From the NCBI GenBank assembly GCA_011773985.1, contig WVWN01000053.1, forward strand, positions 98,478-162,477: a stretch of DNA of 64,000 nt, in the 5' to 3' direction. The DNA is from Candidatus Zixiibacteriota bacterium. Lineage in GTDB: Bacteria; RBG-13-66-14; B26-G2; WVWN01. Of this stretch, positions 1 to 64,000 are shown one piece after another (the first letter of the stretch is position 1; each line of letters starts with the position of its first letter). A model generated the notes under the pieces. The model had not been told where the DNA came from. It did not search any database and worked only from the letters and a program-made list of their open reading frames with translations. The translations under genes were made by a program, and so were the position numbers.

Positions 1-1176
1 ATTAAACTCCCGCAGGAACTCGACCGCGCCGACAACGCCTTCCAGCTCCTCGCCCGCGCAGCCGAGCTTCAGGCTCTCGTGGGCGCCGACGCCGACGAAC
101 GCGGCGCGGTAACCGTCCTCGAACAGGTCGTCGAGCGTGAAGGTCTTGCCCAATTCCGCGTCGTAGTGGAATTGGACGCCCAGCTTTTCGAGGAAGCCCA
201 CGTCGCGCGCCAGCACGTCGCGCGGGAGGCGGTACGTGGGGATGCCGACGCGAAGCATGCCGCCCGCGAAGGGCAGCGCCTCGAAGACATGGACCTCGTA
301 GCCGGCCAGCGCCAGGTCGTGGGCGCAGGTAAGGCCGGCGGGCCCGGCGCCGATTACGGCGGCGCGCTCGTCTTTCCTCTCTATTTCGTATTCGTCGACG
401 TACGAGTAATCCGGTTCGTTCGCGACTTCCCAATCGGCGGCGAACCGCTTGAGCGCGCGGATAGAGACCGCCGCGTCCACCTCGCCGCGGACGCAGGCCT
501 CCTCGCAGGGGTGGTGGCAGACGCGGCCGCAGACCCCCGGCAGCGGGTTCTGCTTGCGGATGAGGGCCAGCGCTTCTTTGAACTCGCCCTCCGCGATGAG
601 GGCGACGTAACCCTGCGCCGCCTGGTCGATGGGGCAGGCGTTGCGGCAGGGAGCTTTGCCGCGCTTCGTAATGGCGAAGCAGCTCGGGACGGCCTGGGCG
701 TACGCCCGGTAGATGGCGCGGCGTTGGACCGCGCCCAACTCGTACTCGTCCGGATACTCGACCGGACACACCTGCACGCAGTCGGTGCACGCGGTGCAGG
801 CGTCGAGGTCGACGTAGCGCGGGCGGCGGCGCACCGTCGCGACGAAGTCCCCCGGTTCGCCCCGAAGGCCCACTAATTCCGAAAGGGTAAGAAGCTCGAC
901 GTTAGGATGCCTACCGACATCCATCATCTTGGGGCCGAGTATTCATATCGAGCAGTCCATCGTGGGGAAGGTCTTGTCGAGCTGGCTCATACGGCCGCCG
1001 ATGCTGGGGCCGCGTTCGACCAGGTGGACCTTCACGCGGGCGTCGGCCAAGTCCAGCGCCGCTTGGATGCCGGCGATGCCGCCGCCCAACACGAGGACGC
1101 CCTTCGCTTCACTCGGCTCCGCTTCGGGCTCCGCTTCCCTCTTCGACTTGTTCTCCTGCTCCTTCTCGGAAGGCAT
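1..1176 (-). CDS. hdrA: HdrA-like FAD/iron-sulfur oxidoreductase fused to a GltD-like NAD(P)H-binding region; predicted selenoprotein with in-frame TGA at 943-945; 3' end cut by window edge
   Basis: Minus frame reads [51 protein letters not shown]-(TGA)[25 protein letters not shown]...[18 protein letters not shown]...[16 protein letters not shown]...[34 protein letters not shown]...[28 protein letters not shown] without any other stop to base 1. Confidence 0.85.
905..922 (-). promoter_or_regulatory. Candidate bacterial SECIS hairpin downstream of the in-frame UGA
   Basis: mRNA GGAUG-UCGGUAGG-CAUCC: 5-bp stem, loop containing GGU about 28-30 nt after the UGA. Confidence 0.55.
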
Positions 1177-1705
1177 CGTAACCGCGTTCGAACGCCTTTA
1201 AATTTAGTTCAATCGTACCCTTAGGCACGGACGTCTTTATGGCCTCCACCATCGCCTCTTTGGGGACGGCCTTCGTCACCGCCGTCATGAAACCCAAAAT
1301 CACGATATTAGTTACTATCTTGCGGCCGAGGTCCGTTTCGGCGATGCGCTGGGCTTTGATGGGATACGCCTTTATGCCCTTTTTAATTTCGCCCGGGTTC
1401 ACCAGGTCCTCGTCGTAGATGAGGACGCCGTCGGCCTTCAGCTCGCCCAAAAACTTCGTATAACCTTCCTGCGACATCGCGACCAGGACGTCCGATTCCC
1501 GGATGTACGGGTACAAAATCTCTTTGTCGTCGACCAGAATCTGCGTCGAGCAAGCGGAGCCGCGGGCCTCCGGGCCGTAGGACTGCGACATGGTGGCGTT
1601 CTTTTCGTCGTAGATGGAGGCGGCCTTTCCGACGATCACGCCGGACAGTATCACACCCTGGCCGCCGAAGCCGGTGATGCGGATCTCGCGCCTCATCGTT
1701 CGCAC
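1109..1705 (-). CDS. korC: 2-oxoacid:ferredoxin oxidoreductase gamma subunit
   Basis: [52 protein letters not shown]. Confidence 0.9.
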
Positions 1706-2601
1706 GCCTCCTGAAGCGCCTTGGCGCGGAAATACTTCTCACCCAACCTCTCGGTAAGGTGCTGGTCCTGGTACTCCAACCACGTGGGCCGGTCGCGTTC
1801 GACGAACTTACCGCAGATAATCGGGCCGCCGAAGACGATGTCGGCCTCGGCCGGGTCCGCGCCGTGCTCGATGACCGTGTTATCGTGATAATACTTCATT
1901 ATATCCAGGCCGGTGCCGAGGCGATTCTTCCGCGCGTACAACGTCGAACACGGCGTTATGATCTCGACGAAGCAGAAACCCGGCTTGACCAAAATTTCGG
2001 TGAAGGCCTTAGTCAAGCGGCGAACGTGGAGGGCGGTCCACCGCGCCACGTAGTTGGCGCCGCAGGCCGCGGCGAGGTGGCAGAGGTTGAAGGGCGGCTC
2101 GGCGTTGCCGTACGGCGTGGTGGAGGTGAGGGCCGTGAGGGGCGTCGTGGGCGCGACCTGGCCGCCCGTCATGCCGTAAATGAAGTTATTGACACAGACG
2201 ACCTTGATGTCCATGTTGCGGCGCGCGGCGTGTATGAAGTGGTTGCCGCCGATGGCGACGAGGTCGCCGTCGCCCGAGAAGACGATGACGTCGAGCTCGG
2301 GGTTAGCGAGTTTAAGGCCGGTGGCAAACGGAATCGGCCGGCCGTGCGTCGTGTGGAAGCTGTCGAGGCGAACGTAACCCGCGACGCGGCCGGTGCAACC
2401 TATCCCCGAAACTATCGCCACTTTATCGAGGTCCGTCCCTAACTTTTCGAAAGCGGCGGCGAGCGCCTTCACCGTGGTCCCGATGCCGCAGGTGCTGCAC
2501 CAAATATGCGGCATCCGGTCCATCCGCAGAAACGGCGCGATGGGATGTTCTTCCCCGCTAACCGCGGCGATGACCGCCTCGGGTATTCCCTTCGGGCTCA
2601 T
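1693..2601 (-). CDS. korB: 2-oxoacid:ferredoxin oxidoreductase beta (TPP) subunit
   Basis: WCSTCGIGTTVKALAAAFEKLG...VSGIGCTGRVAGY...FSGDGDLVAIGGNHFIHAARRN; overlaps korC. Confidence 0.93.
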   Translation of the reverse strand: MSPKGIPEAVIAAVSGEEHPIAPFLRMDRMPHIWCSTCGIGTTVKALAAAFEKLGTDLDKVAIVSGIGCTGRVAGYVRLDSFHTTHGRPIPFATGLKLANPELDVIVFSGDGDLVAIGGNHFIHAARRNMDIKVVCVNNFIYGMTGGQVAPTTPLTALTSTTPYGNAEPPFNLCHLAAACGANYVARWTALHVRRLTKAFTEILVKPGFCFVEIITPCSTLYARKNRLGTGLDIMKYYHDNTVIEHGADPAEADIVFGGPIICGKFVERDRPTWLEYQDQHLTERLGEKYFRAKALQEACER

Positions 2602-3761
2602 TTTGCTTTGGCCCCCTTCTCGATTACCTTCAGTATATCTTCCGGGTCATGGACGCCGCCGCCAGCGTGAGGCGACAACAGCGTCTCGCACTGCCCGCGC
2701 GCGCAGCGTTCGACTTCGTAAAAAATTTGACCCAGGTTTATTTCGACGACCACGAACGCCTTAATTTTCTTCGCGAGTTCAGCTATGCGTTTCTCCGGGA
2801 AAGGCCATATCGTGCGCAACCTAAAAAACCCGACCTCGATTCCTTCCTCGCGCGCGAGGTCTATCGCCATCCGTGAGACGCGCGCGCTGATGCCGTAGGA
2901 GACGACCACGACGTCGGCGCCGTCGGCGTTCTCCTCGTCGAACTCGACGATGTCGTCGGCGCTCTGGCGAATCTTCGCCACGAGCCGCGGCACGAGCCAA
3001 TCCTGGCACCGCACGCTCATTTCGGGATAACCGCGCTCGTCGTGGGTAAGGCCGGTAACGTGGAAGCGGTAGCCCATGCCCGCCTCCGCCATGTCCGGAA
3101 CCAGGTCGTCGCCGTACGCGTAGGGTAGGTACTCGCCTTTGGCCGCGTCCGTCAGGCGCCGCGGCTCGACCTCGATGGCGTCGGCCGGCGGGATGACCAC
3201 CTTCTCCACCATATGGCCCACGCACTCGTCGAGGAGCACCATCACCGGCGTCCGATACTTCTCGGCCATGTTGAACGCCTTGACGGTGAAGTCGAACGCC
3301 TCCTGCGGCGACTGCGGCGAGTAGGCGATTATCTCGTAGTCGCCGTGGGAACCCCAACGCGCCTGCATTACGTCCGCCTGGCCCACCATCGTGGGCAGGC
3401 CCGTGGACGGGCCGCCGCGCTGGACGTTAGCGACGACGCACGGCGTCTCGAGCATGGCCGCGAGGCCGATGTTCTCCATCATCAGGCTGACGCCCGGGCC
3501 GGAGGTAACGGTCATGCTCCGCGCCCCGCCCCACGCCGCGCCGATTATAGCCGTTATCGACGCGATCTCGTCCTCCATCTGGATGAAGATGCCGCCGACT
3601 TCGGGAAAACGTTCACTAATATGTTCGGCGCATTCCGTAGAAGGCGTAATGGGATAGCCGGCGAAGAAACGGCACCCGGCGGCTATGGCCCCCTCGGCCG
3701 CGGCGCGGTCGCCGTCGAGGTAGAAAGTGCCGGTCCTGACGCCCACGGGGTCCGCTTTCAC
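2598..3761 (-). CDS. korA: 2-oxoacid:ferredoxin oxidoreductase alpha subunit
   Basis: GDRAAAEGAIAAGCRFFAGYPITPSTE...MEDEIASITAIIGAAWGGARSMTVTSGPGVSLM. Confidence 0.93.
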   Translation of the reverse strand: MKADPVGVRTGTFYLDGDRAAAEGAIAAGCRFFAGYPITPSTECAEHISERFPEVGGIFIQMEDEIASITAIIGAAWGGARSMTVTSGPGVSLMMENIGLAAMLETPCVVANVQRGGPSTGLPTMVGQADVMQARWGSHGDYEIIAYSPQSPQEAFDFTVKAFNMAEKYRTPVMVLLDECVGHMVEKVVIPPADAIEVEPRRLTDAAKGEYLPYAYGDDLVPDMAEAGMGYRFHVTGLTHDERGYPEMSVRCQDWLVPRLVAKIRQSADDIVEFDEENADGADVVVVSYGISARVSRMAIDLAREEGIEVGFFRLRTIWPFPEKRIAELAKKIKAFVVVEINLGQIFYEVERCARGQCETLLSPHAGGGVHDPEDILKVIEKGAKAK

Positions 3762-4060
3762 GAGCCCTTACCTCCTTCCGCCGGTACGGCTTCTTCCTCC
3801 ACCGTTAGGCAATAGATTGCGAACTCCGGACAGATCATCTCGCACAGGTCGCAGTTCACGCAATTTTCCGGCTCAACCGCTTTGGGGGGGTGGTACCCTT
3901 TGGAGTTGAATTCGTCGCTCATCTCCAACACGCCGCGCGGACAATACTCCACGCAGAATGCGCACCCCTTACAACGCTCCACGATGATGTGGAGCTCGCC
4001 GCGGGGAATCTTCATCTTGTCGGCGTCGAGCGGCGTACGCCAGAACTTCATGAGTACCAC
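3758..4060 (-). CDS. korD: 4Fe-4S ferredoxin, delta subunit of 2-oxoacid oxidoreductase
   Basis: CKGCAFCVEYCPRGVL and CVNCDLCEMICPEFAI motifs; overlaps korA. Confidence 0.88.
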   Translation of the reverse strand: MVLMKFWRTPLDADKMKIPRGELHIIVERCKGCAFCVEYCPRGVLEMSDEFNSKGYHPPKAVEPENCVNCDLCEMICPEFAIYCLTVEEEAVPAEGGKGS

Positions 4061-4491
4061 TCCTCAAACGCGCGCGCCCCGGCCGTGGCCTTAACGCGCA
4101 GAAAAAAAGACGCTCCCCGGCCGCGTTGCCGAAACTACGAGGAACCTCGGCCCGCCGGGAAGTACGTTCGGCGTCGCTGGTATAATTTGCCGGTTATGCA
4201 AAAACCAGGCCGTCCGAAGAAAGGGGAAGCAAACAATCATACCGGGCACGGCGAAAGGCGAATCGCCTCCTTCGAACGTGCACTGGTATTATATTATATA
4301 TATAACTTGTTCCTGATTCAAGTTTTTTCGTTTGAATTCCGCCCTATTTAAGCCAATCTTTCACAGAATCACCAAATAAAAACCGGGGCCCCTAAACGTT
4401 GATAGAAGACCCCTTTTATACGCCCCAACCTACACCACCTCAAACGCCGAAGACGGCGGATGTAGAGGGCTAAGTTTCGTGTCCACCCCGC

Positions 4492-5466
4492 TTATTTATA
4501 GATCGCCTTAACCTTGCCCAACGAGGAAGGTTCTATCGAGACGGGCACTTCGTCGAAGTATTGGATGCGGGCGTTCCACGTATCGGCCACGTAGACGCGC
4601 CGGTCCGCGTTCACGGCGATCCCGCCGGGCTTGTCGAATTCGCCGTCGCCGGTTCCCTTCGAGCCCCACTTGCCCAGGAAGCTCCCGGTCGGGGTAAAAT
4701 ACTGCACGCGATGATTTAGAAAATCGGCGACGAAAACGCGGCCCCGACAATCTACGGTGACGGCGCGCGGACAATTAAATTGGCCGTCGCCGGTTCCCTC
4801 GGAGCCCCACTTGCCGAGGTAACTCCCCGTCGGCGTAAAATACTGGATCCGGTGGTTGGTGTGGTCCGCTACGTAAACGCAACGGCCCGGGCCGGCGGCG
4901 ACGTCGGTGGGAAACCAAAACTGGCCGTTGCCAGTCCCGTTCGTACCCCACTGGCCCACGTATTCGCCGCTCGGCTTGAAATACTGGACCCGGTGGTTGT
5001 GCGCGTCGGCCACGTATACGTAACCGAAAGCCACTTCTACGCCCTCGGTGTGGTCGAATTCGCCGTTGCCGGAACCCTCCGAGCCCCAACCGCCTACATA
5101 TCTGCCGATAAGTGTGAAGTGCGTGACGCGGGCCCCGCCGGACTCGCTCGTATAGACGGCCCCGCGGCCGTAACCTCCCGAAGGCGCAACGTCTATACCG
5201 CCGGGCGGATACACCAGGTCGGGCTCCTTCGTTTCCCACTGGCCCCTGTAGCGGCCGATGGCGCTAAAATATTGAACGCGGTAATTGCCGGCGTCGGCGA
5301 CGTAAACGTCTCCGTTGCCGGCGATGGCCACAGCCGCGGGGAAATTAAACTGGCTTTGCCCCGAACCCTCTTCGCCCCACTGGCCGGCGTACTTGTAAAC
5401 GCCCGCGCCCGAAGACGACGCCACAAAACACAACGCCACGACCGCCGCGACGTATTCTTTTTTCAT
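4492..5466 (-). CDS. Secreted NHL-repeat beta-propeller protein
   Basis: Signal peptide MKKEYVAAVVALCFVASSSG; repeated ~43-aa units such as GKWGSEGTGDGQFNCPRAVTVDCRGRVFVADFLNHRVQYFTPTGSFL; C-terminus EPSSLGKVKAIYK. Confidence 0.88.
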   Translation of the reverse strand: MKKEYVAAVVALCFVASSSGAGVYKYAGQWGEEGSGQSQFNFPAAVAIAGNGDVYVADAGNYRVQYFSAIGRYRGQWETKEPDLVYPPGGIDVAPSGGYGRGAVYTSESGGARVTHFTLIGRYVGGWGSEGSGNGEFDHTEGVEVAFGYVYVADAHNHRVQYFKPSGEYVGQWGTNGTGNGQFWFPTDVAAGPGRCVYVADHTNHRIQYFTPTGSYLGKWGSEGTGDGQFNCPRAVTVDCRGRVFVADFLNHRVQYFTPTGSFLGKWGSKGTGDGEFDKPGGIAVNADRRVYVADTWNARIQYFDEVPVSIEPSSLGKVKAIYK

Positions 5467-5548
5467 GACTCCACCTCTTTGAACCCCAACCTTCCCGAAA
5501 CAAACGACGACCTAATTCGGATATTACTATAACAAAAGTCACGCGCGA

Positions 5549-5567
5549 ATGTTAATTATTTTAACAT
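5549..5567. promoter_or_regulatory. Inverted repeat ATGTTAA-ttatt-TTAACAT in divergent intergenic region
   Basis: Perfect 7-bp arms, 5-bp spacer, between divergent genes at 5466 and 5678. Confidence 0.5.
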
Positions 5568-5593
5568 AACCCTAATTAAATATCCATAAAAGT

Positions 5594-5622
5594 TTGACTT
5601 GATTTCGCGGCTATGTTATATT
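5594..5622 (+). promoter_or_regulatory. Sigma70-type promoter of the propeller/HprK/peptide/PqqD/rSAM cassette
   Basis: TTGACT - 17 nt - TATATT, about 55 nt upstream of the 5678 start. Confidence 0.65.
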
Positions 5623-5677
5623 TTATATTAGGTAAAATATATTCAAAAGAAAAAACTACCGGGCGGAGGTACCCGCT

Positions 5678-6505
5678 ATGGAGAAAATCGGCCGATATAT
5701 TTGCCGAACGTCGTTGATTGCGTTGCTCGTGGGCGCCGCGGCGGCTCCCGCCGCTTGGCCCGCGCGCGACAAAATTATAAACTCGTTCCCCTCGCCCACG
5801 GAGACTCTCTACGGCCTTACGTATGGCGGCGGCGTCCTTTACCTCGGCGATACCCTCACTAAGATGATATACCGCATGAACCCCAACACCGGTTCCGTTA
5901 TGAGCTCGTTCGTACCCTCGCCCAAACCCACGGGCCGTTTTATGTTCGGCCTGGCATATTCCTCCGGTTATCTGTGGACCAATACGGGGAGTCCGACCAA
6001 GCTCTTCAAAATAATCCCGGCTACGGGGTCCGTAGTATCGAGCTACACCGTCCCGGACGTCTCCAGGAACGACGGCATCGCCGCCGACGCCGACCACGTC
6101 TACTTCGCGAACAACAGCTCGACGGATTTCTACATCTACAAGTTCTCGCCTTCCAGCGGGACCGTCGTGAAGAGTTGGGCCGGCGCCAAGTACCCGGGCG
6201 GCATGAATATAATTACGCACGTCCCGACCTCGAAACAGGTCGTGATGAATCTGGGGAACGTCGACGGCTGGGTATACATCTTCGACCTGGACGGCACCCG
6301 CCACAACGGCGAGCAATTCAAGATCGACGCCCCCTGCCCGGAGTCCTTCTTCACGGGCGACCTCGCCACGCGCGACAAAACGCACATATTCTTCGCCTCC
6401 AGTTACCTGGACGTGATATACGAGCACGAGATAGACTGGGGAGGGCAGGAAGAATACGCCGTCAAGCCCACGAGCTTCGGAAGGATAAGAGCGCTCTTCC
6501 GATGA
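5678..6505 (+). CDS. Secreted propeller-like (YVTN/NHL-like) protein, first gene of RiPP-like cassette
   Basis: Signal peptide ICRTSLIALLVGAAAAPAAWPA; repeats of the type YGLTYGGGVLYLGDTLTKMIYRMNPNTGSVMSSF; C-terminus KPTSFGRIRALFR. Confidence 0.75.
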   Translation: MEKIGRYICRTSLIALLVGAAAAPAAWPARDKIINSFPSPTETLYGLTYGGGVLYLGDTLTKMIYRMNPNTGSVMSSFVPSPKPTGRFMFGLAYSSGYLWTNTGSPTKLFKIIPATGSVVSSYTVPDVSRNDGIAADADHVYFANNSSTDFYIYKFSPSSGTVVKSWAGAKYPGGMNIITHVPTSKQVVMNLGNVDGWVYIFDLDGTRHNGEQFKIDAPCPESFFTGDLATRDKTHIFFASSYLDVIYEHEIDWGGQEEYAVKPTSFGRIRALFR

Positions 6506-7308
6506 AGTTCGTCGTCGGGCCGCCCTGGCTGCGCGTAACGGTAAAGGCCGGCGACGCCGCGTTGGCCCGAAGGCTCGCACATCAACTCGGGCACGCCGGC
6601 GCCGAACAAGGCGCGGAAGCCGAAGGCCCGACGCTCGAAGTACTTCCGGCGGCCGATATATCGGGAAGCGGGGGAGTCGGCTTTGAATTAAAAGGGAACA
6701 TCTTCCGCGGGAAAGACAAAGGCGGAGAGGGGTGGTACGACGCCGCGGAAGGGAAAGGAGAGTTTTCGCTTACGCCCGGGGGCGGCTTGTTTTTTCAAAC
6801 GGTTCTCAGGCAAATTTTTTTTTGGGAAAGCTATCGTAAGGGGGGGGTGGTGTTACATTCGGTGGCCTTTGCGGACGGCGACGACGTTATAGTCTCGTGC
6901 GGCCCGAGCGGGAGCGGGAAATCGACGCTGGCCGGGGTGTTGCGGACGCGCTTCACCGTATACACGGACGATATGAACGTCGTCGACGGCGACGGTCGCG
7001 TATGGGCCCTACCTTTCCGCGGGACCGGCGTGGAACGGGTTAATGCGGGCGGCGGCCTTTTGCGTGCGCTTGCGTTCCACCGCCCGGGCCGGGAGTTCAA
7101 GGCCGAGCCTCTCGAGCCGGCCGACGCCGCGCGCGAGCTGTGGCCGAGCGTCTTTATCCCCGAGCCGGCCGGCGCCAAGCTGAAGGGCTGTACCTTCGAA
7201 CGCGTCGCGGCCTTAGTCGGCCGCGCGGCCGCGTTCGTCGTAGACGTTCCCTTAGAAGAGAACGCCGCCGGCTTAGGATTCAGCAAAATATTAAAGGAAG
7301 TTGCTTAG
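6502..7308 (+). CDS. HPr-kinase-like P-loop protein (ScmC-like type found in radical SAM peptide cassettes)
   Basis: Walker A CGPSGSGKSTLAG in VLHSVAFADGDDVIVSCGPSGSGKSTLAGVLRTRFTVYTDDMNVV; ATGA overlap with preceding stop. Confidence 0.75.
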   Translation: MKFVVGPPWLRVTVKAGDAALARRLAHQLGHAGAEQGAEAEGPTLEVLPAADISGSGGVGFELKGNIFRGKDKGGEGWYDAAEGKGEFSLTPGGGLFFQTVLRQIFFWESYRKGGVVLHSVAFADGDDVIVSCGPSGSGKSTLAGVLRTRFTVYTDDMNVVDGDGRVWALPFRGTGVERVNAGGGLLRALAFHRPGREFKAEPLEPADAARELWPSVFIPEPAGAKLKGCTFERVAALVGRAAAFVVDVPLEENAAGLGFSKILKEVA

Positions 7309-7324
7309 ATAAAGGACGGAAAAC

Positions 7325-7519
7325 ATGAAACGTAAATACGTAAAACCGACCGTCGCGAGCGAGCGCGTCTTCTCGTTGGCGGCGCAAGCCTGCGACGTCG
7401 AATATTATGCCCCCGGCTGGTGCCAAGACGAACTAATCTACGAAACATGTCGAAGTCCGTGGAAGGTGGAAAACGTATTTTGTGGCGAGATAGTGTACCC
7501 GCTGAAAGAGAGGACCTGA
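7325..7519 (+). CDS. Putative RiPP precursor peptide, 64 aa, four Cys
   Basis: MKRKYVKPTVASERVFSLAAQACDVEYYAPGWCQDELIYETCRSPWKVENVFCGEIVYPLKERT; upstream AAAGGACGG; located between HprK-like and PqqD genes. Confidence 0.75.
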   Translation: MKRKYVKPTVASERVFSLAAQACDVEYYAPGWCQDELIYETCRSPWKVENVFCGEIVYPLKERT

Positions 7520-7693
7520 TATCAACGGGAACGCGAACGGGGCCGGCCTTTAAAACTTGGGCGAGTAGCGAACAGTAGGCGTTATAATACTGGGGGAACT
7601 GCGACGCCAATAACGTGAAACGCGCTGTCACGCGAAAAAGTAGTATGCGTGGGGAAGCGCTAAAGTAAAAGTAAAAAAACCCGGAACGCCGAC

Positions 7694-7963
7694 ATGGCCT
7701 ATCGTTTAAAGAAGAAGGAAATAGCCTACCGTAAGATCGGCGACGAGTACTTCGTCCTGACGCCCGACGACAACATGCTCCATAATGTGAAGGGCGCGGG
7801 CGTCCGGATTATGGAGCTCCTCGACGACGGCAAAGACGAGGACGGCATCCTGCAAGTCCTGTTGGAAGAATACGACGCGCCCGCGGCGGAGGTAGAGGCG
7901 GACCTGGCGTCGCTCCTGGCCGAACTTGCGGAAAAAGGGATCGTCGCCCGAAACGACGGCTGA
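7694..7963 (+). CDS. PqqD-like protein (RiPP recognition element family)
   Basis: AYRKIGDEYFVLTPDDNMLHNVKGAGVRIMELLDDGKDEDGILQVLLEEYDAPAAEVEADLASLLAELAEKGIV. Confidence 0.85.
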   Translation: MAYRLKKKEIAYRKIGDEYFVLTPDDNMLHNVKGAGVRIMELLDDGKDEDGILQVLLEEYDAPAAEVEADLASLLAELAEKGIVARNDG

Positions 7964-8016
7964 GGATAACCGCGCGAAGACAGCCGAGGGCGCGAGCCGT
8001 CGGCGTTTTTTCTAAC

Positions 8017-9087
8017 GTGAGCCCGCAAGAAGAAATCTACCGGCACCTCATCTACGCTACCGCGGCCCGGCGAATACCGGTCCTCGTAATGTGCAACCTC
8101 ACGTACCGCTGTCCCCTTTGCTGCAAGCACTGTTTCGCGGAGGACCCCGAGCCGGGCGGCGAGGAGCTGAGCCTCGCCGAATACGCGTCGCTTTTCGACC
8201 GGCTCGTCGCGATGAATACGTTTTTCCTGACCTTCTCGGGCGGCGAACCGCTGGCCCGGGCCGACTTCCTCGACATTATGGCCGCGGCGCGCGAGCGCCA
8301 CTTCGCCGTCCGCATCTTTACGGGGGGCTCGTTAATCGACGAGCGGCTGGCCGCGGAGATAGCCTCCCTACACCCCTCCGGCGTCGAGATTTCGCTCCAC
8401 GCCGCGACGCCCGAGCTCCACGACGACTTCGTGGGCCGGAAGGGGACGTGGGAAAAAGCCGTCGCCGCGGCGCGGCGCCTGCGGGAACTCGGCACGAGCG
8501 TCGTGCTGAAGATGAACCTGATGAACTTCAATTACACGGAAATGAAAGAAGTGTACGAGTTGTCCCGGTCGCTCGGCGGCGCGTTCCGCTATTCGCCGTG
8601 CATCTCCGTCACCAACAAGGGGGGGACGGCGCCGGCGCGGTTGCGGATGACGGACGAACAACTGCGGGATTATTTTCGGACGTTAAAGGACTGGGTCGTG
8701 GCCTTTTCGCGCGATGGCGACGCCTGCGACGAGGAAATCGGGCCGCCCGTCCGTTTCAACAAGCGCGCGCTGAGCTGTCTCGCCGGGGCCAACAACTGCT
8801 CCATCGACCCCTACGGGACCGTTTGGCCTTGCGTGTCGCTCCCCTTCGACCTGGGCAATATACGCGAAAAGCCGTTCGCCGAGATATGGGGCGGCGAGGA
8901 GGCCGAGCGCTTCCGCGCCCTCTCGGATGTTATCGCCGAGGAATGCGCGAACTGCGACCTCGACCGCTACTGCTCCCGCTGCCCGGCGTTCTCGATGTTG
9001 GAGGAAGGCGACATCCGAAAGGCCTCGAGAGAATACTGCCGCTTCGCCCGGGCGGCGAAAGAGGTCCTCCGCCGCCCCCTCCGGTAA
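8017..9087 (+). CDS. Radical SAM/SPASM peptide maturase-like enzyme
   Basis: GTG start; CX3CX2C in NLTYRCPLCCKHCF; FTFSGGEPLARADF; C-terminal Cys-rich SPASM region CLAGANNCSIDPYGTVWPCVSLPFDLGNIRE...CANCDLDRYCSRCPAFS. Confidence 0.9.
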   Translation: MSPQEEIYRHLIYATAARRIPVLVMCNLTYRCPLCCKHCFAEDPEPGGEELSLAEYASLFDRLVAMNTFFLTFSGGEPLARADFLDIMAAARERHFAVRIFTGGSLIDERLAAEIASLHPSGVEISLHAATPELHDDFVGRKGTWEKAVAAARRLRELGTSVVLKMNLMNFNYTEMKEVYELSRSLGGAFRYSPCISVTNKGGTAPARLRMTDEQLRDYFRTLKDWVVAFSRDGDACDEEIGPPVRFNKRALSCLAGANNCSIDPYGTVWPCVSLPFDLGNIREKPFAEIWGGEEAERFRALSDVIAEECANCDLDRYCSRCPAFSMLEEGDIRKASREYCRFARAAKEVLRRPLR

Positions 9088-9109
9088 ACGGTGACGGCCC
9101 ACGACTTAG

Positions 9110-9133
9110 AAGGCCCGGCTCGAGCCGGGCCTT
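9110..9133. terminator. Bidirectional hairpin terminator between convergent genes
   Basis: AAGGCCCGGCTCGAGCCGGGCCTT perfect palindrome. Confidence 0.65.
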
Positions 9134-9165
9134 AAATTTCAGCAATCCCCGCGCCGCCGCGAGCC

Positions 9166-10521
9166 TTAAAGTTTTCTATGCTTCCAGATGCCGGTCCTGA
9201 ATACGGCGTACATAATGGAGCCCTCGAGAACCGTCGGGATCGTAACTGCCCAGTATACGCCCGCCACCCCCATCCCGAGGACCTTCGTAAATACGTAAGC
9301 CAACGGTATCCTTACCCCCAACAACACCACCGCCGTCACGACCAACGGCGGCACCGAAACGCCCGCCCCGCTCATCGACCGCGAGAGGACCATACCCAAC
9401 GGTACGAATATAAAGGCGGGCGCGCAGATATAAATGTAAAGCGCCCCCAGCTCGACCACCCGGGGCGTATCGTCGAATATCGCCACCCACCGCGGCGCGA
9501 ACGCCAAGAGCGCCACTATCATCAGCGCGGCGACCGCGGCGTAAATCCCGACCGACGCCATCGCCGTCCGCTCGGCCCGTTCTTGCTTACCCGCGCCCAG
9601 GTTCTGCCCCACCAATATCGCCGCCGACATCGCGAGCGCGAAGCCGGGCATCAAAATCAGACCCGTCAACTGGCCGCCGACGCCGTAGGCCGCGATAGCC
9701 GCGGTCCCGGCCAGAGCCACGAAACCCACGAGGACCATCGCCGCCGCCGCCCGGATCAACATCTGCGCGCTCGCGGGGACGCCGATCGTCAAGATCTGCC
9801 CCGCCATCCTGCCGCTTAAATTCGCGGGCACTAACGCCCGCCACGGCAGGTGCCGGCGCGTAAACACGGCCGCGGCCGCCGCCAATCCGACCGCGTACGC
9901 CAGGACCGTCGCCAGCGCCGCACCCCGCACCCCCAACGCCGGCGCCGGCCCCAACCCGAAAATAAACACCGGGTCCAGGAGGATGTTGAGCGTCACGGCC
10001 CCGGCGACGATAACGGTCGGCGTAACGGAGTCCCCCAGGCCGCGCAACATGGCGTTGATCATTACCATAAAGACGAACGCGAACCCGCCGAAGAAGAATA
10101 TGGTAATGTAGCCGTACGCCAGGTCGACGACGTCCGCCTCGGCGCCGAGCAACCGCAACAACGGCCTTCCCGCGAGCGGCCCGCCTACCGCCATAAGAAA
10201 CGCGGCGGCCGCGGCCGTCGCCAACGTCGTCGTCATAGCCCGCCGCAAACTCGCCTCGTCGCGCGCGCCGTGGAACCGCGTAACCAACGCCTGCGAGCCG
10301 ATAGCGACCCCTACGATCGCCGTCCACACCAACCAGATCGTCAGGTTGGCGACGGAGACCGCGGCGATGGCTGCCGTTCCCAGCCGGCTCACGAAGTACA
10401 TATCGGCGATGTTGAACGCGCTCTGGAGTAAGTTCCCCGCGACCGTCGGGACGGCGAGCCAAAGGATCGGTTTGATCAAAGAACCCGAGGTCAGGTCGGC
10501 GCTGCGATACCGTTCAAACAT
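9166..10521 (-). CDS. MATE family efflux transporter
   Basis: SGSLIKPILWLAVPTVAGNLLQSAFNIADMYFVSRLGTAAIAAVSVAN; about 12 hydrophobic segments. Confidence 0.92.
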   Translation of the reverse strand: MFERYRSADLTSGSLIKPILWLAVPTVAGNLLQSAFNIADMYFVSRLGTAAIAAVSVANLTIWLVWTAIVGVAIGSQALVTRFHGARDEASLRRAMTTTLATAAAAAFLMAVGGPLAGRPLLRLLGAEADVVDLAYGYITIFFFGGFAFVFMVMINAMLRGLGDSVTPTVIVAGAVTLNILLDPVFIFGLGPAPALGVRGAALATVLAYAVGLAAAAAVFTRRHLPWRALVPANLSGRMAGQILTIGVPASAQMLIRAAAAMVLVGFVALAGTAAIAAYGVGGQLTGLILMPGFALAMSAAILVGQNLGAGKQERAERTAMASVGIYAAVAALMIVALLAFAPRWVAIFDDTPRVVELGALYIYICAPAFIFVPLGMVLSRSMSGAGVSVPPLVVTAVVLLGVRIPLAYVFTKVLGMGVAGVYWAVTIPTVLEGSIMYAVFRTGIWKHRKL

Positions 10522-10611
10522 CTAAAGCATTCTTTGGCGTATGAGATAAACTGCCGCCGACGCGGCAGTCTGAGCCATGGGGCACCGCCTCGAAAGCGAT
10601 CGAAGTGCCGT

Positions 10612-11460
10612 TTACAGCCAAAGGCTCGGGCCGGCGGCGAAGGTCAGGCCGTTCACGAACGAGTCGCCCAGGTCCAGGTCGTAGCGAACCTCGACCTCCG
10701 CGCCCAGCCGCCGTAGCAATTGGAGCGAACTCTTGGCGCTGACGTAGAAGCTCGAGCCGCTGCCCGGGAGTTCGTCTTCCGGGATGTATACGTAGTTCCA
10801 GTGCGGCGCCGTCGGCGGGTCGTCGCCTTCCGGAGTGTCGACCTTGGTCCCGGTCAATATGTAGGATTTATATTGGTACCCGAACGTAACGAGCGCGAAC
10901 GACCTGTTCAGGTCGAACTCGATTACCGCGCCTACGTCCGGGCCGAAGCCGTTGGCGATGACGCCGTTTTCCATGTTCCCGGCCTTGGTCCAGCCGCCGC
11001 GCCAGAAGCCGCCGAAGTACAGCTTGAGCATCTTATCCTCGAAATAACCGCGGTTGAGAACGTATCCGCCCGTCGCGGTAAGCGAGGCGTTGTTAACCTG
11101 GCGCGTTTCCGCCATCGAATCGATCTTGTGGCGGTTCCACAGCGTCTCGAAAGACGCCTGCCAGCTATCACCCTTCAAACCGAAGCCGAACGGCGACGCC
11201 GCGAAATCGGTGCTCGATAGCTCCACCTCCTGCCACGGGTCGACCGGGGGCGGCTTGCCATAATCGTAATAACCCACGAGCTTCTCGTAAATTTTACTCT
11301 CGCCCGAGTCGTACTTCCCGGCGAATACGCCCACCAGGCCGTAAATGTACGCCGCGGTATCGGCGGCGAAAGCCCCCGCCGCGCAGACGAGGAGGGAAAC
11401 CACCGCCGCGGTTAACGAACGTCTAAACATAAAAATACCGCCTTCAGAAACGCGTTGCAC
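10612..11460 (-). CDS. Hypothetical secreted or outer-membrane protein
   Basis: Signal peptide FRRSLTAAVVSLLVCAAGAFA; alternating beta-rich C-terminus ending LWL. Confidence 0.6.
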   Translation of the reverse strand: MQRVSEGGIFMFRRSLTAAVVSLLVCAAGAFAADTAAYIYGLVGVFAGKYDSGESKIYEKLVGYYDYGKPPPVDPWQEVELSSTDFAASPFGFGLKGDSWQASFETLWNRHKIDSMAETRQVNNASLTATGGYVLNRGYFEDKMLKLYFGGFWRGGWTKAGNMENGVIANGFGPDVGAVIEFDLNRSFALVTFGYQYKSYILTGTKVDTPEGDDPPTAPHWNYVYIPEDELPGSGSSFYVSAKSSLQLLRRLGAEVEVRYDLDLGDSFVNGLTFAAGPSLWL

Positions 11461-11469
11461 CGGTTTGCG

Positions 11470-12258
11470 TTAAGGTTCTTCCGAGGTTACGACGGCCGCT
11501 ATCTCGGCCTTGAGGTCGCGACCCTCGGCGCCCCGTACCCCGCGCAGGAAGAATTCGCGGTTGCCGGCCGGCCCTTCCAACGGCGAAGCCGCGAGCGCGA
11601 CCGCGGCTAACCCGATCTCGTCGAATAATTTAACCGCCTTCGTCAGGACGTCCTTATGCACTTCCGCGTCGCGCACGACGCCGCCCCGGCCCACCTGGTC
11701 CCGGCGCGCCTCGAATTGCGGCTTCACCAAAGCGATTACCTCTTCCAACACGGCCAACGTAGCCACGAGGGGCCGGAGGACCTTGCTTATACTAATGAAA
11801 GAGACGTCCACGACCAGTACCGACGGCGCCGGCTCGAGCACGCCGCCGTCGAAGCGGCGGGCGTTAACCTTCTCCCATATGGTCACGCGCGGGTCGTTCC
11901 GTAGCGACCAGGCCAGCAAGCCGCGACCCACGTCGAGCGCGTGTACGTGCGCCGCTCCTCGGGCGAGCAGGCAGGAAGTAAAGCCGCCGCTCGAGGCCCC
12001 CACGTCGAGGCATACTTCTCCCGCCACGTCGACGCCGAAACGGTCCAACGCGAAAGCGAGCTTATCGCCGCCGCGGGACGCGTATCGTGGCCGCGCCGCG
12101 ACGACGACGTCGGCGCTTTCGCCCACGGCCGCGCCGGCCTTAAACTCGAGCCGGCCGTCGACCGCCACCTTACCCGCCATAATAAGAGCGGCCGCCCGCG
12201 CTTGCGACGGGGCCAGGCCGCGCGCCACCAATATCTCGTCGAGCCTACGCTTCCTCAA
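11470..12258 (-). CDS. tlyA: TlyA-type rRNA 2'-O-methyltransferase with S4 domain
   Basis: RRLDEILVARGLAPSQARAAALIMAGKVAVDG...CLDVGASSGGFTSCLLARGAAHVHALDVGRGLL. Confidence 0.9.
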   Translation of the reverse strand: MRKRRLDEILVARGLAPSQARAAALIMAGKVAVDGRLEFKAGAAVGESADVVVAARPRYASRGGDKLAFALDRFGVDVAGEVCLDVGASSGGFTSCLLARGAAHVHALDVGRGLLAWSLRNDPRVTIWEKVNARRFDGGVLEPAPSVLVVDVSFISISKVLRPLVATLAVLEEVIALVKPQFEARRDQVGRGGVVRDAEVHKDVLTKAVKLFDEIGLAAVALAASPLEGPAGNREFFLRGVRGAEGRDLKAEIAAVVTSEEP

Positions 12259-12267
12259 TCGCCCCCC

Positions 12268-14166
12268 TTACTTTCGTCCTATCAGGACCGATGCCGCCGC
12301 CGCTATCCCCACGGCGTTCAAATCATACTTATCCAACAATTGTTGGGGCGTTCCGTGTTCTACGTACTCGTCGGGATAACCGAGCCGCTTCAACTTAACG
12401 TCTGCGGCGCCGCGGTCGGCGAGCATCTCCGCGACCGCGGAACCGAACCCGCCCGCGAGGCAACCGTCCTCCGCGGTAACGACGGCGCCGCACCGCCGGC
12501 CCCACTCGAGTATCAAGTCCTCGTCCAAGGGCTTTACGAAGCGCGCGTTGACTGCCGCGGCGTCAACGCCCTCCTTCGACAATAGTTCGGCCGCCTCGAG
12601 CGCCGGATGAACGAGGCGCCCCACCGGGAGCAACAGCACGTCTTCGCCCTCGCGGAGCAATTCCGCCTTGCCCGGTTCGATCTTGCGCCACTCGCCGCTG
12701 GAGCCGGCGCCGACGGCCGTGCCCCGCGGGTACCGGACGGACCAGGGGCCGACGTCGTAGTAAACGGCGCTGTATAAAAGTTGTCTGAGTTCTTCCTCGT
12801 CCTTGGCGGCGCTGACGACGACGTTGGGTAAATGTCGCATATAAGCCAAATCGAAGGTGCCGTGATGGGTGGGGCCGTCGTCGCCCACGACGCCGCCCCG
12901 GTCGAGCGCGAACGTCACGGGCAACCTCTGCAGGCAGATGTCGTGGTTGAGTTGGTCGTAGGCGCGCTGCAAGAACGTTGAATAAATCGCGCATACCGGC
13001 CTCGCCCCCTCGCAGGCCAAACCGGCCGCGAGGAGGACCGCCGTCTGCTCGGCGATGCCGACGTCGAAGAAGCGATCCGGGAATCGCTCGCGGAAAAGGC
13101 TCAAGCCCGTCCCGTCGGGCATCGCCGCAGTGATAGCGAAGATACTCTCGTCTTCCGCGGCGAGTTCCACAAGCGTTTCCGCAAACACCCGCGTATAAGG
13201 TTTGGCCTCCGACCCCTTCCGGGGTTTACCGGTGGGGACGTCGAAGGGGGGAGGGCCGTGGTAAGTCGTGGCGTCGTTCTCCGCGGGCGTGTACCCTTTA
13301 CCCTTTTGCGTCATGACGTGAAGGAGCACCGGCCCATTAAGCTTCTTTACGCCCTCGAGCGTACGGATGAGCGCGGGAATGTCGTGTCCCTTCACGGGGC
13401 CGACGTAGCGGAAACCCAACTGCTCGAACAACATACCCGGCGTCAAGAGGTTCTTTATCGATTCCTCGAGCCTTCGCGCCGCGCCGAAGAGAGGCTTGCC
13501 CCAAGCGGGAATCGACTTCACAAGCTCCTGCATGTCGGAACGGAACTTGTCGTACGGCGGAAACGTTATTACGCGCGCGAGGTAGTCCGCGATCGCACCC
13601 ACGGAAGGCGATATAGACATCTCGTTATCGTTCAGGATAACGATGAGGTCGGTGTCTTCTCGGTGGCCAGCTACGTTTAACCCCTCGAGCGCGCAACCGC
13701 CCGAGAGCGCGCCGTCGCCTACCACCGCGACCACGTGAAAGTCCTCGCCTTTCCGGTCGCGGGCTACGGCCATCCCCAGCGCCGAGGAGATCGACGTTGA
13801 CGCGTGGCCCGCGCCGTACGCGTCATATTCGCACTCGGAGCGCTTGGGAAAACCCGAAATGCCGCCGAGCTGCCGGAGGGTGCGGAAGCGCTCCCGGCGG
13901 CCGGTCAAAATTTTGTGGGCGTAGGCCTGGTGCCCGACGTCCCAGATTATCTTATCGCGCGGCGCGTCGAAGACGTAGTGAAGCGCGACAGTTAACTCGA
14001 CGACGCCCAGACTCGGCGCCAGATGCCCGCCCGTTTTAGAGACGTGCTCGATTATGAACGCCCGCAACTCGCCCCCGAGCTGCTCGAGCTCGGCCAACGT
14101 CAATCCTTTCACGTCCGCGGGCGAATTGATACGGGGTAGGATTTCCGTCATTCTCGGCCCTTCCAA
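12268..14166 (-). CDS. dxs: 1-deoxy-D-xylulose-5-phosphate synthase
   Basis: KTGGHLAPSLGVVELTVALHYVFDAPRDKIIWDVGHQAYAHKILTGR; GDGALSGGCALEGLN. Confidence 0.97.
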   Translation of the reverse strand: MEGPRMTEILPRINSPADVKGLTLAELEQLGGELRAFIIEHVSKTGGHLAPSLGVVELTVALHYVFDAPRDKIIWDVGHQAYAHKILTGRRERFRTLRQLGGISGFPKRSECEYDAYGAGHASTSISSALGMAVARDRKGEDFHVVAVVGDGALSGGCALEGLNVAGHREDTDLIVILNDNEMSISPSVGAIADYLARVITFPPYDKFRSDMQELVKSIPAWGKPLFGAARRLEESIKNLLTPGMLFEQLGFRYVGPVKGHDIPALIRTLEGVKKLNGPVLLHVMTQKGKGYTPAENDATTYHGPPPFDVPTGKPRKGSEAKPYTRVFAETLVELAAEDESIFAITAAMPDGTGLSLFRERFPDRFFDVGIAEQTAVLLAAGLACEGARPVCAIYSTFLQRAYDQLNHDICLQRLPVTFALDRGGVVGDDGPTHHGTFDLAYMRHLPNVVVSAAKDEEELRQLLYSAVYYDVGPWSVRYPRGTAVGAGSSGEWRKIEPGKAELLREGEDVLLLPVGRLVHPALEAAELLSKEGVDAAAVNARFVKPLDEDLILEWGRRCGAVVTAEDGCLAGGFGSAVAEMLADRGAADVKLKRLGYPDEYVEHGTPQQLLDKYDLNAVGIAAAASVLIGRK

Positions 14167-14194
14167 AGAGGAGCCCCGACGCCGGGGCGCCCCC

Positions 14195-15292
14195 TCAATA
14201 TGTCCTGGCTAGTAAAAACTCGGCCCAAGCGGCGAGTATGTCGCGGTATTTGCCCGCCGCCGCGGCCTCGAGTTTCCCCAAGGCCCGTTCGTGATACCAG
14301 CGCGCCCGTTGGCGAGCGAAGGAAACGCCACCGAGCGCCGTTAACCTCTCCTTCAAAATCTCAACCTCGCCGCCCGACGCGTCCCTACGCCCGAGCGTCG
14401 CCGAGAACAACTCCCTCTCCTCGGCCGAGGCGTTACGGTACGCGCCCAGAACGACCGCGGTCCGCTTGCCCTCGCGAATGTCGGAGGCGGCCGCCTTCCC
14501 GGTCTTGCCCTCGTCCGCGAAATAGGCCAAGGTGTCGTCGACGTGCTGGAACGCCGTCCCGCAAAGACGCGCGAAAACGGCGAGCCTCTCAACGGTTTCG
14601 GGGGGTGCGCCGCCGACCGTCGCACCCGCGCGGGCGCACCATTCGTAAAGGGCGCCCGTCTTTTTTTCCACCATCGTTTCGACCGCTTCGACCGTAACTT
14701 CCGCCAGCGGCGCCCGGCTCAGCTGGACGTCTTCGGCCTCGCCGGCCAATATGGCCGGGACCGTCGCCCCCGCGAGCTCGGCCGCCAAGCGCCATGCCGT
14801 CTCGGGCGCGGTTACGCCGTTCCCGGGGAGACGCGAAAGCAGATGCGCCGCCCAGCACGGGCCCATATCCCCTGCCAACACGGCTAAGGCCAGGCCGTAG
14901 TGGCTTGCCTCGTCACCTTCGAGGCCAAGCTCGGCTCGGCCCCGCGCCGTAAGGTCCGCGTGCACGGTGGGGCCGCCGCGCCGCAGCTCGTCGCGGTCGA
15001 TGATGTCGTCGTGTACGAGGGTCCAATTATGCGTAACCTCGGCCGCGGCCGCCGCGGCCAGGGCCCAATCCTCCTGGCCACCCGCGGCCCCGCAACAGAG
15101 AAGTACCGCCGCGGGCCTGAGTCCTTTACCGCCCCGGCTGAGGTACGCGGCCGTCGCCTCGCGCAGGTGCCGCGGCCCCACCGACGCCAAAAAGGCATCC
15201 GCGGCGAGGTAGTCGCGCACCCGACGCGCCCGTTCATTTATTAACTCCGTTACGTCGTCGGAACCCGTAGCCATCAACTCGCGTCGTCCCAA
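14195..15292 (-). CDS. Polyprenyl (geranylgeranyl/farnesyl) diphosphate synthase
   Basis: RGGKGLRPAAVLL; LVHDDIIDRDELRRGGPTVH; FQHVDDTLAYF. Confidence 0.9.
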   Translation of the reverse strand: MGRRELMATGSDDVTELINERARRVRDYLAADAFLASVGPRHLREATAAYLSRGGKGLRPAAVLLCCGAAGGQEDWALAAAAAAEVTHNWTLVHDDIIDRDELRRGGPTVHADLTARGRAELGLEGDEASHYGLALAVLAGDMGPCWAAHLLSRLPGNGVTAPETAWRLAAELAGATVPAILAGEAEDVQLSRAPLAEVTVEAVETMVEKKTGALYEWCARAGATVGGAPPETVERLAVFARLCGTAFQHVDDTLAYFADEGKTGKAAASDIREGKRTAVVLGAYRNASAEERELFSATLGRRDASGGEVEILKERLTALGGVSFARQRARWYHERALGKLEAAAAGKYRDILAAWAEFLLARTY

Positions 15293-15510
15293 TCGTCAAC
15301 GTTGAGCTCGCCTCGTTCGTCTCGCGACAAGCTCTTGACCCTCGTCTCCGCCTCGTCCAGCGTCTTCTCAAGTCGTCTCGTTACTCCCACGCCCTCCTCG
15401 TAGAGCGCCAACATTTCGTCGAGCGTCTCCGGCCCGTCCTCCAATAAATTTACTATCTCCGTCAGGCGCGCGAGGTCTTCTTCGAAAGTCGGCTTAGCTT
15501 TCTTGGGCAA
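15274..15510 (-). CDS. xseB: Exodeoxyribonuclease VII small subunit
   Basis: TFEEDLARLTEIVNLLEDGPETLDEMLALYEEGVGVTRRLEKTLDEAE. Confidence 0.92.
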   Translation of the reverse strand: MPKKAKPTFEEDLARLTEIVNLLEDGPETLDEMLALYEEGVGVTRRLEKTLDEAETRVKSLSRDERGELNVDDWDDAS

Positions 15511-16753
15511 CTCTATCGGCCTCCCCGTCGTTCGTTACCGTAACGGCCCGGCGGCCGTCGGCGAAATGCAACGTTAGGTCCTCTCCCACGTTCGTATGCG
15601 CCGCACGCTTCACGGCCCGGCCGTCTCGACTCGCGATATTGTAACCGCGGGCGAGGGTCGCCTCCGGCGAGAGGGCGTGAAAGCCCCGCGCCGCCTCCGC
15701 ATAGAAGCTACGGAAAACCTGGAGCGCGGTTCGCGCCGCGCGGGAAGCCCTTCCCGCGTTTTCGTCCACCTGTTGGCGCCTTTCGTCGACACGGCGCGGC
15801 ACGGCCCGGAAACCGTACGATCGCTCGAGCGCGACCACCTCTTCACGCCCGACCGCCAGGTAACCTTCTGCCGTCGCGAACGCCGCCCGCCGCATTTCCG
15901 CGACCTCCGCGGCGACGTCCTCCTTGACCGGCACGACGAGCTCCGCGGCCGCGGAAGGCGTCGGAGCGCGTACGTCCGCGGCGAAGTCGGCGAGCGTCCA
16001 ATCGACTTCGTGTCCCACCGCCGATACCGTCGGCGTGCGCGCCGCGGCGATAGCCCGCACCGTGGCCTCTTCGTTAAACGCCCATAAGTCCTCGAGCGAA
16101 CCGCCGCCGCGACCCACGATGAGTACGTCGGCTAACCGTACCTCGTCGAAGTCCGCAATCGCCTGCGCGATGTCCGCGGCGGCCCCTTCGCCCTGCACTT
16201 TTGTCGGCCGAAGGATTACCGTGATCCCCGGCCACCGGCGCGCGAGAACGTTTTTGATATCGCGGAACGCGGCTCCCGAGGGCGAGGTGACGACGCCCAC
16301 TCGCCCGGGGAAGCGCGGTAGTGGCCGCTTGCGCTCTTCGTCGAACAGCCCCTCCGCGGCGAGCTTCTTCTTAAGACGCTCGAGCGCGGCCATTAGCTCG
16401 CCCTCGCCCCGCAACGCGAGAGATGAAACGTAAAGCTGATACGTCCCTTGCGGCGGGTAAACGCCCAACCGCCCGCGCGCAATTACCGCCATGCCGTCGT
16501 CGGGGGTAAAGCGTAGATTCGTATTCCCGGGGTGGAAGAATACGCACCTGAGAAGGGCCGCCTCGTCCTTGAGCGAAAAATACATATGCCGCGACACGTG
16601 GTGCTTGAAATTCGATATCTCGCCCATCACCGCGAGCTCCGCGTCGAAGGCCCCCTCCAACGCGGCCCGGACATCTTCCGTAAGTTCGCTTACGGTATAG
16701 ACCTCGCGGCCCCGCGGCATCTCGAACAGCGGGAGTTCTCGTTCGGCATTCAT
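15494..16753 (-). CDS. xseA: Exodeoxyribonuclease VII large subunit
   Basis: VMGEISNFKHHVSRHMYFSLKDEAALLRCVFF; GVVTSPSGAAFRDI; GRGGGSLEDLWAFNEE. Confidence 0.96.
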   Translation of the reverse strand: MNAERELPLFEMPRGREVYTVSELTEDVRAALEGAFDAELAVMGEISNFKHHVSRHMYFSLKDEAALLRCVFFHPGNTNLRFTPDDGMAVIARGRLGVYPPQGTYQLYVSSLALRGEGELMAALERLKKKLAAEGLFDEERKRPLPRFPGRVGVVTSPSGAAFRDIKNVLARRWPGITVILRPTKVQGEGAAADIAQAIADFDEVRLADVLIVGRGGGSLEDLWAFNEEATVRAIAAARTPTVSAVGHEVDWTLADFAADVRAPTPSAAAELVVPVKEDVAAEVAEMRRAAFATAEGYLAVGREEVVALERSYGFRAVPRRVDERRQQVDENAGRASRAARTALQVFRSFYAEAARGFHALSPEATLARGYNIASRDGRAVKRAAHTNVGEDLTLHFADGRRAVTVTNDGEADRVAQES

Positions 16754-17592
16754 AACGGAACGTGCACCCCCGCCGCCCAGGCTACGTTAACCAATAGCAG
16801 CGCGGTCGTAACCGGCCCCACGCCGCCGCGCGGGGGCGACAGGAGCGAGGCCACGGCCTTAGCCTCGTCGAACGCGACGTCCCCCACAACCGAGCCGTCC
16901 TCGGCATAATTGAACCCGCAATCGATCACCGCGGCGCCGGCTTTTATCATGTCGCCTTTCACGAGGCCGGCGGAGCCCGCGGCTACGACAAGTACGTCCG
17001 CACGCCGGCAGGCGGCCGCCAGGTCCCTCGTCCTCGTGTGGCAAATCGTAACCGTGGCGTTACGCGCGACGAGCAGCGCGGCTACGGGTTTGCCCACCAC
17101 CAGCGACCTGCCCACTACCACGGCCTCGGCGCCAACGAAGTCGACGCCGTGCGATTCCAGGATATATATTGCCGCGGCCGCGGTCGAGGGGACGAACGCC
17201 GGCCGCCCGGCCCACAGAAGGCCCAACGACGCGCTCGTCTGGCCGTCGACGTCTTTGGCTCCGGATATCTTGTCGGCGAGTTCGGCGTCCGCCTCCCTGC
17301 CGGCGAAGGGCTTTTGGAGTATTACGCCGTTGACGTCCGCCGCGGCGTTCAACTCCGCGATAACGCGGGCCGCGGCCCGAGGTTCCGGCCCGAGCTCGTG
17401 GACGACGACGCGCACGCCCACGCCCTCGCCCGCCCGCGCCAGCGACCTCGTGTAGGCTGCGGCGGCTTCCTGTCCCCGCGCGAGCACTACCGCCAACGTC
17501 GGCGACGCGCCCGCCTCAGCGGCGGCCGCCTTTATCTTCTCTTTTATCGCCGCGGCTAACGTCTTTCCGTCGACTACGGTCGCGGGGGCCAT
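16750..17592 (-). CDS. folD: Methylenetetrahydrofolate dehydrogenase/cyclohydrolase
   Basis: GVILQKPFAGREADAELADKISGAKDVDG; VVVGRSLVVGKPVAALLVARNATVTICHTRT; ADVLVVAAGSAGLVKGDMIKAGAAVIDCG. Confidence 0.94.
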   Translation of the reverse strand: MAPATVVDGKTLAAAIKEKIKAAAAEAGASPTLAVVLARGQEAAAAYTRSLARAGEGVGVRVVVHELGPEPRAAARVIAELNAAADVNGVILQKPFAGREADAELADKISGAKDVDGQTSASLGLLWAGRPAFVPSTAAAAIYILESHGVDFVGAEAVVVGRSLVVGKPVAALLVARNATVTICHTRTRDLAAACRRADVLVVAAGSAGLVKGDMIKAGAAVIDCGFNYAEDGSVVGDVAFDEAKAVASLLSPPRGGVGPVTTALLLVNVAWAAGVHVPL

Positions 17593-17594
17593 TT

Positions 17595-18998
17595 TTAATT
17601 AATCCCGTAAGACTTAAGTTTGCGCTGCAACGTCCGTAGCCCTATGCCCAAGACCTTCGCGGCCTTGGTGCGGTTGCCGCCCAATTCTTTTAACGTGGCC
17701 TCGATCATATAACGTTCGGCGTCGGCCAACTTCATACCTACACGGACGCCGTCGGCCTTGACCTCCTCCACCGACTTGCGCACGTTGGGCGGTATGTCGT
17801 CGCGCGTAAGGCGGTTCGACTGCGCCATCACGGTCATGCTCTCGAGCACGTTCCTCAGTTCTCGGACGTTGCCGGGCCAGTCGTAAGCGCGGAAGAACCA
17901 GATGACGTCGTCGTCGAAGCCCTCGACTTCGAGGTGGTTCTTCTCGTTAAACTCGCGGATGAACGCGTTAACTAGAAGCGGGATGTCCTCGGCCCTCTCT
18001 CGAAGCGGCGGCACCTCGATGGTTACCACTTTCAATCGGTAATACAAATCTTCGCGGAACTCACCCTGCTGAACCTCGTCCTCGAGTTGGACGTTGGTCG
18101 CGGCGATAAGGCGGACGTCGGCGTGTATGTTTTCCGCACCGCCCACCCGTTGAAAAACGCCGTCCTCGAGGACGCGGAGCAACTTGACCTGGGTAGCCTT
18201 CGGGATTTGGGAAACTTCGTCCAGGAAGAGGGTCCCGCCGTCGGCCTGTTCGAATCGGCCCTTATGCCGCCGCACCGCACCCGTGAACGCCCCCCGTTCG
18301 TGGCCGAACAGCTCGGACTCGAGGACGCCCTCGGCAAGCGCGGCACAATTGAGCCTCACCAACGGCTTCTCGCGGCGGCGGCTGTTATAATGAACGGAGT
18401 CCGCGATAAGCTCTTTGCCCGTTCCGCTCTCGCCGTAAATTAGGACCGTCGCGTTTGTGCGCGCTATGCGCGTAATGAGTTCGTATATCCCCTGCATCGG
18501 CTTCGAGCGACCTATGATGCGCTCGAAGGAGTATTTCTCGTAGAGCCGAGTCCGGAGGTCAATATTCTCGAGCTCAAGCCTCCGCCTTTCGAGGGCTTTC
18601 TCGACGACGCGGCCAAGGCGCTCCGGGTCGACCGGCTTCGTCAGATATTCGTAGGCGCCGCGACGCGTGGCCTCGACCGCGGTCTCGATGGTTCCGAAGC
18701 CGGTGAGGATGATGAACGGCAACGCGGGCCACTTCTCACGCGCCATCATTAGGAAATCCAAGCCGTCCATCCCCGGGATCACCATGTCCGCGACGATGAC
18801 GTCCACGACCTCCCCCTCTAATATTTCAAGGCCGCTGTCAACATCGAAAGCCACGTACGTCTCGTAACCGTCCGCGCGCAGAAGCTCCGCGAGGCTTTCC
18901 GCGGCGCCGCGGTGGTCGTCTACCACCAATATCGCGGCGTTAACGCGCCGGGTTGCCGGCCGCGTTCTCTTAGGAGAAACGATTTCGTTCTTTGCCAT
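17595..18998 (-). CDS. Sigma-54-dependent response regulator, NtrC family
   Basis: Receiver domain; GESGTGKELIADSVHYNSRR; GAFTGA loop; C-terminal Fis-type HTH GGNRTKAAKVLGIGLRTLQRKLKSYGI. Confidence 0.95.
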   Translation of the reverse strand: MAKNEIVSPKRTRPATRRVNAAILVVDDHRGAAESLAELLRADGYETYVAFDVDSGLEILEGEVVDVIVADMVIPGMDGLDFLMMAREKWPALPFIILTGFGTIETAVEATRRGAYEYLTKPVDPERLGRVVEKALERRRLELENIDLRTRLYEKYSFERIIGRSKPMQGIYELITRIARTNATVLIYGESGTGKELIADSVHYNSRRREKPLVRLNCAALAEGVLESELFGHERGAFTGAVRRHKGRFEQADGGTLFLDEVSQIPKATQVKLLRVLEDGVFQRVGGAENIHADVRLIAATNVQLEDEVQQGEFREDLYYRLKVVTIEVPPLRERAEDIPLLVNAFIREFNEKNHLEVEGFDDDVIWFFRAYDWPGNVRELRNVLESMTVMAQSNRLTRDDIPPNVRKSVEEVKADGVRVGMKLADAERYMIEATLKELGGNRTKAAKVLGIGLRTLQRKLKSYGIN

Positions 18999-19045
18999 AC
19001 GAACTCCGGATTATAACTTAATCTTTAAGGCTTTTCAAATTGCGA

Positions 19046-21145
19046 TTAATTTTTCGCCTCGAGTTTGCCCATAGGGGTGCCGCCGAGCGCGAGGTAGTCG
19101 CGATAAGCCGCGTCCGCAGCCGCGCCGTCCCCCAAGTTTAAATAACAACCAACCAAATACGAGAGGACCTGAAGCGACCGCGGCGAAACCCTACGTTCGG
19201 CTTCCAGCTCACGCGCGGCCGCCGCCGCCTCGCCGCGCACGAAGTAATATTTTCCCAGCAAGAGGTGTGCCCCCGCGACCGTCGGCTCGAGCGCGATTGC
19301 GCGGCGCGCGGCCGCCACGCCCTCCTCGAATTCACCCGTCTCCATTAAAACCGAGGCGTAACGCGCGAGGGCGCGCGCGTCGCGGGGCACCAGCGTCAGA
19401 AGGCGACGGTACGCTTCCGCCCCGGCGGCGAAGTCTCGCCCTTTGACGTGACATTCCGCAAGTAGCCGCCAAGCGTCGACGTACGCCGGGAAGGTGTCTA
19501 CCGCGGTCTCGAGCAGCGGGATTGCGAGGCGGCATTTGTCGCGGCTTGCCAGGTTCGCGGCGAGGAAGTAGTTGGTCTCCGCGTCGAGGGGGTCGATATC
19601 AAGCGATTTTAAATAATAATAGCTCGCAAGGTCGTCGCGCCCTTGCCGGTCGTAAACCAGGCCCAGGTAGCCGAGGGCGTAGGCGTTGTTGTCCTTATAG
19701 CTGAGCGCGGTGCGGAAATGTGTCGCCGCCTTTTCCAGATCGCCTTGGACGAGGTAATAGGTGCCGTAATTGAAATACGATTGCGTCGCAATACCGTCAC
19801 GGTCGCAGCCTACCCCCGGCAGCCACGCGAAAACGAGCAACGAAGCGGCGGCAGCTAGCGCGAGGCCGGCCGACCCCCAACGTCGACGCCGCCAATCATC
19901 CCATATGCGCGAGACGCCGTACCCGGCGGCGACGGCGAGAGCCGGCGCGAGCGGCAACCGATACCAATCAACCACGAAGAAGAGTATTACCGATAACGCC
20001 ACCGCGAGAAAAAATATCGCGAGCGCTCGCCGGCCCGGCGGCCCGCCCCGCCACCCGAGCGCCAAACCCACGGTCCCGAGGGCGAACAAAAGGCCGTAAT
20101 ACGGGATAGGGACGCGGTGGAGGACCGAGAAGTTACGGCGGAAGCCGAAATCCGCGTTGAGCGTAACCTCGTAGTTATTGGTCAGGAGCGAGAGTTTCCG
20201 GCCGTAAAGGAGCGCCGCGTCGCCCGGATTACGTACGAGGTACCCCAAGCCGCGCCTAAGCCACCATCGCGACGCCTCCGCCGCCGTGAGCCGCCGCCCG
20301 ACCGCGCCCTCGGCCAGCGCTCGCGTCTGGATTTCGTTTAACGCCTCCGGCCGACCGACGGTTCCGCGTGGGGCCATAAACGAACCGGGCGCATCGCGAT
20401 TGTTGCCGATGAAAAAGTTGACGCCCCCCTGCGACGAAATGACGACCCACTCGTCGGCCGCGATTTTATTCCGCGCCGTCGCCGCGCCCACGACCAAGAT
20501 TACGGGGACGGCAAAAACGGCTACCGCGCGCCACGCCGTACCCCGGCGCAACAGCGGCCATAGCGCCAGCGCCGGTACGAACAGCAATAAATTGGGACGC
20601 GCGAGCGCCGCGCCGCCGAAGAGCGCGCCCGCTACCGCCGCGGCCAAGGCCCAACGGCGCCCGAACTCGAGCGCCACGGCCAATAACAACAACGCCCCCG
20701 TGACTAAAAAGAGCGTCATCGACCCTGGCAAGATTTGCGTATCGAAGAAGATCGCCGGCAGGTAGACCGCCCAGACGCCGCCCGCGACCGCAGCGGCGAC
20801 GTCGCCGAAAAGGCGCCGCGCCAGTACGTAAACCAGCGCCGCCGTCGCCGCGCCTAAAAAGAGTTGAACCAAAATTACGCCGTAAAGGTGAACGCCGAAC
20901 AATTTGTATGCGGCCGCGAGGAAGAACGCGTACGCCGGCCCTATGTAGTACGACCCCGGCGTGCCAACGCCCCCAGTAATATCTACCGCCCAGTTGTGGT
21001 ATAAGGACGCGTCGGGGACGGCGTCGACGTACGTCATTAGCGGGTCGTCGCGCGCCGTCAGGAAATAGACGAGGCGAAACGCCAACGCCGCCAGGAAAAT
21101 TATCGCCGGCCCGGGGCCGCCAATTTTACGCAAAACCGCCTTCAT
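19046..21145 (-). CDS. PMT_2/GT39-like membrane glycosyltransferase fused to C-terminal TPRs
   Basis: Multi-TM N-terminal half with AFRLVYFLTARDDPLMTYVDAVPDASLYHNWAVD; TPR-rich C-terminal third. Confidence 0.8.
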   Translation of the reverse strand: MKAVLRKIGGPGPAIIFLAALAFRLVYFLTARDDPLMTYVDAVPDASLYHNWAVDITGGVGTPGSYYIGPAYAFFLAAAYKLFGVHLYGVILVQLFLGAATAALVYVLARRLFGDVAAAVAGGVWAVYLPAIFFDTQILPGSMTLFLVTGALLLLAVALEFGRRWALAAAVAGALFGGAALARPNLLLFVPALALWPLLRRGTAWRAVAVFAVPVILVVGAATARNKIAADEWVVISSQGGVNFFIGNNRDAPGSFMAPRGTVGRPEALNEIQTRALAEGAVGRRLTAAEASRWWLRRGLGYLVRNPGDAALLYGRKLSLLTNNYEVTLNADFGFRRNFSVLHRVPIPYYGLLFALGTVGLALGWRGGPPGRRALAIFFLAVALSVILFFVVDWYRLPLAPALAVAAGYGVSRIWDDWRRRRWGSAGLALAAAASLLVFAWLPGVGCDRDGIATQSYFNYGTYYLVQGDLEKAATHFRTALSYKDNNAYALGYLGLVYDRQGRDDLASYYYLKSLDIDPLDAETNYFLAANLASRDKCRLAIPLLETAVDTFPAYVDAWRLLAECHVKGRDFAAGAEAYRRLLTLVPRDARALARYASVLMETGEFEEGVAAARRAIALEPTVAGAHLLLGKYYFVRGEAAAAARELEAERRVSPRSLQVLSYLVGCYLNLGDGAAADAAYRDYLALGGTPMGKLEAKN

Positions 21146-21187
21146 CTACCGCCGATAAAAAAACGCGCCACGTCAAAATGGCCCCTA

Positions 21188-21216
21188 ATCATAATACTCC
21201 ACGGCTTTTTTGTCAA
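21188..21216 (-). promoter_or_regulatory. Sigma70-type promoter upstream of the 21145 gene
   Basis: On minus strand TTGACA - 17 nt - TATGAT. Confidence 0.65.
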
Positions 21217-21360
21217 TAACTTGTTGAGAACCGCCGCCCGGGCGAGCCGTTTGGGCCGGGCCGCGAGCCGCGAATCCCGGGATTTTGCTTGCCCGGCTTT
21301 ATTTTTTAATTTAAAATCCTTCCGCGTAGGCCGCGGGTAAAACGCGGAACCGGATTCGAG

Positions 21361-22266
21361 ATGAAAAAATGGATAGTGGCGATAAGGGCACCGTTCTTCA
21401 CGGCCTCCGTCGCGCCCGCGCTCGTCGGCGTCGCCGTCGCCTTCTACGAGGGTTACGCCGTCCACTGGTGGCATGCCGCGCTCACGCTCGTAGGGTTGTT
21501 GGCGATTCACGGCGGGACCAACCTAGCCAACGACTACTTCGACCACGTGACGCGCGACGACTGGGTCAACGTAACGCCGACGCCTTTCTCGGGCGGCTCG
21601 CGCGTCATCCAGGAGGGCGTAATTTCGCCGCGGGCGATATTCATATATTCTCTGGCCTGCTTCGCGGTAGGAATAGCCTGCGGCTTATACCTCTGGCGCG
21701 TGACCCCCGGCAACGTCGTCCTGTGGTTGGGCCTGGTCGGTGTCGCCTCGGGGTCGCTGTACACGGCGGTTCCCGTGGCCATCGGCTACCGCGGCGTGGG
21801 CGAGCTTTTCGTGGGTCTAAACTTCGGGCCGCTCGCGGTCCTCGGCACCCATTACGTCCAGGCGGGGCACCTGTCGCCGACGGCGCTTATGGCGTCGGTG
21901 CCGGTCGGCCTTCTGATAGCCGCGGTCCTCTACGTAAACGAGTTCCCGGACTACGAGGCCGATAAACAGGTAAATAAGAAAACGCTGATCGTGATATTCG
22001 GGCCGGAGCGCGCGCGTTACGGTTATGTAATATTAATCGCGCTGACGTACGCGGCCGTCGCGGCCTTCGTCGCCTTTGGCGGCCTCCCGGCCTGGGCGCT
22101 GCTCGGCCTCTTGACGCTGCCGCTCGCGGCCAAGGCGGCAACGGTGCTGATGCGGCATTACCGCGAACCGTATCAGCTAATACCGGCGAATGTGCTGACG
22201 ATCGTCGTTCACTTCGGGACGGGGATTTTATTGTCCGTGGGCTTGGCGCTCGGGCGCGCGGCTTAG
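21361..22266 (+). CDS. menA: UbiA-family prenyltransferase, MenA-like
   Basis: GGTNLANDYFDHVTRDDWVN...SGGSRVIQEG; NEFPDYEADKQVNKKTL. Confidence 0.85.
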   Translation: MKKWIVAIRAPFFTASVAPALVGVAVAFYEGYAVHWWHAALTLVGLLAIHGGTNLANDYFDHVTRDDWVNVTPTPFSGGSRVIQEGVISPRAIFIYSLACFAVGIACGLYLWRVTPGNVVLWLGLVGVASGSLYTAVPVAIGYRGVGELFVGLNFGPLAVLGTHYVQAGHLSPTALMASVPVGLLIAAVLYVNEFPDYEADKQVNKKTLIVIFGPERARYGYVILIALTYAAVAAFVAFGGLPAWALLGLLTLPLAAKAATVLMRHYREPYQLIPANVLTIVVHFGTGILLSVGLALGRAA

Positions 22267-23556
22267 TCAGCTCGTGCGGGCCCCGCCCACGACGAGGGAC
22301 GGCGTCACGCCGGCGTCGCGGGGCTCGAGCAAGCGGCGCGTGAACCAAAGGGAGAGGACGGCTAAGGCCACGGCGAGACCGTAGAGGACGTCGTAGCTCG
22401 AGTATTTCAATATAAAGCCGCCGCCTATCGCCGCGAGGGTCGCGAGGCCGCTGACGGTATTGTTGAAGCCGACGTAAACGGGGCGGAGGTCGCCCGGGGC
22501 GATGTCGATTACGTAGTTGATGTTGCCGAACTCGGCGCCGGACCAGCCGAAGCCGACGAGGAAGAACAGGCCGTAGAATAAAAATACGCCGCCCCATTCC
22601 GCGCGGGCCGATAAAAAATATAGGAGCGGGGGTAAAATAGTCAGGAGCGCGCCGCCGCGTACGAGCAAGCGGTTGCCGCGCCGGCTCGAGAGGTATCCCC
22701 AGAGCAAGTTGGAGGCGACGGTCCCGGCCATCAGCGCCGCGAGAAAGGGGCCGGCCGCGGGCGCGCCCAGGCCCAGCTTCCACATCGCGAGGCCGATATA
22801 GAACGGGACGCCCAAGCGGCTCAAGCAAATAAATACGCGGGAGGTTACGAAGCGGCGGTAGTTGGCGTCCGAGCGCAGCAGGGCGAAGCCGGCTTCGACG
22901 GTCTGGAGGAAGGAATGCCTTTCGGCCACGGCCTCGCCCTCCGGCTCGCGGCTGAGAGACATCGCGAGGAGCGCGAGCGCGCTGAAGGCCGCGGCGACGG
23001 CAAAGAGGATGCCGTACGACGTGGGAAAAGGCAGCGCCCGTAAGACCGGGCCGACGAACAGAATGCCCGTAAGCACGGCCAGGACGCCGCCGCCGAAACG
23101 ACGCACCGTAAATAAAACGCCGCGCCCCCGCGAGGATATCGTCTTGCCGACGACGTCCATGAAGGGGGGGCCCGCGAGGCCGCCCGCGAAGTGGAGCGCG
23201 CCGTACGCGACGAGGAAGCCGACGAGGAGACCCGGCCCCGGCGCGAGGACGAACGGCAGCGCGGCAAGGGCGGCGACGACGCCGCCGCGGGCGACGGCGG
23301 TAGCGCGGTAGAAGGGCAACTTACGGCGCAGGTGCAGGACGCGGGAGGCGGCGAAGAGTTGCGGCAGCGGCCAGCATATCGCGTCCAATTGCCCCGCGAC
23401 CGCGACCCACACCGGGTTGGCCGTTAGCGCGCCCACGAACGCCGGGACCACCGTCGCCGGGTTGAAGACGGCGAAAAATATATGGAAAATTACGCCGTTG
23501 ACGGCGGCGCAAGCGAAGTTCCAGCGGTGGTGGGGAGCGTTTTCCGCGGCGGCCAT
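22267..23556 (-). CDS. MFS transporter
   Basis: 12-TM-like hydrophobic profile; [39 protein letters not shown]. Confidence 0.85.
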
Positions 23557-23621
23557 TAGCGTGTAATCTAACCGAACGCGCGGCCTTTGTCAAGCGCCGC
23601 GTGACGCGGCGACCGAAGGTT

Positions 23622-24941
23622 ATGCTGGATTTAAAATTTATCGAGGAAAACGAAAAGCGTGTGCGGGAAATGCTCGAGGCGCGCGGCGTCGAGTTCGACC
23701 TGGACAAGGTCTTGGACCTCGCGGCGCGGCGCCGGGAAACTATAGCCAGCGTAGAGGCCAAAAGGGCCGAGCAAAATAAGACGAGTAAAAAAATAGGCGA
23801 ATTAGCCGAAAAAATAGCTCACCCGGCGCGTTTTGAAATTAGCGAAAAAGAATTAAAAACCCTTAAAAAAGAAAAAGAAGAAGCGCTGGAACGAGCCGAA
23901 GAAGTTAAAAAATCGCTCGGCGAACTCGAACCCGAACTGTCTGCAATCGAGGCCGAGCTTCACAACCTACTCCTTTATTTACCCAACGTCCACGACCCCT
24001 CGGTCCCCGTCGGGCCGGACGAGACGTACAACGAGATACGGCGCGTAGGCCGGGAGCCGCGCGAGTTCGACTTCCCGCCGCGACCCCACTGGGAGCTGGG
24101 CGAGATGCTCGGCGTCGTCGACCAGGAACGCGCGGTAAAAATCGCGGGCGCGCGCTTCGCGATGACGGTCGGCGCCGGCGCCCGAATGGAACGGGCCTTG
24201 CAAAATTTGATGTTGGACGAGGCGGCTAAGCGGGGTTACGAGGAAGTAATAGTCCCCTTTATGGTCCTCGGCTCGACGATGGAAGGAACGGGCCAGCTTC
24301 CCAAGTTCGCGGCCGAAATGTACAAGCTCGACGGCGAGGACATGTGGCTCATCCCGACCGCCGAGGTCCCCGTCACCAACCTCCACCGCGACGAGATACT
24401 GACGGCGGACGAGTTGCCGATAAAGTACGCGGCGTTCACGCCCTGCTTCCGGCGCGAGGCCGGCGCGCCCGGCCGCGACACGCGCGGCATGATACGCGTC
24501 CACCAGTTCCTCAAAGTCGAACTGGTCAAGATCGTCCACCCCGATAATTCCTACGACGAGCTGGAGAGCCTCGTCGCCGACGCGGCGCACGTCCTCGACA
24601 TGCTCGAGCTTCCCTATCGCGAGGCGGTCCTCAGCACCGGCGACCTGGGCTTCGGCGCCACCAAGTGCGTCGACCTCGAGGTCTGGATACCGACCGAGGA
24701 GAAGTACCGCGAGATCTCGAGCTGCTCCAACTACGAGGCGTTCCAGGCGCGCCGCATGAACACGCGCTTCCGCCCCAAGAAGGGGGCGAAGCCCGAATTT
24801 GTCCACACGCTCAACGGCTCCGGCCTCGCTATAGGGCGGACGGTTGTGGCGATTTTAGAAAATTTCCAAAACGCCGACGGCTCCGTAACGATACCCGACG
24901 CGCTCCGGCCCTATATGGACGGCCTGGAGAAGATAACGTAA
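23622..24941 (+). CDS. serS: Seryl-tRNA synthetase
   Basis: [84 protein letters not shown]. Confidence 0.98.
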
Positions 24942-24980
24942 CGGCCGCGGCGCCGCGGCCTTTGAGATACGGAGGGGCTT

Positions 24981-25733
24981 ATGTCAGGCCATTCCAAATG
25001 GAGTACGATAAAGCGCAAGAAGGCCAAGGAGGACCAGAAGCGCGGCAAGGCCTTCTCGCGGCTGGCGCGGGAGATAATAGTCGCCGCGCGCCAGGGGGGC
25101 GGCGACCCGAGCGCGAATACGCGGCTCCGCGTTGCCATCCAGGCGGCCAAGGCCGCCAACATGCCCGCGGACAACATCGCCCGCGCCATCAAGCGCGGGA
25201 CGGGCGAGGTCGAGGGGGCGCAGCTCGAGGAGGTCACGTACGAGGCCTACGGCCCGGGCGGCGTCGCGATGTGCGTCGAGGTCATGACCGACAACAAGAA
25301 CCGGACCACACCCGAGGTCCGCCACATCCTCGACCGGCACGGCGGCTCTATGGCCGAGGCGGGCTCCGTCACCTGGATGTTCGACCGGAAGGGAATGATA
25401 ATCGTAGACAAGGACCGGGCGACGGAGGAGCAGATCATGGAGGCGGTCCTGGACGCCGGCGCGGAAGACATCCGCGAGAGCGACGACGTCTTCGAGGTCT
25501 ACTGCCCGCCGGGCCGCCTGGCGGACGTCACCGACGCGCTGGGCGCCGCGGGCGTCGAGTTCGCGAGCGCGGAGGTCTCGCTCGTCCCCAAGACCGTCAT
25601 CCCGCTTCAGGGCAAGAACGCGGCCAAGTTCGTGAAGCTTCTCGAGGCGCTCGAGGACCACGACGACGTCCAGACGGTCTACGCCAACTTCGACATCCCG
25701 ACGTCGGTGATGGAGGAGCTGGCCGCGGCCTGA
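24981..25733 (+). CDS. YebC/PmpR family protein
   Basis: MSGHSKWSTIKRKKAKEDQKRGKAFSRLAREI. Confidence 0.97.
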   Translation: MSGHSKWSTIKRKKAKEDQKRGKAFSRLAREIIVAARQGGGDPSANTRLRVAIQAAKAANMPADNIARAIKRGTGEVEGAQLEEVTYEAYGPGGVAMCVEVMTDNKNRTTPEVRHILDRHGGSMAEAGSVTWMFDRKGMIIVDKDRATEEQIMEAVLDAGAEDIRESDDVFEVYCPPGRLADVTDALGAAGVEFASAEVSLVPKTVIPLQGKNAAKFVKLLEALEDHDDVQTVYANFDIPTSVMEELAAA

Positions 25734-25737
25734 GCCA

Positions 25738-28167
25738 ATGCCCCGGTCTACGCGCGAATGGGCGGGACGGAACGGCTCGAGCCGTCGTCGTCCCGCTTGC
25801 CTGGCCGCCGCGTTCTTCGCCGGTGGGCTCGTCGTAGCGGCGCTGTACTCGCCGCCGTTCTGGGCGTTGGCCGTCGGCGCCGCGGCCTTCGCCTTAGCCG
25901 CCGTCGTATTTAACAAGCGCCGCGTCGCGACGTGGCTCGTATTGGCCGCGCTCGCGCCTGGCGGCGCCGCCTGGTACGTCGCGCGCGCCGATTACCTCTC
26001 CCCCGACGACGTCTCTTACCACCTGGACCGCCGCTTCCGCCCGACGGCGGCGGTCGTCGCCGGCGTCGTCGCCGACGACCCCGAACAGCGCCCCTACGGC
26101 ACGATATTCGCTTTAAAGGTAAAAAATATCGCGACCGCGGCCGGCACGACCCGCGTCTCCGGCCGGGCGCGGGTCTCCGTTTACGAAAACGTCGCCCTCC
26201 GCTACGGCGACGAGGTCGCTATACGGGGGAAGCTCGCCGCGCCCAAGCCGGCCCGGAACCCCGCGGGTTTCGACTATCGCGCGTACCTCCGGCGCCGCGG
26301 CATAACGGCGCTGGTCACGGCCGGCGGCGCGGAAGACGTGACGCTGCTCGGCCGCGGCCGCGGCAACCCGATACTAGCCGCCTCTTTCGCGGCAAGGCAT
26401 AAGGCCGCGTCGATATTGGATAGAGCCGTCGGCGGCGACGAGGCCGCGGTTCTGAAAGGCTTGACGCTGGGCAAGCGCGCGGAGATAGACCCGGCGATCG
26501 TGGAGGATTTTCGCGGCGCGGGCGCGGTCCACCTCCTCGCGATATCCGGCCTGCACGTCGGCCTGGTCGCCTTTCTATTATTCCTGGTCCTCGCCGGGAC
26601 GCGGATGCCGAGGGCGGCGGCCAACCTAACGGTGATGGCTTTCCTGCCGGCGTACGCGCTGATGACGGGATTCAACCCGCCCGTGGTCCGCGCGAGCGTG
26701 ATGGGGATACTGGCGCTTACGGCCGCGCTGCTGGACCGCGACGTCGACTTATTCAACATCCTCGCCGCTGCGGCCTTAATCCTACTGGTATATAACCCGC
26801 TCTACGTGGCCGACGTATCGTTCCTGTTGTCGTTCGCCGCGGTCTTCGCCATCGCGGCCCTCTACCGCCCGATAAATAAATTCCTCAGGCCCGTGCCCGG
26901 CCTCGTGAGGGAATCGCTCGCGGTAACCTGCGCCGCGCAGCTCGGCGTACTGCCGCTACAGCTCTACTTCTTCAATAGGTTTACGCCCACGGCGCTGGTC
27001 TCCAACCTCGTGATGGTTCCGCTTGCCGGGTGCGCCGTCGCGCTCGCGCTAATCACCATCATAACCGGCGCCGTCTGGCCCGCGCTCGGCGGCCTCTTCG
27101 GCGGCGCCGCCTGGCTCGGCGCGAAGGTGTTGATAACGGCGGGCCACTACTTCGCCTCGGGCCTCGAGCCCCTTACGCGGCTCTGGCCCGCGCTTGCGGA
27201 CGCGCCGGCCTTGGGGCCCCGGTGGGACTTGCAATTCTGGGTGGCGAGGCCGTCGCCTTTTCTCGTATTACTCATAATTCTTATAATCGGAACGGCCGCG
27301 GCGCGAAGGTGGCGGCCGCGGTTTGCGTTCGGCGCGGCGGCTGCGGGGTGCCTCGGCCTCTGGCTCGCGCCGAAGCTCGCGGCGCCGGACCTGCCGCTGC
27401 AGATAACTCTCCTGGACGTGGGGCAAGCGGACAGCGCGCTGGTGGAGTTTCCTAATGGGAAGACGATGGTCGTCGACGCGGGTTACGCCGGCGGCACCTA
27501 CGACGCCGGCGAGAGGGTCGTGGCGCCCGTGCTCCACGGTAAGGGTATTGATAAAATCGACTACCTCTGCGTGACGCACGGCGACGCGGACCACGCGGGC
27601 GGCGCCGCCTATTTAATCAGAAACTTCAACGTGGGCGAGTTGTGGTTCCCGGCCGACCCGAAGCGGAGCCGCGCCCTCGACGAGCTGGCCGAGGCGGCCG
27701 AAGCCGAGGGCGTTCGCAGGGTCGACGTCGCACCGCGATACGTAAAGGTCGCCGGCGTAGGCGTCGAGCGGGTTTGGCCGCCGTCCGGCGGCCGGACTGC
27801 CGAGCTAACGTCCAACGACTCTTCCACGGTGTTACGGCTGACCTGCGGCGACTTCACCGCCCTTTTGACGGGTGATGTCGAACGCCCGGCGCAGGAGTTT
27901 ATTCTTGAGACGGGGAAGGAGTTGGCCGCGGATGTCGTTAAGGTCCCGCACCACGGCTCGAGAGGTGCCGCGTCGGCGCCCTTCGTCGCCGCGGTCAACC
28001 CCCGCGTGGCCTTCTTCCCCACCAAGGCCGGCTCGGCGAAGTTCCCGGCGCGGGAGACGCTCGCTTTATACCGAAAAGCCGGCGCGCGTCCCTTCGCGGC
28101 CGGCGAAAACGGCGCCGCCGTCGTCCAAACCGACGGCCGGCGCCTTCGCGTTCGAACTATGTTTTAG
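25738..28167 (+). CDS. comEC: ComEC/Rec2 DNA internalisation-related protein
   Basis: GAVHLLAISGLHVGLVAFLLFL; C-terminal metallo-beta-lactamase VTHGDADHAGGAAYLI. Confidence 0.94.
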   Translation: MPRSTREWAGRNGSSRRRPACLAAAFFAGGLVVAALYSPPFWALAVGAAAFALAAVVFNKRRVATWLVLAALAPGGAAWYVARADYLSPDDVSYHLDRRFRPTAAVVAGVVADDPEQRPYGTIFALKVKNIATAAGTTRVSGRARVSVYENVALRYGDEVAIRGKLAAPKPARNPAGFDYRAYLRRRGITALVTAGGAEDVTLLGRGRGNPILAASFAARHKAASILDRAVGGDEAAVLKGLTLGKRAEIDPAIVEDFRGAGAVHLLAISGLHVGLVAFLLFLVLAGTRMPRAAANLTVMAFLPAYALMTGFNPPVVRASVMGILALTAALLDRDVDLFNILAAAALILLVYNPLYVADVSFLLSFAAVFAIAALYRPINKFLRPVPGLVRESLAVTCAAQLGVLPLQLYFFNRFTPTALVSNLVMVPLAGCAVALALITIITGAVWPALGGLFGGAAWLGAKVLITAGHYFASGLEPLTRLWPALADAPALGPRWDLQFWVARPSPFLVLLIILIIGTAAARRWRPRFAFGAAAAGCLGLWLAPKLAAPDLPLQITLLDVGQADSALVEFPNGKTMVVDAGYAGGTYDAGERVVAPVLHGKGIDKIDYLCVTHGDADHAGGAAYLIRNFNVGELWFPADPKRSRALDELAEAAEAEGVRRVDVAPRYVKVAGVGVERVWPPSGGRTAELTSNDSSTVLRLTCGDFTALLTGDVERPAQEFILETGKELAADVVKVPHHGSRGAASAPFVAAVNPRVAFFPTKAGSAKFPARETLALYRKAGARPFAAGENGAAVVQTDGRRLRVRTMF

Positions 28168-28198
28168 GGGCACTGCCGGCCCGCGGGCACGCCCGCTA

Positions 28199-28729
28199 TC
28201 ACGCCGGCGGCGAAAGAAGCCGTTTTATAATTTCTTCCAATTTCTCCTCCCCGATATAGCCGTCCCGCTTCGTGTCCAAGTTGCCGTCGCGGTCGTAAAT
28301 AATTATGGTAGGGAGGCCCATGATAGCGTAGTCGCCCTTCATCTCGTCGGTCCCGCGGACGTTCACGTAGTTCATGCCGACCTTGGCCGCGTACGGCGGC
28401 ACGTCTTTGTCGGGGTTGTCGTCGAATGTAATGCCCACGATCGTAAGGCCCTGGTCGCGGTACTTCTCCTGCAGCTTTATGAGGTGCGGGATTTCCCTCT
28501 TACACGGGCCGCACCACGTCGCCCAAAAGTCGAGGATGAGGACCTGGCCCTTATAATTGGCCACCTTGAAATCGGAGGCACATATCAGCGAGAAGCCCTC
28601 CGGGGGTTCGGCGGGTGCCGCGGCCTCGCCGCCGGGCGGCACGGCTTCTTCGCGTTTAACCTTACAGGCCGAGCATAGAGATACGCAAGTAACGAATACG
28701 GTTAACCAAATCAGGTATCCACGCGGCAT
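28199..28729 (-). CDS. TlpA-like thioredoxin-fold lipoprotein
   Basis: Lipobox LCSAC; LDFWATWCGPCKREIPHLIKLQEKY. Confidence 0.92.
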   Translation of the reverse strand: MPRGYLIWLTVFVTCVSLCSACKVKREEAVPPGGEAAAPAEPPEGFSLICASDFKVANYKGQVLILDFWATWCGPCKREIPHLIKLQEKYRDQGLTIVGITFDDNPDKDVPPYAAKVGMNYVNVRGTDEMKGDYAIMGLPTIIIYDRDGNLDTKRDGYIGEEKLEEIIKRLLSPPA

Positions 28730-28789
28730 AGAAAATACCTCCTATTTATATGGTATATTAACATAGAGGGCCGTTAACGGGGAAGGGTT

Positions 28790-28815
28790 AAAAAAAAGAA
28801 CGGCCGCAACCGTTC
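28790..28815 (-). terminator. Rho-independent terminator, minus strand
   Basis: Minus strand GAACGG-ttgcgg-CCGTTC followed by T8. Confidence 0.7.
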
Positions 28816-28839
28816 CGAACGTAAAAAATCGAACCCTCG

Positions 28840-29064
28840 TCATTTATGGACCGAATCCATTACGCGCGCGAAGATGTGCGCCGCCCTTTCCGGGGAAAGC
28901 GCCGCGCGCGGCGCCAACCGCTCGAGCAACCGCCCCAATCGGGTTTGGAGGTAGTAGCTGCCTTTATTTGGTTCCTTATTTAAAATGCGGGCGGGCGATG
29001 CGTTCTTTTTACGAACATCCTCCTCGGTTAACCTTCTAACCGCGGACGAAACCTTTGTCGGCAT
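28840..29064 (-). CDS. Small hypothetical protein, 74 aa
   Basis: Isolated ORF with its own terminator and AT-rich upstream region. Confidence 0.5.
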   Translation of the reverse strand: MPTKVSSAVRRLTEEDVRKKNASPARILNKEPNKGSYYLQTRLGRLLERLAPRAALSPERAAHIFARVMDSVHK

Positions 29065-29203
29065 TTCAAACCTCCGTTAAAATATCGTCACCTCCTGCGA
29101 CAGAAACCTACGAATAACCCATGACGCCTTTCATCTTATTGGTGCAAATTCGACCCTCTACGTTACAGCCTTAGTTCGACGGGCGGGCCGCAAGGAGAAA
29201 AAA

Positions 29204-30523
29204 ATGACTTACGAAGGACTACGGGAAAAGATAGCAGGGCGAACAGCGCGTGTCGGCGTCGTGGGGCTGGGCTACGTGGGCTTACCGCTGGCCGTGGCCT
29301 ACGTCGACGCCGGCTACCGCGTTATCGGTTACGACGTCGACGCCGACAAGGTCGCGAGCCTTAAGGCGGGCCGGTCTTACATTGGCGACGTGGCCGACGA
29401 ACGGCTGGCCGCGGCGGCCGCGAGCGGTGCCCTCGAGGCGACCGCGGACCCAGCACGTCTGCGCGAGGCCGACGTCGTAGCCATATGCGTCCCGACGCCG
29501 CTCACGCCCGACAAAAAGCCGGACCTCTCGTTCCTCGTCGATACCGCCGAGAAGCTATCCACAAATCTACGCGCGGGTCAACTCGTTATCGTCGAATCCA
29601 CCGTTTACCCCGGCGCAACGCGGGGCGTAGTTCTGCCCATACTCGAAACAAGCGGCCTCGCCGCCAGCCGCGACTTCTGGCTCGCCTTCTCGCCCGAGCG
29701 CGTCGACCCCGGCAATAAGGCCTTCCCGCTCAGAGAAATCCCCACCGTCGTGGGCGGCATCGACGAGGCTGCTACCCAACTCGCCGCGGCCTTCTACGAG
29801 CCCGTAGTCGCGGAGGTCGTAAAAGTTTCCTCGGCCGAAGCCGCGGAAATGTCTAAGCTCCTCGAAAATACGTATCGCGCCGTAAACATCGCCCTCGTGA
29901 ACGAACTCAAAGTAATATGTCACAAGATGGGGTTGGACGCGTTCGAGGTAATCGAGGCCGCGGCCTCGAAGCCTTACGGCTTCCAAAAATTCATACCCGG
30001 CCCGGGCGTCGGCGGCCACTGCATCCCCATCGACCCTTATTATCTCGCGTGGCGTGCCCGCCAATTCGGCCACGAGAGCCGCTTCGTCGAACTCGCCGGC
30101 CAGGTGAACGACGAGATGCCCGCGTACGTAGTCTTCCGCCTGGAGGGGGCCCTCCGCGAACGAGGCCGAGAGCTTTCCGGCGCGAACGTACTATTACTGG
30201 GGGTAGCATACAAGGCCAACGTCGACGACCTCCGCGAATCGCCCGCCCTCGTCATCGTCGACCTCCTGCGCCGGCGAGGTGCCGACGTAGCCTATACCGA
30301 CCCGTACGCGCCGGCCCTGCCCAAAACGCGAAAGTACGACTTCGGCCTGACGTCAACGCCGCTCACCGCCCAAGCGTTAAAGAGTTACGACGCCGTCGTC
30401 CTAACGACGGACCATACGGCGCTGGACTACGACCTCGTATTCCGCGAGGCGCGCCTCGTCGTCGACGCGCGGGGCGTCGCGCGCCGCCTCGGGTACGCCG
30501 GCGACAACGTCGTGACCGCGTGA
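29204..30523 (+). CDS. UDP-sugar (N-acetylhexosamine/glucose type) 6-dehydrogenase
   Basis: RVGVVGLGYVGLPLAVAYVDAGYRVIGYDVDADKV; IVESTVYPGATR; FSPERVDPGN; GPGVGGHCIPIDPYYL. Confidence 0.95.
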   Translation: MTYEGLREKIAGRTARVGVVGLGYVGLPLAVAYVDAGYRVIGYDVDADKVASLKAGRSYIGDVADERLAAAAASGALEATADPARLREADVVAICVPTPLTPDKKPDLSFLVDTAEKLSTNLRAGQLVIVESTVYPGATRGVVLPILETSGLAASRDFWLAFSPERVDPGNKAFPLREIPTVVGGIDEAATQLAAAFYEPVVAEVVKVSSAEAAEMSKLLENTYRAVNIALVNELKVICHKMGLDAFEVIEAAASKPYGFQKFIPGPGVGGHCIPIDPYYLAWRARQFGHESRFVELAGQVNDEMPAYVVFRLEGALRERGRELSGANVLLLGVAYKANVDDLRESPALVIVDLLRRRGADVAYTDPYAPALPKTRKYDFGLTSTPLTAQALKSYDAVVLTTDHTALDYDLVFREARLVVDARGVARRLGYAGDNVVTA

Positions 30524-30556
30524 ACGCGCCCCGGCACGCGGGCGCGGACCCAAAAT

Positions 30557-30580
30557 ACCGGCCCTACGGCCGGTTCTCCT
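30557..30580 (+). terminator. Hairpin terminator
   Basis: ACCGGCC-ctac-GGCCGGT followed by TCTCCTTTAT. Confidence 0.5.
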
Positions 30581-30602
30581 TTATAAATAATTCCGGCGAA
30601 CG

Positions 30603-31112
30603 TCACGCCCCCGGAAACGCGAACGGCTCGAAGCGGTCCTTGCTCGCTTTGCAGACGGGGCAGACCTCGGGCGGCGCTTCGCGTGCGGCCAAGTAGCCGC
30701 AAACGCGGCAGCGCCAAACTTTTATTCCGGCGCCGGCCTTTTCCGCCCTCGGTTTATATTGGGGCCGGTCCTCCTTCTTGGCCGGCCGGCGCTCCGGGAT
30801 GGCGCCGGCCTCCTTTTTACCCGCGAGAACGTCGCCGGAGACGTAGAGGCCGCAGTAACACGCGTCGTAGTCGGCGAGGTCCGCGTCGCGGTAGTCGCAA
30901 GGGCAGATGACGTCGAGGTCCTCCTCGCGGGTCCCCGTGGCGCGCCGGCACGGGCACGCGGCGTAGCCGTAGCGTTCGACGTTCGTGAGGAGCCCTTCCA
31001 CCAGCGCGCGCGTAAACTCGCGGTCGGGATTTAAGTGATAGCCGCCGGCCTCAGCCTCGCGCGCGAGCTTTTCGTATTGCGCGTCAACCTCTTTGGACTC
31101 GAACTGGGCCAT
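30603..31112 (-). CDS. Ferredoxin-thioredoxin reductase catalytic-type subunit fused to C-terminal rubredoxin domain
   Basis: YGYAACPCRRATGTREEDLDVICPCDYRDADLADYDACYCGLYVS; WRCRVCGYLAAREAPPEVCPVCKASKDRFE. Confidence 0.9.
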   Translation of the reverse strand: MAQFESKEVDAQYEKLAREAEAGGYHLNPDREFTRALVEGLLTNVERYGYAACPCRRATGTREEDLDVICPCDYRDADLADYDACYCGLYVSGDVLAGKKEAGAIPERRPAKKEDRPQYKPRAEKAGAGIKVWRCRVCGYLAAREAPPEVCPVCKASKDRFEPFAFPGA

Positions 31113-31123
31113 ACCTTGCCCCC

Positions 31124-31399
31124 TTACACGTTCAACAACTTTTTTATTTCATCGGGGCGGAAGCCGACGACGTAACCGTTTTCAGTAATCAACGTCGGGT
31201 AACTCGCCCGCCCCGCAAGGGCCGCAATCTCGGCCTCAACCTCGTCCTGGCGCGCGGGCGCCGCCAAATCCACGTACTCGTAATCGTACGTGACGCCCAA
31301 CTCCGCGAGCAGCGCCCGCGTCTTCTTGCACCATACGCAAGTCGACAACGCGTACAACCTAACGTCGCCCCGGTCCACTGTGCCTGCTACGTGTTCCAT
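31124..31399 (-). CDS. Glutaredoxin-like protein
   Basis: RLYALSTCVWCKKTRALLAELGVTYDYEYVDL; SYPTLITENGYVVGF. Confidence 0.88.
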   Translation of the reverse strand: MEHVAGTVDRGDVRLYALSTCVWCKKTRALLAELGVTYDYEYVDLAAPARQDEVEAEIAALAGRASYPTLITENGYVVGFRPDEIKKLLNV

Positions 31400-31438
31400 A
31401 ATCGTCCTTTCTCCGCAGGATTAAATTCCACCCCGCCG

Positions 31439-32104
31439 TTAGCGGCCGACGAGCCGGCCTCTGACATATTCCACCCACGACCCAACGCCGTCACACGTCT
31501 TCGCCGACGCCTCGAATACAGCCAGGCCGGCGTTTACGGCCGCGACGTTTCTCCTCAGAACGTCTAAGTCCACGTCGAGATGGGGAAGTAAATCGGTTTT
31601 ATTTACGACGACCGCGTTCGCCTCGCGGAAGGCGAGCGGGTACTTGAGCGGCTTATCCTCGCCCTCGGCGAGCGATAAAACCACGACCTTCTCGTTCTCG
31701 CCGATGTTGAACTCCGCCGGGCAAACGAGGTTGCCAACGTTCTCGACGAAAACGGTCTTTAGGTCGTCGAGCGGTAGCTCCTCGAGCGCGGCGCGTATGA
31801 GGTTGGGCGCGAGGTGGCAGTCGCCGCCGAAGGGGCCGGTGTTTATCTGGACCACCGGGACGCCGAAGCGCTGGAGCCTTTCCGCGTCGGCCGTAGTCGC
31901 GATGTCGCCCTCGATAACACCCGGTTTAAGGTCGGCCGCGGCGGCCTCGAACGTCCGCTCCAGTAGCAACGTCTTGCCCGAGCCGGGCGAACCGATGATA
32001 TTAATCGCATAAACGCCATTACGGGCCAGGAGCCGCGCGATCTCCTCCGCCAACTTCTCGTGCGCCTCGAGTACCTTTTTGACGATCTTTATCTCCATTT
32101 TCAA
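31439..32104 (-). CDS. hypB: Hydrogenase maturation GTPase HypB
   Basis: INIIGSPGSGKTLLLERT; EGDIATTADAERL; NVGNLVCPAEFNIGE. Confidence 0.96.
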   Translation of the reverse strand: MKMEIKIVKKVLEAHEKLAEEIARLLARNGVYAINIIGSPGSGKTLLLERTFEAAAADLKPGVIEGDIATTADAERLQRFGVPVVQINTGPFGGDCHLAPNLIRAALEELPLDDLKTVFVENVGNLVCPAEFNIGENEKVVVLSLAEGEDKPLKYPLAFREANAVVVNKTDLLPHLDVDLDVLRRNVAAVNAGLAVFEASAKTCDGVGSWVEYVRGRLVGR

Positions 32105-32105
32105 A

Positions 32106-32462
32106 TTACCCCGTCTCGTCCCGCACCTCGAGCGAATCTATCAACAGCTCCCGGCCCGACGTTATCTCGAGCTCGGGCGAACCGCACACCGCGCAAACGA
32201 ACGGCAGGACCTCGAAGGTCAACTTTTCGCCGCAGCCGCGGCACCTTCCCAATACCGGCACCTCCTCGACCTCGAGCCGCGCAGACTCCAACGCCGTCCC
32301 CTTGGTCAAGGCGTCGAAGTAAAACGTCATCGCCTCGGCCACGAACGTCGTCAGCGCGCCGAGCTTCAAGTGCACTACCGTAACCCTGCCCGCGACGCCC
32401 AAGCGCTCGACCTCCGCTTGAAGTTGTGTCACCAGACTGCTGACTACCGGGAGCTCGTGCAC
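32106..32462 (-). CDS. hypA: Hydrogenase nickel insertion protein HypA
   Basis: MHELPVVSSLVTQ; CRGC and CAVC zinc motifs. Confidence 0.95.
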   Translation of the reverse strand: MHELPVVSSLVTQLQAEVERLGVAGRVTVVHLKLGALTTFVAEAMTFYFDALTKGTALESARLEVEEVPVLGRCRGCGEKLTFEVLPFVCAVCGSPELEITSGRELLIDSLEVRDETG

Positions 32463-32463
32463 C

Positions 32464-33474
32464 TCAGCATATCCTCGGCAGCTGGTCCGCGAGCGGCATC
32501 TCCAGAATGCGTGTCCCGCCGACGACGGTTCGCACGAAGACGCGTTTGGGCTCGGCTACGACTTCGCCGATAATCGCCGCGCGTTCGCCGAGCGGGTGGC
32601 GCCGCATCGCCGCGACGAGCGCCTCCGCCTCCTCCGCCGGTGCCACCGCGACTACCTTTCCCTCGTTGGCTACGAGGTAGGGGTCGAGCCCCAAAATCTC
32701 GCACACGGCGACGACGTCCTCGTTCAACGGTACGTTTTCCTCGTAAATCTCGATGCCGACGCCGTTCGCCGCCGCGGCCTCGTTGAGCGCCGCGGCCAAG
32801 CCGCCGCGCGTCGGGTCGCGCATAAACTTTATACGCGGAGCCGCCTCGCGCATTACCGCGCACAGTTCGCCCAAAGGTGCGCAATCGCTCTCGAGCGGCG
32901 TCTCGAGCTTGAATTGCTCCCGCGCGACCATGACGGCGACGCCGTGGTCCCCGAGGGTCCCGCTCAAGATGACGGCGTCGCCCGCCTCGAGCGGCGCCCG
33001 CGCCGGCCCAACGCCCTCGTACACGCCGACGCCCGCGGTCGTTATGAACATGCCGTCGGCCTCGCCCCGCGCGACGACCTTCGTGTCGCCGCAGGCGACG
33101 GCGACGTTCGCCTCTCGCGCTGCAGCCGCCATCGACGTTACGACGCGCTCGAGCGTCGCCAACGGCAAACCCTCCTCTAACGTGAAGCTCGCGGCCAAGT
33201 AGCGGGGTACCGCGCCCATAACGGCAAGGTCGTTCACGGTCCCGCACACCGCGAGCTTGCCGACGTCGCCGCCGGGGAAGAAGAGCGGCTTGACGACGTA
33301 GGCATCCGTGGTGAACGCGATCTGCCCGGGGGGAAGTTCCAGCGTCGCGGCGTCGTCGAGGTCGCGCAAGGCCGGGTTGTCGAAGCGGCGCGCGAACAGG
33401 TCGGCCACCAACCGCCGCATAAGGAGGCCGCCGGAACCGTGACCCATTTGTATTAATTCTTCACTCATATCCAT
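32464..33474 (-). CDS. hypE: Hydrogenase maturation factor HypE
   Basis: GHGSGGLLMRRLV; ends with PRIC. Confidence 0.97.
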   Translation of the reverse strand: MDMSEELIQMGHGSGGLLMRRLVADLFARRFDNPALRDLDDAATLELPPGQIAFTTDAYVVKPLFFPGGDVGKLAVCGTVNDLAVMGAVPRYLAASFTLEEGLPLATLERVVTSMAAAAREANVAVACGDTKVVARGEADGMFITTAGVGVYEGVGPARAPLEAGDAVILSGTLGDHGVAVMVAREQFKLETPLESDCAPLGELCAVMREAAPRIKFMRDPTRGGLAAALNEAAAANGVGIEIYEENVPLNEDVVAVCEILGLDPYLVANEGKVVAVAPAEEAEALVAAMRRHPLGERAAIIGEVVAEPKRVFVRTVVGGTRILEMPLADQLPRIC

Positions 33475-34552
33475 ATTTGAACGCCGCGGCGCAGCTCCCC
33501 TCGGAGGAAACCATGCACGGCCCGACCGGCGCCCCGGGCGTACACCGGCCCCCGAAGAGCGCGCAATCCGCCGGCACCTTTACGCCGGTCAGAACGTCGC
33601 CGCAGATGCAGCCGCAGTCGGGCACCGTCTCTTCCGGTTCGACGTCAATGGCCCGCGCGGCGTCGAACGCCGCGTACTCTTCGCGCAGCGCCGAGCCGCT
33701 CGCCGGCAACTCGCCCAGACCCCGCCACCGCGAGTCGCAAACCTCGAACACCTCCGCCAAAAGCTCCTGCGCCCGCCGGTTCCCCGCCGTTTTGACGACC
33801 CGCGAATACTGGTTGTCGACGCGCCGCTCGCCGTCGGCGTATTGCGTTAATAATAAATAAATACCCTGCAAGATATCAACGGGCTCGAAGCCGGCGACGG
33901 CGCACGCCAGCTCGTAGCCGTCGGCGACGAAGTCGTAGGCGCTCGAGCCGATGATGGCGCTCACGTGGGCCGGGCAGAGAAAGCCGTCGAGGGCGAGGTC
34001 TTCCTTCTCGCACAACGCCCGCATCGCCGGCGGTATCAATTTGTGGGCCGTGAGGACGAAAAAATTCCCCACCCCCTCGGCCGCGGCGGCCTTGACGGTG
34101 GCCGCGACGGTGGGAGACGTCGTCTCGAAACCGACGGCCAAGAATACCACCTTGCGCGCCGGCTCGGCCCGGGCGAGGTCCAGAGCATCCCGCGCCGAAT
34201 AGACTACGCGCACGTTGGCGCCCTCGGCCTGCAGCCGAAAAAGGTCCGCCGAGCTGCCGGGAACGCGCATCATGTCGCCGAAGGTCGCGACGGTGACGCC
34301 CGGCGTACGGGCGAGCGCGACGGCGTGGTCGACGTACTCCTTGGGCGTCACGCATACCGGGCAACCCGGCCCCGACACCAAACCGACGTTCGGCGGCAGC
34401 AACCTCTTCAGGCCGTAGCGCGCGATCGCCATCGTGTGCGTACCGCAGACCTCCATGAACGCAAACTCGCGGCCCGCGGGCGTAACGTACTCTATCGCTT
34501 GCGCCACTTTCCGTGCCCGCGCCGGGTCGCGGAATTCGTCTAAATATTTCAA
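33461..34552 (-). CDS. hypD: Hydrogenase maturation factor HypD, probable TTG start
   Basis: KYLDEFRDPARARKVAQAIE; FMEVCGTHTMAIARYGLKRLLP; SGPGCPVCVTP; TTGA overlap with hypC stop. Confidence 0.96.
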   Translation of the reverse strand: MKYLDEFRDPARARKVAQAIEYVTPAGREFAFMEVCGTHTMAIARYGLKRLLPPNVGLVSGPGCPVCVTPKEYVDHAVALARTPGVTVATFGDMMRVPGSSADLFRLQAEGANVRVVYSARDALDLARAEPARKVVFLAVGFETTSPTVAATVKAAAAEGVGNFFVLTAHKLIPPAMRALCEKEDLALDGFLCPAHVSAIIGSSAYDFVADGYELACAVAGFEPVDILQGIYLLLTQYADGERRVDNQYSRVVKTAGNRRAQELLAEVFEVCDSRWRGLGELPASGSALREEYAAFDAARAIDVEPEETVPDCGCICGDVLTGVKVPADCALFGGRCTPGAPVGPCMVSSEGSCAAAFKYGYE

Positions 34553-34779
34553 GGCGCGCGCCCCGTATCTAAGCCCATCGCGTCGAGAAGCTCGAGCGTC
34601 TCCTGCGCCTCCTCCTCGTCGAGGACCTCTATGGCGAAGCCGGCGTGCACGATCACGTAGTCGCCGACGCGGGCCTCCGGCGCGAGCGAGAGGTCGCACT
34701 CCTGGCGGACCTGCGCCATCTCGACCGTGGCCGTCGTTCCCTCTACCTCGATTATCTTCATCGGTACGCCCAAGCACAT
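34549..34779 (-). CDS. hypC: HypC/HybG/HupF hydrogenase maturation chaperone
   Basis: MCLGVPMKIIEVEGTTATVEM. Confidence 0.96.
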   Translation of the reverse strand: MCLGVPMKIIEVEGTTATVEMAQVRQECDLSLAPEARVGDYVIVHAGFAIEVLDEEEAQETLELLDAMGLDTGRAP

Positions 34780-34782
34780 ATT

Positions 34783-37071
34783 TTAGCCCTTCTCCAAACG
34801 CGCGAGCGCGACCGCGGCCTGGCCGAGCGACAAGCCACCGTCGTTCGTCGGCACCCGCGAGTGTAACAAAACGCTGAAGCCGGCGCCCTCGAGCGTTGGC
34901 GCTAGTTTATTCAATAAGGTAATATTTTGAAAACAACCGCCGCCTAGCGCCACCGTCTCCAGAGCGTACTTGTCCCGCAGCGCCGCGACGACGCGCGCCA
35001 CTATGGCCGCGATGCCGTTATGGAACCGCGCGGCGACGACGTCCGCGGTCACGCCCGCGGCCACGTCCGAGGCCGCGGCCTCGACGACGGGCGAGGCATC
35101 TATTATCAACGGCGTGCCCTCTTCGTGCGAAAACTCATACGCGCCCTCCTCCTCGAGCGAGGCGAGCTGCTCGAGCTCGAGCGCCGTCTGGCCTTCGTAA
35201 TTCATAAAATTCCTCAGGCCCACCAGCGCCGCCACCGCGTCGAACAACCGCCCCATCGAACTCGTCGGCGGCGCGTTAACGCCTTTTGCCGCCGCCTCCA
35301 GCACCATCTCGCGCCGGCCCCGCGGAATTTCATCGAGAAAGGACAGCCGTTTCTTAAGCACGCCGTCGCCGTAGAGCGTATATAACCAAGAGAGGGCCAT
35401 CCGCCACGGCTCGCGCGCCGCGCGGTCGCCCCCCGGCAGCGGGACGTACCTCAAGTGGGCCGCGCGTTCGTAACCTTCTAAATCGGCAATCAGAAATTCG
35501 CCGCCCCACACCGCGCCGTCGTCTCCCAGGCCCGCGCCGTCGAACACGACGCCTATGACGCGGCCTTCGTAGTAGCCGGCGTCCGCGAGTACCGAGGCTA
35601 CGTGCGCGTGGTGGTGCTGGACGACGACTTCGGGAAGGCCCGACGTTTGCGCGTACCGGGAGGCGAGGTAGTCGGGGTGAAGGTCGCGCGCTACGACGGC
35701 AGGTTCAACGTCGAACAATTCGCGAAAGTGGGCGATGCCCTCCTCGAAAGCCTCTACCGTGGCGACGTTCTCGAGGTCGCCGACGTGGTGGGAGACGAAG
35801 GCCTGCGCGCCTTTGGTCAAACAAAACGTGTTCTTCAATTCGGCGCCGACCGCGAGGACGCTTTTCTCGTAAGCTCGCCCCACCTCGAGCGGCAGCGGGA
35901 CGTAACCGCGGGAACGCCTAAGCGGGTACTCGCGGCCGCGGAAGACGCGCGTCACGCTGTCGTCGACGCGCCGGGCGACGGGGCGGTCGTGCGTCAGGTA
36001 ATAATCGGCGATGCCGCCGAGGTGCTCGACGACGCGCTCGTCGCGGTAGGCTATCGGCTCGTCGGCGCGGTTGCCGGAGGTCATAACCAAAATCTCGAGG
36101 TCGTCGTCGAAGAGGAGGTGGTGAAGCGGCGTATAGGGCAACATAACGCCGAGGTAGCGGTTGCGCGGCGCGATCGCCTCCGGCAGGTGGCACGGCTCTT
36201 TCTTGGGAAGCAGGACGATAGGCCTCTTTTCGGAAATTAAAAGCGCGAGTTCGGCGGCGTCTACCTCGCAATACCTCCTCACGACGGCCACGTCCCGCGC
36301 CATAACGGCGAAGGGCTTATCCTCCCGGAACTTGCGGGAGCGCAACGTCTCCACCGCCTCCGCCGACGTGGCGTCGCACGCGAGGTGGTAACCGCCAAGC
36401 CCCTTCACGGCGACGACGCGGCCGTCGAAGAGGTGCTGCTTCACCTCCGCGAGCGGGTCGCCGGCCTCGAGCAGCTTACCCTCGGCGTCCCAAAGTGCGA
36501 GGCGGGGGCCACAGGCCGGGCACGCGTTCGGTTGAGCGTGGAAGCGCCTGTTGCCCGGGTCGTCGTACTCGGCCTGACACGCCGGGCACATCGCGAACGA
36601 AGCCATCGTCGTCTTCGGCCGGTCGTACGGGACGCCCCGGATAATGGTGAAGCGCGGGCCGCAGTTGGTGCAATTTATGAAAGGATACCCAAACCGGCGG
36701 TCCTCCGGCTCGAGGAGCTCGTCGAGGCAATCGCCGCACGTCGCGAGGTCCGGCGAAACCAGCGTCTCCGCCTCGCCCGGGAGGCTCTCGGCGATGACGA
36801 ACGCTTCCTCGCCGCGGGGCTCGAGCTCGTCCTCCTCGAGCGCGTCAATACGCGCGCGCGGCGGCGGGCCCGCTTTCAGTTGATCGATGAACTCATCTAT
36901 CGTCTCCGGGGCGCCCTCGAGCTCGACGACGACGCCGGCGCCGTCGTTGAGGACGAAGCCCGCAAGGCCGAGGCACCTCGCGAGGTTGTATACGCGCGGC
37001 CGGAAGCCGACGCCCTGGACGACGCCCGCTACGCGCAACTTCTTTCTTGCTATCGTCGTTGTGGGTTTCAA
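34783..37071 (-). CDS. hypF: Carbamoyltransferase HypF
   Basis: Acylphosphatase GVVQGVGFRPRVY; CGDC/CTNCGPR/CPAC zinc fingers; VQHHHAHVASVLAD; LGGGCFQN. Confidence 0.97.
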   Translation of the reverse strand: MKPTTTIARKKLRVAGVVQGVGFRPRVYNLARCLGLAGFVLNDGAGVVVELEGAPETIDEFIDQLKAGPPPRARIDALEEDELEPRGEEAFVIAESLPGEAETLVSPDLATCGDCLDELLEPEDRRFGYPFINCTNCGPRFTIIRGVPYDRPKTTMASFAMCPACQAEYDDPGNRRFHAQPNACPACGPRLALWDAEGKLLEAGDPLAEVKQHLFDGRVVAVKGLGGYHLACDATSAEAVETLRSRKFREDKPFAVMARDVAVVRRYCEVDAAELALLISEKRPIVLLPKKEPCHLPEAIAPRNRYLGVMLPYTPLHHLLFDDDLEILVMTSGNRADEPIAYRDERVVEHLGGIADYYLTHDRPVARRVDDSVTRVFRGREYPLRRSRGYVPLPLEVGRAYEKSVLAVGAELKNTFCLTKGAQAFVSHHVGDLENVATVEAFEEGIAHFRELFDVEPAVVARDLHPDYLASRYAQTSGLPEVVVQHHHAHVASVLADAGYYEGRVIGVVFDGAGLGDDGAVWGGEFLIADLEGYERAAHLRYVPLPGGDRAAREPWRMALSWLYTLYGDGVLKKRLSFLDEIPRGRREMVLEAAAKGVNAPPTSSMGRLFDAVAALVGLRNFMNYEGQTALELEQLASLEEEGAYEFSHEEGTPLIIDASPVVEAAASDVAAGVTADVVAARFHNGIAAIVARVVAALRDKYALETVALGGGCFQNITLLNKLAPTLEGAGFSVLLHSRVPTNDGGLSLGQAAVALARLEKG

Positions 37072-37586
37072 ACCTTAGGATTATTTAAAATCTCGAGAAC
37101 GGCCGCGGCCGCCTCCCCCACCGCCGCGGCAACGCGGGCCGACAGCCCTTCCTTAAATTCGTACAGCCACTCCGCCTCGACCGCGACGACGGTCACCTCC
37201 CGCGGCGCGCCGAGCTTAAGCTCCTCCAGAACGGCCAACGCCGAGGCGAGGTTGACGCCGTGGGTGTGGCCGAGGTGGGCGGTCGGCTCGAGCGCTCCGG
37301 CCGAGAATTTATAAACGGTCCCCGGCTTACCGCCGTCGGTCCGGATCGCGTCGGCGATTACCACCCGGTCGTAGCCGCGCAAGTAGTCGACGAGGTCGAA
37401 GCCGCCGGTGCAAGCTTCCTCTACGTCGACGCGCGCGGCGAGCTCCGGCGGCAGCTTCTCCTTGACGCGGCGCGCGACATAAATGCCAACGGCGTCGTCG
37501 CCGCGGATGACGTTGCCGACGCCGAGAACGAGCGTTTTCCCGGCGCGCTCCTCGAAAGTTGACGCCACGGAGCGAAATTTTAACAT
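37068..37586 (-). CDS. Hydrogenase maturation protease, HyaD/HycI family
   Basis: LVLGVGNVIRGDDAVGIYVARRVKEKL; VVIADAIRTDG. Confidence 0.92.
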   Translation of the reverse strand: MLKFRSVASTFEERAGKTLVLGVGNVIRGDDAVGIYVARRVKEKLPPELAARVDVEEACTGGFDLVDYLRGYDRVVIADAIRTDGGKPGTVYKFSAGALEPTAHLGHTHGVNLASALAVLEELKLGAPREVTVVAVEAEWLYEFKEGLSARVAAAVGEAAAAVLEILNNPKV

Positions 37587-37611
37587 AAAAACTTAGCGGC
37601 CGCGACAATAC

Positions 37612-37638
37612 AAAAAAAAGCCCGGCCTTACGCCGGGC
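37612..37638 (-). terminator. Rho-independent terminator of the minus-strand operon ending at 37709
   Basis: Minus strand GCCCGGC-gtaag-GCCGGGC followed by T-run. Confidence 0.75.
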
Positions 37639-37708
37639 CGTTAAGAACGGATTATTTTTTAACAAGAGATAAGCGGCCCAAGTTCGACGAAGCCGACGAG
37701 GCCGGAGG

Positions 37709-38734
37709 TTACGGCCGCGGCTTCTTCGTCTTGCTCGGCGGCAGGCCGAGAAATCTACGGGCGTAAGCGCCCAAAGCCCAGAACGCCACGCGGCCCGGGT
37801 GGTCCAAAATAGACGTGCGAGCGGTGCAAACCATCCAACACTGCACCGGGCAAGCCCGGCCGGTAGTAGCCAGGAGCGTAGCCCGCGTGCCGGCCGCCCA
37901 GATCTCGTCGAAATTTTCCCGGGCGAGGTTGCCGATTTTCTCGGCGCGCATGTTACACAGGTAAACATCCGCGGCCGGGTCGAGGTAGAAGAAACGGTCG
38001 CCCGCGCGGCAAGGTATGGGGCGTTCGCGGGTGGTTACGAAGTGCCGCAGGCCCGCGGCGAAGTACGCGCGCGCCGCGGCTCGCGGCGAGAGAAGGCGGA
38101 GGTAAAACCGCGTCGCGTCGTCGACCGCGCGCAGCGCCGCCTCGTCTTCCGGGACGGCGCCGTCGCGGGGCCGGAAGTAGTGCTCGGACGTATGGGTCAG
38201 CGCGAGGCTCAGCGGCAAGTCGTATTCGGCCGCGAGCTTGGCGACGCCGTCGAACTGGTCGGCGTTCGCGGCCGATATGGTGAAAGCCAGGTGGACATCG
38301 CGCCCCAACAAGGGGGCCAATCGCTCGACGGTCTCCAAAGCCTTCCGAAAGGACCCGGGCGCCTGGCGTATGTGGTCGTGGGCCGCCTCGAGGCCGTCCA
38401 GCGAGACGGCGACGTGGAGGCCGGGCACTTTACCCAACAACTCTCGCGCGACTTCCTCCGCCCGGGCCGGCAAAGCGCCGTTGGTGGAAATAGTTATCTG
38501 CGCGCCGGTCGCCTCGTAGACGGCCCGCGTACAGGGCACCAGGTCGCCCAAGAGCAACGGCTCGCCGCCGGTAATATTTACGAACCTTAACGAGGGGGGG
38601 AGCCTTCGCAACGTCGCCGGCGTCAGCTCCTCTTCGCCCGCGCGGTCCGCCAGGTCGCACGTCAAGCAACGGAGGTTGCACCGATAACTCAGCGCCACCA
38701 CCGCGTCCACGGGGCCCTTACTCGTCGCCGGCAT
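37709..38734 (-). CDS. Radical SAM/SPASM protein in glycosyltransferase operon
   Basis: LSYRCNLRCLTCDL CX3CX2C; NITGGEPLLLGD; C-terminal CRAGDRFFYLDPAADVYLCNMRAEKIGN. Confidence 0.9.
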   Translation of the reverse strand: MPATSKGPVDAVVALSYRCNLRCLTCDLADRAGEEELTPATLRRLPPSLRFVNITGGEPLLLGDLVPCTRAVYEATGAQITISTNGALPARAEEVARELLGKVPGLHVAVSLDGLEAAHDHIRQAPGSFRKALETVERLAPLLGRDVHLAFTISAANADQFDGVAKLAAEYDLPLSLALTHTSEHYFRPRDGAVPEDEAALRAVDDATRFYLRLLSPRAAARAYFAAGLRHFVTTRERPIPCRAGDRFFYLDPAADVYLCNMRAEKIGNLARENFDEIWAAGTRATLLATTGRACPVQCWMVCTARTSILDHPGRVAFWALGAYARRFLGLPPSKTKKPRP

Positions 38735-39809
38735 TGCGCTTACCTTCGGCCGTGACTCTCTTAAATAACGCGTCGTATTCGTCGAGCATCCGCTCGACGC
38801 CGTACCGCCGGGCGACCGCGGCGCGCGCCGACGCGCCCATCGCCGCCCTCGCCGCCGCCTCGGTGGTTAAAGTTTCTATCCCCGCCGCCAGCTCCGCCGC
38901 GGAGCCCGGTGTAAAGGTGACGCCCCCTCCCCCCGACAGCATAACGGGCACGTCGCCTACGGAAGCGGCGACGGCCGGCAAGCCGTGAGCCATCGCCTCG
39001 AGTAGAGCCAGCGGCGCCGATTCACGATAGGAGGGCAACACGAAAAGGTCCGCGGCCCGGTAGAGGCGCGAGACGTCGGCCAGCTCGCCCAGGAAAATAC
39101 AGCCCCCGAGGCATGCGCGCGCGAACTTCTCCAAGCGGCGCCGCTCCGGGCCGTCGCCCGCGACTACCAACAACGGCCGGGCATCTTCTTCTATAAGAGC
39201 CGTGGCCTCCAACAGGAGGTCGACGCCCTTCTCCGGGGAGAGGCGCGAGGCGGCCGCGGCGACGACCGCGTCCGCGGGTAGGCGAAGGCCCTCACGGGCC
39301 TGGCGACGCCCGCCCGGCGTGACGGCCGGCGGGAGCGGAACGCCGTTGGCGATAACCTCGAGCGAACCCTCGTCCAACGAACGCAGGAGGGATACTTGCG
39401 ATTGGGCGACCGCGACCACGGCGCAAGCGCGCCGGAGCGCCCTCAGCCAACGGCGGGGAGGCTCGTCCTGGAGGTGGTAGAGGACGACGTACGGCGGCAG
39501 TCGCCGCCCCAAGGCCGCCAAAAACGTCAAAACGTTATTGTGGTCGAGCGCGGCCAAAAGGTCGTGTTTACTTAACTCCGAAACGACGCCGAACCACCGC
39601 GCCGGCCGCGACATAATATTTCCCTCGACGTTGAAGCCGTCGCGCGCGAGTTCGGCTCCCACGGTACCCACACCGCGCAGCAAGAAAAAATTAAATTCGT
39701 AACAACGCCCTCTTAACCCGCGCGCCAACGTCGCGAGCTGACGTTCCGCGCCGCCGACGGCGAGGGTCGAAGCCACGACCCCGACCTTAATTTCGCGCGA
39801 GCTCGTCAT
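38718..39809 (-). CDS. Glycosyltransferase family 4-like
   Basis: GGAERQLATLARGL; SRLSPEKGVDLLLEA; LPSYRESAPLALLEAMAHGLPAVAA. Confidence 0.93.
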   Translation of the reverse strand: MTSSREIKVGVVASTLAVGGAERQLATLARGLRGRCYEFNFFLLRGVGTVGAELARDGFNVEGNIMSRPARWFGVVSELSKHDLLAALDHNNVLTFLAALGRRLPPYVVLYHLQDEPPRRWLRALRRACAVVAVAQSQVSLLRSLDEGSLEVIANGVPLPPAVTPGGRRQAREGLRLPADAVVAAAASRLSPEKGVDLLLEATALIEEDARPLLVVAGDGPERRRLEKFARACLGGCIFLGELADVSRLYRAADLFVLPSYRESAPLALLEAMAHGLPAVAASVGDVPVMLSGGGGVTFTPGSAAELAAGIETLTTEAAARAAMGASARAAVARRYGVERMLDEYDALFKRVTAEGKRNAGDE

Positions 39810-40995
39810 AGAGTTGGGCTACCTCGTTGTCTCGAGCCGCGGGGGAAAGCTCGCGCTCGGCGAAGCGCCGGCCCCCCCGGGACAGCTCGCGCCAGCGCTC
39901 GCCATCGGTGAGAAGGCGGGCCACCGCGTCGGCAAAACCCTCGGCCGTTTCGGCTACGACTATCTCCACGCCGTCCCGGGCCGGTATCCCTTCCGCGCCC
40001 ACCGGCGTCGTCACGACCGGCAGGCCGTGCGCGAGGGCGGTGAGTATTTTAATCTTTATGCCGGAACCTGCCCACAACGGCACCACCGCCACGGATGCCC
40101 GGGCGAGCTCCGGGCCGAGTTCTTCCGCAGTAGGTTTGAAGGCCGCCGACGGGTCCCGCCGGCCGAGGCGCAGCAAACCGCGCGGCGGCGCCTCGCCCCG
40201 GATGACGAGCTTCGCGTTCGCGACGGCGCTTTTAACGCGAGGGTAAATATCTTTGAGGAGAACTTCCAAGCCCTGCCTGTTGCCGGGCCTCCCCGTGCCG
40301 CCGAAATATATCAGCGTCGCGCTGTCGAAACCTCGGCACATTTGATCTTCGGGAGGGAGGTCGACGATGGGGAAGACGACGCGCGGCGGCCGGCGCGCGT
40401 ACGGCGCGAGGAGTTCGGCGTCCACGCGGCTCAAGCAAAGGAGGTGGTCGAATTTGCGGCAGGCGGCTAGCTCGTAGCCGCGCCGGTGGAGGAACCTAAG
40501 CCAACGGCGGAATTTTACGAGCGGGTTCCCGCTAATCGCGAGCAGCCGCCGGTTGGCGTTGAACTCGGCGTCGTGCTTAAGGAGCACCTTCTTCACGGAG
40601 CGGGCCGCCGCGGCCGTAGGGTAGAGGAACCAATACTCGCACTGTAAAAGGTCCGCGCCGGCGCAGGCTTCGGCTACGGCGCGGCGGAACGCGGGAGGGT
40701 TAAAATACCAGAGCTCGAGGGGCGACGCGCTAAGCCAAGAGGCGGCGCCGTAGAAAAACTTGTACGCCGCGCGAGCGAACAGGCTCTTCTTATTGGGCAT
40801 CATAACCGGGACGAGGCGGACGCCGACGCGCTCGAAGGCCCGCGCGTAGTCGCGTTGTTTCTCGGACACGATAAGGGAAACGAAAGTTACATCGTGGCGT
40901 TGCGCCAGCGCCCGCAACAAGTTAAAAGTTACGACGTCGGTGCCCGTTACGGCCGGGTACGGCAGTCGGTGCTTGGCTACGACGATGCGAGCCAT
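39787..40995 (-). CDS. Glycosyltransferase family 4-like
   Basis: HRLPYPAVTGTDVVTFNLLRALAQRHDV; GSGIKIKILTALAHGLPVVTTPVGAEGI. Confidence 0.9.
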   Translation of the reverse strand: MARIVVAKHRLPYPAVTGTDVVTFNLLRALAQRHDVTFVSLIVSEKQRDYARAFERVGVRLVPVMMPNKKSLFARAAYKFFYGAASWLSASPLELWYFNPPAFRRAVAEACAGADLLQCEYWFLYPTAAAARSVKKVLLKHDAEFNANRRLLAISGNPLVKFRRWLRFLHRRGYELAACRKFDHLLCLSRVDAELLAPYARRPPRVVFPIVDLPPEDQMCRGFDSATLIYFGGTGRPGNRQGLEVLLKDIYPRVKSAVANAKLVIRGEAPPRGLLRLGRRDPSAAFKPTAEELGPELARASVAVVPLWAGSGIKIKILTALAHGLPVVTTPVGAEGIPARDGVEIVVAETAEGFADAVARLLTDGERWRELSRGGRRFAERELSPAARDNEVAQLYDELARN

Positions 40996-41001
40996 AAGGG
41001 A

Positions 41002-41586
41002 TTATCCCGTGAAGAGCTCGAGAAGTTTCGCGACCTCCTTGCCCGTGGGCCCGGTCGGGTCGGCGGCGTACGCCTCGCCCCAAAGTCGCATAGCTTCGTC
41101 CAGGTCCCCCGTGTCCTTGGCTACCTTCCCGAGGAGTAGTTTACAACGGGCCGTTTGGTCGGGCAAGGAGCGATCGCGCTCGCAGAAGCGCCACGCGGCC
41201 TCGAGGTCTTCGCGCGTATTCGAAACGCTCCATAACACGTAGTCGGTCTCGACCGCGGAGGCGGCTCGCCAGACGCGGGGGAGCGGGTCTTCGCGATGCT
41301 TCTTTACGTACTTATTCAACGCGACGAAGCCCCGATGCATCTCGAGGAATTTCAACAATATAAAAGGCTTCTCGCCGCTCTTGAGGACGTGTAGGCGGCC
41401 GAGCGCCGCGCCCGCGAGCGGCGCGTCGGGCGCGGCCGATACAAGCGCGAACGCTTCCGCCGGCGCCGTCTCCCCACGCTCCGCGGCGCTTACGAGTGCC
41501 GCGACCTCAGCGTACGTCGAGGGAGGCTCGGCTGCCGCGGCCGCAAGCGAGGGAATTACCAACGCTATTACGATCGCGGGTCGCAT
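41002..41586 (-). CDS. Hypothetical secreted helical-repeat (TPR-like) protein
   Basis: Signal peptide MRPAIVIALVIPSLAAAAA; CKLLLGKVAKDTGDLDEAMRLWGEAY. Confidence 0.65.
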   Translation of the reverse strand: MRPAIVIALVIPSLAAAAAEPPSTYAEVAALVSAAERGETAPAEAFALVSAAPDAPLAGAALGRLHVLKSGEKPFILLKFLEMHRGFVALNKYVKKHREDPLPRVWRAASAVETDYVLWSVSNTREDLEAAWRFCERDRSLPDQTARCKLLLGKVAKDTGDLDEAMRLWGEAYAADPTGPTGKEVAKLLELFTG

Positions 41587-42918
41587 TTAGAAAGCTCGCC
41601 GCGCGGTCGCGTAAAAAGCGAGCTCGTCGTTGACGTTGAGCTCCGCTCGCCAATCGAAATATACGGGCCTACGCATATGAACGCGGATGCCCGGGCCGAA
41701 GGCGTAATTGAAGTTTTCAAACCTGACCGGCTCCCCAGGGTCCCAGGTCCGGCCGGCGTCGACGAACGCGACGCCCTCGAACCAGCCGTCGAATATGGGG
41801 GACCGGAACAGGCGCCGCCGGATTTCGGCCGTAACCAAGAAGGCGCCGGTCCCCACGACACGGTTCGACGCGGCGTACCGCAGGCCGTCGGCGCCGCGGA
41901 TGGAGATGCGGCGGATGTACGGCGTGGCGTCGGACGTCGACCCGCCGCGGACGCGCCCGGCCAGCACGAACAACCGCCACGGCGAAACGTAACCCCGCAC
42001 GTCTCCCTCGAAACCCGCGTAATCGTAGTCGCTTACCGCGGGAGACGATAGCTCGCTTTGAATTCTGAAAAAGGTGCCCCTTGTAGGGTAAAGGTCGCTG
42101 TCGCGCCGGTCCCATTCCGCGAAAGGCCTGGCCGCGACGAGGTCGGCTTCGGGCACGACGCCGAAGCGGCCGGCCGGGTCCTTCTTGAAGTGGCCGTCGT
42201 AATAATTTATATGCTCGCCGAGGACCGCCATACCGACCTGGGAGCGAAGCGTTATGATATAGGCGAGCGAGGCGTCACCTCCTACCGCCTCGTGGTAGAA
42301 CCATTCGCCTCCGTAACCGCGGTCGCTTTCGATCTCGGTCTTGTGGCCGTTTTCGAAAAAGCCGGACCCGCCGACGGCGAACGGCAAGTCGAAGACCCAA
42401 GGCTGTTCGTAAAATAAACGCTGCCGGTCGAGGCCGAACTCGACGCCCAAGGTTACGGCGGCGCCGCCTATATTCTCTTTACTCAAGCGAGCCTGCCAGG
42501 TCGAGGCCGAGAGGTGCCAGTCCGTACCCTCGGCGACGTCGAGCATGATTACGGCTTCGCCGGCGTTACTCCGGGGCAAGTCGAAAACGTTTACGCGCGA
42601 GAAGAAATGGGTATTGCCGAGGTTCACCTTCGTCCGGAACATTTTGCGGTCCAGCGCCCCCTGACTAAGTACGTCGCCGGCCTTGAATTCGCAGTAATGG
42701 AGCATGACGCCGCGCGAGGTTTTAGTATTACCGTACGTACGGATTTCTTTTATGCGAACCTCGTCGCTCTCGACGGTTTCGGCCGAGGCGGACGAAATGC
42801 CGGCCGCCGTCAAGGCCGCCGCGACGCAAAAAGCGGCCAGAACGCCCCGGGCCGACAGCTTGTTCGCTGCAAAACGGCCACGGCGGGGGCCGTGGCGGGG
42901 GGGTCTGGTCGACGTCAC
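41587..42918 (-). CDS. Omp85/BamA-like surface antigen
   Basis: POTRA-like KEIRTYGNTKTSRGVMLHYCEFKAGDVLSQ; barrel with GPGIRVHMRRPVYFDWRAELN; C-terminal aromatic RRAF. Confidence 0.82.
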   Translation of the reverse strand: MTSTRPPRHGPRRGRFAANKLSARGVLAAFCVAAALTAAGISSASAETVESDEVRIKEIRTYGNTKTSRGVMLHYCEFKAGDVLSQGALDRKMFRTKVNLGNTHFFSRVNVFDLPRSNAGEAVIMLDVAEGTDWHLSASTWQARLSKENIGGAAVTLGVEFGLDRQRLFYEQPWVFDLPFAVGGSGFFENGHKTEIESDRGYGGEWFYHEAVGGDASLAYIITLRSQVGMAVLGEHINYYDGHFKKDPAGRFGVVPEADLVAARPFAEWDRRDSDLYPTRGTFFRIQSELSSPAVSDYDYAGFEGDVRGYVSPWRLFVLAGRVRGGSTSDATPYIRRISIRGADGLRYAASNRVVGTGAFLVTAEIRRRLFRSPIFDGWFEGVAFVDAGRTWDPGEPVRFENFNYAFGPGIRVHMRRPVYFDWRAELNVNDELAFYATARRAF

Positions 42919-42919
42919 G

Positions 42920-44182
42920 TTAGGCGCTTACGACGGCTTCCGCATTCGGCCCGATAGCCACGACGGCGGGTTTGTTCGAAAAAATTTCGGCGGCGACCCG
43001 GAGGATGTCATCCGTGGTTACGGCGTCCACGCCGGCGAGCGTTTCCTCGAGCGGGACGTGCCTTCCCATGTAAATCTCGTGTCGGGCGTTGCGGCCCATC
43101 CGCGCGGCGGTGGATTCCAGCGACAACATCAACGTCCCCTTCAAGAAATCTCGGGTTCGTCTTAATTCGCCCGCCCCTATCTTATGGGCCGCCAAGTCGG
43201 CGAACTGCTCCAATACGATGTCGCGGGCTTCGAGGGCGTTGGCGGGTTTGGTTCCAGCGTAGGCGACGAGCGCGCCGGAGTCGTGGAAACCCCGCCCGTA
43301 GGCGTACACGGCGTACGCGAGGCCGCGGTCCTCGCGTACTTTTTGGAACAGCCGGCTCGAGGCGTTGCCGCCCAGGACCGTAGTGAGCGCGGCCAGGACG
43401 TAACGGTCGGGGTGGCCGTAGGGGATCGCCGGCACGGCTACGCAGAGGTGAGTCTGCTCGGTATCCTTAACGTAGGCCGCCCGGGGCGTAGGCCGCGCGG
43501 CGGCCTTTGGGGAAGTGGCGCCGACCGGGCCGGGCACGGCCGCGAAGTACTCCTCGGCCATAGCGATAAACTCTTCCGGGTCGACGTAACCCGCGGCGGC
43601 GACGACGATCCGGTCGGCCGTGAAAATCTCGCCTCGATATCGCAACGCGTCGTCGCGCCCTATAGCCTCCAACGTTTCGAAGGAGCCCAGGACGGGCATG
43701 CCGATGGCCTCGCCCGGGCTTAGTACGCCCATAACTAAATCGTGGATCTTTTCGTCGGGGGAGTCTTCGTAAAGGCGTATTTCTTCGGCGACGACGCTTT
43801 TTTCCTTGACGAATTCTTCGGCCGGAAAGGTCGCTTTCAACAGGATGTCGGAGAGCACGTCGAGCGCGAGCGGTAGATGTTCGTACAGGACGTGGGCGAA
43901 GAAGGAAATGTTTTCTTTCTCTGTGAAGGCGTCGAGGGCACCGCCGACGCCGTCTATTTCCGCGGCTATCTGGGCGGCGGTCCGCCGTTCCGTACCCTTA
44001 AAGAACATGTGCTCGATGAGGTGGGAGATGCCGTTGAGGGCGGGAGGCTCGGCCACGGAGCCGTTACAACACCATACGCCCGCCGCGACGGAGCGGACCG
44101 TCGGGATGTGTTCGCAGATTACGCGTATCCCGTTAGCGGCGGCCCTTTTTATTACGGCGGTCGTTCGAGGGTCGGCGATCAT
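42920..44182 (-). CDS. M16 family zinc peptidase
   Basis: GISHLIEHMFFKGTERRTAAQIAAEIDGVGG; HxxEH motif. Confidence 0.95.
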   Translation of the reverse strand: MIADPRTTAVIKRAAANGIRVICEHIPTVRSVAAGVWCCNGSVAEPPALNGISHLIEHMFFKGTERRTAAQIAAEIDGVGGALDAFTEKENISFFAHVLYEHLPLALDVLSDILLKATFPAEEFVKEKSVVAEEIRLYEDSPDEKIHDLVMGVLSPGEAIGMPVLGSFETLEAIGRDDALRYRGEIFTADRIVVAAAGYVDPEEFIAMAEEYFAAVPGPVGATSPKAAARPTPRAAYVKDTEQTHLCVAVPAIPYGHPDRYVLAALTTVLGGNASSRLFQKVREDRGLAYAVYAYGRGFHDSGALVAYAGTKPANALEARDIVLEQFADLAAHKIGAGELRRTRDFLKGTLMLSLESTAARMGRNARHEIYMGRHVPLEETLAGVDAVTTDDILRVAAEIFSNKPAVVAIGPNAEAVVSA

Positions 44183-46319
44183 CCCTTCTCCGCGCCGGCC
44201 GGCCTTCCCGGGGGGGACGCGCTTCCCGCGGGCGGTCTCCCCCGGGCAACAAGGCCCTACGGCTCAGGTTGATTCGGCCCATCTCGTCGATCTCGATTAC
44301 TTTAACCTCGACCTCGTCGCCGATGCGCACGACATCCTCGACGCGGTTCACGCGTTTAACGTCCAGCTCGGAGATATGAACCATGCCCTCGACGCCAGGG
44401 AGTATCTCGACGAACGCGCCGAACTTCATCAGGCGTGTCACCTTGCCCTTGAAGACGGTACCTATCTCGGGCTCGGTGGCGAGGCTTTTAACCATCTCCA
44501 ACGCCTTGCGCGCCGCCTCCTCGTCGGGCGACGCGATGGTCACTTTGCCGTCGTCCTCGATGTCTATCTCGACGCCCGTGTCGGCGATAATACGCCGGAC
44601 CATCTTGCCCCCCGGCCCTATGACCGTCCCTATCTTGTCTATGTCGATGTAGGTGATCAGTATCCGCGGCGCGTAAGGGGAAAGCTCGCGACGGGGTTTG
44701 GCCAGGACGCGGTCCATCTGCTCGAGGATGGCGAAACGGGCGTCGCGCGCCTGGTAGAGGGCGTTACGGACCGCGTCGAGCGATAGGCCGCGGACCTTCA
44801 GGTCCATCTGGACGGCGGTTAGGCCTTCGCTCGTGCCTGCGGCCTTGAAGTCCATATCGCCGTAGTGGTCTTCCAGCCCCTGGATGTCGGTGAGGAGGAC
44901 GTTACGACCTTCGCCGGCTATGAGGCCTACGGATATGCCGGCCACGGCTTTCTTTACGGGCACGCCGGCGTCCATTAACGACAGGCTAGCGCCGCAAACC
45001 GAAGCCATGGAAGAGGAGCCGTTGGATTCCAGGATGTCCGAGACGACGCGTATCGTATAGGGGAATTCGTCCTCGGACGGCAATACCGGGCGGAGTGCGC
45101 TCTCCGCGAGCTGGCCGTGTCCTATCTCGCGGCGCCCCGCGCCCCTAATAGGCTTGACTTCCCCCACCGAGAACGGCGGGAAATTGTAATGGAGCATGAA
45201 AGCCTTGGTCCTCTCGCCCAGCAGGTCGTCGATCCGTTGTTCGTCCGACACCGTCCCCAACGTAGTCGCGACCAACGCCTGCGTCTGGCCGCGCGTAAAT
45301 ATCGCCGACCCGTGGGCGCGCGGCAAAACGGAGACTTCGATGCTTATGGGGCGCAGTTCGTCGAACGCCCTCCCGTCCTGGCGCGCACCTTCTTCCAACG
45401 CCATGCGCCTGATTTCGGCTTCCTCGAGTTCGGCGAGGAAGGTCTCGATTAGGTTTTGCTTTTCAACCTCGTCTTCGCCCCCGGCCCCGAATTCGGCGTA
45501 AGCCCGCTCCAAAAGGGACCTGCGAGCGAGGTGACGCGCCGTTTTCTCCTGAGTATCGATCAACGGTTTAACGTGCCTCGCCAGAAATTTTTTCGCCCTC
45601 TTTTCGAGCGCAACGTCGCGTTCCGGCTCCGGGACCACGATTTTGGGGACGTCCGCCGTAAAGTCGCGGATCACGTCGGCCAGCTTCCGAGCCTCGGCGA
45701 AGCCCACGTCCACGGCCCCCAGGAACTCTTCCTCGCCCACTTCCTTCGCCGAGCCCGCGAGCATTACGATTTTTTCGGAAGTGCTTACGACGATGAGATT
45801 GAGCCGGCCGTCTTCCGTCTCGGCTATGGTGGGATTGACGACGTAGCGGCCGTCGACGAGGCCGACGCGCGCGGCGCCCACGGGCCCGTACCACGGCATG
45901 GGTGACAGCGCGACGGCGAGTGAAGCGCCGTTGAGGGCGAGGACGTCCGTGTCGTGCTCCTGGTCCGCGGAGAGCACGGTCGCGATAATCTGGAGGTCGT
46001 GGCGTATGCGGTCGTCGAACAACGGCCGGATGGGCCGGTCGATAAGGCGGGCGGTCACGGTCTCCTTGTCGTAAGGCCGCCCTTCGCGTTTAAAGAATCC
46101 GCCGGGGATCTTGCCCGCGGCGTACGTCTTTTCGCGGTACTCGACCATCAGCGGCAAATAATCTATGCCGGGACGCGGCTCCTCGGACTGGCAGTAGGTT
46201 ACCAGGACGACGCAGCCGCCGTACGTGACGGTGCACGCTCCGTTCGCGAGCTTCGCTACCTTCCCGGTTTCGAAATGGAGCGTTCTTCCGCCCAGTTCGA
46301 CGTCGAATTCAGATATCAT
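44133..46319 (-). CDS. pnp: Polyribonucleotide nucleotidyltransferase
   Basis: FFKREGRPYDKETVTARLIDRPIRPLF; KH domain VIGPGGKMVRRIIADTGVEIDIEDDG; S1 domain; basic tail. Confidence 0.98.
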   Translation of the reverse strand: MISEFDVELGGRTLHFETGKVAKLANGACTVTYGGCVVLVTYCQSEEPRPGIDYLPLMVEYREKTYAAGKIPGGFFKREGRPYDKETVTARLIDRPIRPLFDDRIRHDLQIIATVLSADQEHDTDVLALNGASLAVALSPMPWYGPVGAARVGLVDGRYVVNPTIAETEDGRLNLIVVSTSEKIVMLAGSAKEVGEEEFLGAVDVGFAEARKLADVIRDFTADVPKIVVPEPERDVALEKRAKKFLARHVKPLIDTQEKTARHLARRSLLERAYAEFGAGGEDEVEKQNLIETFLAELEEAEIRRMALEEGARQDGRAFDELRPISIEVSVLPRAHGSAIFTRGQTQALVATTLGTVSDEQRIDDLLGERTKAFMLHYNFPPFSVGEVKPIRGAGRREIGHGQLAESALRPVLPSEDEFPYTIRVVSDILESNGSSSMASVCGASLSLMDAGVPVKKAVAGISVGLIAGEGRNVLLTDIQGLEDHYGDMDFKAAGTSEGLTAVQMDLKVRGLSLDAVRNALYQARDARFAILEQMDRVLAKPRRELSPYAPRILITYIDIDKIGTVIGPGGKMVRRIIADTGVEIDIEDDGKVTIASPDEEAARKALEMVKSLATEPEIGTVFKGKVTRLMKFGAFVEILPGVEGMVHISELDVKRVNRVEDVVRIGDEVEVKVIEIDEMGRINLSRRALLPGGDRPREARPPREGRPARRRDDRRPSNDRRNKKGRR

Positions 46320-46356
46320 AAAGGTGCTTCCCTCGATGTAAGCTTAACGCTTTTTA

Positions 46357-47223
46357 TTAAAATATGGATAAGTGGATATAGCGGCCGGGGCGTTCGCGTA
46401 CGTCTCTGATAAGGTCCTTCGCCTCGGCCGTGGTTTCTATCAAATCGTTGTACAGTCGGTCGTCCTTGAGGAGTTTGCCCGCCGACCCTTCGCCTGCCTC
46501 GAGGCCTTCGGCTATGCCCCGCAAAGACGTCGCCGTATAACGCAAATCCCCCGACATACCCGACAAGTTGTCCATCGTGGCGTCGAAGTTATCCTCGTTG
46601 CGCGAGATCATGACGTCGAGGGTGTAGCTCATGGACCGGAGGTTGCCCAGCGTAACGGTTATATCCTCCCGGCTCTCGCCCAGGATATAGGTCAGGTCCC
46701 CGGACATCTCCTCGACGTTACTTACGGTTTGTTTGAATGACTCGATCGTAGGCTTGTCGAGCATCTCGTTTATGGAGCCCAAGCCGTCCTGGACCATCTT
46801 GAACATCTCGTCCATACCCACGACGTGCGAGCCCTCGATCGTGGCGCCCGGTTTGATGACTTCGGCCAGGGACGGCCCGGGGTCGACCTCCACGTAGTTG
46901 TCGCCCAGCAGGCCGGTCATGGTTATCTTGAAGCGGTCCTTGGCGTGGAGGGGGAGGTTTTTACGTATAAGTATCGTCACGACTACGCGCCGCTTCCCCT
47001 TGTAATCGATGAAGTCGACTTTGGTAACCGAGCCGACCTTGACGCCGCCCATACGAACCTGCGCCCCCTCGTTAAGGCCGGCGGAGGAATCGAATATAAC
47101 TTTATAACGATGTCCGCGCTCGAAGAGGCGAACTTCGCCCACGCCGAAGACGAGGATGGACAACAGGACCAGCGCCGCGAAGACCAAAATGCCCACCTTT
47201 ACCTCGTTGGATATCTTTTCCAT
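46357..47223 (-). CDS. mlaD: MCE/MlaD family lipid-transport substrate-binding protein
   Basis: N-terminal TM; YKVIFDSSAGLNEGAQVRMGGVKVGSVTKVDF. Confidence 0.9.
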   Translation of the reverse strand: MEKISNEVKVGILVFAALVLLSILVFGVGEVRLFERGHRYKVIFDSSAGLNEGAQVRMGGVKVGSVTKVDFIDYKGKRRVVVTILIRKNLPLHAKDRFKITMTGLLGDNYVEVDPGPSLAEVIKPGATIEGSHVVGMDEMFKMVQDGLGSINEMLDKPTIESFKQTVSNVEEMSGDLTYILGESREDITVTLGNLRSMSYTLDVMISRNEDNFDATMDNLSGMSGDLRYTATSLRGIAEGLEAGEGSAGKLLKDDRLYNDLIETTAEAKDLIRDVRERPGRYIHLSIF

Positions 47224-48009
47224 TTAATCACCGCCTATGACATCTATGGGGCCTTCCGCTTTCCCGTTGATGAATTGTTGGACGTACTTATTATCGGAAT
47301 TCTTAATTTCGTCCGGCGTCCCGAAGGCGATAATTTTCCCGCCGTACAACATCGCGATGCGGTCGGCGATTTTATACGCGCTCGCCATGTCGTGGGTGAC
47401 CGCGATACTCGTTACGTCCAAGTGCTCGTCGAGTTTGATGATCAAGTCGTTGATGACGTCCGCCATTATGGGGTCGAGGCCGGTCGTGGGCTCGTCGTAC
47501 AGGACTATTTTCGGTCCGTGCGCCAGCGCGCGCGCGAGGCCTACCCTCTTCTTCATACCGCCGGAGAGTTCCGCGGGATTCATTTCCGATATGTCCTCCA
47601 GGCCCACGAGCCGGAGCTTATCTTCGACGACCTCGGCAATCTCGCCCGGGGACATATCCGAGTATTCGTAGAGGAAGAATCCGACGTTCTCGCCCACGGA
47701 AAGGGAGTCGAACAACGCCGCCCCCTGGAATACCATGCCGAACTTGCGGCGTATCACGCTCAACTCCCCGCCTTTCATCTTGGTTATATCGTGGCCGTCA
47801 ACCATGATCGTCCCGGCGTCCGGTTTCATTAAACCTATTATGTGTTTCAAGAAGACGGACTTACCGCAGCCGGAACGGCCTATGATGACGAGGGTTTCGG
47901 CCTCGTGAACCGTAAGGCTTACGCCGTCGAGGACGCGGTTGTCGCCGAACGACTTGTGGACGTCGGTCGCGATTATGATCTCGCGGTGGTCGGGCTTGTC
48001 GGGTTCCAT
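47224..48009 (-). CDS. mlaF: ABC transporter ATP-binding protein, MlaF-like
   Basis: IIGRSGCGKSVFLKHIIGLMKPDAG; LSGGMKKRVGLARALAHGPKIVLYDEPTTGLDPI. Confidence 0.93.
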   Translation of the reverse strand: MEPDKPDHREIIIATDVHKSFGDNRVLDGVSLTVHEAETLVIIGRSGCGKSVFLKHIIGLMKPDAGTIMVDGHDITKMKGGELSVIRRKFGMVFQGAALFDSLSVGENVGFFLYEYSDMSPGEIAEVVEDKLRLVGLEDISEMNPAELSGGMKKRVGLARALAHGPKIVLYDEPTTGLDPIMADVINDLIIKLDEHLDVTSIAVTHDMASAYKIADRIAMLYGGKIIAFGTPDEIKNSDNKYVQQFINGKAEGPIDVIGGD

Positions 48010-48014
48010 AATGC

Positions 48015-49547
48015 CTAAGCTCCCGGCCGGCCCTCGGCCCGGGCCGCGCGCGCCCCGCCGGAACGGAGGCCAAGTTCCGCGATCAATCTGTCTGTCGTCT
48101 CGCGGTCGTTGTAGGGGAACTCGCGGCCCTTGACGCGTAGCTTGTCCTCGTGGCCCTTCCCCATCACCGCAACGACGGTCCGCTCCCCGGGAGCCGCGGA
48201 CGATAGTGCGAATCGGACGGCCTCCCCCCGGTCCAGGATTATCCGGAAATCTTCCGGCTCGGAAGCCCCCTCCGCGATCAGGCCCGCCGCTACGTCGCGC
48301 GCGATCGCCTCCTCGTCCTCGTAGTACGGGTCCTCGTTCGTGATCACGACGTAGTCGCCGTAGCGCCAGGCCAAGGCCCCCATCTTCGGCCTCTTTTCGA
48401 CGTCGCGGTTGCCCGAACATCCGAACACGACGACGAAGCGGTCCGCGGGAAGGCGGCGTATCTCAACCATGGCCCGGTCCATGCTGTCCGGGGAGTGGGC
48501 GTAGTCTATGACCACCGTCAGCTCGTCGTTTACCTCAATTAACTCCAAGCGGCCGGGGGGCTCGTCCGTCTCTGCTATCCCCTCTCGCGCGGCCTCGACG
48601 GGTACGCCCAACTCGCGCCCCGCCGCGAAAGCGGCCGCGCAATTCGGGACGTCGAACGACCCCCTCAAGGGCGAAACGAGCTCCACGCGCGAACCGTCGG
48701 GGCACGCGACCTTGAAGGAGAGGCCGCCCCACCCGGACGACGCGTCGTAAACGAGATAGTCGCTCGCGCCTTCGCTCGCGCCGTACGTGACCTTACGCCC
48801 CGCAAACGACGCGGCGAGCCTGCGGCCGTAGGGGTCGTCCGCGTTGATTACGGCGGGCGCGCCCTCTCGCAGTTGTTCGAATAACGACGCCTTGGCGCGG
48901 AAATATGAATCCATATCGCCGTGCAAGTCGAGGTGGTCGTGGCTGAGGTTCGTGAAGACGGCCGCGGCCAAAGGTATCCCCGCGACGCGGGACAGCGCCA
49001 GGCCGTGGGAGGAGGCCTCGACGACGGCGACGTCGGCGCCGGCGTCCGCGGCCTCGCGCAAGAACGCCTGTACCTCCGGCGCCTCTCCCGTCGTAAGGCG
49101 AGCGCGGCGCTCGAGGCCGGCGACGACGTTCTTCACCGTACACGCGAGCGCGGTCTTCGCCCCCGCGGCGCGAAATATACTCTCGAGGAGGAAGGATACG
49201 GTCGTCTTGCCGTTCGTGCCCGTCACGCCCACTACGGCCAGCTCTTCGGCCGGGTGGCGGTAGAAGGCTGCGGCCGCGGCAGCGAGCGCGCGCCGCGCGT
49301 CGTCGACCACGATTTGGGGCACCGGCCCGGCCCGCGGCGAAACCTCCTCGACGACCACGGCGGCGGCCCCGCGAGCCAACGCGTCCGCGAGGTAATCGTG
49401 GCCGTCGAGCCGAAGCCCCCTTATGGCCACGAACATGCTGCCGGGCTTGACTTGCCGCGAATCGTACGTAACGGCGGAAATTTCCGGGTCGGCGTCGCCT
49501 TTTACCCCCCGATGGGGGAGCTCCGCCAGTATATCTTTTAGCTTCAA
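48015..49547 (-). CDS. murE: UDP-N-acetylmuramyl tripeptide synthase MurE
   Basis: VTGTNGKTTVSFLLESIF; VVIDYAHSPDSMDRAM; GCSGNRDVEKRPKMGALA. Confidence 0.96.
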   Translation of the reverse strand: MKLKDILAELPHRGVKGDADPEISAVTYDSRQVKPGSMFVAIRGLRLDGHDYLADALARGAAAVVVEEVSPRAGPVPQIVVDDARRALAAAAAAFYRHPAEELAVVGVTGTNGKTTVSFLLESIFRAAGAKTALACTVKNVVAGLERRARLTTGEAPEVQAFLREAADAGADVAVVEASSHGLALSRVAGIPLAAAVFTNLSHDHLDLHGDMDSYFRAKASLFEQLREGAPAVINADDPYGRRLAASFAGRKVTYGASEGASDYLVYDASSGWGGLSFKVACPDGSRVELVSPLRGSFDVPNCAAAFAAGRELGVPVEAAREGIAETDEPPGRLELIEVNDELTVVIDYAHSPDSMDRAMVEIRRLPADRFVVVFGCSGNRDVEKRPKMGALAWRYGDYVVITNEDPYYEDEEAIARDVAAGLIAEGASEPEDFRIILDRGEAVRFALSSAAPGERTVVAVMGKGHEDKLRVKGREFPYNDRETTDRLIAELGLRSGGARAARAEGRPGA

Positions 49548-49575
49548 GAAATTTTTATGAGTTGGCGATTAGGCC

Positions 49576-49604
49576 TTGACTTATAGTAAATTATACGCTA
49601 TCTT
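49576..49604 (+). promoter_or_regulatory. Sigma70-type promoter of the XRE-STAND gene
   Basis: TTGACT - 17 nt - TATCTT. Confidence 0.55.
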
Positions 49605-49619
49605 ACTATTAGTAAGATA
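49599..49619. promoter_or_regulatory. 21-bp perfect palindrome, candidate operator
   Basis: TATCTTACTA-T-TAGTAAGATA: 10-bp arms, 1-bp centre, overlaps predicted -10. Confidence 0.7.
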
Positions 49620-49748
49620 TCTTCCCTCCAAGTAAGGAATCGGAGATTTTTGATAATAATAATTTAACTTAAATCCTATCACAATAGGGCAATATAATCA
49701 ACTATTAATTAAACCTTTATATTTACCTCGATTACGCAACGACGCGCG

Positions 49749-51959
49749 ATGGAAGGAAGAAATATAACTTTCGGCAAGGTCCTCCGCGAGAAGCGCATAG
49801 GCCGCGGCTTTACGCAGAAAGAGCTTGCGGAGCTGGCGAGCGTCGACGACTCGTACATATCGCAGCTCGAGCGCGACTATAAGTTCCCCTCCGCACGCAC
49901 GATAGAGGGTTTGGCGCGCGCCCTGGGCGTCGAGGTCGCGGATTTGTTGGCGATGTACTTCCCGCCCTCGGAAACGAAGGGGGCGGCAGCATTTGCCGGC
50001 CGGGAAAATGAGGTCGCCGCTTTCGAGAGTTGTCTGAGCGGGCGCGAAGGTTTGATGGTCATCGCCGGCCGGCCCGGGCTGGGAAAGACGGCCCTCCTCA
50101 ACGAGCGTTTTATCCCGGCGTGCCGCGACGAGCGAGTGCCATATATTTATTTCGACTGTAGGCGGCTAACGTCGTACCGCGGCTTCTTGAAGGACCTCCG
50201 CGACACGTTCGCGTCGCGCAAGGGCGGGTACCGCGCCTTCGACGAGATATACGAGCAGTGTGAATCGATAGAAAGGCGGCTACGGGGACGGTTTAAGGAC
50301 CCCTTCAGCTTGCAGGTTACGGCGGGCGTGGCCGAGGCCGGGGCCGGCGGCGAGGGAGAGCTGACGTACGCCGAGAAGTATATATACCGTGAGGCGGAGC
50401 GGCTGCTGACGGAGGAGTTCCTGGCCGGTTGGCGCGCGTCGCTGGCGAAGGACGCCGCCAAAGCGGTCATCTTCTTGGACGATTTTCACGACGTGGGCGC
50501 CACCGTCGGTTATTGGGTTTGGCAGTTCATCGAACGGCTCAACGAGGCCGGCGTTTTGGGGCGGAAGGTATTGGTAGTTATGACGGTCAGGCCGCCGCGG
50601 CCGCCGGCGGTACGGGAAGGGTTAGAAAACGTTCTCGCCCTCGAGTTGAAGCCGTTCACGCCGGCCGAGGTGGAGGAATACGTCCAGACCCGGGGCCTGA
50701 AGCTGGCGGATGCCGACTGGGAGTTGGTCTCGTCGCTCGCGGGGGACGTCCGCGCGCTGGCGCTTTGGGTAGACTATTTCAAGGCGGCCGCGGACTACGC
50801 GGAAAACCGTTTGGGCCTGGCGGAGGACGCGCTGCGCCGCCTGGACGAGGAGCTGTCGCCCCACGCGACCGAAGGGACGCTTAAGAACGGCGCGCTGCTG
50901 CAGATGAAGGCCCGCCGCTTCCTGGGCCACCTCACGAGGTTGCAGGGGCGCTTGGCCGAAGCGGCCGATTACTACGGGTCCGCCGCGGCGCTCGCGGAGG
51001 GTTTGACGGAGGGCCGGCCCGCGGACCTGGGTTATTTATATTTGGACCTGGGCCACGTGTGCCGCCACCGCGGCCAGTGGGACGAGGCCATAGTTTACTA
51101 TACCTCCGCCTGCGAGCGCTTCGTCGCCGCGGGCGAGGCCATAGGCCAGGGCGTGGCGCATGCCAGCCTGGGCACGGCCTTCAGGCTCAAACGCAAGTTC
51201 CCGCGCGCCAAACAGGAATACCGGCAGGCCGCGACGGTGTTAAACGAGCTCAAGGGCCGAACCGACGCCGGCCGGGAGGCGAGGCGGTGGCTTGCCAGCA
51301 CGCTGTCGAACTACGCCATCGCGCTACGCCTCGAGGCCGAGGAGTTGATGCGCCCGGGCGAGGAGGCCGCGGCGCGGAGGTCGCTCGAGCGCGCGAAGGC
51401 GACGTGCCAGGAAGCCATAACGGTGAGCGACGACGCGGCCGAGACTGCAGTCGCCGAAAACCGCTACGGCCTATGCCTTTTTACGGAGAGCCGTTGGCGG
51501 CACGACGAGGGGGCGGCGGCGGAGGCCGCGGACCTGCTGGCGGAGGCTACAAGGCGCCATAAGCGGGCGCTGGCCATCTTCGAGGACCTCGGCGACCAGT
51601 ATCGCGTGGCGCAGGTATGGGCCGACCTGGGCGTCGCCGCGGCCCAACAGGGCCTGGTTCACGACGCCATCATCAACCTCAAAAATAGCGTCGCCATATT
51701 CCAGCAGATGGGCAGCCAATATCACCGCGCGAAAGTTCTGGTGGAGCTGGGTTTACTGTCCGAGGGCGGCGAGCAGCTCTCCTATTTCGCGGAGGCGCTG
51801 GCGGCGGCTCGCAACCACAACGACGAGTCGCTCGCCGAGATAGCCGCGGCGGTGAAGGGGGCGCTCGAGGCCGGCGACGCGCGCGCCGCCCGGCAATTCA
51901 TCGACGAGCAAACGGCCGCCGACGCCAAACTCAAGCCCTTTTTCGAGGTAGCGAGCTAG
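49749..51959 (+). CDS. XRE-type HTH + P-loop (STAND-like) ATPase + TPR regulator
   Basis: LREKRIGRGFTQKELAELASVDDSYISQLERDYKFPSARTIEGLARALGV; Walker A GRPGLGKTA; VIFLDDFHD; C-terminal TPRs. Confidence 0.9.
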   Translation: MEGRNITFGKVLREKRIGRGFTQKELAELASVDDSYISQLERDYKFPSARTIEGLARALGVEVADLLAMYFPPSETKGAAAFAGRENEVAAFESCLSGREGLMVIAGRPGLGKTALLNERFIPACRDERVPYIYFDCRRLTSYRGFLKDLRDTFASRKGGYRAFDEIYEQCESIERRLRGRFKDPFSLQVTAGVAEAGAGGEGELTYAEKYIYREAERLLTEEFLAGWRASLAKDAAKAVIFLDDFHDVGATVGYWVWQFIERLNEAGVLGRKVLVVMTVRPPRPPAVREGLENVLALELKPFTPAEVEEYVQTRGLKLADADWELVSSLAGDVRALALWVDYFKAAADYAENRLGLAEDALRRLDEELSPHATEGTLKNGALLQMKARRFLGHLTRLQGRLAEAADYYGSAAALAEGLTEGRPADLGYLYLDLGHVCRHRGQWDEAIVYYTSACERFVAAGEAIGQGVAHASLGTAFRLKRKFPRAKQEYRQAATVLNELKGRTDAGREARRWLASTLSNYAIALRLEAEELMRPGEEAAARRSLERAKATCQEAITVSDDAAETAVAENRYGLCLFTESRWRHDEGAAAEAADLLAEATRRHKRALAIFEDLGDQYRVAQVWADLGVAAAQQGLVHDAIINLKNSVAIFQQMGSQYHRAKVLVELGLLSEGGEQLSYFAEALAAARNHNDESLAEIAAAVKGALEAGDARAARQFIDEQTAADAKLKPFFEVAS

Positions 51960-51996
51960 GGGCGTCGCGGCGCGCTAAGCAGAGAGCGAGGACCAT

Positions 51997-53832
51997 ATGT
52001 GTGGCATAGTGGGATACGTGGGCCGGAGGACGGCGGCGCCGATGCTGGTCGACCGCCTCGACGACCTCTCGTACCGCGGGTACGATTCCGCCGGCATCGC
52101 GGTCGCGAACGACGGCGTAGTCGTCGTACAGAAGCTCCCCGGTAAGATTGAGAACTTGCGGGCCGCCCTCGCCGGCAACGAGCCGCCCGGCACCATCGGC
52201 ATCGGCCACACGCGCTGGGCCACGCACGGCCCGCCCACGCAGGTCAACGCCCATCCCCACGCCGACTGCACCGGCCGGCTGTTCGTCGTGCAGAACGGCA
52301 TAATCGAAAACTTCCCGGGGCTCAAGCGGGAGCTTTTGGAGCGGGGCCACGAGTTTCGCTCGCAGACCGATACGGAGGTCGTCGTCCATTTATTGGAGGA
52401 GTATTACGACGGCGACCTGATGGCCGCGGTGAAGAAGACCGCGGCCCGCCTCCAGGGGTCCTTCGCGCTGGCTTTCCTGGCCGCAGACGAAGGCCGCCTC
52501 GTCGCCGTCCGGTACCACGCGCCGCTCATCGTGGGCGTGGGGGGCGGCGAGAACGTCTTAGCCTCAGACATCACCGCGGTCCTCCAGGACACCAATAAGG
52601 TGTACGTCCTCGAAAACGGCGACGTAGTATCGGTTGAAGCCAACCGCATCGACGTCGATACGTTTCTGCCCGAGCGCGCCAAGAAGCCGGGCGAACGCCA
52701 GCTCACTATTGTAGATTGGCGGGCGGAGGACGTGTCCAAGAACGAGTACCCCCACTACATGCTCAAAGAGATTTACGAGCAGCCGCGCGCGGTCGAGAGA
52801 ACGCTGCAGGGCCGTATCAAGGACGGCGACCTCGTCTTGCGCGAGATGGACCTCACGCCCGAGCAAATCCGGCGCCTCGATTCTTTCCACGTCGTCGCCT
52901 GCGGGACCGCGTACCACGCCGCCCTCTTCGGCAAGTACTTGCTCGAGCGCGTCCTGCGCGTCCCGGTAACGGCCGACATCGCCTCCGAATTCCGCTACCG
53001 CAACCCCATCCTCAGCGCCAAGTCGCTCGTGATATTGATAAGCCAATCCGGCGAGACCGCGGACACCATAGCCTCCATGGAGGAAGCCCACGCCCGCGGC
53101 GCCAAGACGCTGGCCGTCGTCAACGTGCGGGGCAGTACGCTTGCGCGCGAGGCCGACGCCGTGCTCTATACGCGCGCCGGCCCGGAGATCGCCGTCGCCT
53201 CCACCAAGGCCTTCACGGCCCAGCTCACCGCGCTCATCCTTCTGGCTTGCTATCTCGCGGACCAGCGCAAGGTCGATTGGCCGTACGGCCGGGATGAATT
53301 ACTTAAACACTTGTTGGAGCTGCCCGCGAACCTCGAGCGTACGTTGGAGGTTACGGCGCCTACCGCGAAGACGTGGGGCCGGCTCATCGCGGCCGGGCCC
53401 GACTGCTATTTCCTGGGCCGCAACGTCGACGAGCCGCTCGCGCGCGAGGCCGCGCTCAAGCTCAAGGAGATATCGTACGTCCACGCCGAGGCGTACCCGG
53501 CGGGAGAGCTCAAACACGGGACCATCGCCCTCATATCCGAGGGCACGCCGGTCGTCTCGTTTATGACCCAAGAGAGCGTTTGGGATAAAATGATATCGAA
53601 CATCCACGAGGTGCGCGCCCGGGGCGCCCGCACGTTCGCCGTCGTCCGCGAAGGCGGGTACGGCCTGGAGGACCTCGTGGAGGACGTGATTACGCTACCG
53701 GCCGTGCCGGAACTGTTCACGCCGGTGCTGGCCGCGGTCCCGGCGCAACTCATCGCGTACGAGGCGGCGACGGCGCTCGAGCGAGACGTGGACCAACCGC
53801 GCAACCTCGCCAAGAGCGTGACCGTCGAGTAA
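51997..53832 (+). CDS. glmS: Glutamine-fructose-6-phosphate aminotransferase (isomerizing)
   Basis: MCGIVGYVGRRTAAPMLVDRLDDLSYRGYDSAGIAV; two SIS domains; DQPRNLAKSVTVE C-terminus. Confidence 0.98.
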   Translation: MCGIVGYVGRRTAAPMLVDRLDDLSYRGYDSAGIAVANDGVVVVQKLPGKIENLRAALAGNEPPGTIGIGHTRWATHGPPTQVNAHPHADCTGRLFVVQNGIIENFPGLKRELLERGHEFRSQTDTEVVVHLLEEYYDGDLMAAVKKTAARLQGSFALAFLAADEGRLVAVRYHAPLIVGVGGGENVLASDITAVLQDTNKVYVLENGDVVSVEANRIDVDTFLPERAKKPGERQLTIVDWRAEDVSKNEYPHYMLKEIYEQPRAVERTLQGRIKDGDLVLREMDLTPEQIRRLDSFHVVACGTAYHAALFGKYLLERVLRVPVTADIASEFRYRNPILSAKSLVILISQSGETADTIASMEEAHARGAKTLAVVNVRGSTLAREADAVLYTRAGPEIAVASTKAFTAQLTALILLACYLADQRKVDWPYGRDELLKHLLELPANLERTLEVTAPTAKTWGRLIAAGPDCYFLGRNVDEPLAREAALKLKEISYVHAEAYPAGELKHGTIALISEGTPVVSFMTQESVWDKMISNIHEVRARGARTFAVVREGGYGLEDLVEDVITLPAVPELFTPVLAAVPAQLIAYEAATALERDVDQPRNLAKSVTVE

Positions 53833-53857
53833 GCGCCGCCCGAAGAGGTGAAGATAG

Positions 53858-54991
53858 ATGGCGTTATCTCTCAGTAAACTCCGACTCGTGGCCGTCGGCG
53901 GCGGCACGGGTTTGGCCACGCTGCTGCGGGGCATCAAAGGGTACGTGCGGCGGCACGACGAGGACGAGGAGGCCCCGCTCGACCTCTCGAGCTTCACGGC
54001 GATAGTTACCGTCTCCGACGACGCCGGCGCCACCGGCAAATTGATAGACGAGTTCGGCATCCTGCCGCCGGGCGACATCCGCGCCTGCCTCGCGGCGCTG
54101 GCGGACGAGGAGGTGCTGCTGTCGAAGCTCTTCCTGCACAAGTTCGTGGGCGGCGGCGCCTTCGGCGGCCAATCGTTCGGCAACCTCTTCCTCACCGCCC
54201 TCATCCAGATGAACGACGGCGACTACCTGAACGCCATCAAGGACGCGAGCCGCGTCCTCCGCGCTGAGGGAACCATATTGCCTGCGACGCTCGAGCGCGT
54301 GCGGCTTTGCGCCGAAATCGAGGGCGGCCGCGTGTTGGTGGGCGAGGACGAGTTGAACCGCAACGGCGGCCGCATAAGCCGCGTCTACCTCGCGCGCCGC
54401 GAGAACGGCGACGGCCCTCCCGAGGAAGTTGCCTGCGAGCCCATGCCGGGCGCGGTCGAGGCCATACAGGACGCGGACGTCGTGATTTTGGGGCCAGGCG
54501 GCCTGTACACGTCCATCATCCCCAACCTGCTCGTGAAGGGCATATCGGAGAGCATCAAACTGGCCAACTGCCGGACCATATACATCGCCAACGTTATGAC
54601 GCAGCCGGGGAAGACCGACGGTTACTCTCTCTCGGACCACATCCGCGAAATAAAGAAGTACGGCGGCTTCCCCGTCGACTACGTGCTCGTCAACGACCGC
54701 GAGGTCTCGCCCGCAGTCCTCGCGACGTACGAGCAGGAAGGCGCTACGCAGATATTGTTCGACCCAGAGGAATCGGACAAGGTGTCCGCGGTCTCCTTCG
54801 GCGGCGGCCGCGAGCTGTTGGTCGTCGAGGGGAGCATCATTCACACCGCGGACGTCATCGCCGAGGTCGAGGAGCAATCCATCCGGCAAGAGGCCGGCGC
54901 GGGCGACGTGGAGACGAAGACCGTCCTGCGCCACGACCCGGCCAAGTTGACGGCGGCGTTGATCGAAGTCCTGAAGGCCACGCAGAGTTAA
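53858..54991 (+). CDS. yvcK: YvcK/GlmR (CofD-like) family protein
   Basis: LVAVGGGTGLATLLRGIK; TVSDDAGATGKLIDEFGILPPGDIRACLAAL; VILGPGGLYTSIIPNLLVKGI. Confidence 0.95.
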   Translation: MALSLSKLRLVAVGGGTGLATLLRGIKGYVRRHDEDEEAPLDLSSFTAIVTVSDDAGATGKLIDEFGILPPGDIRACLAALADEEVLLSKLFLHKFVGGGAFGGQSFGNLFLTALIQMNDGDYLNAIKDASRVLRAEGTILPATLERVRLCAEIEGGRVLVGEDELNRNGGRISRVYLARRENGDGPPEEVACEPMPGAVEAIQDADVVILGPGGLYTSIIPNLLVKGISESIKLANCRTIYIANVMTQPGKTDGYSLSDHIREIKKYGGFPVDYVLVNDREVSPAVLATYEQEGATQILFDPEESDKVSAVSFGGGRELLVVEGSIIHTADVIAEVEEQSIRQEAGAGDVETKTVLRHDPAKLTAALIEVLKATQS

Positions 54992-55011
54992 AAGGCCAAA
55001 GGCGAGAGGGG

Positions 55012-55707
55012 ATGAGCGAAGAGATAAAAACGGCGGCGCTTTTCGACCTCGACGCCACGGCCTACGGCGACTTCCTCGCCCGGCTCGAGTGGCCTTGGGA
55101 TATCCTCAAAGAGCTCGAGGCCCTGGCGCGCGCACTTTTGCGGGGCGTCCGCGACGGCGAGGTAATGTCGGGGGCTTATGTCTTGGGTGACGACGTCGAC
55201 ATAGGCCCGGGCACGGTGGTGGAGCCGGGCGCCGTCATAAAGGGCCCAACGGTCATCGGCGTCGACTGCGAGATTAGGGCCGGCGCGTACATCCGCGGCA
55301 ACGCCGTCGTCGCGGACCGCTGCGTAGTCGGCAACTCGAGCGAGGTCAAGAACGCGCTGATGTTGGAGGGCTCGCACGCGCCGCACTTCAACTACGTCGG
55401 CGACAGCGTCCTGGGCCTCCGCGCCAACCTCGGCGCGGGCGTCAAGCTCTCCAACTGGAAGGTCGCGGCGAATAAAAAGATAAAGTTGGCCGTCGGCGGC
55501 CGCGTCATAGATACGGGCCTTGACAAGTTCGGCGCCGTCCTCGGCGACGACGTCGAGGTAGGATGTAACTCCGTAACGAACCCGGGGACCGTCGTCGGCC
55601 CGCGCACCATAATCTACGCCAACTGCAACGTTCGCGGTTTCGTCCCCGCCGACTCGGTGGTGAAGTTGCGCCAGCGGCAAGAGGTCGTCGCGCGGCGGCG
55701 AGTTTAA
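55012..55707 (+). CDS. GlmU-like left-handed beta-helix protein lacking the uridylyltransferase domain
   Basis: Hexapeptide repeats IGPGTVVEPGAVIKGPTVIGVDCEIRAGAYIRGNAVVADRCVVGNSSEVKNALM. Confidence 0.85.
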   Translation: MSEEIKTAALFDLDATAYGDFLARLEWPWDILKELEALARALLRGVRDGEVMSGAYVLGDDVDIGPGTVVEPGAVIKGPTVIGVDCEIRAGAYIRGNAVVADRCVVGNSSEVKNALMLEGSHAPHFNYVGDSVLGLRANLGAGVKLSNWKVAANKKIKLAVGGRVIDTGLDKFGAVLGDDVEVGCNSVTNPGTVVGPRTIIYANCNVRGFVPADSVVKLRQRQEVVARRRV

Positions 55708-55768
55708 AATTTTATACTCGTGGCTAGAGTAAAGGCCGCGGCTGAGCCGCAGCCGAAGGTTATCCGCT

Positions 55769-57724
55769 ATGGACCGCCTCCAGGGAACCGACGGCATAAG
55801 GCGCGACGTTCGCCGGCAGGACGACCCGTCGCTCGCGGGCCTTTCGCCGTGGGACGCGTTCGTCGAGCGCGGCGTCATCACGGACGCTTTCCTCGAGGGG
55901 TACGCGTACGCCTTCGCGCGCTCGTGGCTCGAGGAGTGGCCGTCGTCGCGGGAAATAGTCGTCGGCTGGGACCCGCGCGACCCGTCGGGCGCGTTTACGG
56001 GGGCGGTAGTTCGCGGGTTGAGGAAGGGGGGCGCCACGGCCGCCGTGATGGGCATAACGCCGACGCCGGCGGTGCCGACGTACATGGCGTATCGCGGCGC
56101 CGCCGCGGGCCTGATGGTCACCGCCTCCCACAATCCCGCGGCTCAGAACGGCGTTAAAATATTCCTCGCGCCCGCGGGTCTAAAATTATTGCCGGCGGAC
56201 GACCGGCGTTTGACCGCGGCGGTCGCTGCGCTGGACTGGGAGGAAGTCGCCGGCGCCGAAACGAGCGGCGAAAAAGTCAACGCCGCGCGCGAATGGCCGG
56301 AAGTCTTCGCGGGCTTTCACCTCGCCGAGTGCAACTCCTGGCTCAGGGCCGGCGAAAAGCCGCTGGCGGATTTCGTCCTCGTCGTGGACCCGGCGCGGGG
56401 GTCGTACTCCGGCTACGCGGCGGCGGTCCTGCGGGCTTACGGCGCCGACGTCGTCGAGGTAAACGCGGACGAGGGCGACGGCCGCGTCAACTGGCGCTCG
56501 GGCGTCGCGGACCTGGAGGGCGTCGCGTCGATATCGTTCGCCGACGTCTCGAGCGGGGGCCGGCTCGGCGAATATCCGGCGCTGGCGGCGCTGGAAAGAC
56601 TCGAGGCCGCGGACGACGCGGCTCTGACGACGGGCGAATCGCTCTTGGCCGCAGTCATCTTCGACGCCGACGGCGACCGCTTCTTCCTGGCCCTTTACGA
56701 TCCTATCGGCGCCGAGTTAATCGTGTTGGGCGGCGACGAGGTGGCGATATTGCAGGCTACGGAGCTCGCGCGGCGCCTGGGGGGCGCTGACGGACGCGCT
56801 TTCATAAACACCGTCGAGAGCGACCTGGCCGTGGCCGGGGCCGCGTCGTCGCTCGGGTTCAAACCCTTCCAGAAACCGGTCGGCGACAAATGGATATTGA
56901 CCGAGGCGTGGCGCCTGGCGGCTGGCGTGGAAGGAGACCCCGGGGACGGCGCCTCATTTTCGGCTCAGCTCGAGCCCCGGTTTGCCGGGGCCGGCGAGCT
57001 CCCGCACGCGCGGGAAATACGCTACGGCGTCGGCTGCGAGGAGACGGGCCACGCCATCACCTTCGGCGAACTGGCGCGGGCTGACGGTTCGGTCGTACCG
57101 TTCGCCGCTGGCAACGGCCTGAAGTCGGCGTTGAACACGCTGGCCGCGGTCGCGACGCTAAGGAAAGAACTTACCCCCGACGAACTGTACGCTCGGCTGA
57201 GGGCGCCGTTCGAGCAGGGTCACAAGGGAAATAATTACGTCTTCTTTACGGACAAGAAGAATTTGCTCAAAGGCGCCGGGGTATACAATTTTATGGAAAA
57301 AGAGCTCAAAGGCGTCTTTAAGAAATACGCGCCGTCTTTGGCGACGAAAAAGCTTGCCTTTCCGGAGGAGCCGGATTTATTGTACCGGACCGGTTACGAC
57401 GGCGGCCGCCAGGTCTTGGCCGTATTCTGCCGGAATTCCGGGACCGAGGACAAGAGCGCGCTCTACATACGGGCCGCGAAGCCGTGGGCGGAGGTCGCCG
57501 GGGCGCTGGAAGAGGAACTTTACCCGAAATTTTACGCCGCGTTAAAGGACACCGAGGATGCGAGGAGCAGGGCGGAGCTCGCCTGGCTCGCGGGCGGCGC
57601 GCGGCCCGGGGACGAGGCGCTGCGTTGGGTCGCGGAGGGGCTCGAGCGGGTGATGAGGCCGGGGGGCCGTACGGCCCGCGGCGACGCGGTCCTCGCCGAA
57701 TTGCGTCGGGCGAAAAAGTTTTGA
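55769..57724 (+). CDS. Phosphomannomutase/phosphoglucomutase family protein
   Basis: VTASHNPAAQNGVKIF; DADGDRFFLALYD; RNSGTEDKSALYIR. Confidence 0.93.
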   Translation: MDRLQGTDGIRRDVRRQDDPSLAGLSPWDAFVERGVITDAFLEGYAYAFARSWLEEWPSSREIVVGWDPRDPSGAFTGAVVRGLRKGGATAAVMGITPTPAVPTYMAYRGAAAGLMVTASHNPAAQNGVKIFLAPAGLKLLPADDRRLTAAVAALDWEEVAGAETSGEKVNAAREWPEVFAGFHLAECNSWLRAGEKPLADFVLVVDPARGSYSGYAAAVLRAYGADVVEVNADEGDGRVNWRSGVADLEGVASISFADVSSGGRLGEYPALAALERLEAADDAALTTGESLLAAVIFDADGDRFFLALYDPIGAELIVLGGDEVAILQATELARRLGGADGRAFINTVESDLAVAGAASSLGFKPFQKPVGDKWILTEAWRLAAGVEGDPGDGASFSAQLEPRFAGAGELPHAREIRYGVGCEETGHAITFGELARADGSVVPFAAGNGLKSALNTLAAVATLRKELTPDELYARLRAPFEQGHKGNNYVFFTDKKNLLKGAGVYNFMEKELKGVFKKYAPSLATKKLAFPEEPDLLYRTGYDGGRQVLAVFCRNSGTEDKSALYIRAAKPWAEVAGALEEELYPKFYAALKDTEDARSRAELAWLAGGARPGDEALRWVAEGLERVMRPGGRTARGDAVLAELRRAKKF

Positions 57725-57768
57725 CGTAGCCGCCAAATGTGGTATAAGATTTACGTCGAGGTGGCAGC

Positions 57769-58494
57769 TTGGCAATAAGTTTCGTATATTTCGACTTGGA
57801 CGACACGCTGATAGACACGACGAACGCGGTGATAGACGCGTACGCCGCGGCGCTGGCCGAGATTAAGCCGGCCGTCGTCGACGCGGGTTGCGAACCCGCT
57901 TCCGAGGCGATCGAAGAGGAGTTGATTGGCACCTTCGGTTCGACGATGCCGGACGAGTACTTCAACGCGTGGTTATACGAGGCCGGCGTGGATTCGGGCC
58001 TAAGGCGAGAGTTGGCCGCGCGGGGAACGGCGATCTTTTTACGACGCACACGGGAAATCGAGCCTTTCCCGGAGGCCAAGCCGGTTCTGGAATGGCTAGT
58101 GAAGAAGGGGGTCGGACGGGGCATCATATCGGACGGCCGCGTTGAAGAACAACGTGCCAAGCTCGAGCACGCCGGCCTGGCGCAACTAATCGGGCCCGTT
58201 TTCGTCTCCGAGGATTACCCGGTATTCAAGGGTAAGCCGAGCCTGGCGATGTTCGAGGACGCGCTCGCCGCGGCAAAGGCGCCGGCCGGAGCCGTAATGT
58301 ACGTGGGCGACCAGGCCAAGGACGTCATCGGCGCCAACCTCGCGGGCATGATATCGGTCCGCGTATTGCAGGGGTGGGCGAACCGAAAGCCGCCGTCCAA
58401 GCATTTCGCCGCGGCGCGGCCGGCCCACATTATTGCGAACCTCGGCGAGCTACCCGACGTGATCCGTCGCCATAGCGCCCCGGAGGCGGCTTAG
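57769..58494 (+). CDS. HAD superfamily hydrolase (TTG start)
   Basis: FVYFDLDDTLIDT; YVGDQAKDVIGANLAGMISVRVLQG. Confidence 0.93.
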   Translation: MAISFVYFDLDDTLIDTTNAVIDAYAAALAEIKPAVVDAGCEPASEAIEEELIGTFGSTMPDEYFNAWLYEAGVDSGLRRELAARGTAIFLRRTREIEPFPEAKPVLEWLVKKGVGRGIISDGRVEEQRAKLEHAGLAQLIGPVFVSEDYPVFKGKPSLAMFEDALAAAKAPAGAVMYVGDQAKDVIGANLAGMISVRVLQGWANRKPPSKHFAAARPAHIIANLGELPDVIRRHSAPEAA

Positions 58495-59244
58495 ATGGGT
58501 ATCGAGATCGCATTCGGAAAAGGTCGGTGGATGTACTGGACGATATTACTCGCTGTTCTCGTAGCCGTCGTGGTCGTCGTTGCGAAGCGCAAATCGCCCG
58601 AAGAGATTGCCCGGCAACGCTTGACCTGGGGCGACGAGGCGTTTAAAGGTAAAGATTACGAGCAGGCGATCGCATTCTATAAAACGGCCATAAATAACGA
58701 CCCGACGCTCTGGAGTGCGTACTTCAACCTCGCGTTGGCGTACGAGTACGTCGACGACGGAAAGGCTTTGGCCGCGTGGGAAAAGTACCTCGAGGTAGCG
58801 AAGGACGAGCCGTCGCAGAAAGAATGGCTGGCCCAGGCGCGCGACCATCGCGGCCGCCTCCGCGCCGGGCCCCATTTCACCCGGGCGGTGGACTTAAACG
58901 AGGGGGGAGATTACGAACGGGCCCGGGAGGAGTATAAGGCCGCGCTGGAGTGGAGCCCGGAAAACCTGGACATCCTGAGGCGCGCGGCCGCCAACGAGGC
59001 GGCCGCGGGCGATTACGCGGCCGCGGCCCAATACTACGAAAAGGCGCTGGCGTTAGCGCCGTACTCGATAAACATTAAGTACGATTTAGGCCGCGCGTAC
59101 GAAAATTTCGACAAAGGTAAAGCTGCGGCGCTATATGGGGAAATATTGGAGACGTATAAAACGAACCCCGGCATAACGACGGAAAAATTAAAAGACGCGC
59201 AGCGGCGGTACGTATCGCTAAGAAGGGAGGGTTACCGCGATTAA
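58495..59244 (+). CDS. Membrane-anchored TPR protein
   Basis: N-terminal TM MYWTILLAVLVAVVVVV; TPRs ARQRLTWGDEAFKGKDYEQAIAFYKTAINNDPT. Confidence 0.85.
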   Translation: MGIEIAFGKGRWMYWTILLAVLVAVVVVVAKRKSPEEIARQRLTWGDEAFKGKDYEQAIAFYKTAINNDPTLWSAYFNLALAYEYVDDGKALAAWEKYLEVAKDEPSQKEWLAQARDHRGRLRAGPHFTRAVDLNEGGDYERAREEYKAALEWSPENLDILRRAAANEAAAGDYAAAAQYYEKALALAPYSINIKYDLGRAYENFDKGKAAALYGEILETYKTNPGITTEKLKDAQRRYVSLRREGYRD

Positions 59245-60523
59245 ACAACTGGGCTCGGGCGTAATTATTTTCTGTGTCGCCGCGGTTTGGGCCTCCGCCG
59301 CACCGCCGCGCGCGGCCAGCGCCGCCGAGGCGAGGATGCTCGAGGGGGAGGCGGCGTTCTGGGCGGGCGACTACGTGACCGCGGAGTTGGCTTTCTTCGA
59401 GGCGTTGATGGCGCACCCGGACGACGGTACGGCCCACTATTATCTGGGGAGGATCTACCAATCGCGCGGCTCGAGAAGTAACGCCGTGGAACATTACGAG
59501 GCCGCGGCCGGGCCGGCGTACCCCGAGACTTACTTCTTCCTGGGGTTGCTTTATTACGACGAACAGCGTTTCGACGAAGCCGAGGCGCGGTACCGCCGTT
59601 ATCTGGAATTTTACCCCGACGACGCCGCGGCCTGGTTCAACCTCGGCGTAACGTACGCCGCCGCAGGACGTTCCGGCGACGCCGAGGAGGCTTACCTGAA
59701 AGCGTTGACGGGGGCCCCTCGGAGCGTCGCCGCGCTCCACAACCTCGCGGTATTGTACCACCGCCGCGGGGATTTCGGGCGTGCGACCTTCTTTTGGCGG
59801 CGCCTGCTGGAGGTGGCGCCGGGCGACGCCGACGCCTACTTCGGCCTCGGATTGTCCCATTATTATGACGGCGACTACGCCGCGGCCGCTTCGGCCTTTA
59901 ACGAGGGCGGGCTGCTGGCCCCTTTGGACGGCCGATTTTTTTATCAATCGGCGCGCGCATACCTCGAGCTGAGGAAGTACGACCTGGCGGTGGGATTTTT
60001 CAAGCGCGCGTACGAGCTCGGTTACGACGAGGGCGACGTAGCGGAAGGTATGGGCCTGGCGTACGAGGAGTGGCGCCGCTACGAGAAGGCGGCGCCGCTT
60101 TTGAGGAAGGCCGCGGAGCTCAAGGGGAGCGAGGCGGGCCGGGTTTATGCGGCCTTGGGGCGGATAGAACGCGCGACGGGGCGCCCCGGCGCGGCGCTCG
60201 CGGATTTCTTCGAGGCCGCGGAGAGGCTCGAGAACGCCGCCGAAGTCCACAATCAAATCGGCGAACTTTACCTGGAGGCGGACTTGGCTTCGTGGGCCGC
60301 GGAAGCTTTTGGGCAAGCGGTGGCGGCGGAACCGTCGAATCTAGATTTTAATTATAACCTGGCCGTGGCGCGGGAACTCTCCGAACCGAAACGAGCGCCG
60401 GAGCAGTGGCGCCGGTACATAGATTTGGCGGAGGGGGCACCCGGCGAGAGGCGCCGCCTGGCCCAGGCGCGGGCCCGCCTCGAGCGGCTGCTTGAAGAGG
60501 GGCCCGAGGACGCTGCGCCGTGA
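59240..60523 (+). CDS. Secreted TPR protein with probable ATT (AUU) start codon
   Basis: No ATG/GTG/TTG between stop at 59219-59221 and 59336, yet the frame encodes a signal peptide (I/M)KQLGSGVIIFCVAAVWASAAPPRA preceded by GGGAGG; then TPRs. Confidence 0.75.
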   Translation: MKQLGSGVIIFCVAAVWASAAPPRAASAAEARMLEGEAAFWAGDYVTAELAFFEALMAHPDDGTAHYYLGRIYQSRGSRSNAVEHYEAAAGPAYPETYFFLGLLYYDEQRFDEAEARYRRYLEFYPDDAAAWFNLGVTYAAAGRSGDAEEAYLKALTGAPRSVAALHNLAVLYHRRGDFGRATFFWRRLLEVAPGDADAYFGLGLSHYYDGDYAAAASAFNEGGLLAPLDGRFFYQSARAYLELRKYDLAVGFFKRAYELGYDEGDVAEGMGLAYEEWRRYEKAAPLLRKAAELKGSEAGRVYAALGRIERATGRPGAALADFFEAAERLENAAEVHNQIGELYLEADLASWAAEAFGQAVAAEPSNLDFNYNLAVARELSEPKRAPEQWRRYIDLAEGAPGERRRLAQARARLERLLEEGPEDAAP

Positions 60524-61191
60524 ACTTGGCCAATACAGCCTTAAAATTGTCCGCGTGCACCGCCGTCCTGGCCGCGGGCGGTTGTTATTGGCTCATCGGC
60601 GGCGAGGAGCACCGCCGTAAACAAGAAATAGCCGAACACACCAAGATGGCCGAGATACACGAGCTCGCGGCCAACTACGAGGGCGCCGCGGACGAATATC
60701 GGGCCGTGATCGAGCTCGCGCCCCAACTCGCCGAGGCGTATATGGGCCTCGGCAACAACCTGAATCGACTGAGCCGGTACGACGAGGCCGCGGAGGCGTA
60801 CCGTAAGGCCGTGGAGCTCGAGCCGAAGGTTTACGGCTTCCGGTTCAACCTGGGCGTAACGCTGGCGCGGGCCGAGAAGTACGAGGAGGCCGCGGCCGAA
60901 TTGAAAGTGGCGGCGACGCTGGAACCGGAAAAGGCGGAGCCGTTCGTATACTTGGGGTCGGCCTTGCGTAGCGCCGGCGACTACGAGAGCGCCGCGGCCG
61001 CGCTGGCGCGGGCCCTCGTCAACGAGCCGGGGAACACGCTGGCGCGCCTTAACCTTGCGTTGACGCTCGAAGACCTCGACCCGGCCCGCGCCGCTCACGA
61101 GTGGCGCAAGGTAAGGGACGCCCCCGACGCCCTTCCCGCGTGGCGCGAGATGGCGGAAGAGAGGTTAGCGGATTTAACGCGGGAAAAATGA
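60520..61191 (+). CDS. TPR protein with N-terminal signal sequence (GTG start)
   Basis: LSACTAVLAAGGCYWLIGGEEH; TPRs; GTGA overlap with preceding stop. Confidence 0.85.
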   Translation: MNLANTALKLSACTAVLAAGGCYWLIGGEEHRRKQEIAEHTKMAEIHELAANYEGAADEYRAVIELAPQLAEAYMGLGNNLNRLSRYDEAAEAYRKAVELEPKVYGFRFNLGVTLARAEKYEEAAAELKVAATLEPEKAEPFVYLGSALRSAGDYESAAAALARALVNEPGNTLARLNLALTLEDLDPARAAHEWRKVRDAPDALPAWREMAEERLADLTREK

Positions 61192-61245
61192 GCGGCCCGG
61201 AAAAACGGGTAATAAAAAAATCCATATGTGGTATGATTTTTTCGA

Positions 61246-61274
61246 TTGACACGGCGAGTGCAGTGTGTTACCTT
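61246..61274 (+). promoter_or_regulatory. Promoter of HU-family gene
   Basis: TTGACA - 17 nt - TACCTT. Confidence 0.55.
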
Positions 61275-61307
61275 CGGGTAGAATATTTACGAAAGGAGGT
61301 CCGTGAA

Positions 61308-61586
61308 ATGCCGTTAACCAAATCGGATATTGCGCAGATAGTAGCGCAAAAGGCGGGTCTTCCCAAGAGCCGCGCGGACAGCGTCGTATCGCTCGTCTTC
61401 GATTCCATTCAAGAAAGTCTCCAGATGGGCGAACGAGTATCGATCGTTTCTTTCGGCACGTTCGATGTTCGTACGAACAAGGGCCGGATGGGCCGCAACC
61501 CGAAGACGGGCGAAACGATATACATCCCGGAAAAAAAGTCGGTCAAATTCAAGGCCGGGAAAGGTTTGAAGGAAACGGTCCGGTAA
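61308..61586 (+). CDS. HU/IHF family DNA-binding protein
   Basis: LTKSDIAQIVAQKAGLPKSRADSVVSLVFDSIQESLQMGERVSIVSFGTFDVRTNKGRMGRNPKTGETIYIPEKKSVKFKAGKGLKE; SD AAAGGAGG. Confidence 0.96.
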   Translation: MPLTKSDIAQIVAQKAGLPKSRADSVVSLVFDSIQESLQMGERVSIVSFGTFDVRTNKGRMGRNPKTGETIYIPEKKSVKFKAGKGLKETVR

Positions 61587-61612
61587 CGGCCTTATCTTTG
61601 TAGTCCTTTACG

Positions 61613-61634
61613 AAGGGCCCGACGCGGGGCCCTT
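61613..61634 (+). terminator. Hairpin terminator after HU gene
   Basis: AAGGGCCC-gacgcg-GGGCCCTT. Confidence 0.65.
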
Positions 61635-61715
61635 TGCCCTTTTCCGCCGGATGAAAAAAAACCATAATCGTCCGCACTTTTAGGCCCAGTCCGCGTATTA
61701 TATCGGGCGAAATGC

Positions 61716-61743
61716 TTGACATAGCCCGGCTTTATGTTAATAT
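61716..61743 (+). promoter_or_regulatory. Promoter-like element P1
   Basis: TTGACA - 16 nt - TAATAT. Confidence 0.5.
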
Positions 61744-61791
61744 GCGACGAAGGCGGAGGCGGAGATATTTTGACGCCAGGCCGCAAATCGG

Positions 61792-61820
61792 TTGACTGAC
61801 TCGACGGCCTGAAGTATAGT
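61792..61820 (+). promoter_or_regulatory. Promoter-like element P2
   Basis: TTGACT - 17 nt - TATAGT. Confidence 0.55.
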
Positions 61821-61854
61821 AGGGGGAAGCGGTATAAAAACAGGAGAAAAAATT

Positions 61855-62379
61855 ATGAAAATATTGACGGGCGTCTTTTGCTTTACGGCGTTGTGCGCCG
61901 CGGGCCCGGCGTTCGGGGAAGATGAGGTTATCTGCCGCGACGCGAAGGTGGCCTTCGAAGTGCCGGCGCGCGGTTGGCGCGTAAACACGGATTTTACCGC
62001 GCCGGTAGCCGCCAGCCTCGAAAATAAAGACTTGAACGCGCGGATAACTGTGAGTTACACCGATTACGATATTTACGGCTTCAAGGTGGATTACGGTTTT
62101 TTGAAAGACAAGTTGGAGAAGAACGAAAAGAACAATTTCAAAGTTACGAAGCCGAATTACGACCGGATCTCGTTGGGCGGCAAAAATTTCCACTTCGGCC
62201 GCGCGGCCCGGCTCGAGTTCTCGAGTTTCGACGAGCTCGGTTACCATCATACCGTAGTGTACGCAATCGCGAACGGAACCATCGTGTGCTTCTTTTCCGC
62301 AGAGAGCCTCGAGCGCGAGTGGCCTTTGGTCGAGAAGGATTTCGAACAATTGGTGGCGTCGATACGGTTCACCCCCTGA
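61855..62379 (+). CDS. Hypothetical secreted protein
   Basis: Signal peptide MKILTGVFCFTALCAAGPAFG. Confidence 0.7.
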   Translation: MKILTGVFCFTALCAAGPAFGEDEVICRDAKVAFEVPARGWRVNTDFTAPVAASLENKDLNARITVSYTDYDIYGFKVDYGFLKDKLEKNEKNNFKVTKPNYDRISLGGKNFHFGRAARLEFSSFDELGYHHTVVYAIANGTIVCFFSAESLEREWPLVEKDFEQLVASIRFTP

Positions 62380-62412
62380 TGGTCGTATAAAAACAGACGC
62401 CGAGAAAATCGG

Positions 62413-62437
62413 GCCCGGTCTTCGACCGGGCTTTTTT
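62413..62437 (+). terminator. Rho-independent terminator
   Basis: GCCCGGTC-ttc-GACCGGGC-TTTTTT. Confidence 0.9.
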
Positions 62438-62448
62438 ATTGGACGGTA

Positions 62449-63276
62449 ATGGCGCGAAATACCAGCGAAAGTCTCCGCGGAGCCCTCCCCCGCCGGGCGC
62501 GCCGCGAAAAAGCGCTCGAGCTCGAAACCAAGCTAACCGCGCTTGGCCGAAAGAACCTCGAGCTCGGGCGGGAGCTTTGCGCACTAAGGACGGAGCGCTT
62601 GCGCCGGGCCGAGGCGGTTGCGGCCGCGGAGGCGGCAGACCTCGTGAAAAAGGGAAAGATTCCGCGGGCCTGCGCGCCGTACGTAAAGGCTCTCCTCGCC
62701 GCCGGCGACGACGTACTCGTGTGGCTCGACGGGCGCTTTACGAGCGCCGCGGCGCTGCTCCGCGAAATTTTGGGGGCGACGCCCCCTTGCAAGCGAGCGG
62801 CGGACGCCTTTCCCGAAAAAATAAATAACGGTAAAGGGCTATGCAAAGACGCGGGAGGTAGCGAGATGACGGCTTTAACCGCGAATTACGACGCCGAACG
62901 AAAGGACGGCATCCTCGTCGCGTACAGGGTCGCCGCGCGAACGGTGATTTATAAAGGCGCGATGGTCTGCCTTAACCGGGCGGGGTACGCCGTCCCCGCG
63001 GCTGACGAGCCGGGCCTGACCTTCGTCGGCGTCGCGTACGAGCGGGGCGACAACGCCGCGGGCGACGACGGCAACGTCTCGGCGCGCGTCTGGAAGGACG
63101 GTTCGTTCCGCTTCGCGATGAGCTCGCCGAAGCTGGAAGACCTCGGCGCGGCCGCGTACGTCGTCGACGACAACGCCGTCGCGCTCTCGAGCGCGAACTC
63201 GGTTTTGGCGGGCACGGTCGTCGAGATACCGGCGGAGGCCGTAGTCCGCATTTTAATCCGGAACGCGGTCAAGTAG
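62449..63276 (+). CDS. Phage-like ORF: scaffold/protease C-terminus-like part plus DUF2190-like capsid decoration part (internal ATG at 62866 with its own RBS)
   Basis: ADLVKKGKIPRACAPYVKALLAAG followed by MTALTANYDAERKDGILVAYRVAARTVIYKGAMVCLNRAGYAVPAADEPGLTFVGVAYERGDN. Confidence 0.6.
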   Translation: MARNTSESLRGALPRRARREKALELETKLTALGRKNLELGRELCALRTERLRRAEAVAAAEAADLVKKGKIPRACAPYVKALLAAGDDVLVWLDGRFTSAAALLREILGATPPCKRAADAFPEKINNGKGLCKDAGGSEMTALTANYDAERKDGILVAYRVAARTVIYKGAMVCLNRAGYAVPAADEPGLTFVGVAYERGDNAAGDDGNVSARVWKDGSFRFAMSSPKLEDLGAAAYVVDDNAVALSSANSVLAGTVVEIPAEAVVRILIRNAVK

Positions 63277-63289
63277 GAGGACGGCACCC

Positions 63290-63742
63290 TTGCGGTACGA
63301 CGTCACGGACTACGTCAAAAAGACCAAAGAAGAGGTCGTGGCGCTCATAAAGCGGGAGTTTGACGGCGCCGCGGTATACCTCTTCGACCCGGGCCACATC
63401 CCCGCCTTCGGCGACGGCGGGACGTTCTGCCTCGAGGCCGCGTCGTCGGCGGTCGAAACGGCAGCCGCGGATTATGGCCGCGTCGTCGTAACGCTCCGCG
63501 TGTGGACGTACGTCGAGCGGGCGGACGGCGCCGCGGAGGAGGCGGTGACCGCGCTCGCGCAAAAGCTGGAGGCGGTCTTATTCGCCGCCGCCGAACCGTC
63601 GTTCCGCGTTTATCCCGCGTGGCTCGCGACGGAGTACTTACAAACGAACTATATGACTGCCGAGAAGGGCCGGGCGTTCCGGCGCAAGCCCCTTCGGGCG
63701 GCCCGGACCGAGTGGCGCGTGCGGCTCGCCGCGCGCCGTTGA
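63290..63742 (+). CDS. Phage-like virion/tail-associated protein (tail-terminator-like?)
   Basis: TTG start; position right after decoration-like ORF; no clear motif. Confidence 0.4.
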   Translation: MRYDVTDYVKKTKEEVVALIKREFDGAAVYLFDPGHIPAFGDGGTFCLEAASSAVETAAADYGRVVVTLRVWTYVERADGAAEEAVTALAQKLEAVLFAAAEPSFRVYPAWLATEYLQTNYMTAEKGRAFRRKPLRAARTEWRVRLAARR

Positions 63743-63768
63743 CGCGCGCCCGGGCGTAGGGGTCGATT

Positions 63769-64000
63769 ATGAAGTTAACCGGAAAAGGATTGATCGTAGA
63801 TGTCGGAAGGGACGTCGACTTCCCGGACTACGGCGACGTCGAAATCAACCTCGGCCTGAACTTCCCGAGCCCGGCGCCGGCCGCTTCCGCCGGTTACGTC
63901 GTGCCGTACGACGCGCCCATCACGGGTAAAATCGCCTGGCTCGAGCTGACGGCGGAACTTCTGGCCGCGTTTACGGGGGATACGCTTTCCGCGGGCGCCG
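63769..64000 (+). CDS. Putative phage structural (tail-like?) protein, truncated by window end
   Basis: MKLTGKGLIVDVGRDVDFPDYGDVEINLGLNFPSPAPAASAGYVVPYDAPITGKIAWLELTAELLAAFTGDTLSAG; context only. Confidence 0.35.
   Translation, partial: MKLTGKGLIVDVGRDVDFPDYGDVEINLGLNFPSPAPAASAGYVVPYDAPITGKIAWLELTAELLAAFTGDTLSAGA

Follow-up and report, generated by a model that had tools for sequence, protein, structure and literature searches.

A conserved cassette of propeller, HprK-like, small peptide, PqqD-like and radical SAM genes in Candidatus Coatesbacteria, a probable pathway to a modified peptide

The window analyzed here is a 64,000-nucleotide stretch of contig WVWN01000053.1, and the cassette of interest occupies 5678-9087 on its + strand, where open reading frames for a propeller, an HprK-like protein, a 64-aa peptide, a PqqD-like protein and a radical SAM (rSAM)/SPASM enzyme follow one another in the same direction (Table 1). 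The stop codon of the propeller gene overlaps the start of the HprK-like gene in an ATGA at 6502, so the two are probably translationally coupled. The promoter upstream of the propeller gene is kept in four genus members as TTTGACTT...TGTTATATTT, with both hexamer regions invariant, in agreement with the first-pass annotation, which had described five same-strand genes behind one promoter. The hairpin 3' of the last gene comes from a scan in which the count of such sites in the sequence was close to the count in shuffles. The ORF list and Pfam matches for 5594-9087 included neither a signal-peptidase-like leader peptidase nor an MsbA-like exporter, and the cassette has no dedicated peptidase or exporter gene.

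Table 1. Features of the cassette and its borders (positions within the window)
Feature	Position	Strand	Evidence
Sigma-70-like promoter	5594..5622	+	TTGACT-17-TATATT, TG preceding -10; consensus scan
Secreted beta-propeller protein, 275 aa	5678..6505	+	DUF6923 8.3e-6 (Pfam)
HprK-like P-loop kinase (by homology), 268 aa	6502..7308	+	HprK_rel_A 4.1e-5
Precursor peptide, 64 aa	7325..7519	+	Profile, dN/dS, motif and C-terminus counts
Discrete PqqD-like RRE, 89 aa	7694..7963	+	Pfam PqqD PF05402 1.1e-13
Radical SAM/SPASM enzyme, 356 aa, GTG start	8017..9087	+	Pfam Radical_SAM 7.2e-25, SPASM 5.2e-14
Weak terminator-like hairpin	9117..9131	+	Consensus scan

The domain calls made at first reading proved unequal in firmness, those for PqqD, radical SAM and SPASM being strong and that for the propeller weak, while the HprK-like call is weak when taken alone and is upheld through relatives and fold. 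The window HprK-like protein is divergent, and its assignment is the weaker one, made by remote homology, with an HprK_rel_A match below the NCBIfam cut-off. It nevertheless conserves His119, a GPSGSGKST Walker A motif and Asp156, and across ten HprK-like homologues R103, H119, G139, K140, T142 and P171 do not vary, with D156 nearly invariant. Additionally, a profile of six class HprK-like proteins matches the HprK-like protein of a locus in another lineage (L060) at 5.9e-34, and that protein matches HPr(Ser) kinase/phosphatase at 1.8e-4. The leading PDB fold matches of the HprK-like model (mean pLDDT 58) are almost all PEPCK or HprK/P, the best at only 2.6e-3; the structure models, each built from no more than two or three sequences, count as weak evidence, and for the three-member HprK alignment only two loci were found in the contig scan. 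PDB matches of the window PqqD-like protein include PqqD and the lasso RREs TbiB1 and TfuB1, and by this comparison the putative RRE resembles lasso B1 proteins.

The five-gene set recurs in three congeners and in three other families of the class, in differing neighborhoods, and the cassette is present in all seven class genomes with the propeller as its first gene and a single rSAM gene in each. In tblastn and profile searches the order propeller, HprK-like, peptide, PqqD, rSAM was found in G001, G002, G003 and G004 (split over two contigs each in G001 and G002, and with two tandem peptides each in G003 and G004), and G005 and G006 carry propeller, HprK-like, PqqD and rSAM genes with the peptide or peptides last. 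The surroundings of the cassette are syntenic within the genus, but the eight flanking genes that were tested have no match at the G004, G005 or G006 loci, and because of this we regard the five genes as cohering as a unit; the survey of neighborhoods that had been suggested at first reading thus found the gene set kept across relatives, in differing surroundings. A second Coatesbacteria family (G007-G013) has a PqqD-rSAM-peptide cluster with neither propeller nor HprK in it, HprK homologues being present elsewhere in these genomes, and at one locus of the family (L053) an NTP_transf_5 gene lies upstream of the cluster. The peptide profile matches all 14 genomes of the phylum (Candidatus Coatesbacteria) and nine genomes of other lineages among 384 searched, with G117, G252 and G281 left uncounted for stops within the match. 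At several loci of other lineages rSAM, HprK or PqqD homologues adjoin related peptides, in the orders HprK-PqqD-peptide-rSAM (L100), rSAM-peptide-HprK (L101) and HprK-PqqD-rSAM-peptide (L139).

The window peptide, which matches no Pfam or NCBIfam model, has a leader of about residues 1-22 with the sequence YVKPTV (YxxPx[VIL]), followed by a core of the form CDV...C...C...C...ERT with four Cys and a C-terminal Thr. Sixteen phylum peptides share invariant K2, Y5, P8, S12, F16 and C23. Where dS could be estimated, dN/dS was 0.12-0.29 for the whole peptide, 0.05-0.12 for the leader and 0.17-0.49 for the core, figures that are rough since dS is near saturation. The peptide is under purifying selection, the leader more strongly than the core, and the low dN/dS together with the adjacency to cassette genes in relatives indicates that the ORF is real; its conservation, a point on which the first reading had staked its interpretation, therefore holds in both the profile matches and the selection estimates. 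A conserved leader and a variable core adjoining modifying enzymes, the pattern by which RiPP precursors are recognized, are found together in this peptide. The motif [Y/W]xxPx[LVIFAM] occurs in 35 of 36 peptides, the remaining one having a truncated start, and 35 of the 36 end in Ser or Thr, compared to 9.7% of 227 long ORFs from the same loci. This set is non-independent, many members being paralogues or congeners, and the profile that finds it includes C-terminal columns, although outside the phylum it is mainly the leader that is matched. The sole exception to the Ser/Thr ending is the peptide of L139 (G161), whose last residue is Asp and which has an HprK gene next to it, and peptides of the second Coatesbacteria family end in Ser although their cluster has no HprK gene. 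At L029 (G002) a short ORF starting MKKQHRKPSVGSEF lies between the peptide and PqqD genes and resembles a decayed second peptide gene.

The propeller has a signal-peptide-like N terminus and the C-terminal tag PTSFGRIRALFR. The observation at first reading that a secreted propeller opens the cassette holds in seven of seven class genomes but fails in the second Coatesbacteria family; within the phylum the propeller belongs to the unit in a single class. One known arrangement of a SPASM enzyme with a propeller is that of quinohemoprotein amine dehydrogenase (QHNDH), whose small subunit lies on the propeller subunit and receives its Cys thioethers from a SPASM rSAM enzyme. That the cassette peptide is likewise the cross-linked small subunit of a periplasmic enzyme would fit the leading position of the secreted propeller throughout the class, the four-Cys core, and the presence of the QHNDH propeller subunit (1jju_B) among the many fold matches of the propeller model, but this model is of low confidence (49) and its fold search returns propellers generically. 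Furthermore, the searches turned up no propeller in the second Coatesbacteria family, nor in those clusters of other lineages that were examined, the cassette lacks a heme subunit, a protease and a transporter, and the core varies strongly in sequence and length, so that we consider a QHNDH-like enzyme unlikely. For the propeller itself we would guess at an extracytoplasmic partner or receptor. Glutaminyl cyclase was considered and rejected for it: five-bladed QC folds rank high, but the Pfam match reaches only 0.052 and lies at residues 87-142, and we saw no instance of what we take to be the QC signature motif. A PxSxGxIKAxFR-like C-terminal motif is common to the cassette propeller, a divergent NHL-repeat protein (4492-5466, - strand) and a secreted-looking protein at L031, and is seen across the class (L031, L032, L033); it is possibly a sorting tag.

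The rSAM enzyme has a CX3CX2C motif and seven cysteines in the SPASM region, with the motif and the SPASM cysteines conserved in a 13-member alignment. Its nearest structures by profile are SkfB, PqqE, 5v1q, two cytosylglucuronate decarboxylases and 5wgg, and the profile is closest to SkfB and PqqE, both of which modify peptides. No NCBIfam model among the matches listed reaches its cut-off; the best scores include NirJ2 at 143 bits and AhbD at 123 bits (cut-off 500 for both). We reject a role in heme d1, heme b or quinone metabolism, which the first reading had named among the outcomes that would refute its interpretation, since these equivalog scores are far under the cut-offs and a leader-type peptide adjoins the enzyme in every member of the phylum. 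The sactipeptide and ranthipeptide maturases SkfB and CteB, which are among the nearest solved structures, are also SPASM rSAM enzymes with Cys-rich substrates, but the recognition motif known from sactipeptides is HIxxI (PMC12710340) whereas the leader here carries YxxP, and no HprK-like kinase accompanies theirs.

SynChlorMet, proposed at first reading as the closest analogue, proved to be a relative of the cassette but not the class to which it belongs. Both combine an HprK-like protein, PqqD, SPASM rSAM and a small YxxP peptide, and the HprK-like proteins of three loci in other lineages (L100, L101, L102) have the ScmC model as their best NCBIfam match. It could be supposed, then, that the cassette is the same pathway with one rSAM gene lost and another peptide core, the more so as L163 and L167 join PqqD and rSAM genes with ScmC and YxxP peptides. 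The peptides at these ScmC loci, however, are Gly-rich and end in Gly, and at the complete SynChlorMet-type locus L163 (G198) the set comprises PqqD, two rSAM, peptide and ScmC genes, with NTP_transf_5 and S26 peptidase neighbors. Moreover, among the matches listed the window HprK-like protein has no ScmC match and the window PqqD no ScmD match, and a search of the phylum genomes with TIGR04249 (ScmC) at E 1e-12 matched none of them. When 21 rSAM proteins were placed in a tree (arbitrarily rooted, and to be read with long-branch caution), those of SynChlorMet loci stood on long separate branches. We therefore reject SynChlorMet membership of the window cassette on the absent ScmC match and the one rSAM gene instead of two, and a derivation by loss of the second gene seems improbable to us. 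As a separate observation, the S26-type signal peptidase and NTP_transf_5 genes at L163 lie downstream and form the same accessory set as in clusters for linear polyphosphorylated peptides (LPP).

The leader motif, candidate RRE and kinase find close parallels in lasso and LPP systems. Lasso and LPP RREs bind [Y/W]xxPx[LVIFA] leaders (PMC13381572), and PadeK-type HprK-like kinases phosphorylate the C-terminal Ser of lasso precursors (PMC9266682). Paeninodin-type lasso clusters (PadeK/ThcoK) share with the cassette a YxxP/WxxP-type leader, a discrete PqqD-fold RRE and an HprK-like kinase, the C-terminal Ser being the phosphorylation site there and Ser/Thr the ending here, and the B1-like RRE would fit a lasso precursor whose cyclase and protease are encoded elsewhere in the genome, with the rSAM and kinase as tailoring enzymes. 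Against this, Transglut_core3 (lasso B2, PF13471) has no match in G000-G004 and only sub-cut-off matches in G005 and G006, and Asn_synthase (lasso cyclase, PF00733) has no match at the cassette, its matches in G000 being short. With neither a B2 protease nor a lasso cyclase at the cassette, though the YxxPx[L/V/I] leader is there, and with a SPASM rSAM and a multi-Cys core in their place, we reject lasso membership; a dispersed lasso cluster was already disfavored and is very unlikely. LPP systems likewise have a YxxPxV leader, a discrete RRE and an HprK-like kinase (the window assignment being by remote homology), and the second Coatesbacteria family has its NTP_transf_5 gene beside polysaccharide-type genes. 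Unlike the cassette, LPP systems bring a signal-peptidase-like protease and an exporter of their own, the words "radical" and "rSAM" are both absent from the main text of the LPP paper (PMC13381572), and LppK phosphorylates its precursor at an internal residue, Ser3 (PMC13381572). As LppK uses an internal Ser, the HprK-like kinase need not act on the C terminus.

Taken together, these results suggest that the cassette is very probably a RiPP pathway with a modified small peptide as its predicted product, and the biosynthetic logic read at first from an HprK-like protein, a Cys peptide, a PqqD-like protein and rSAM/SPASM is sustained by the conserved neighborhood and peptide and by the rSAM gene lying beside a leader-type peptide. 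Starting from what was directly established, namely the genes present and their conservation, the selection on the peptide, its leader motif and its C-terminal rule, we propose, with a probability of roughly 0.7 for the whole, that the discrete PqqD-like RRE would bind the YxxPx[VIL] motif of the leader and present the peptide to the SPASM rSAM enzyme, that this enzyme would put one or more radical cross-links into the four-Cys core, most likely as Cys thioethers, and that the HprK-like kinase would phosphorylate the hydroxyl of the C-terminal Ser/Thr. Taken singly, a radical cross-link involving Cys has about an even chance in our estimation, and for phosphorylation of the C-terminal residue the odds appear equally balanced. 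Two features that the first reading had not picked up, the YxxP motif of lasso/LPP type in the leader and the Ser/Thr found at almost every C terminus, are the most informative. The proposal is weakest in two places: the second Coatesbacteria family keeps a Ser C-terminus without a clustered HprK, and one peptide ends in Asp. More tentatively, and at somewhat less than even odds, the loci of several phyla may form one undescribed RiPP class whose SPASM rSAM enzyme and HprK-like kinase work through a lasso-type RRE and a YxxP leader, yielding peptides that are radically cross-linked and also phosphorylated at the C-terminal Ser/Thr. In our limited literature collection we found nothing that pairs HprK with PqqD and nothing on SynChlorMet, which is not proof of absence. 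If the proposal is true, the lasso-type leader/RRE/kinase module would be a portable toolkit of several RiPP classes, here tied to radical chemistry. The YxxP leader with a C-terminal Ser/Thr also offers a search signature by which precursors without any Pfam or NCBIfam model can be brought to light in poorly known lineages. The Ser/Thr rule makes a prediction about one residue, and a single mass-spectrometry experiment could check it.

Some loci of other lineages showed further arrangements. At L060 (G056) NTP_transf_5, HprK-like, PqqD and rSAM genes are consecutive, and a motif scan of this locus found no YxxP peptide. In G115 (L091-L096) at least six contigs together encode nine or more YxxP-type peptides with a Ser/Thr end; most of these share an EGC...LGRGK core and lie without a close rSAM gene. 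At L139 an MsbA-type ABC transporter gene follows downstream of the HprK-PqqD-rSAM-peptide genes.
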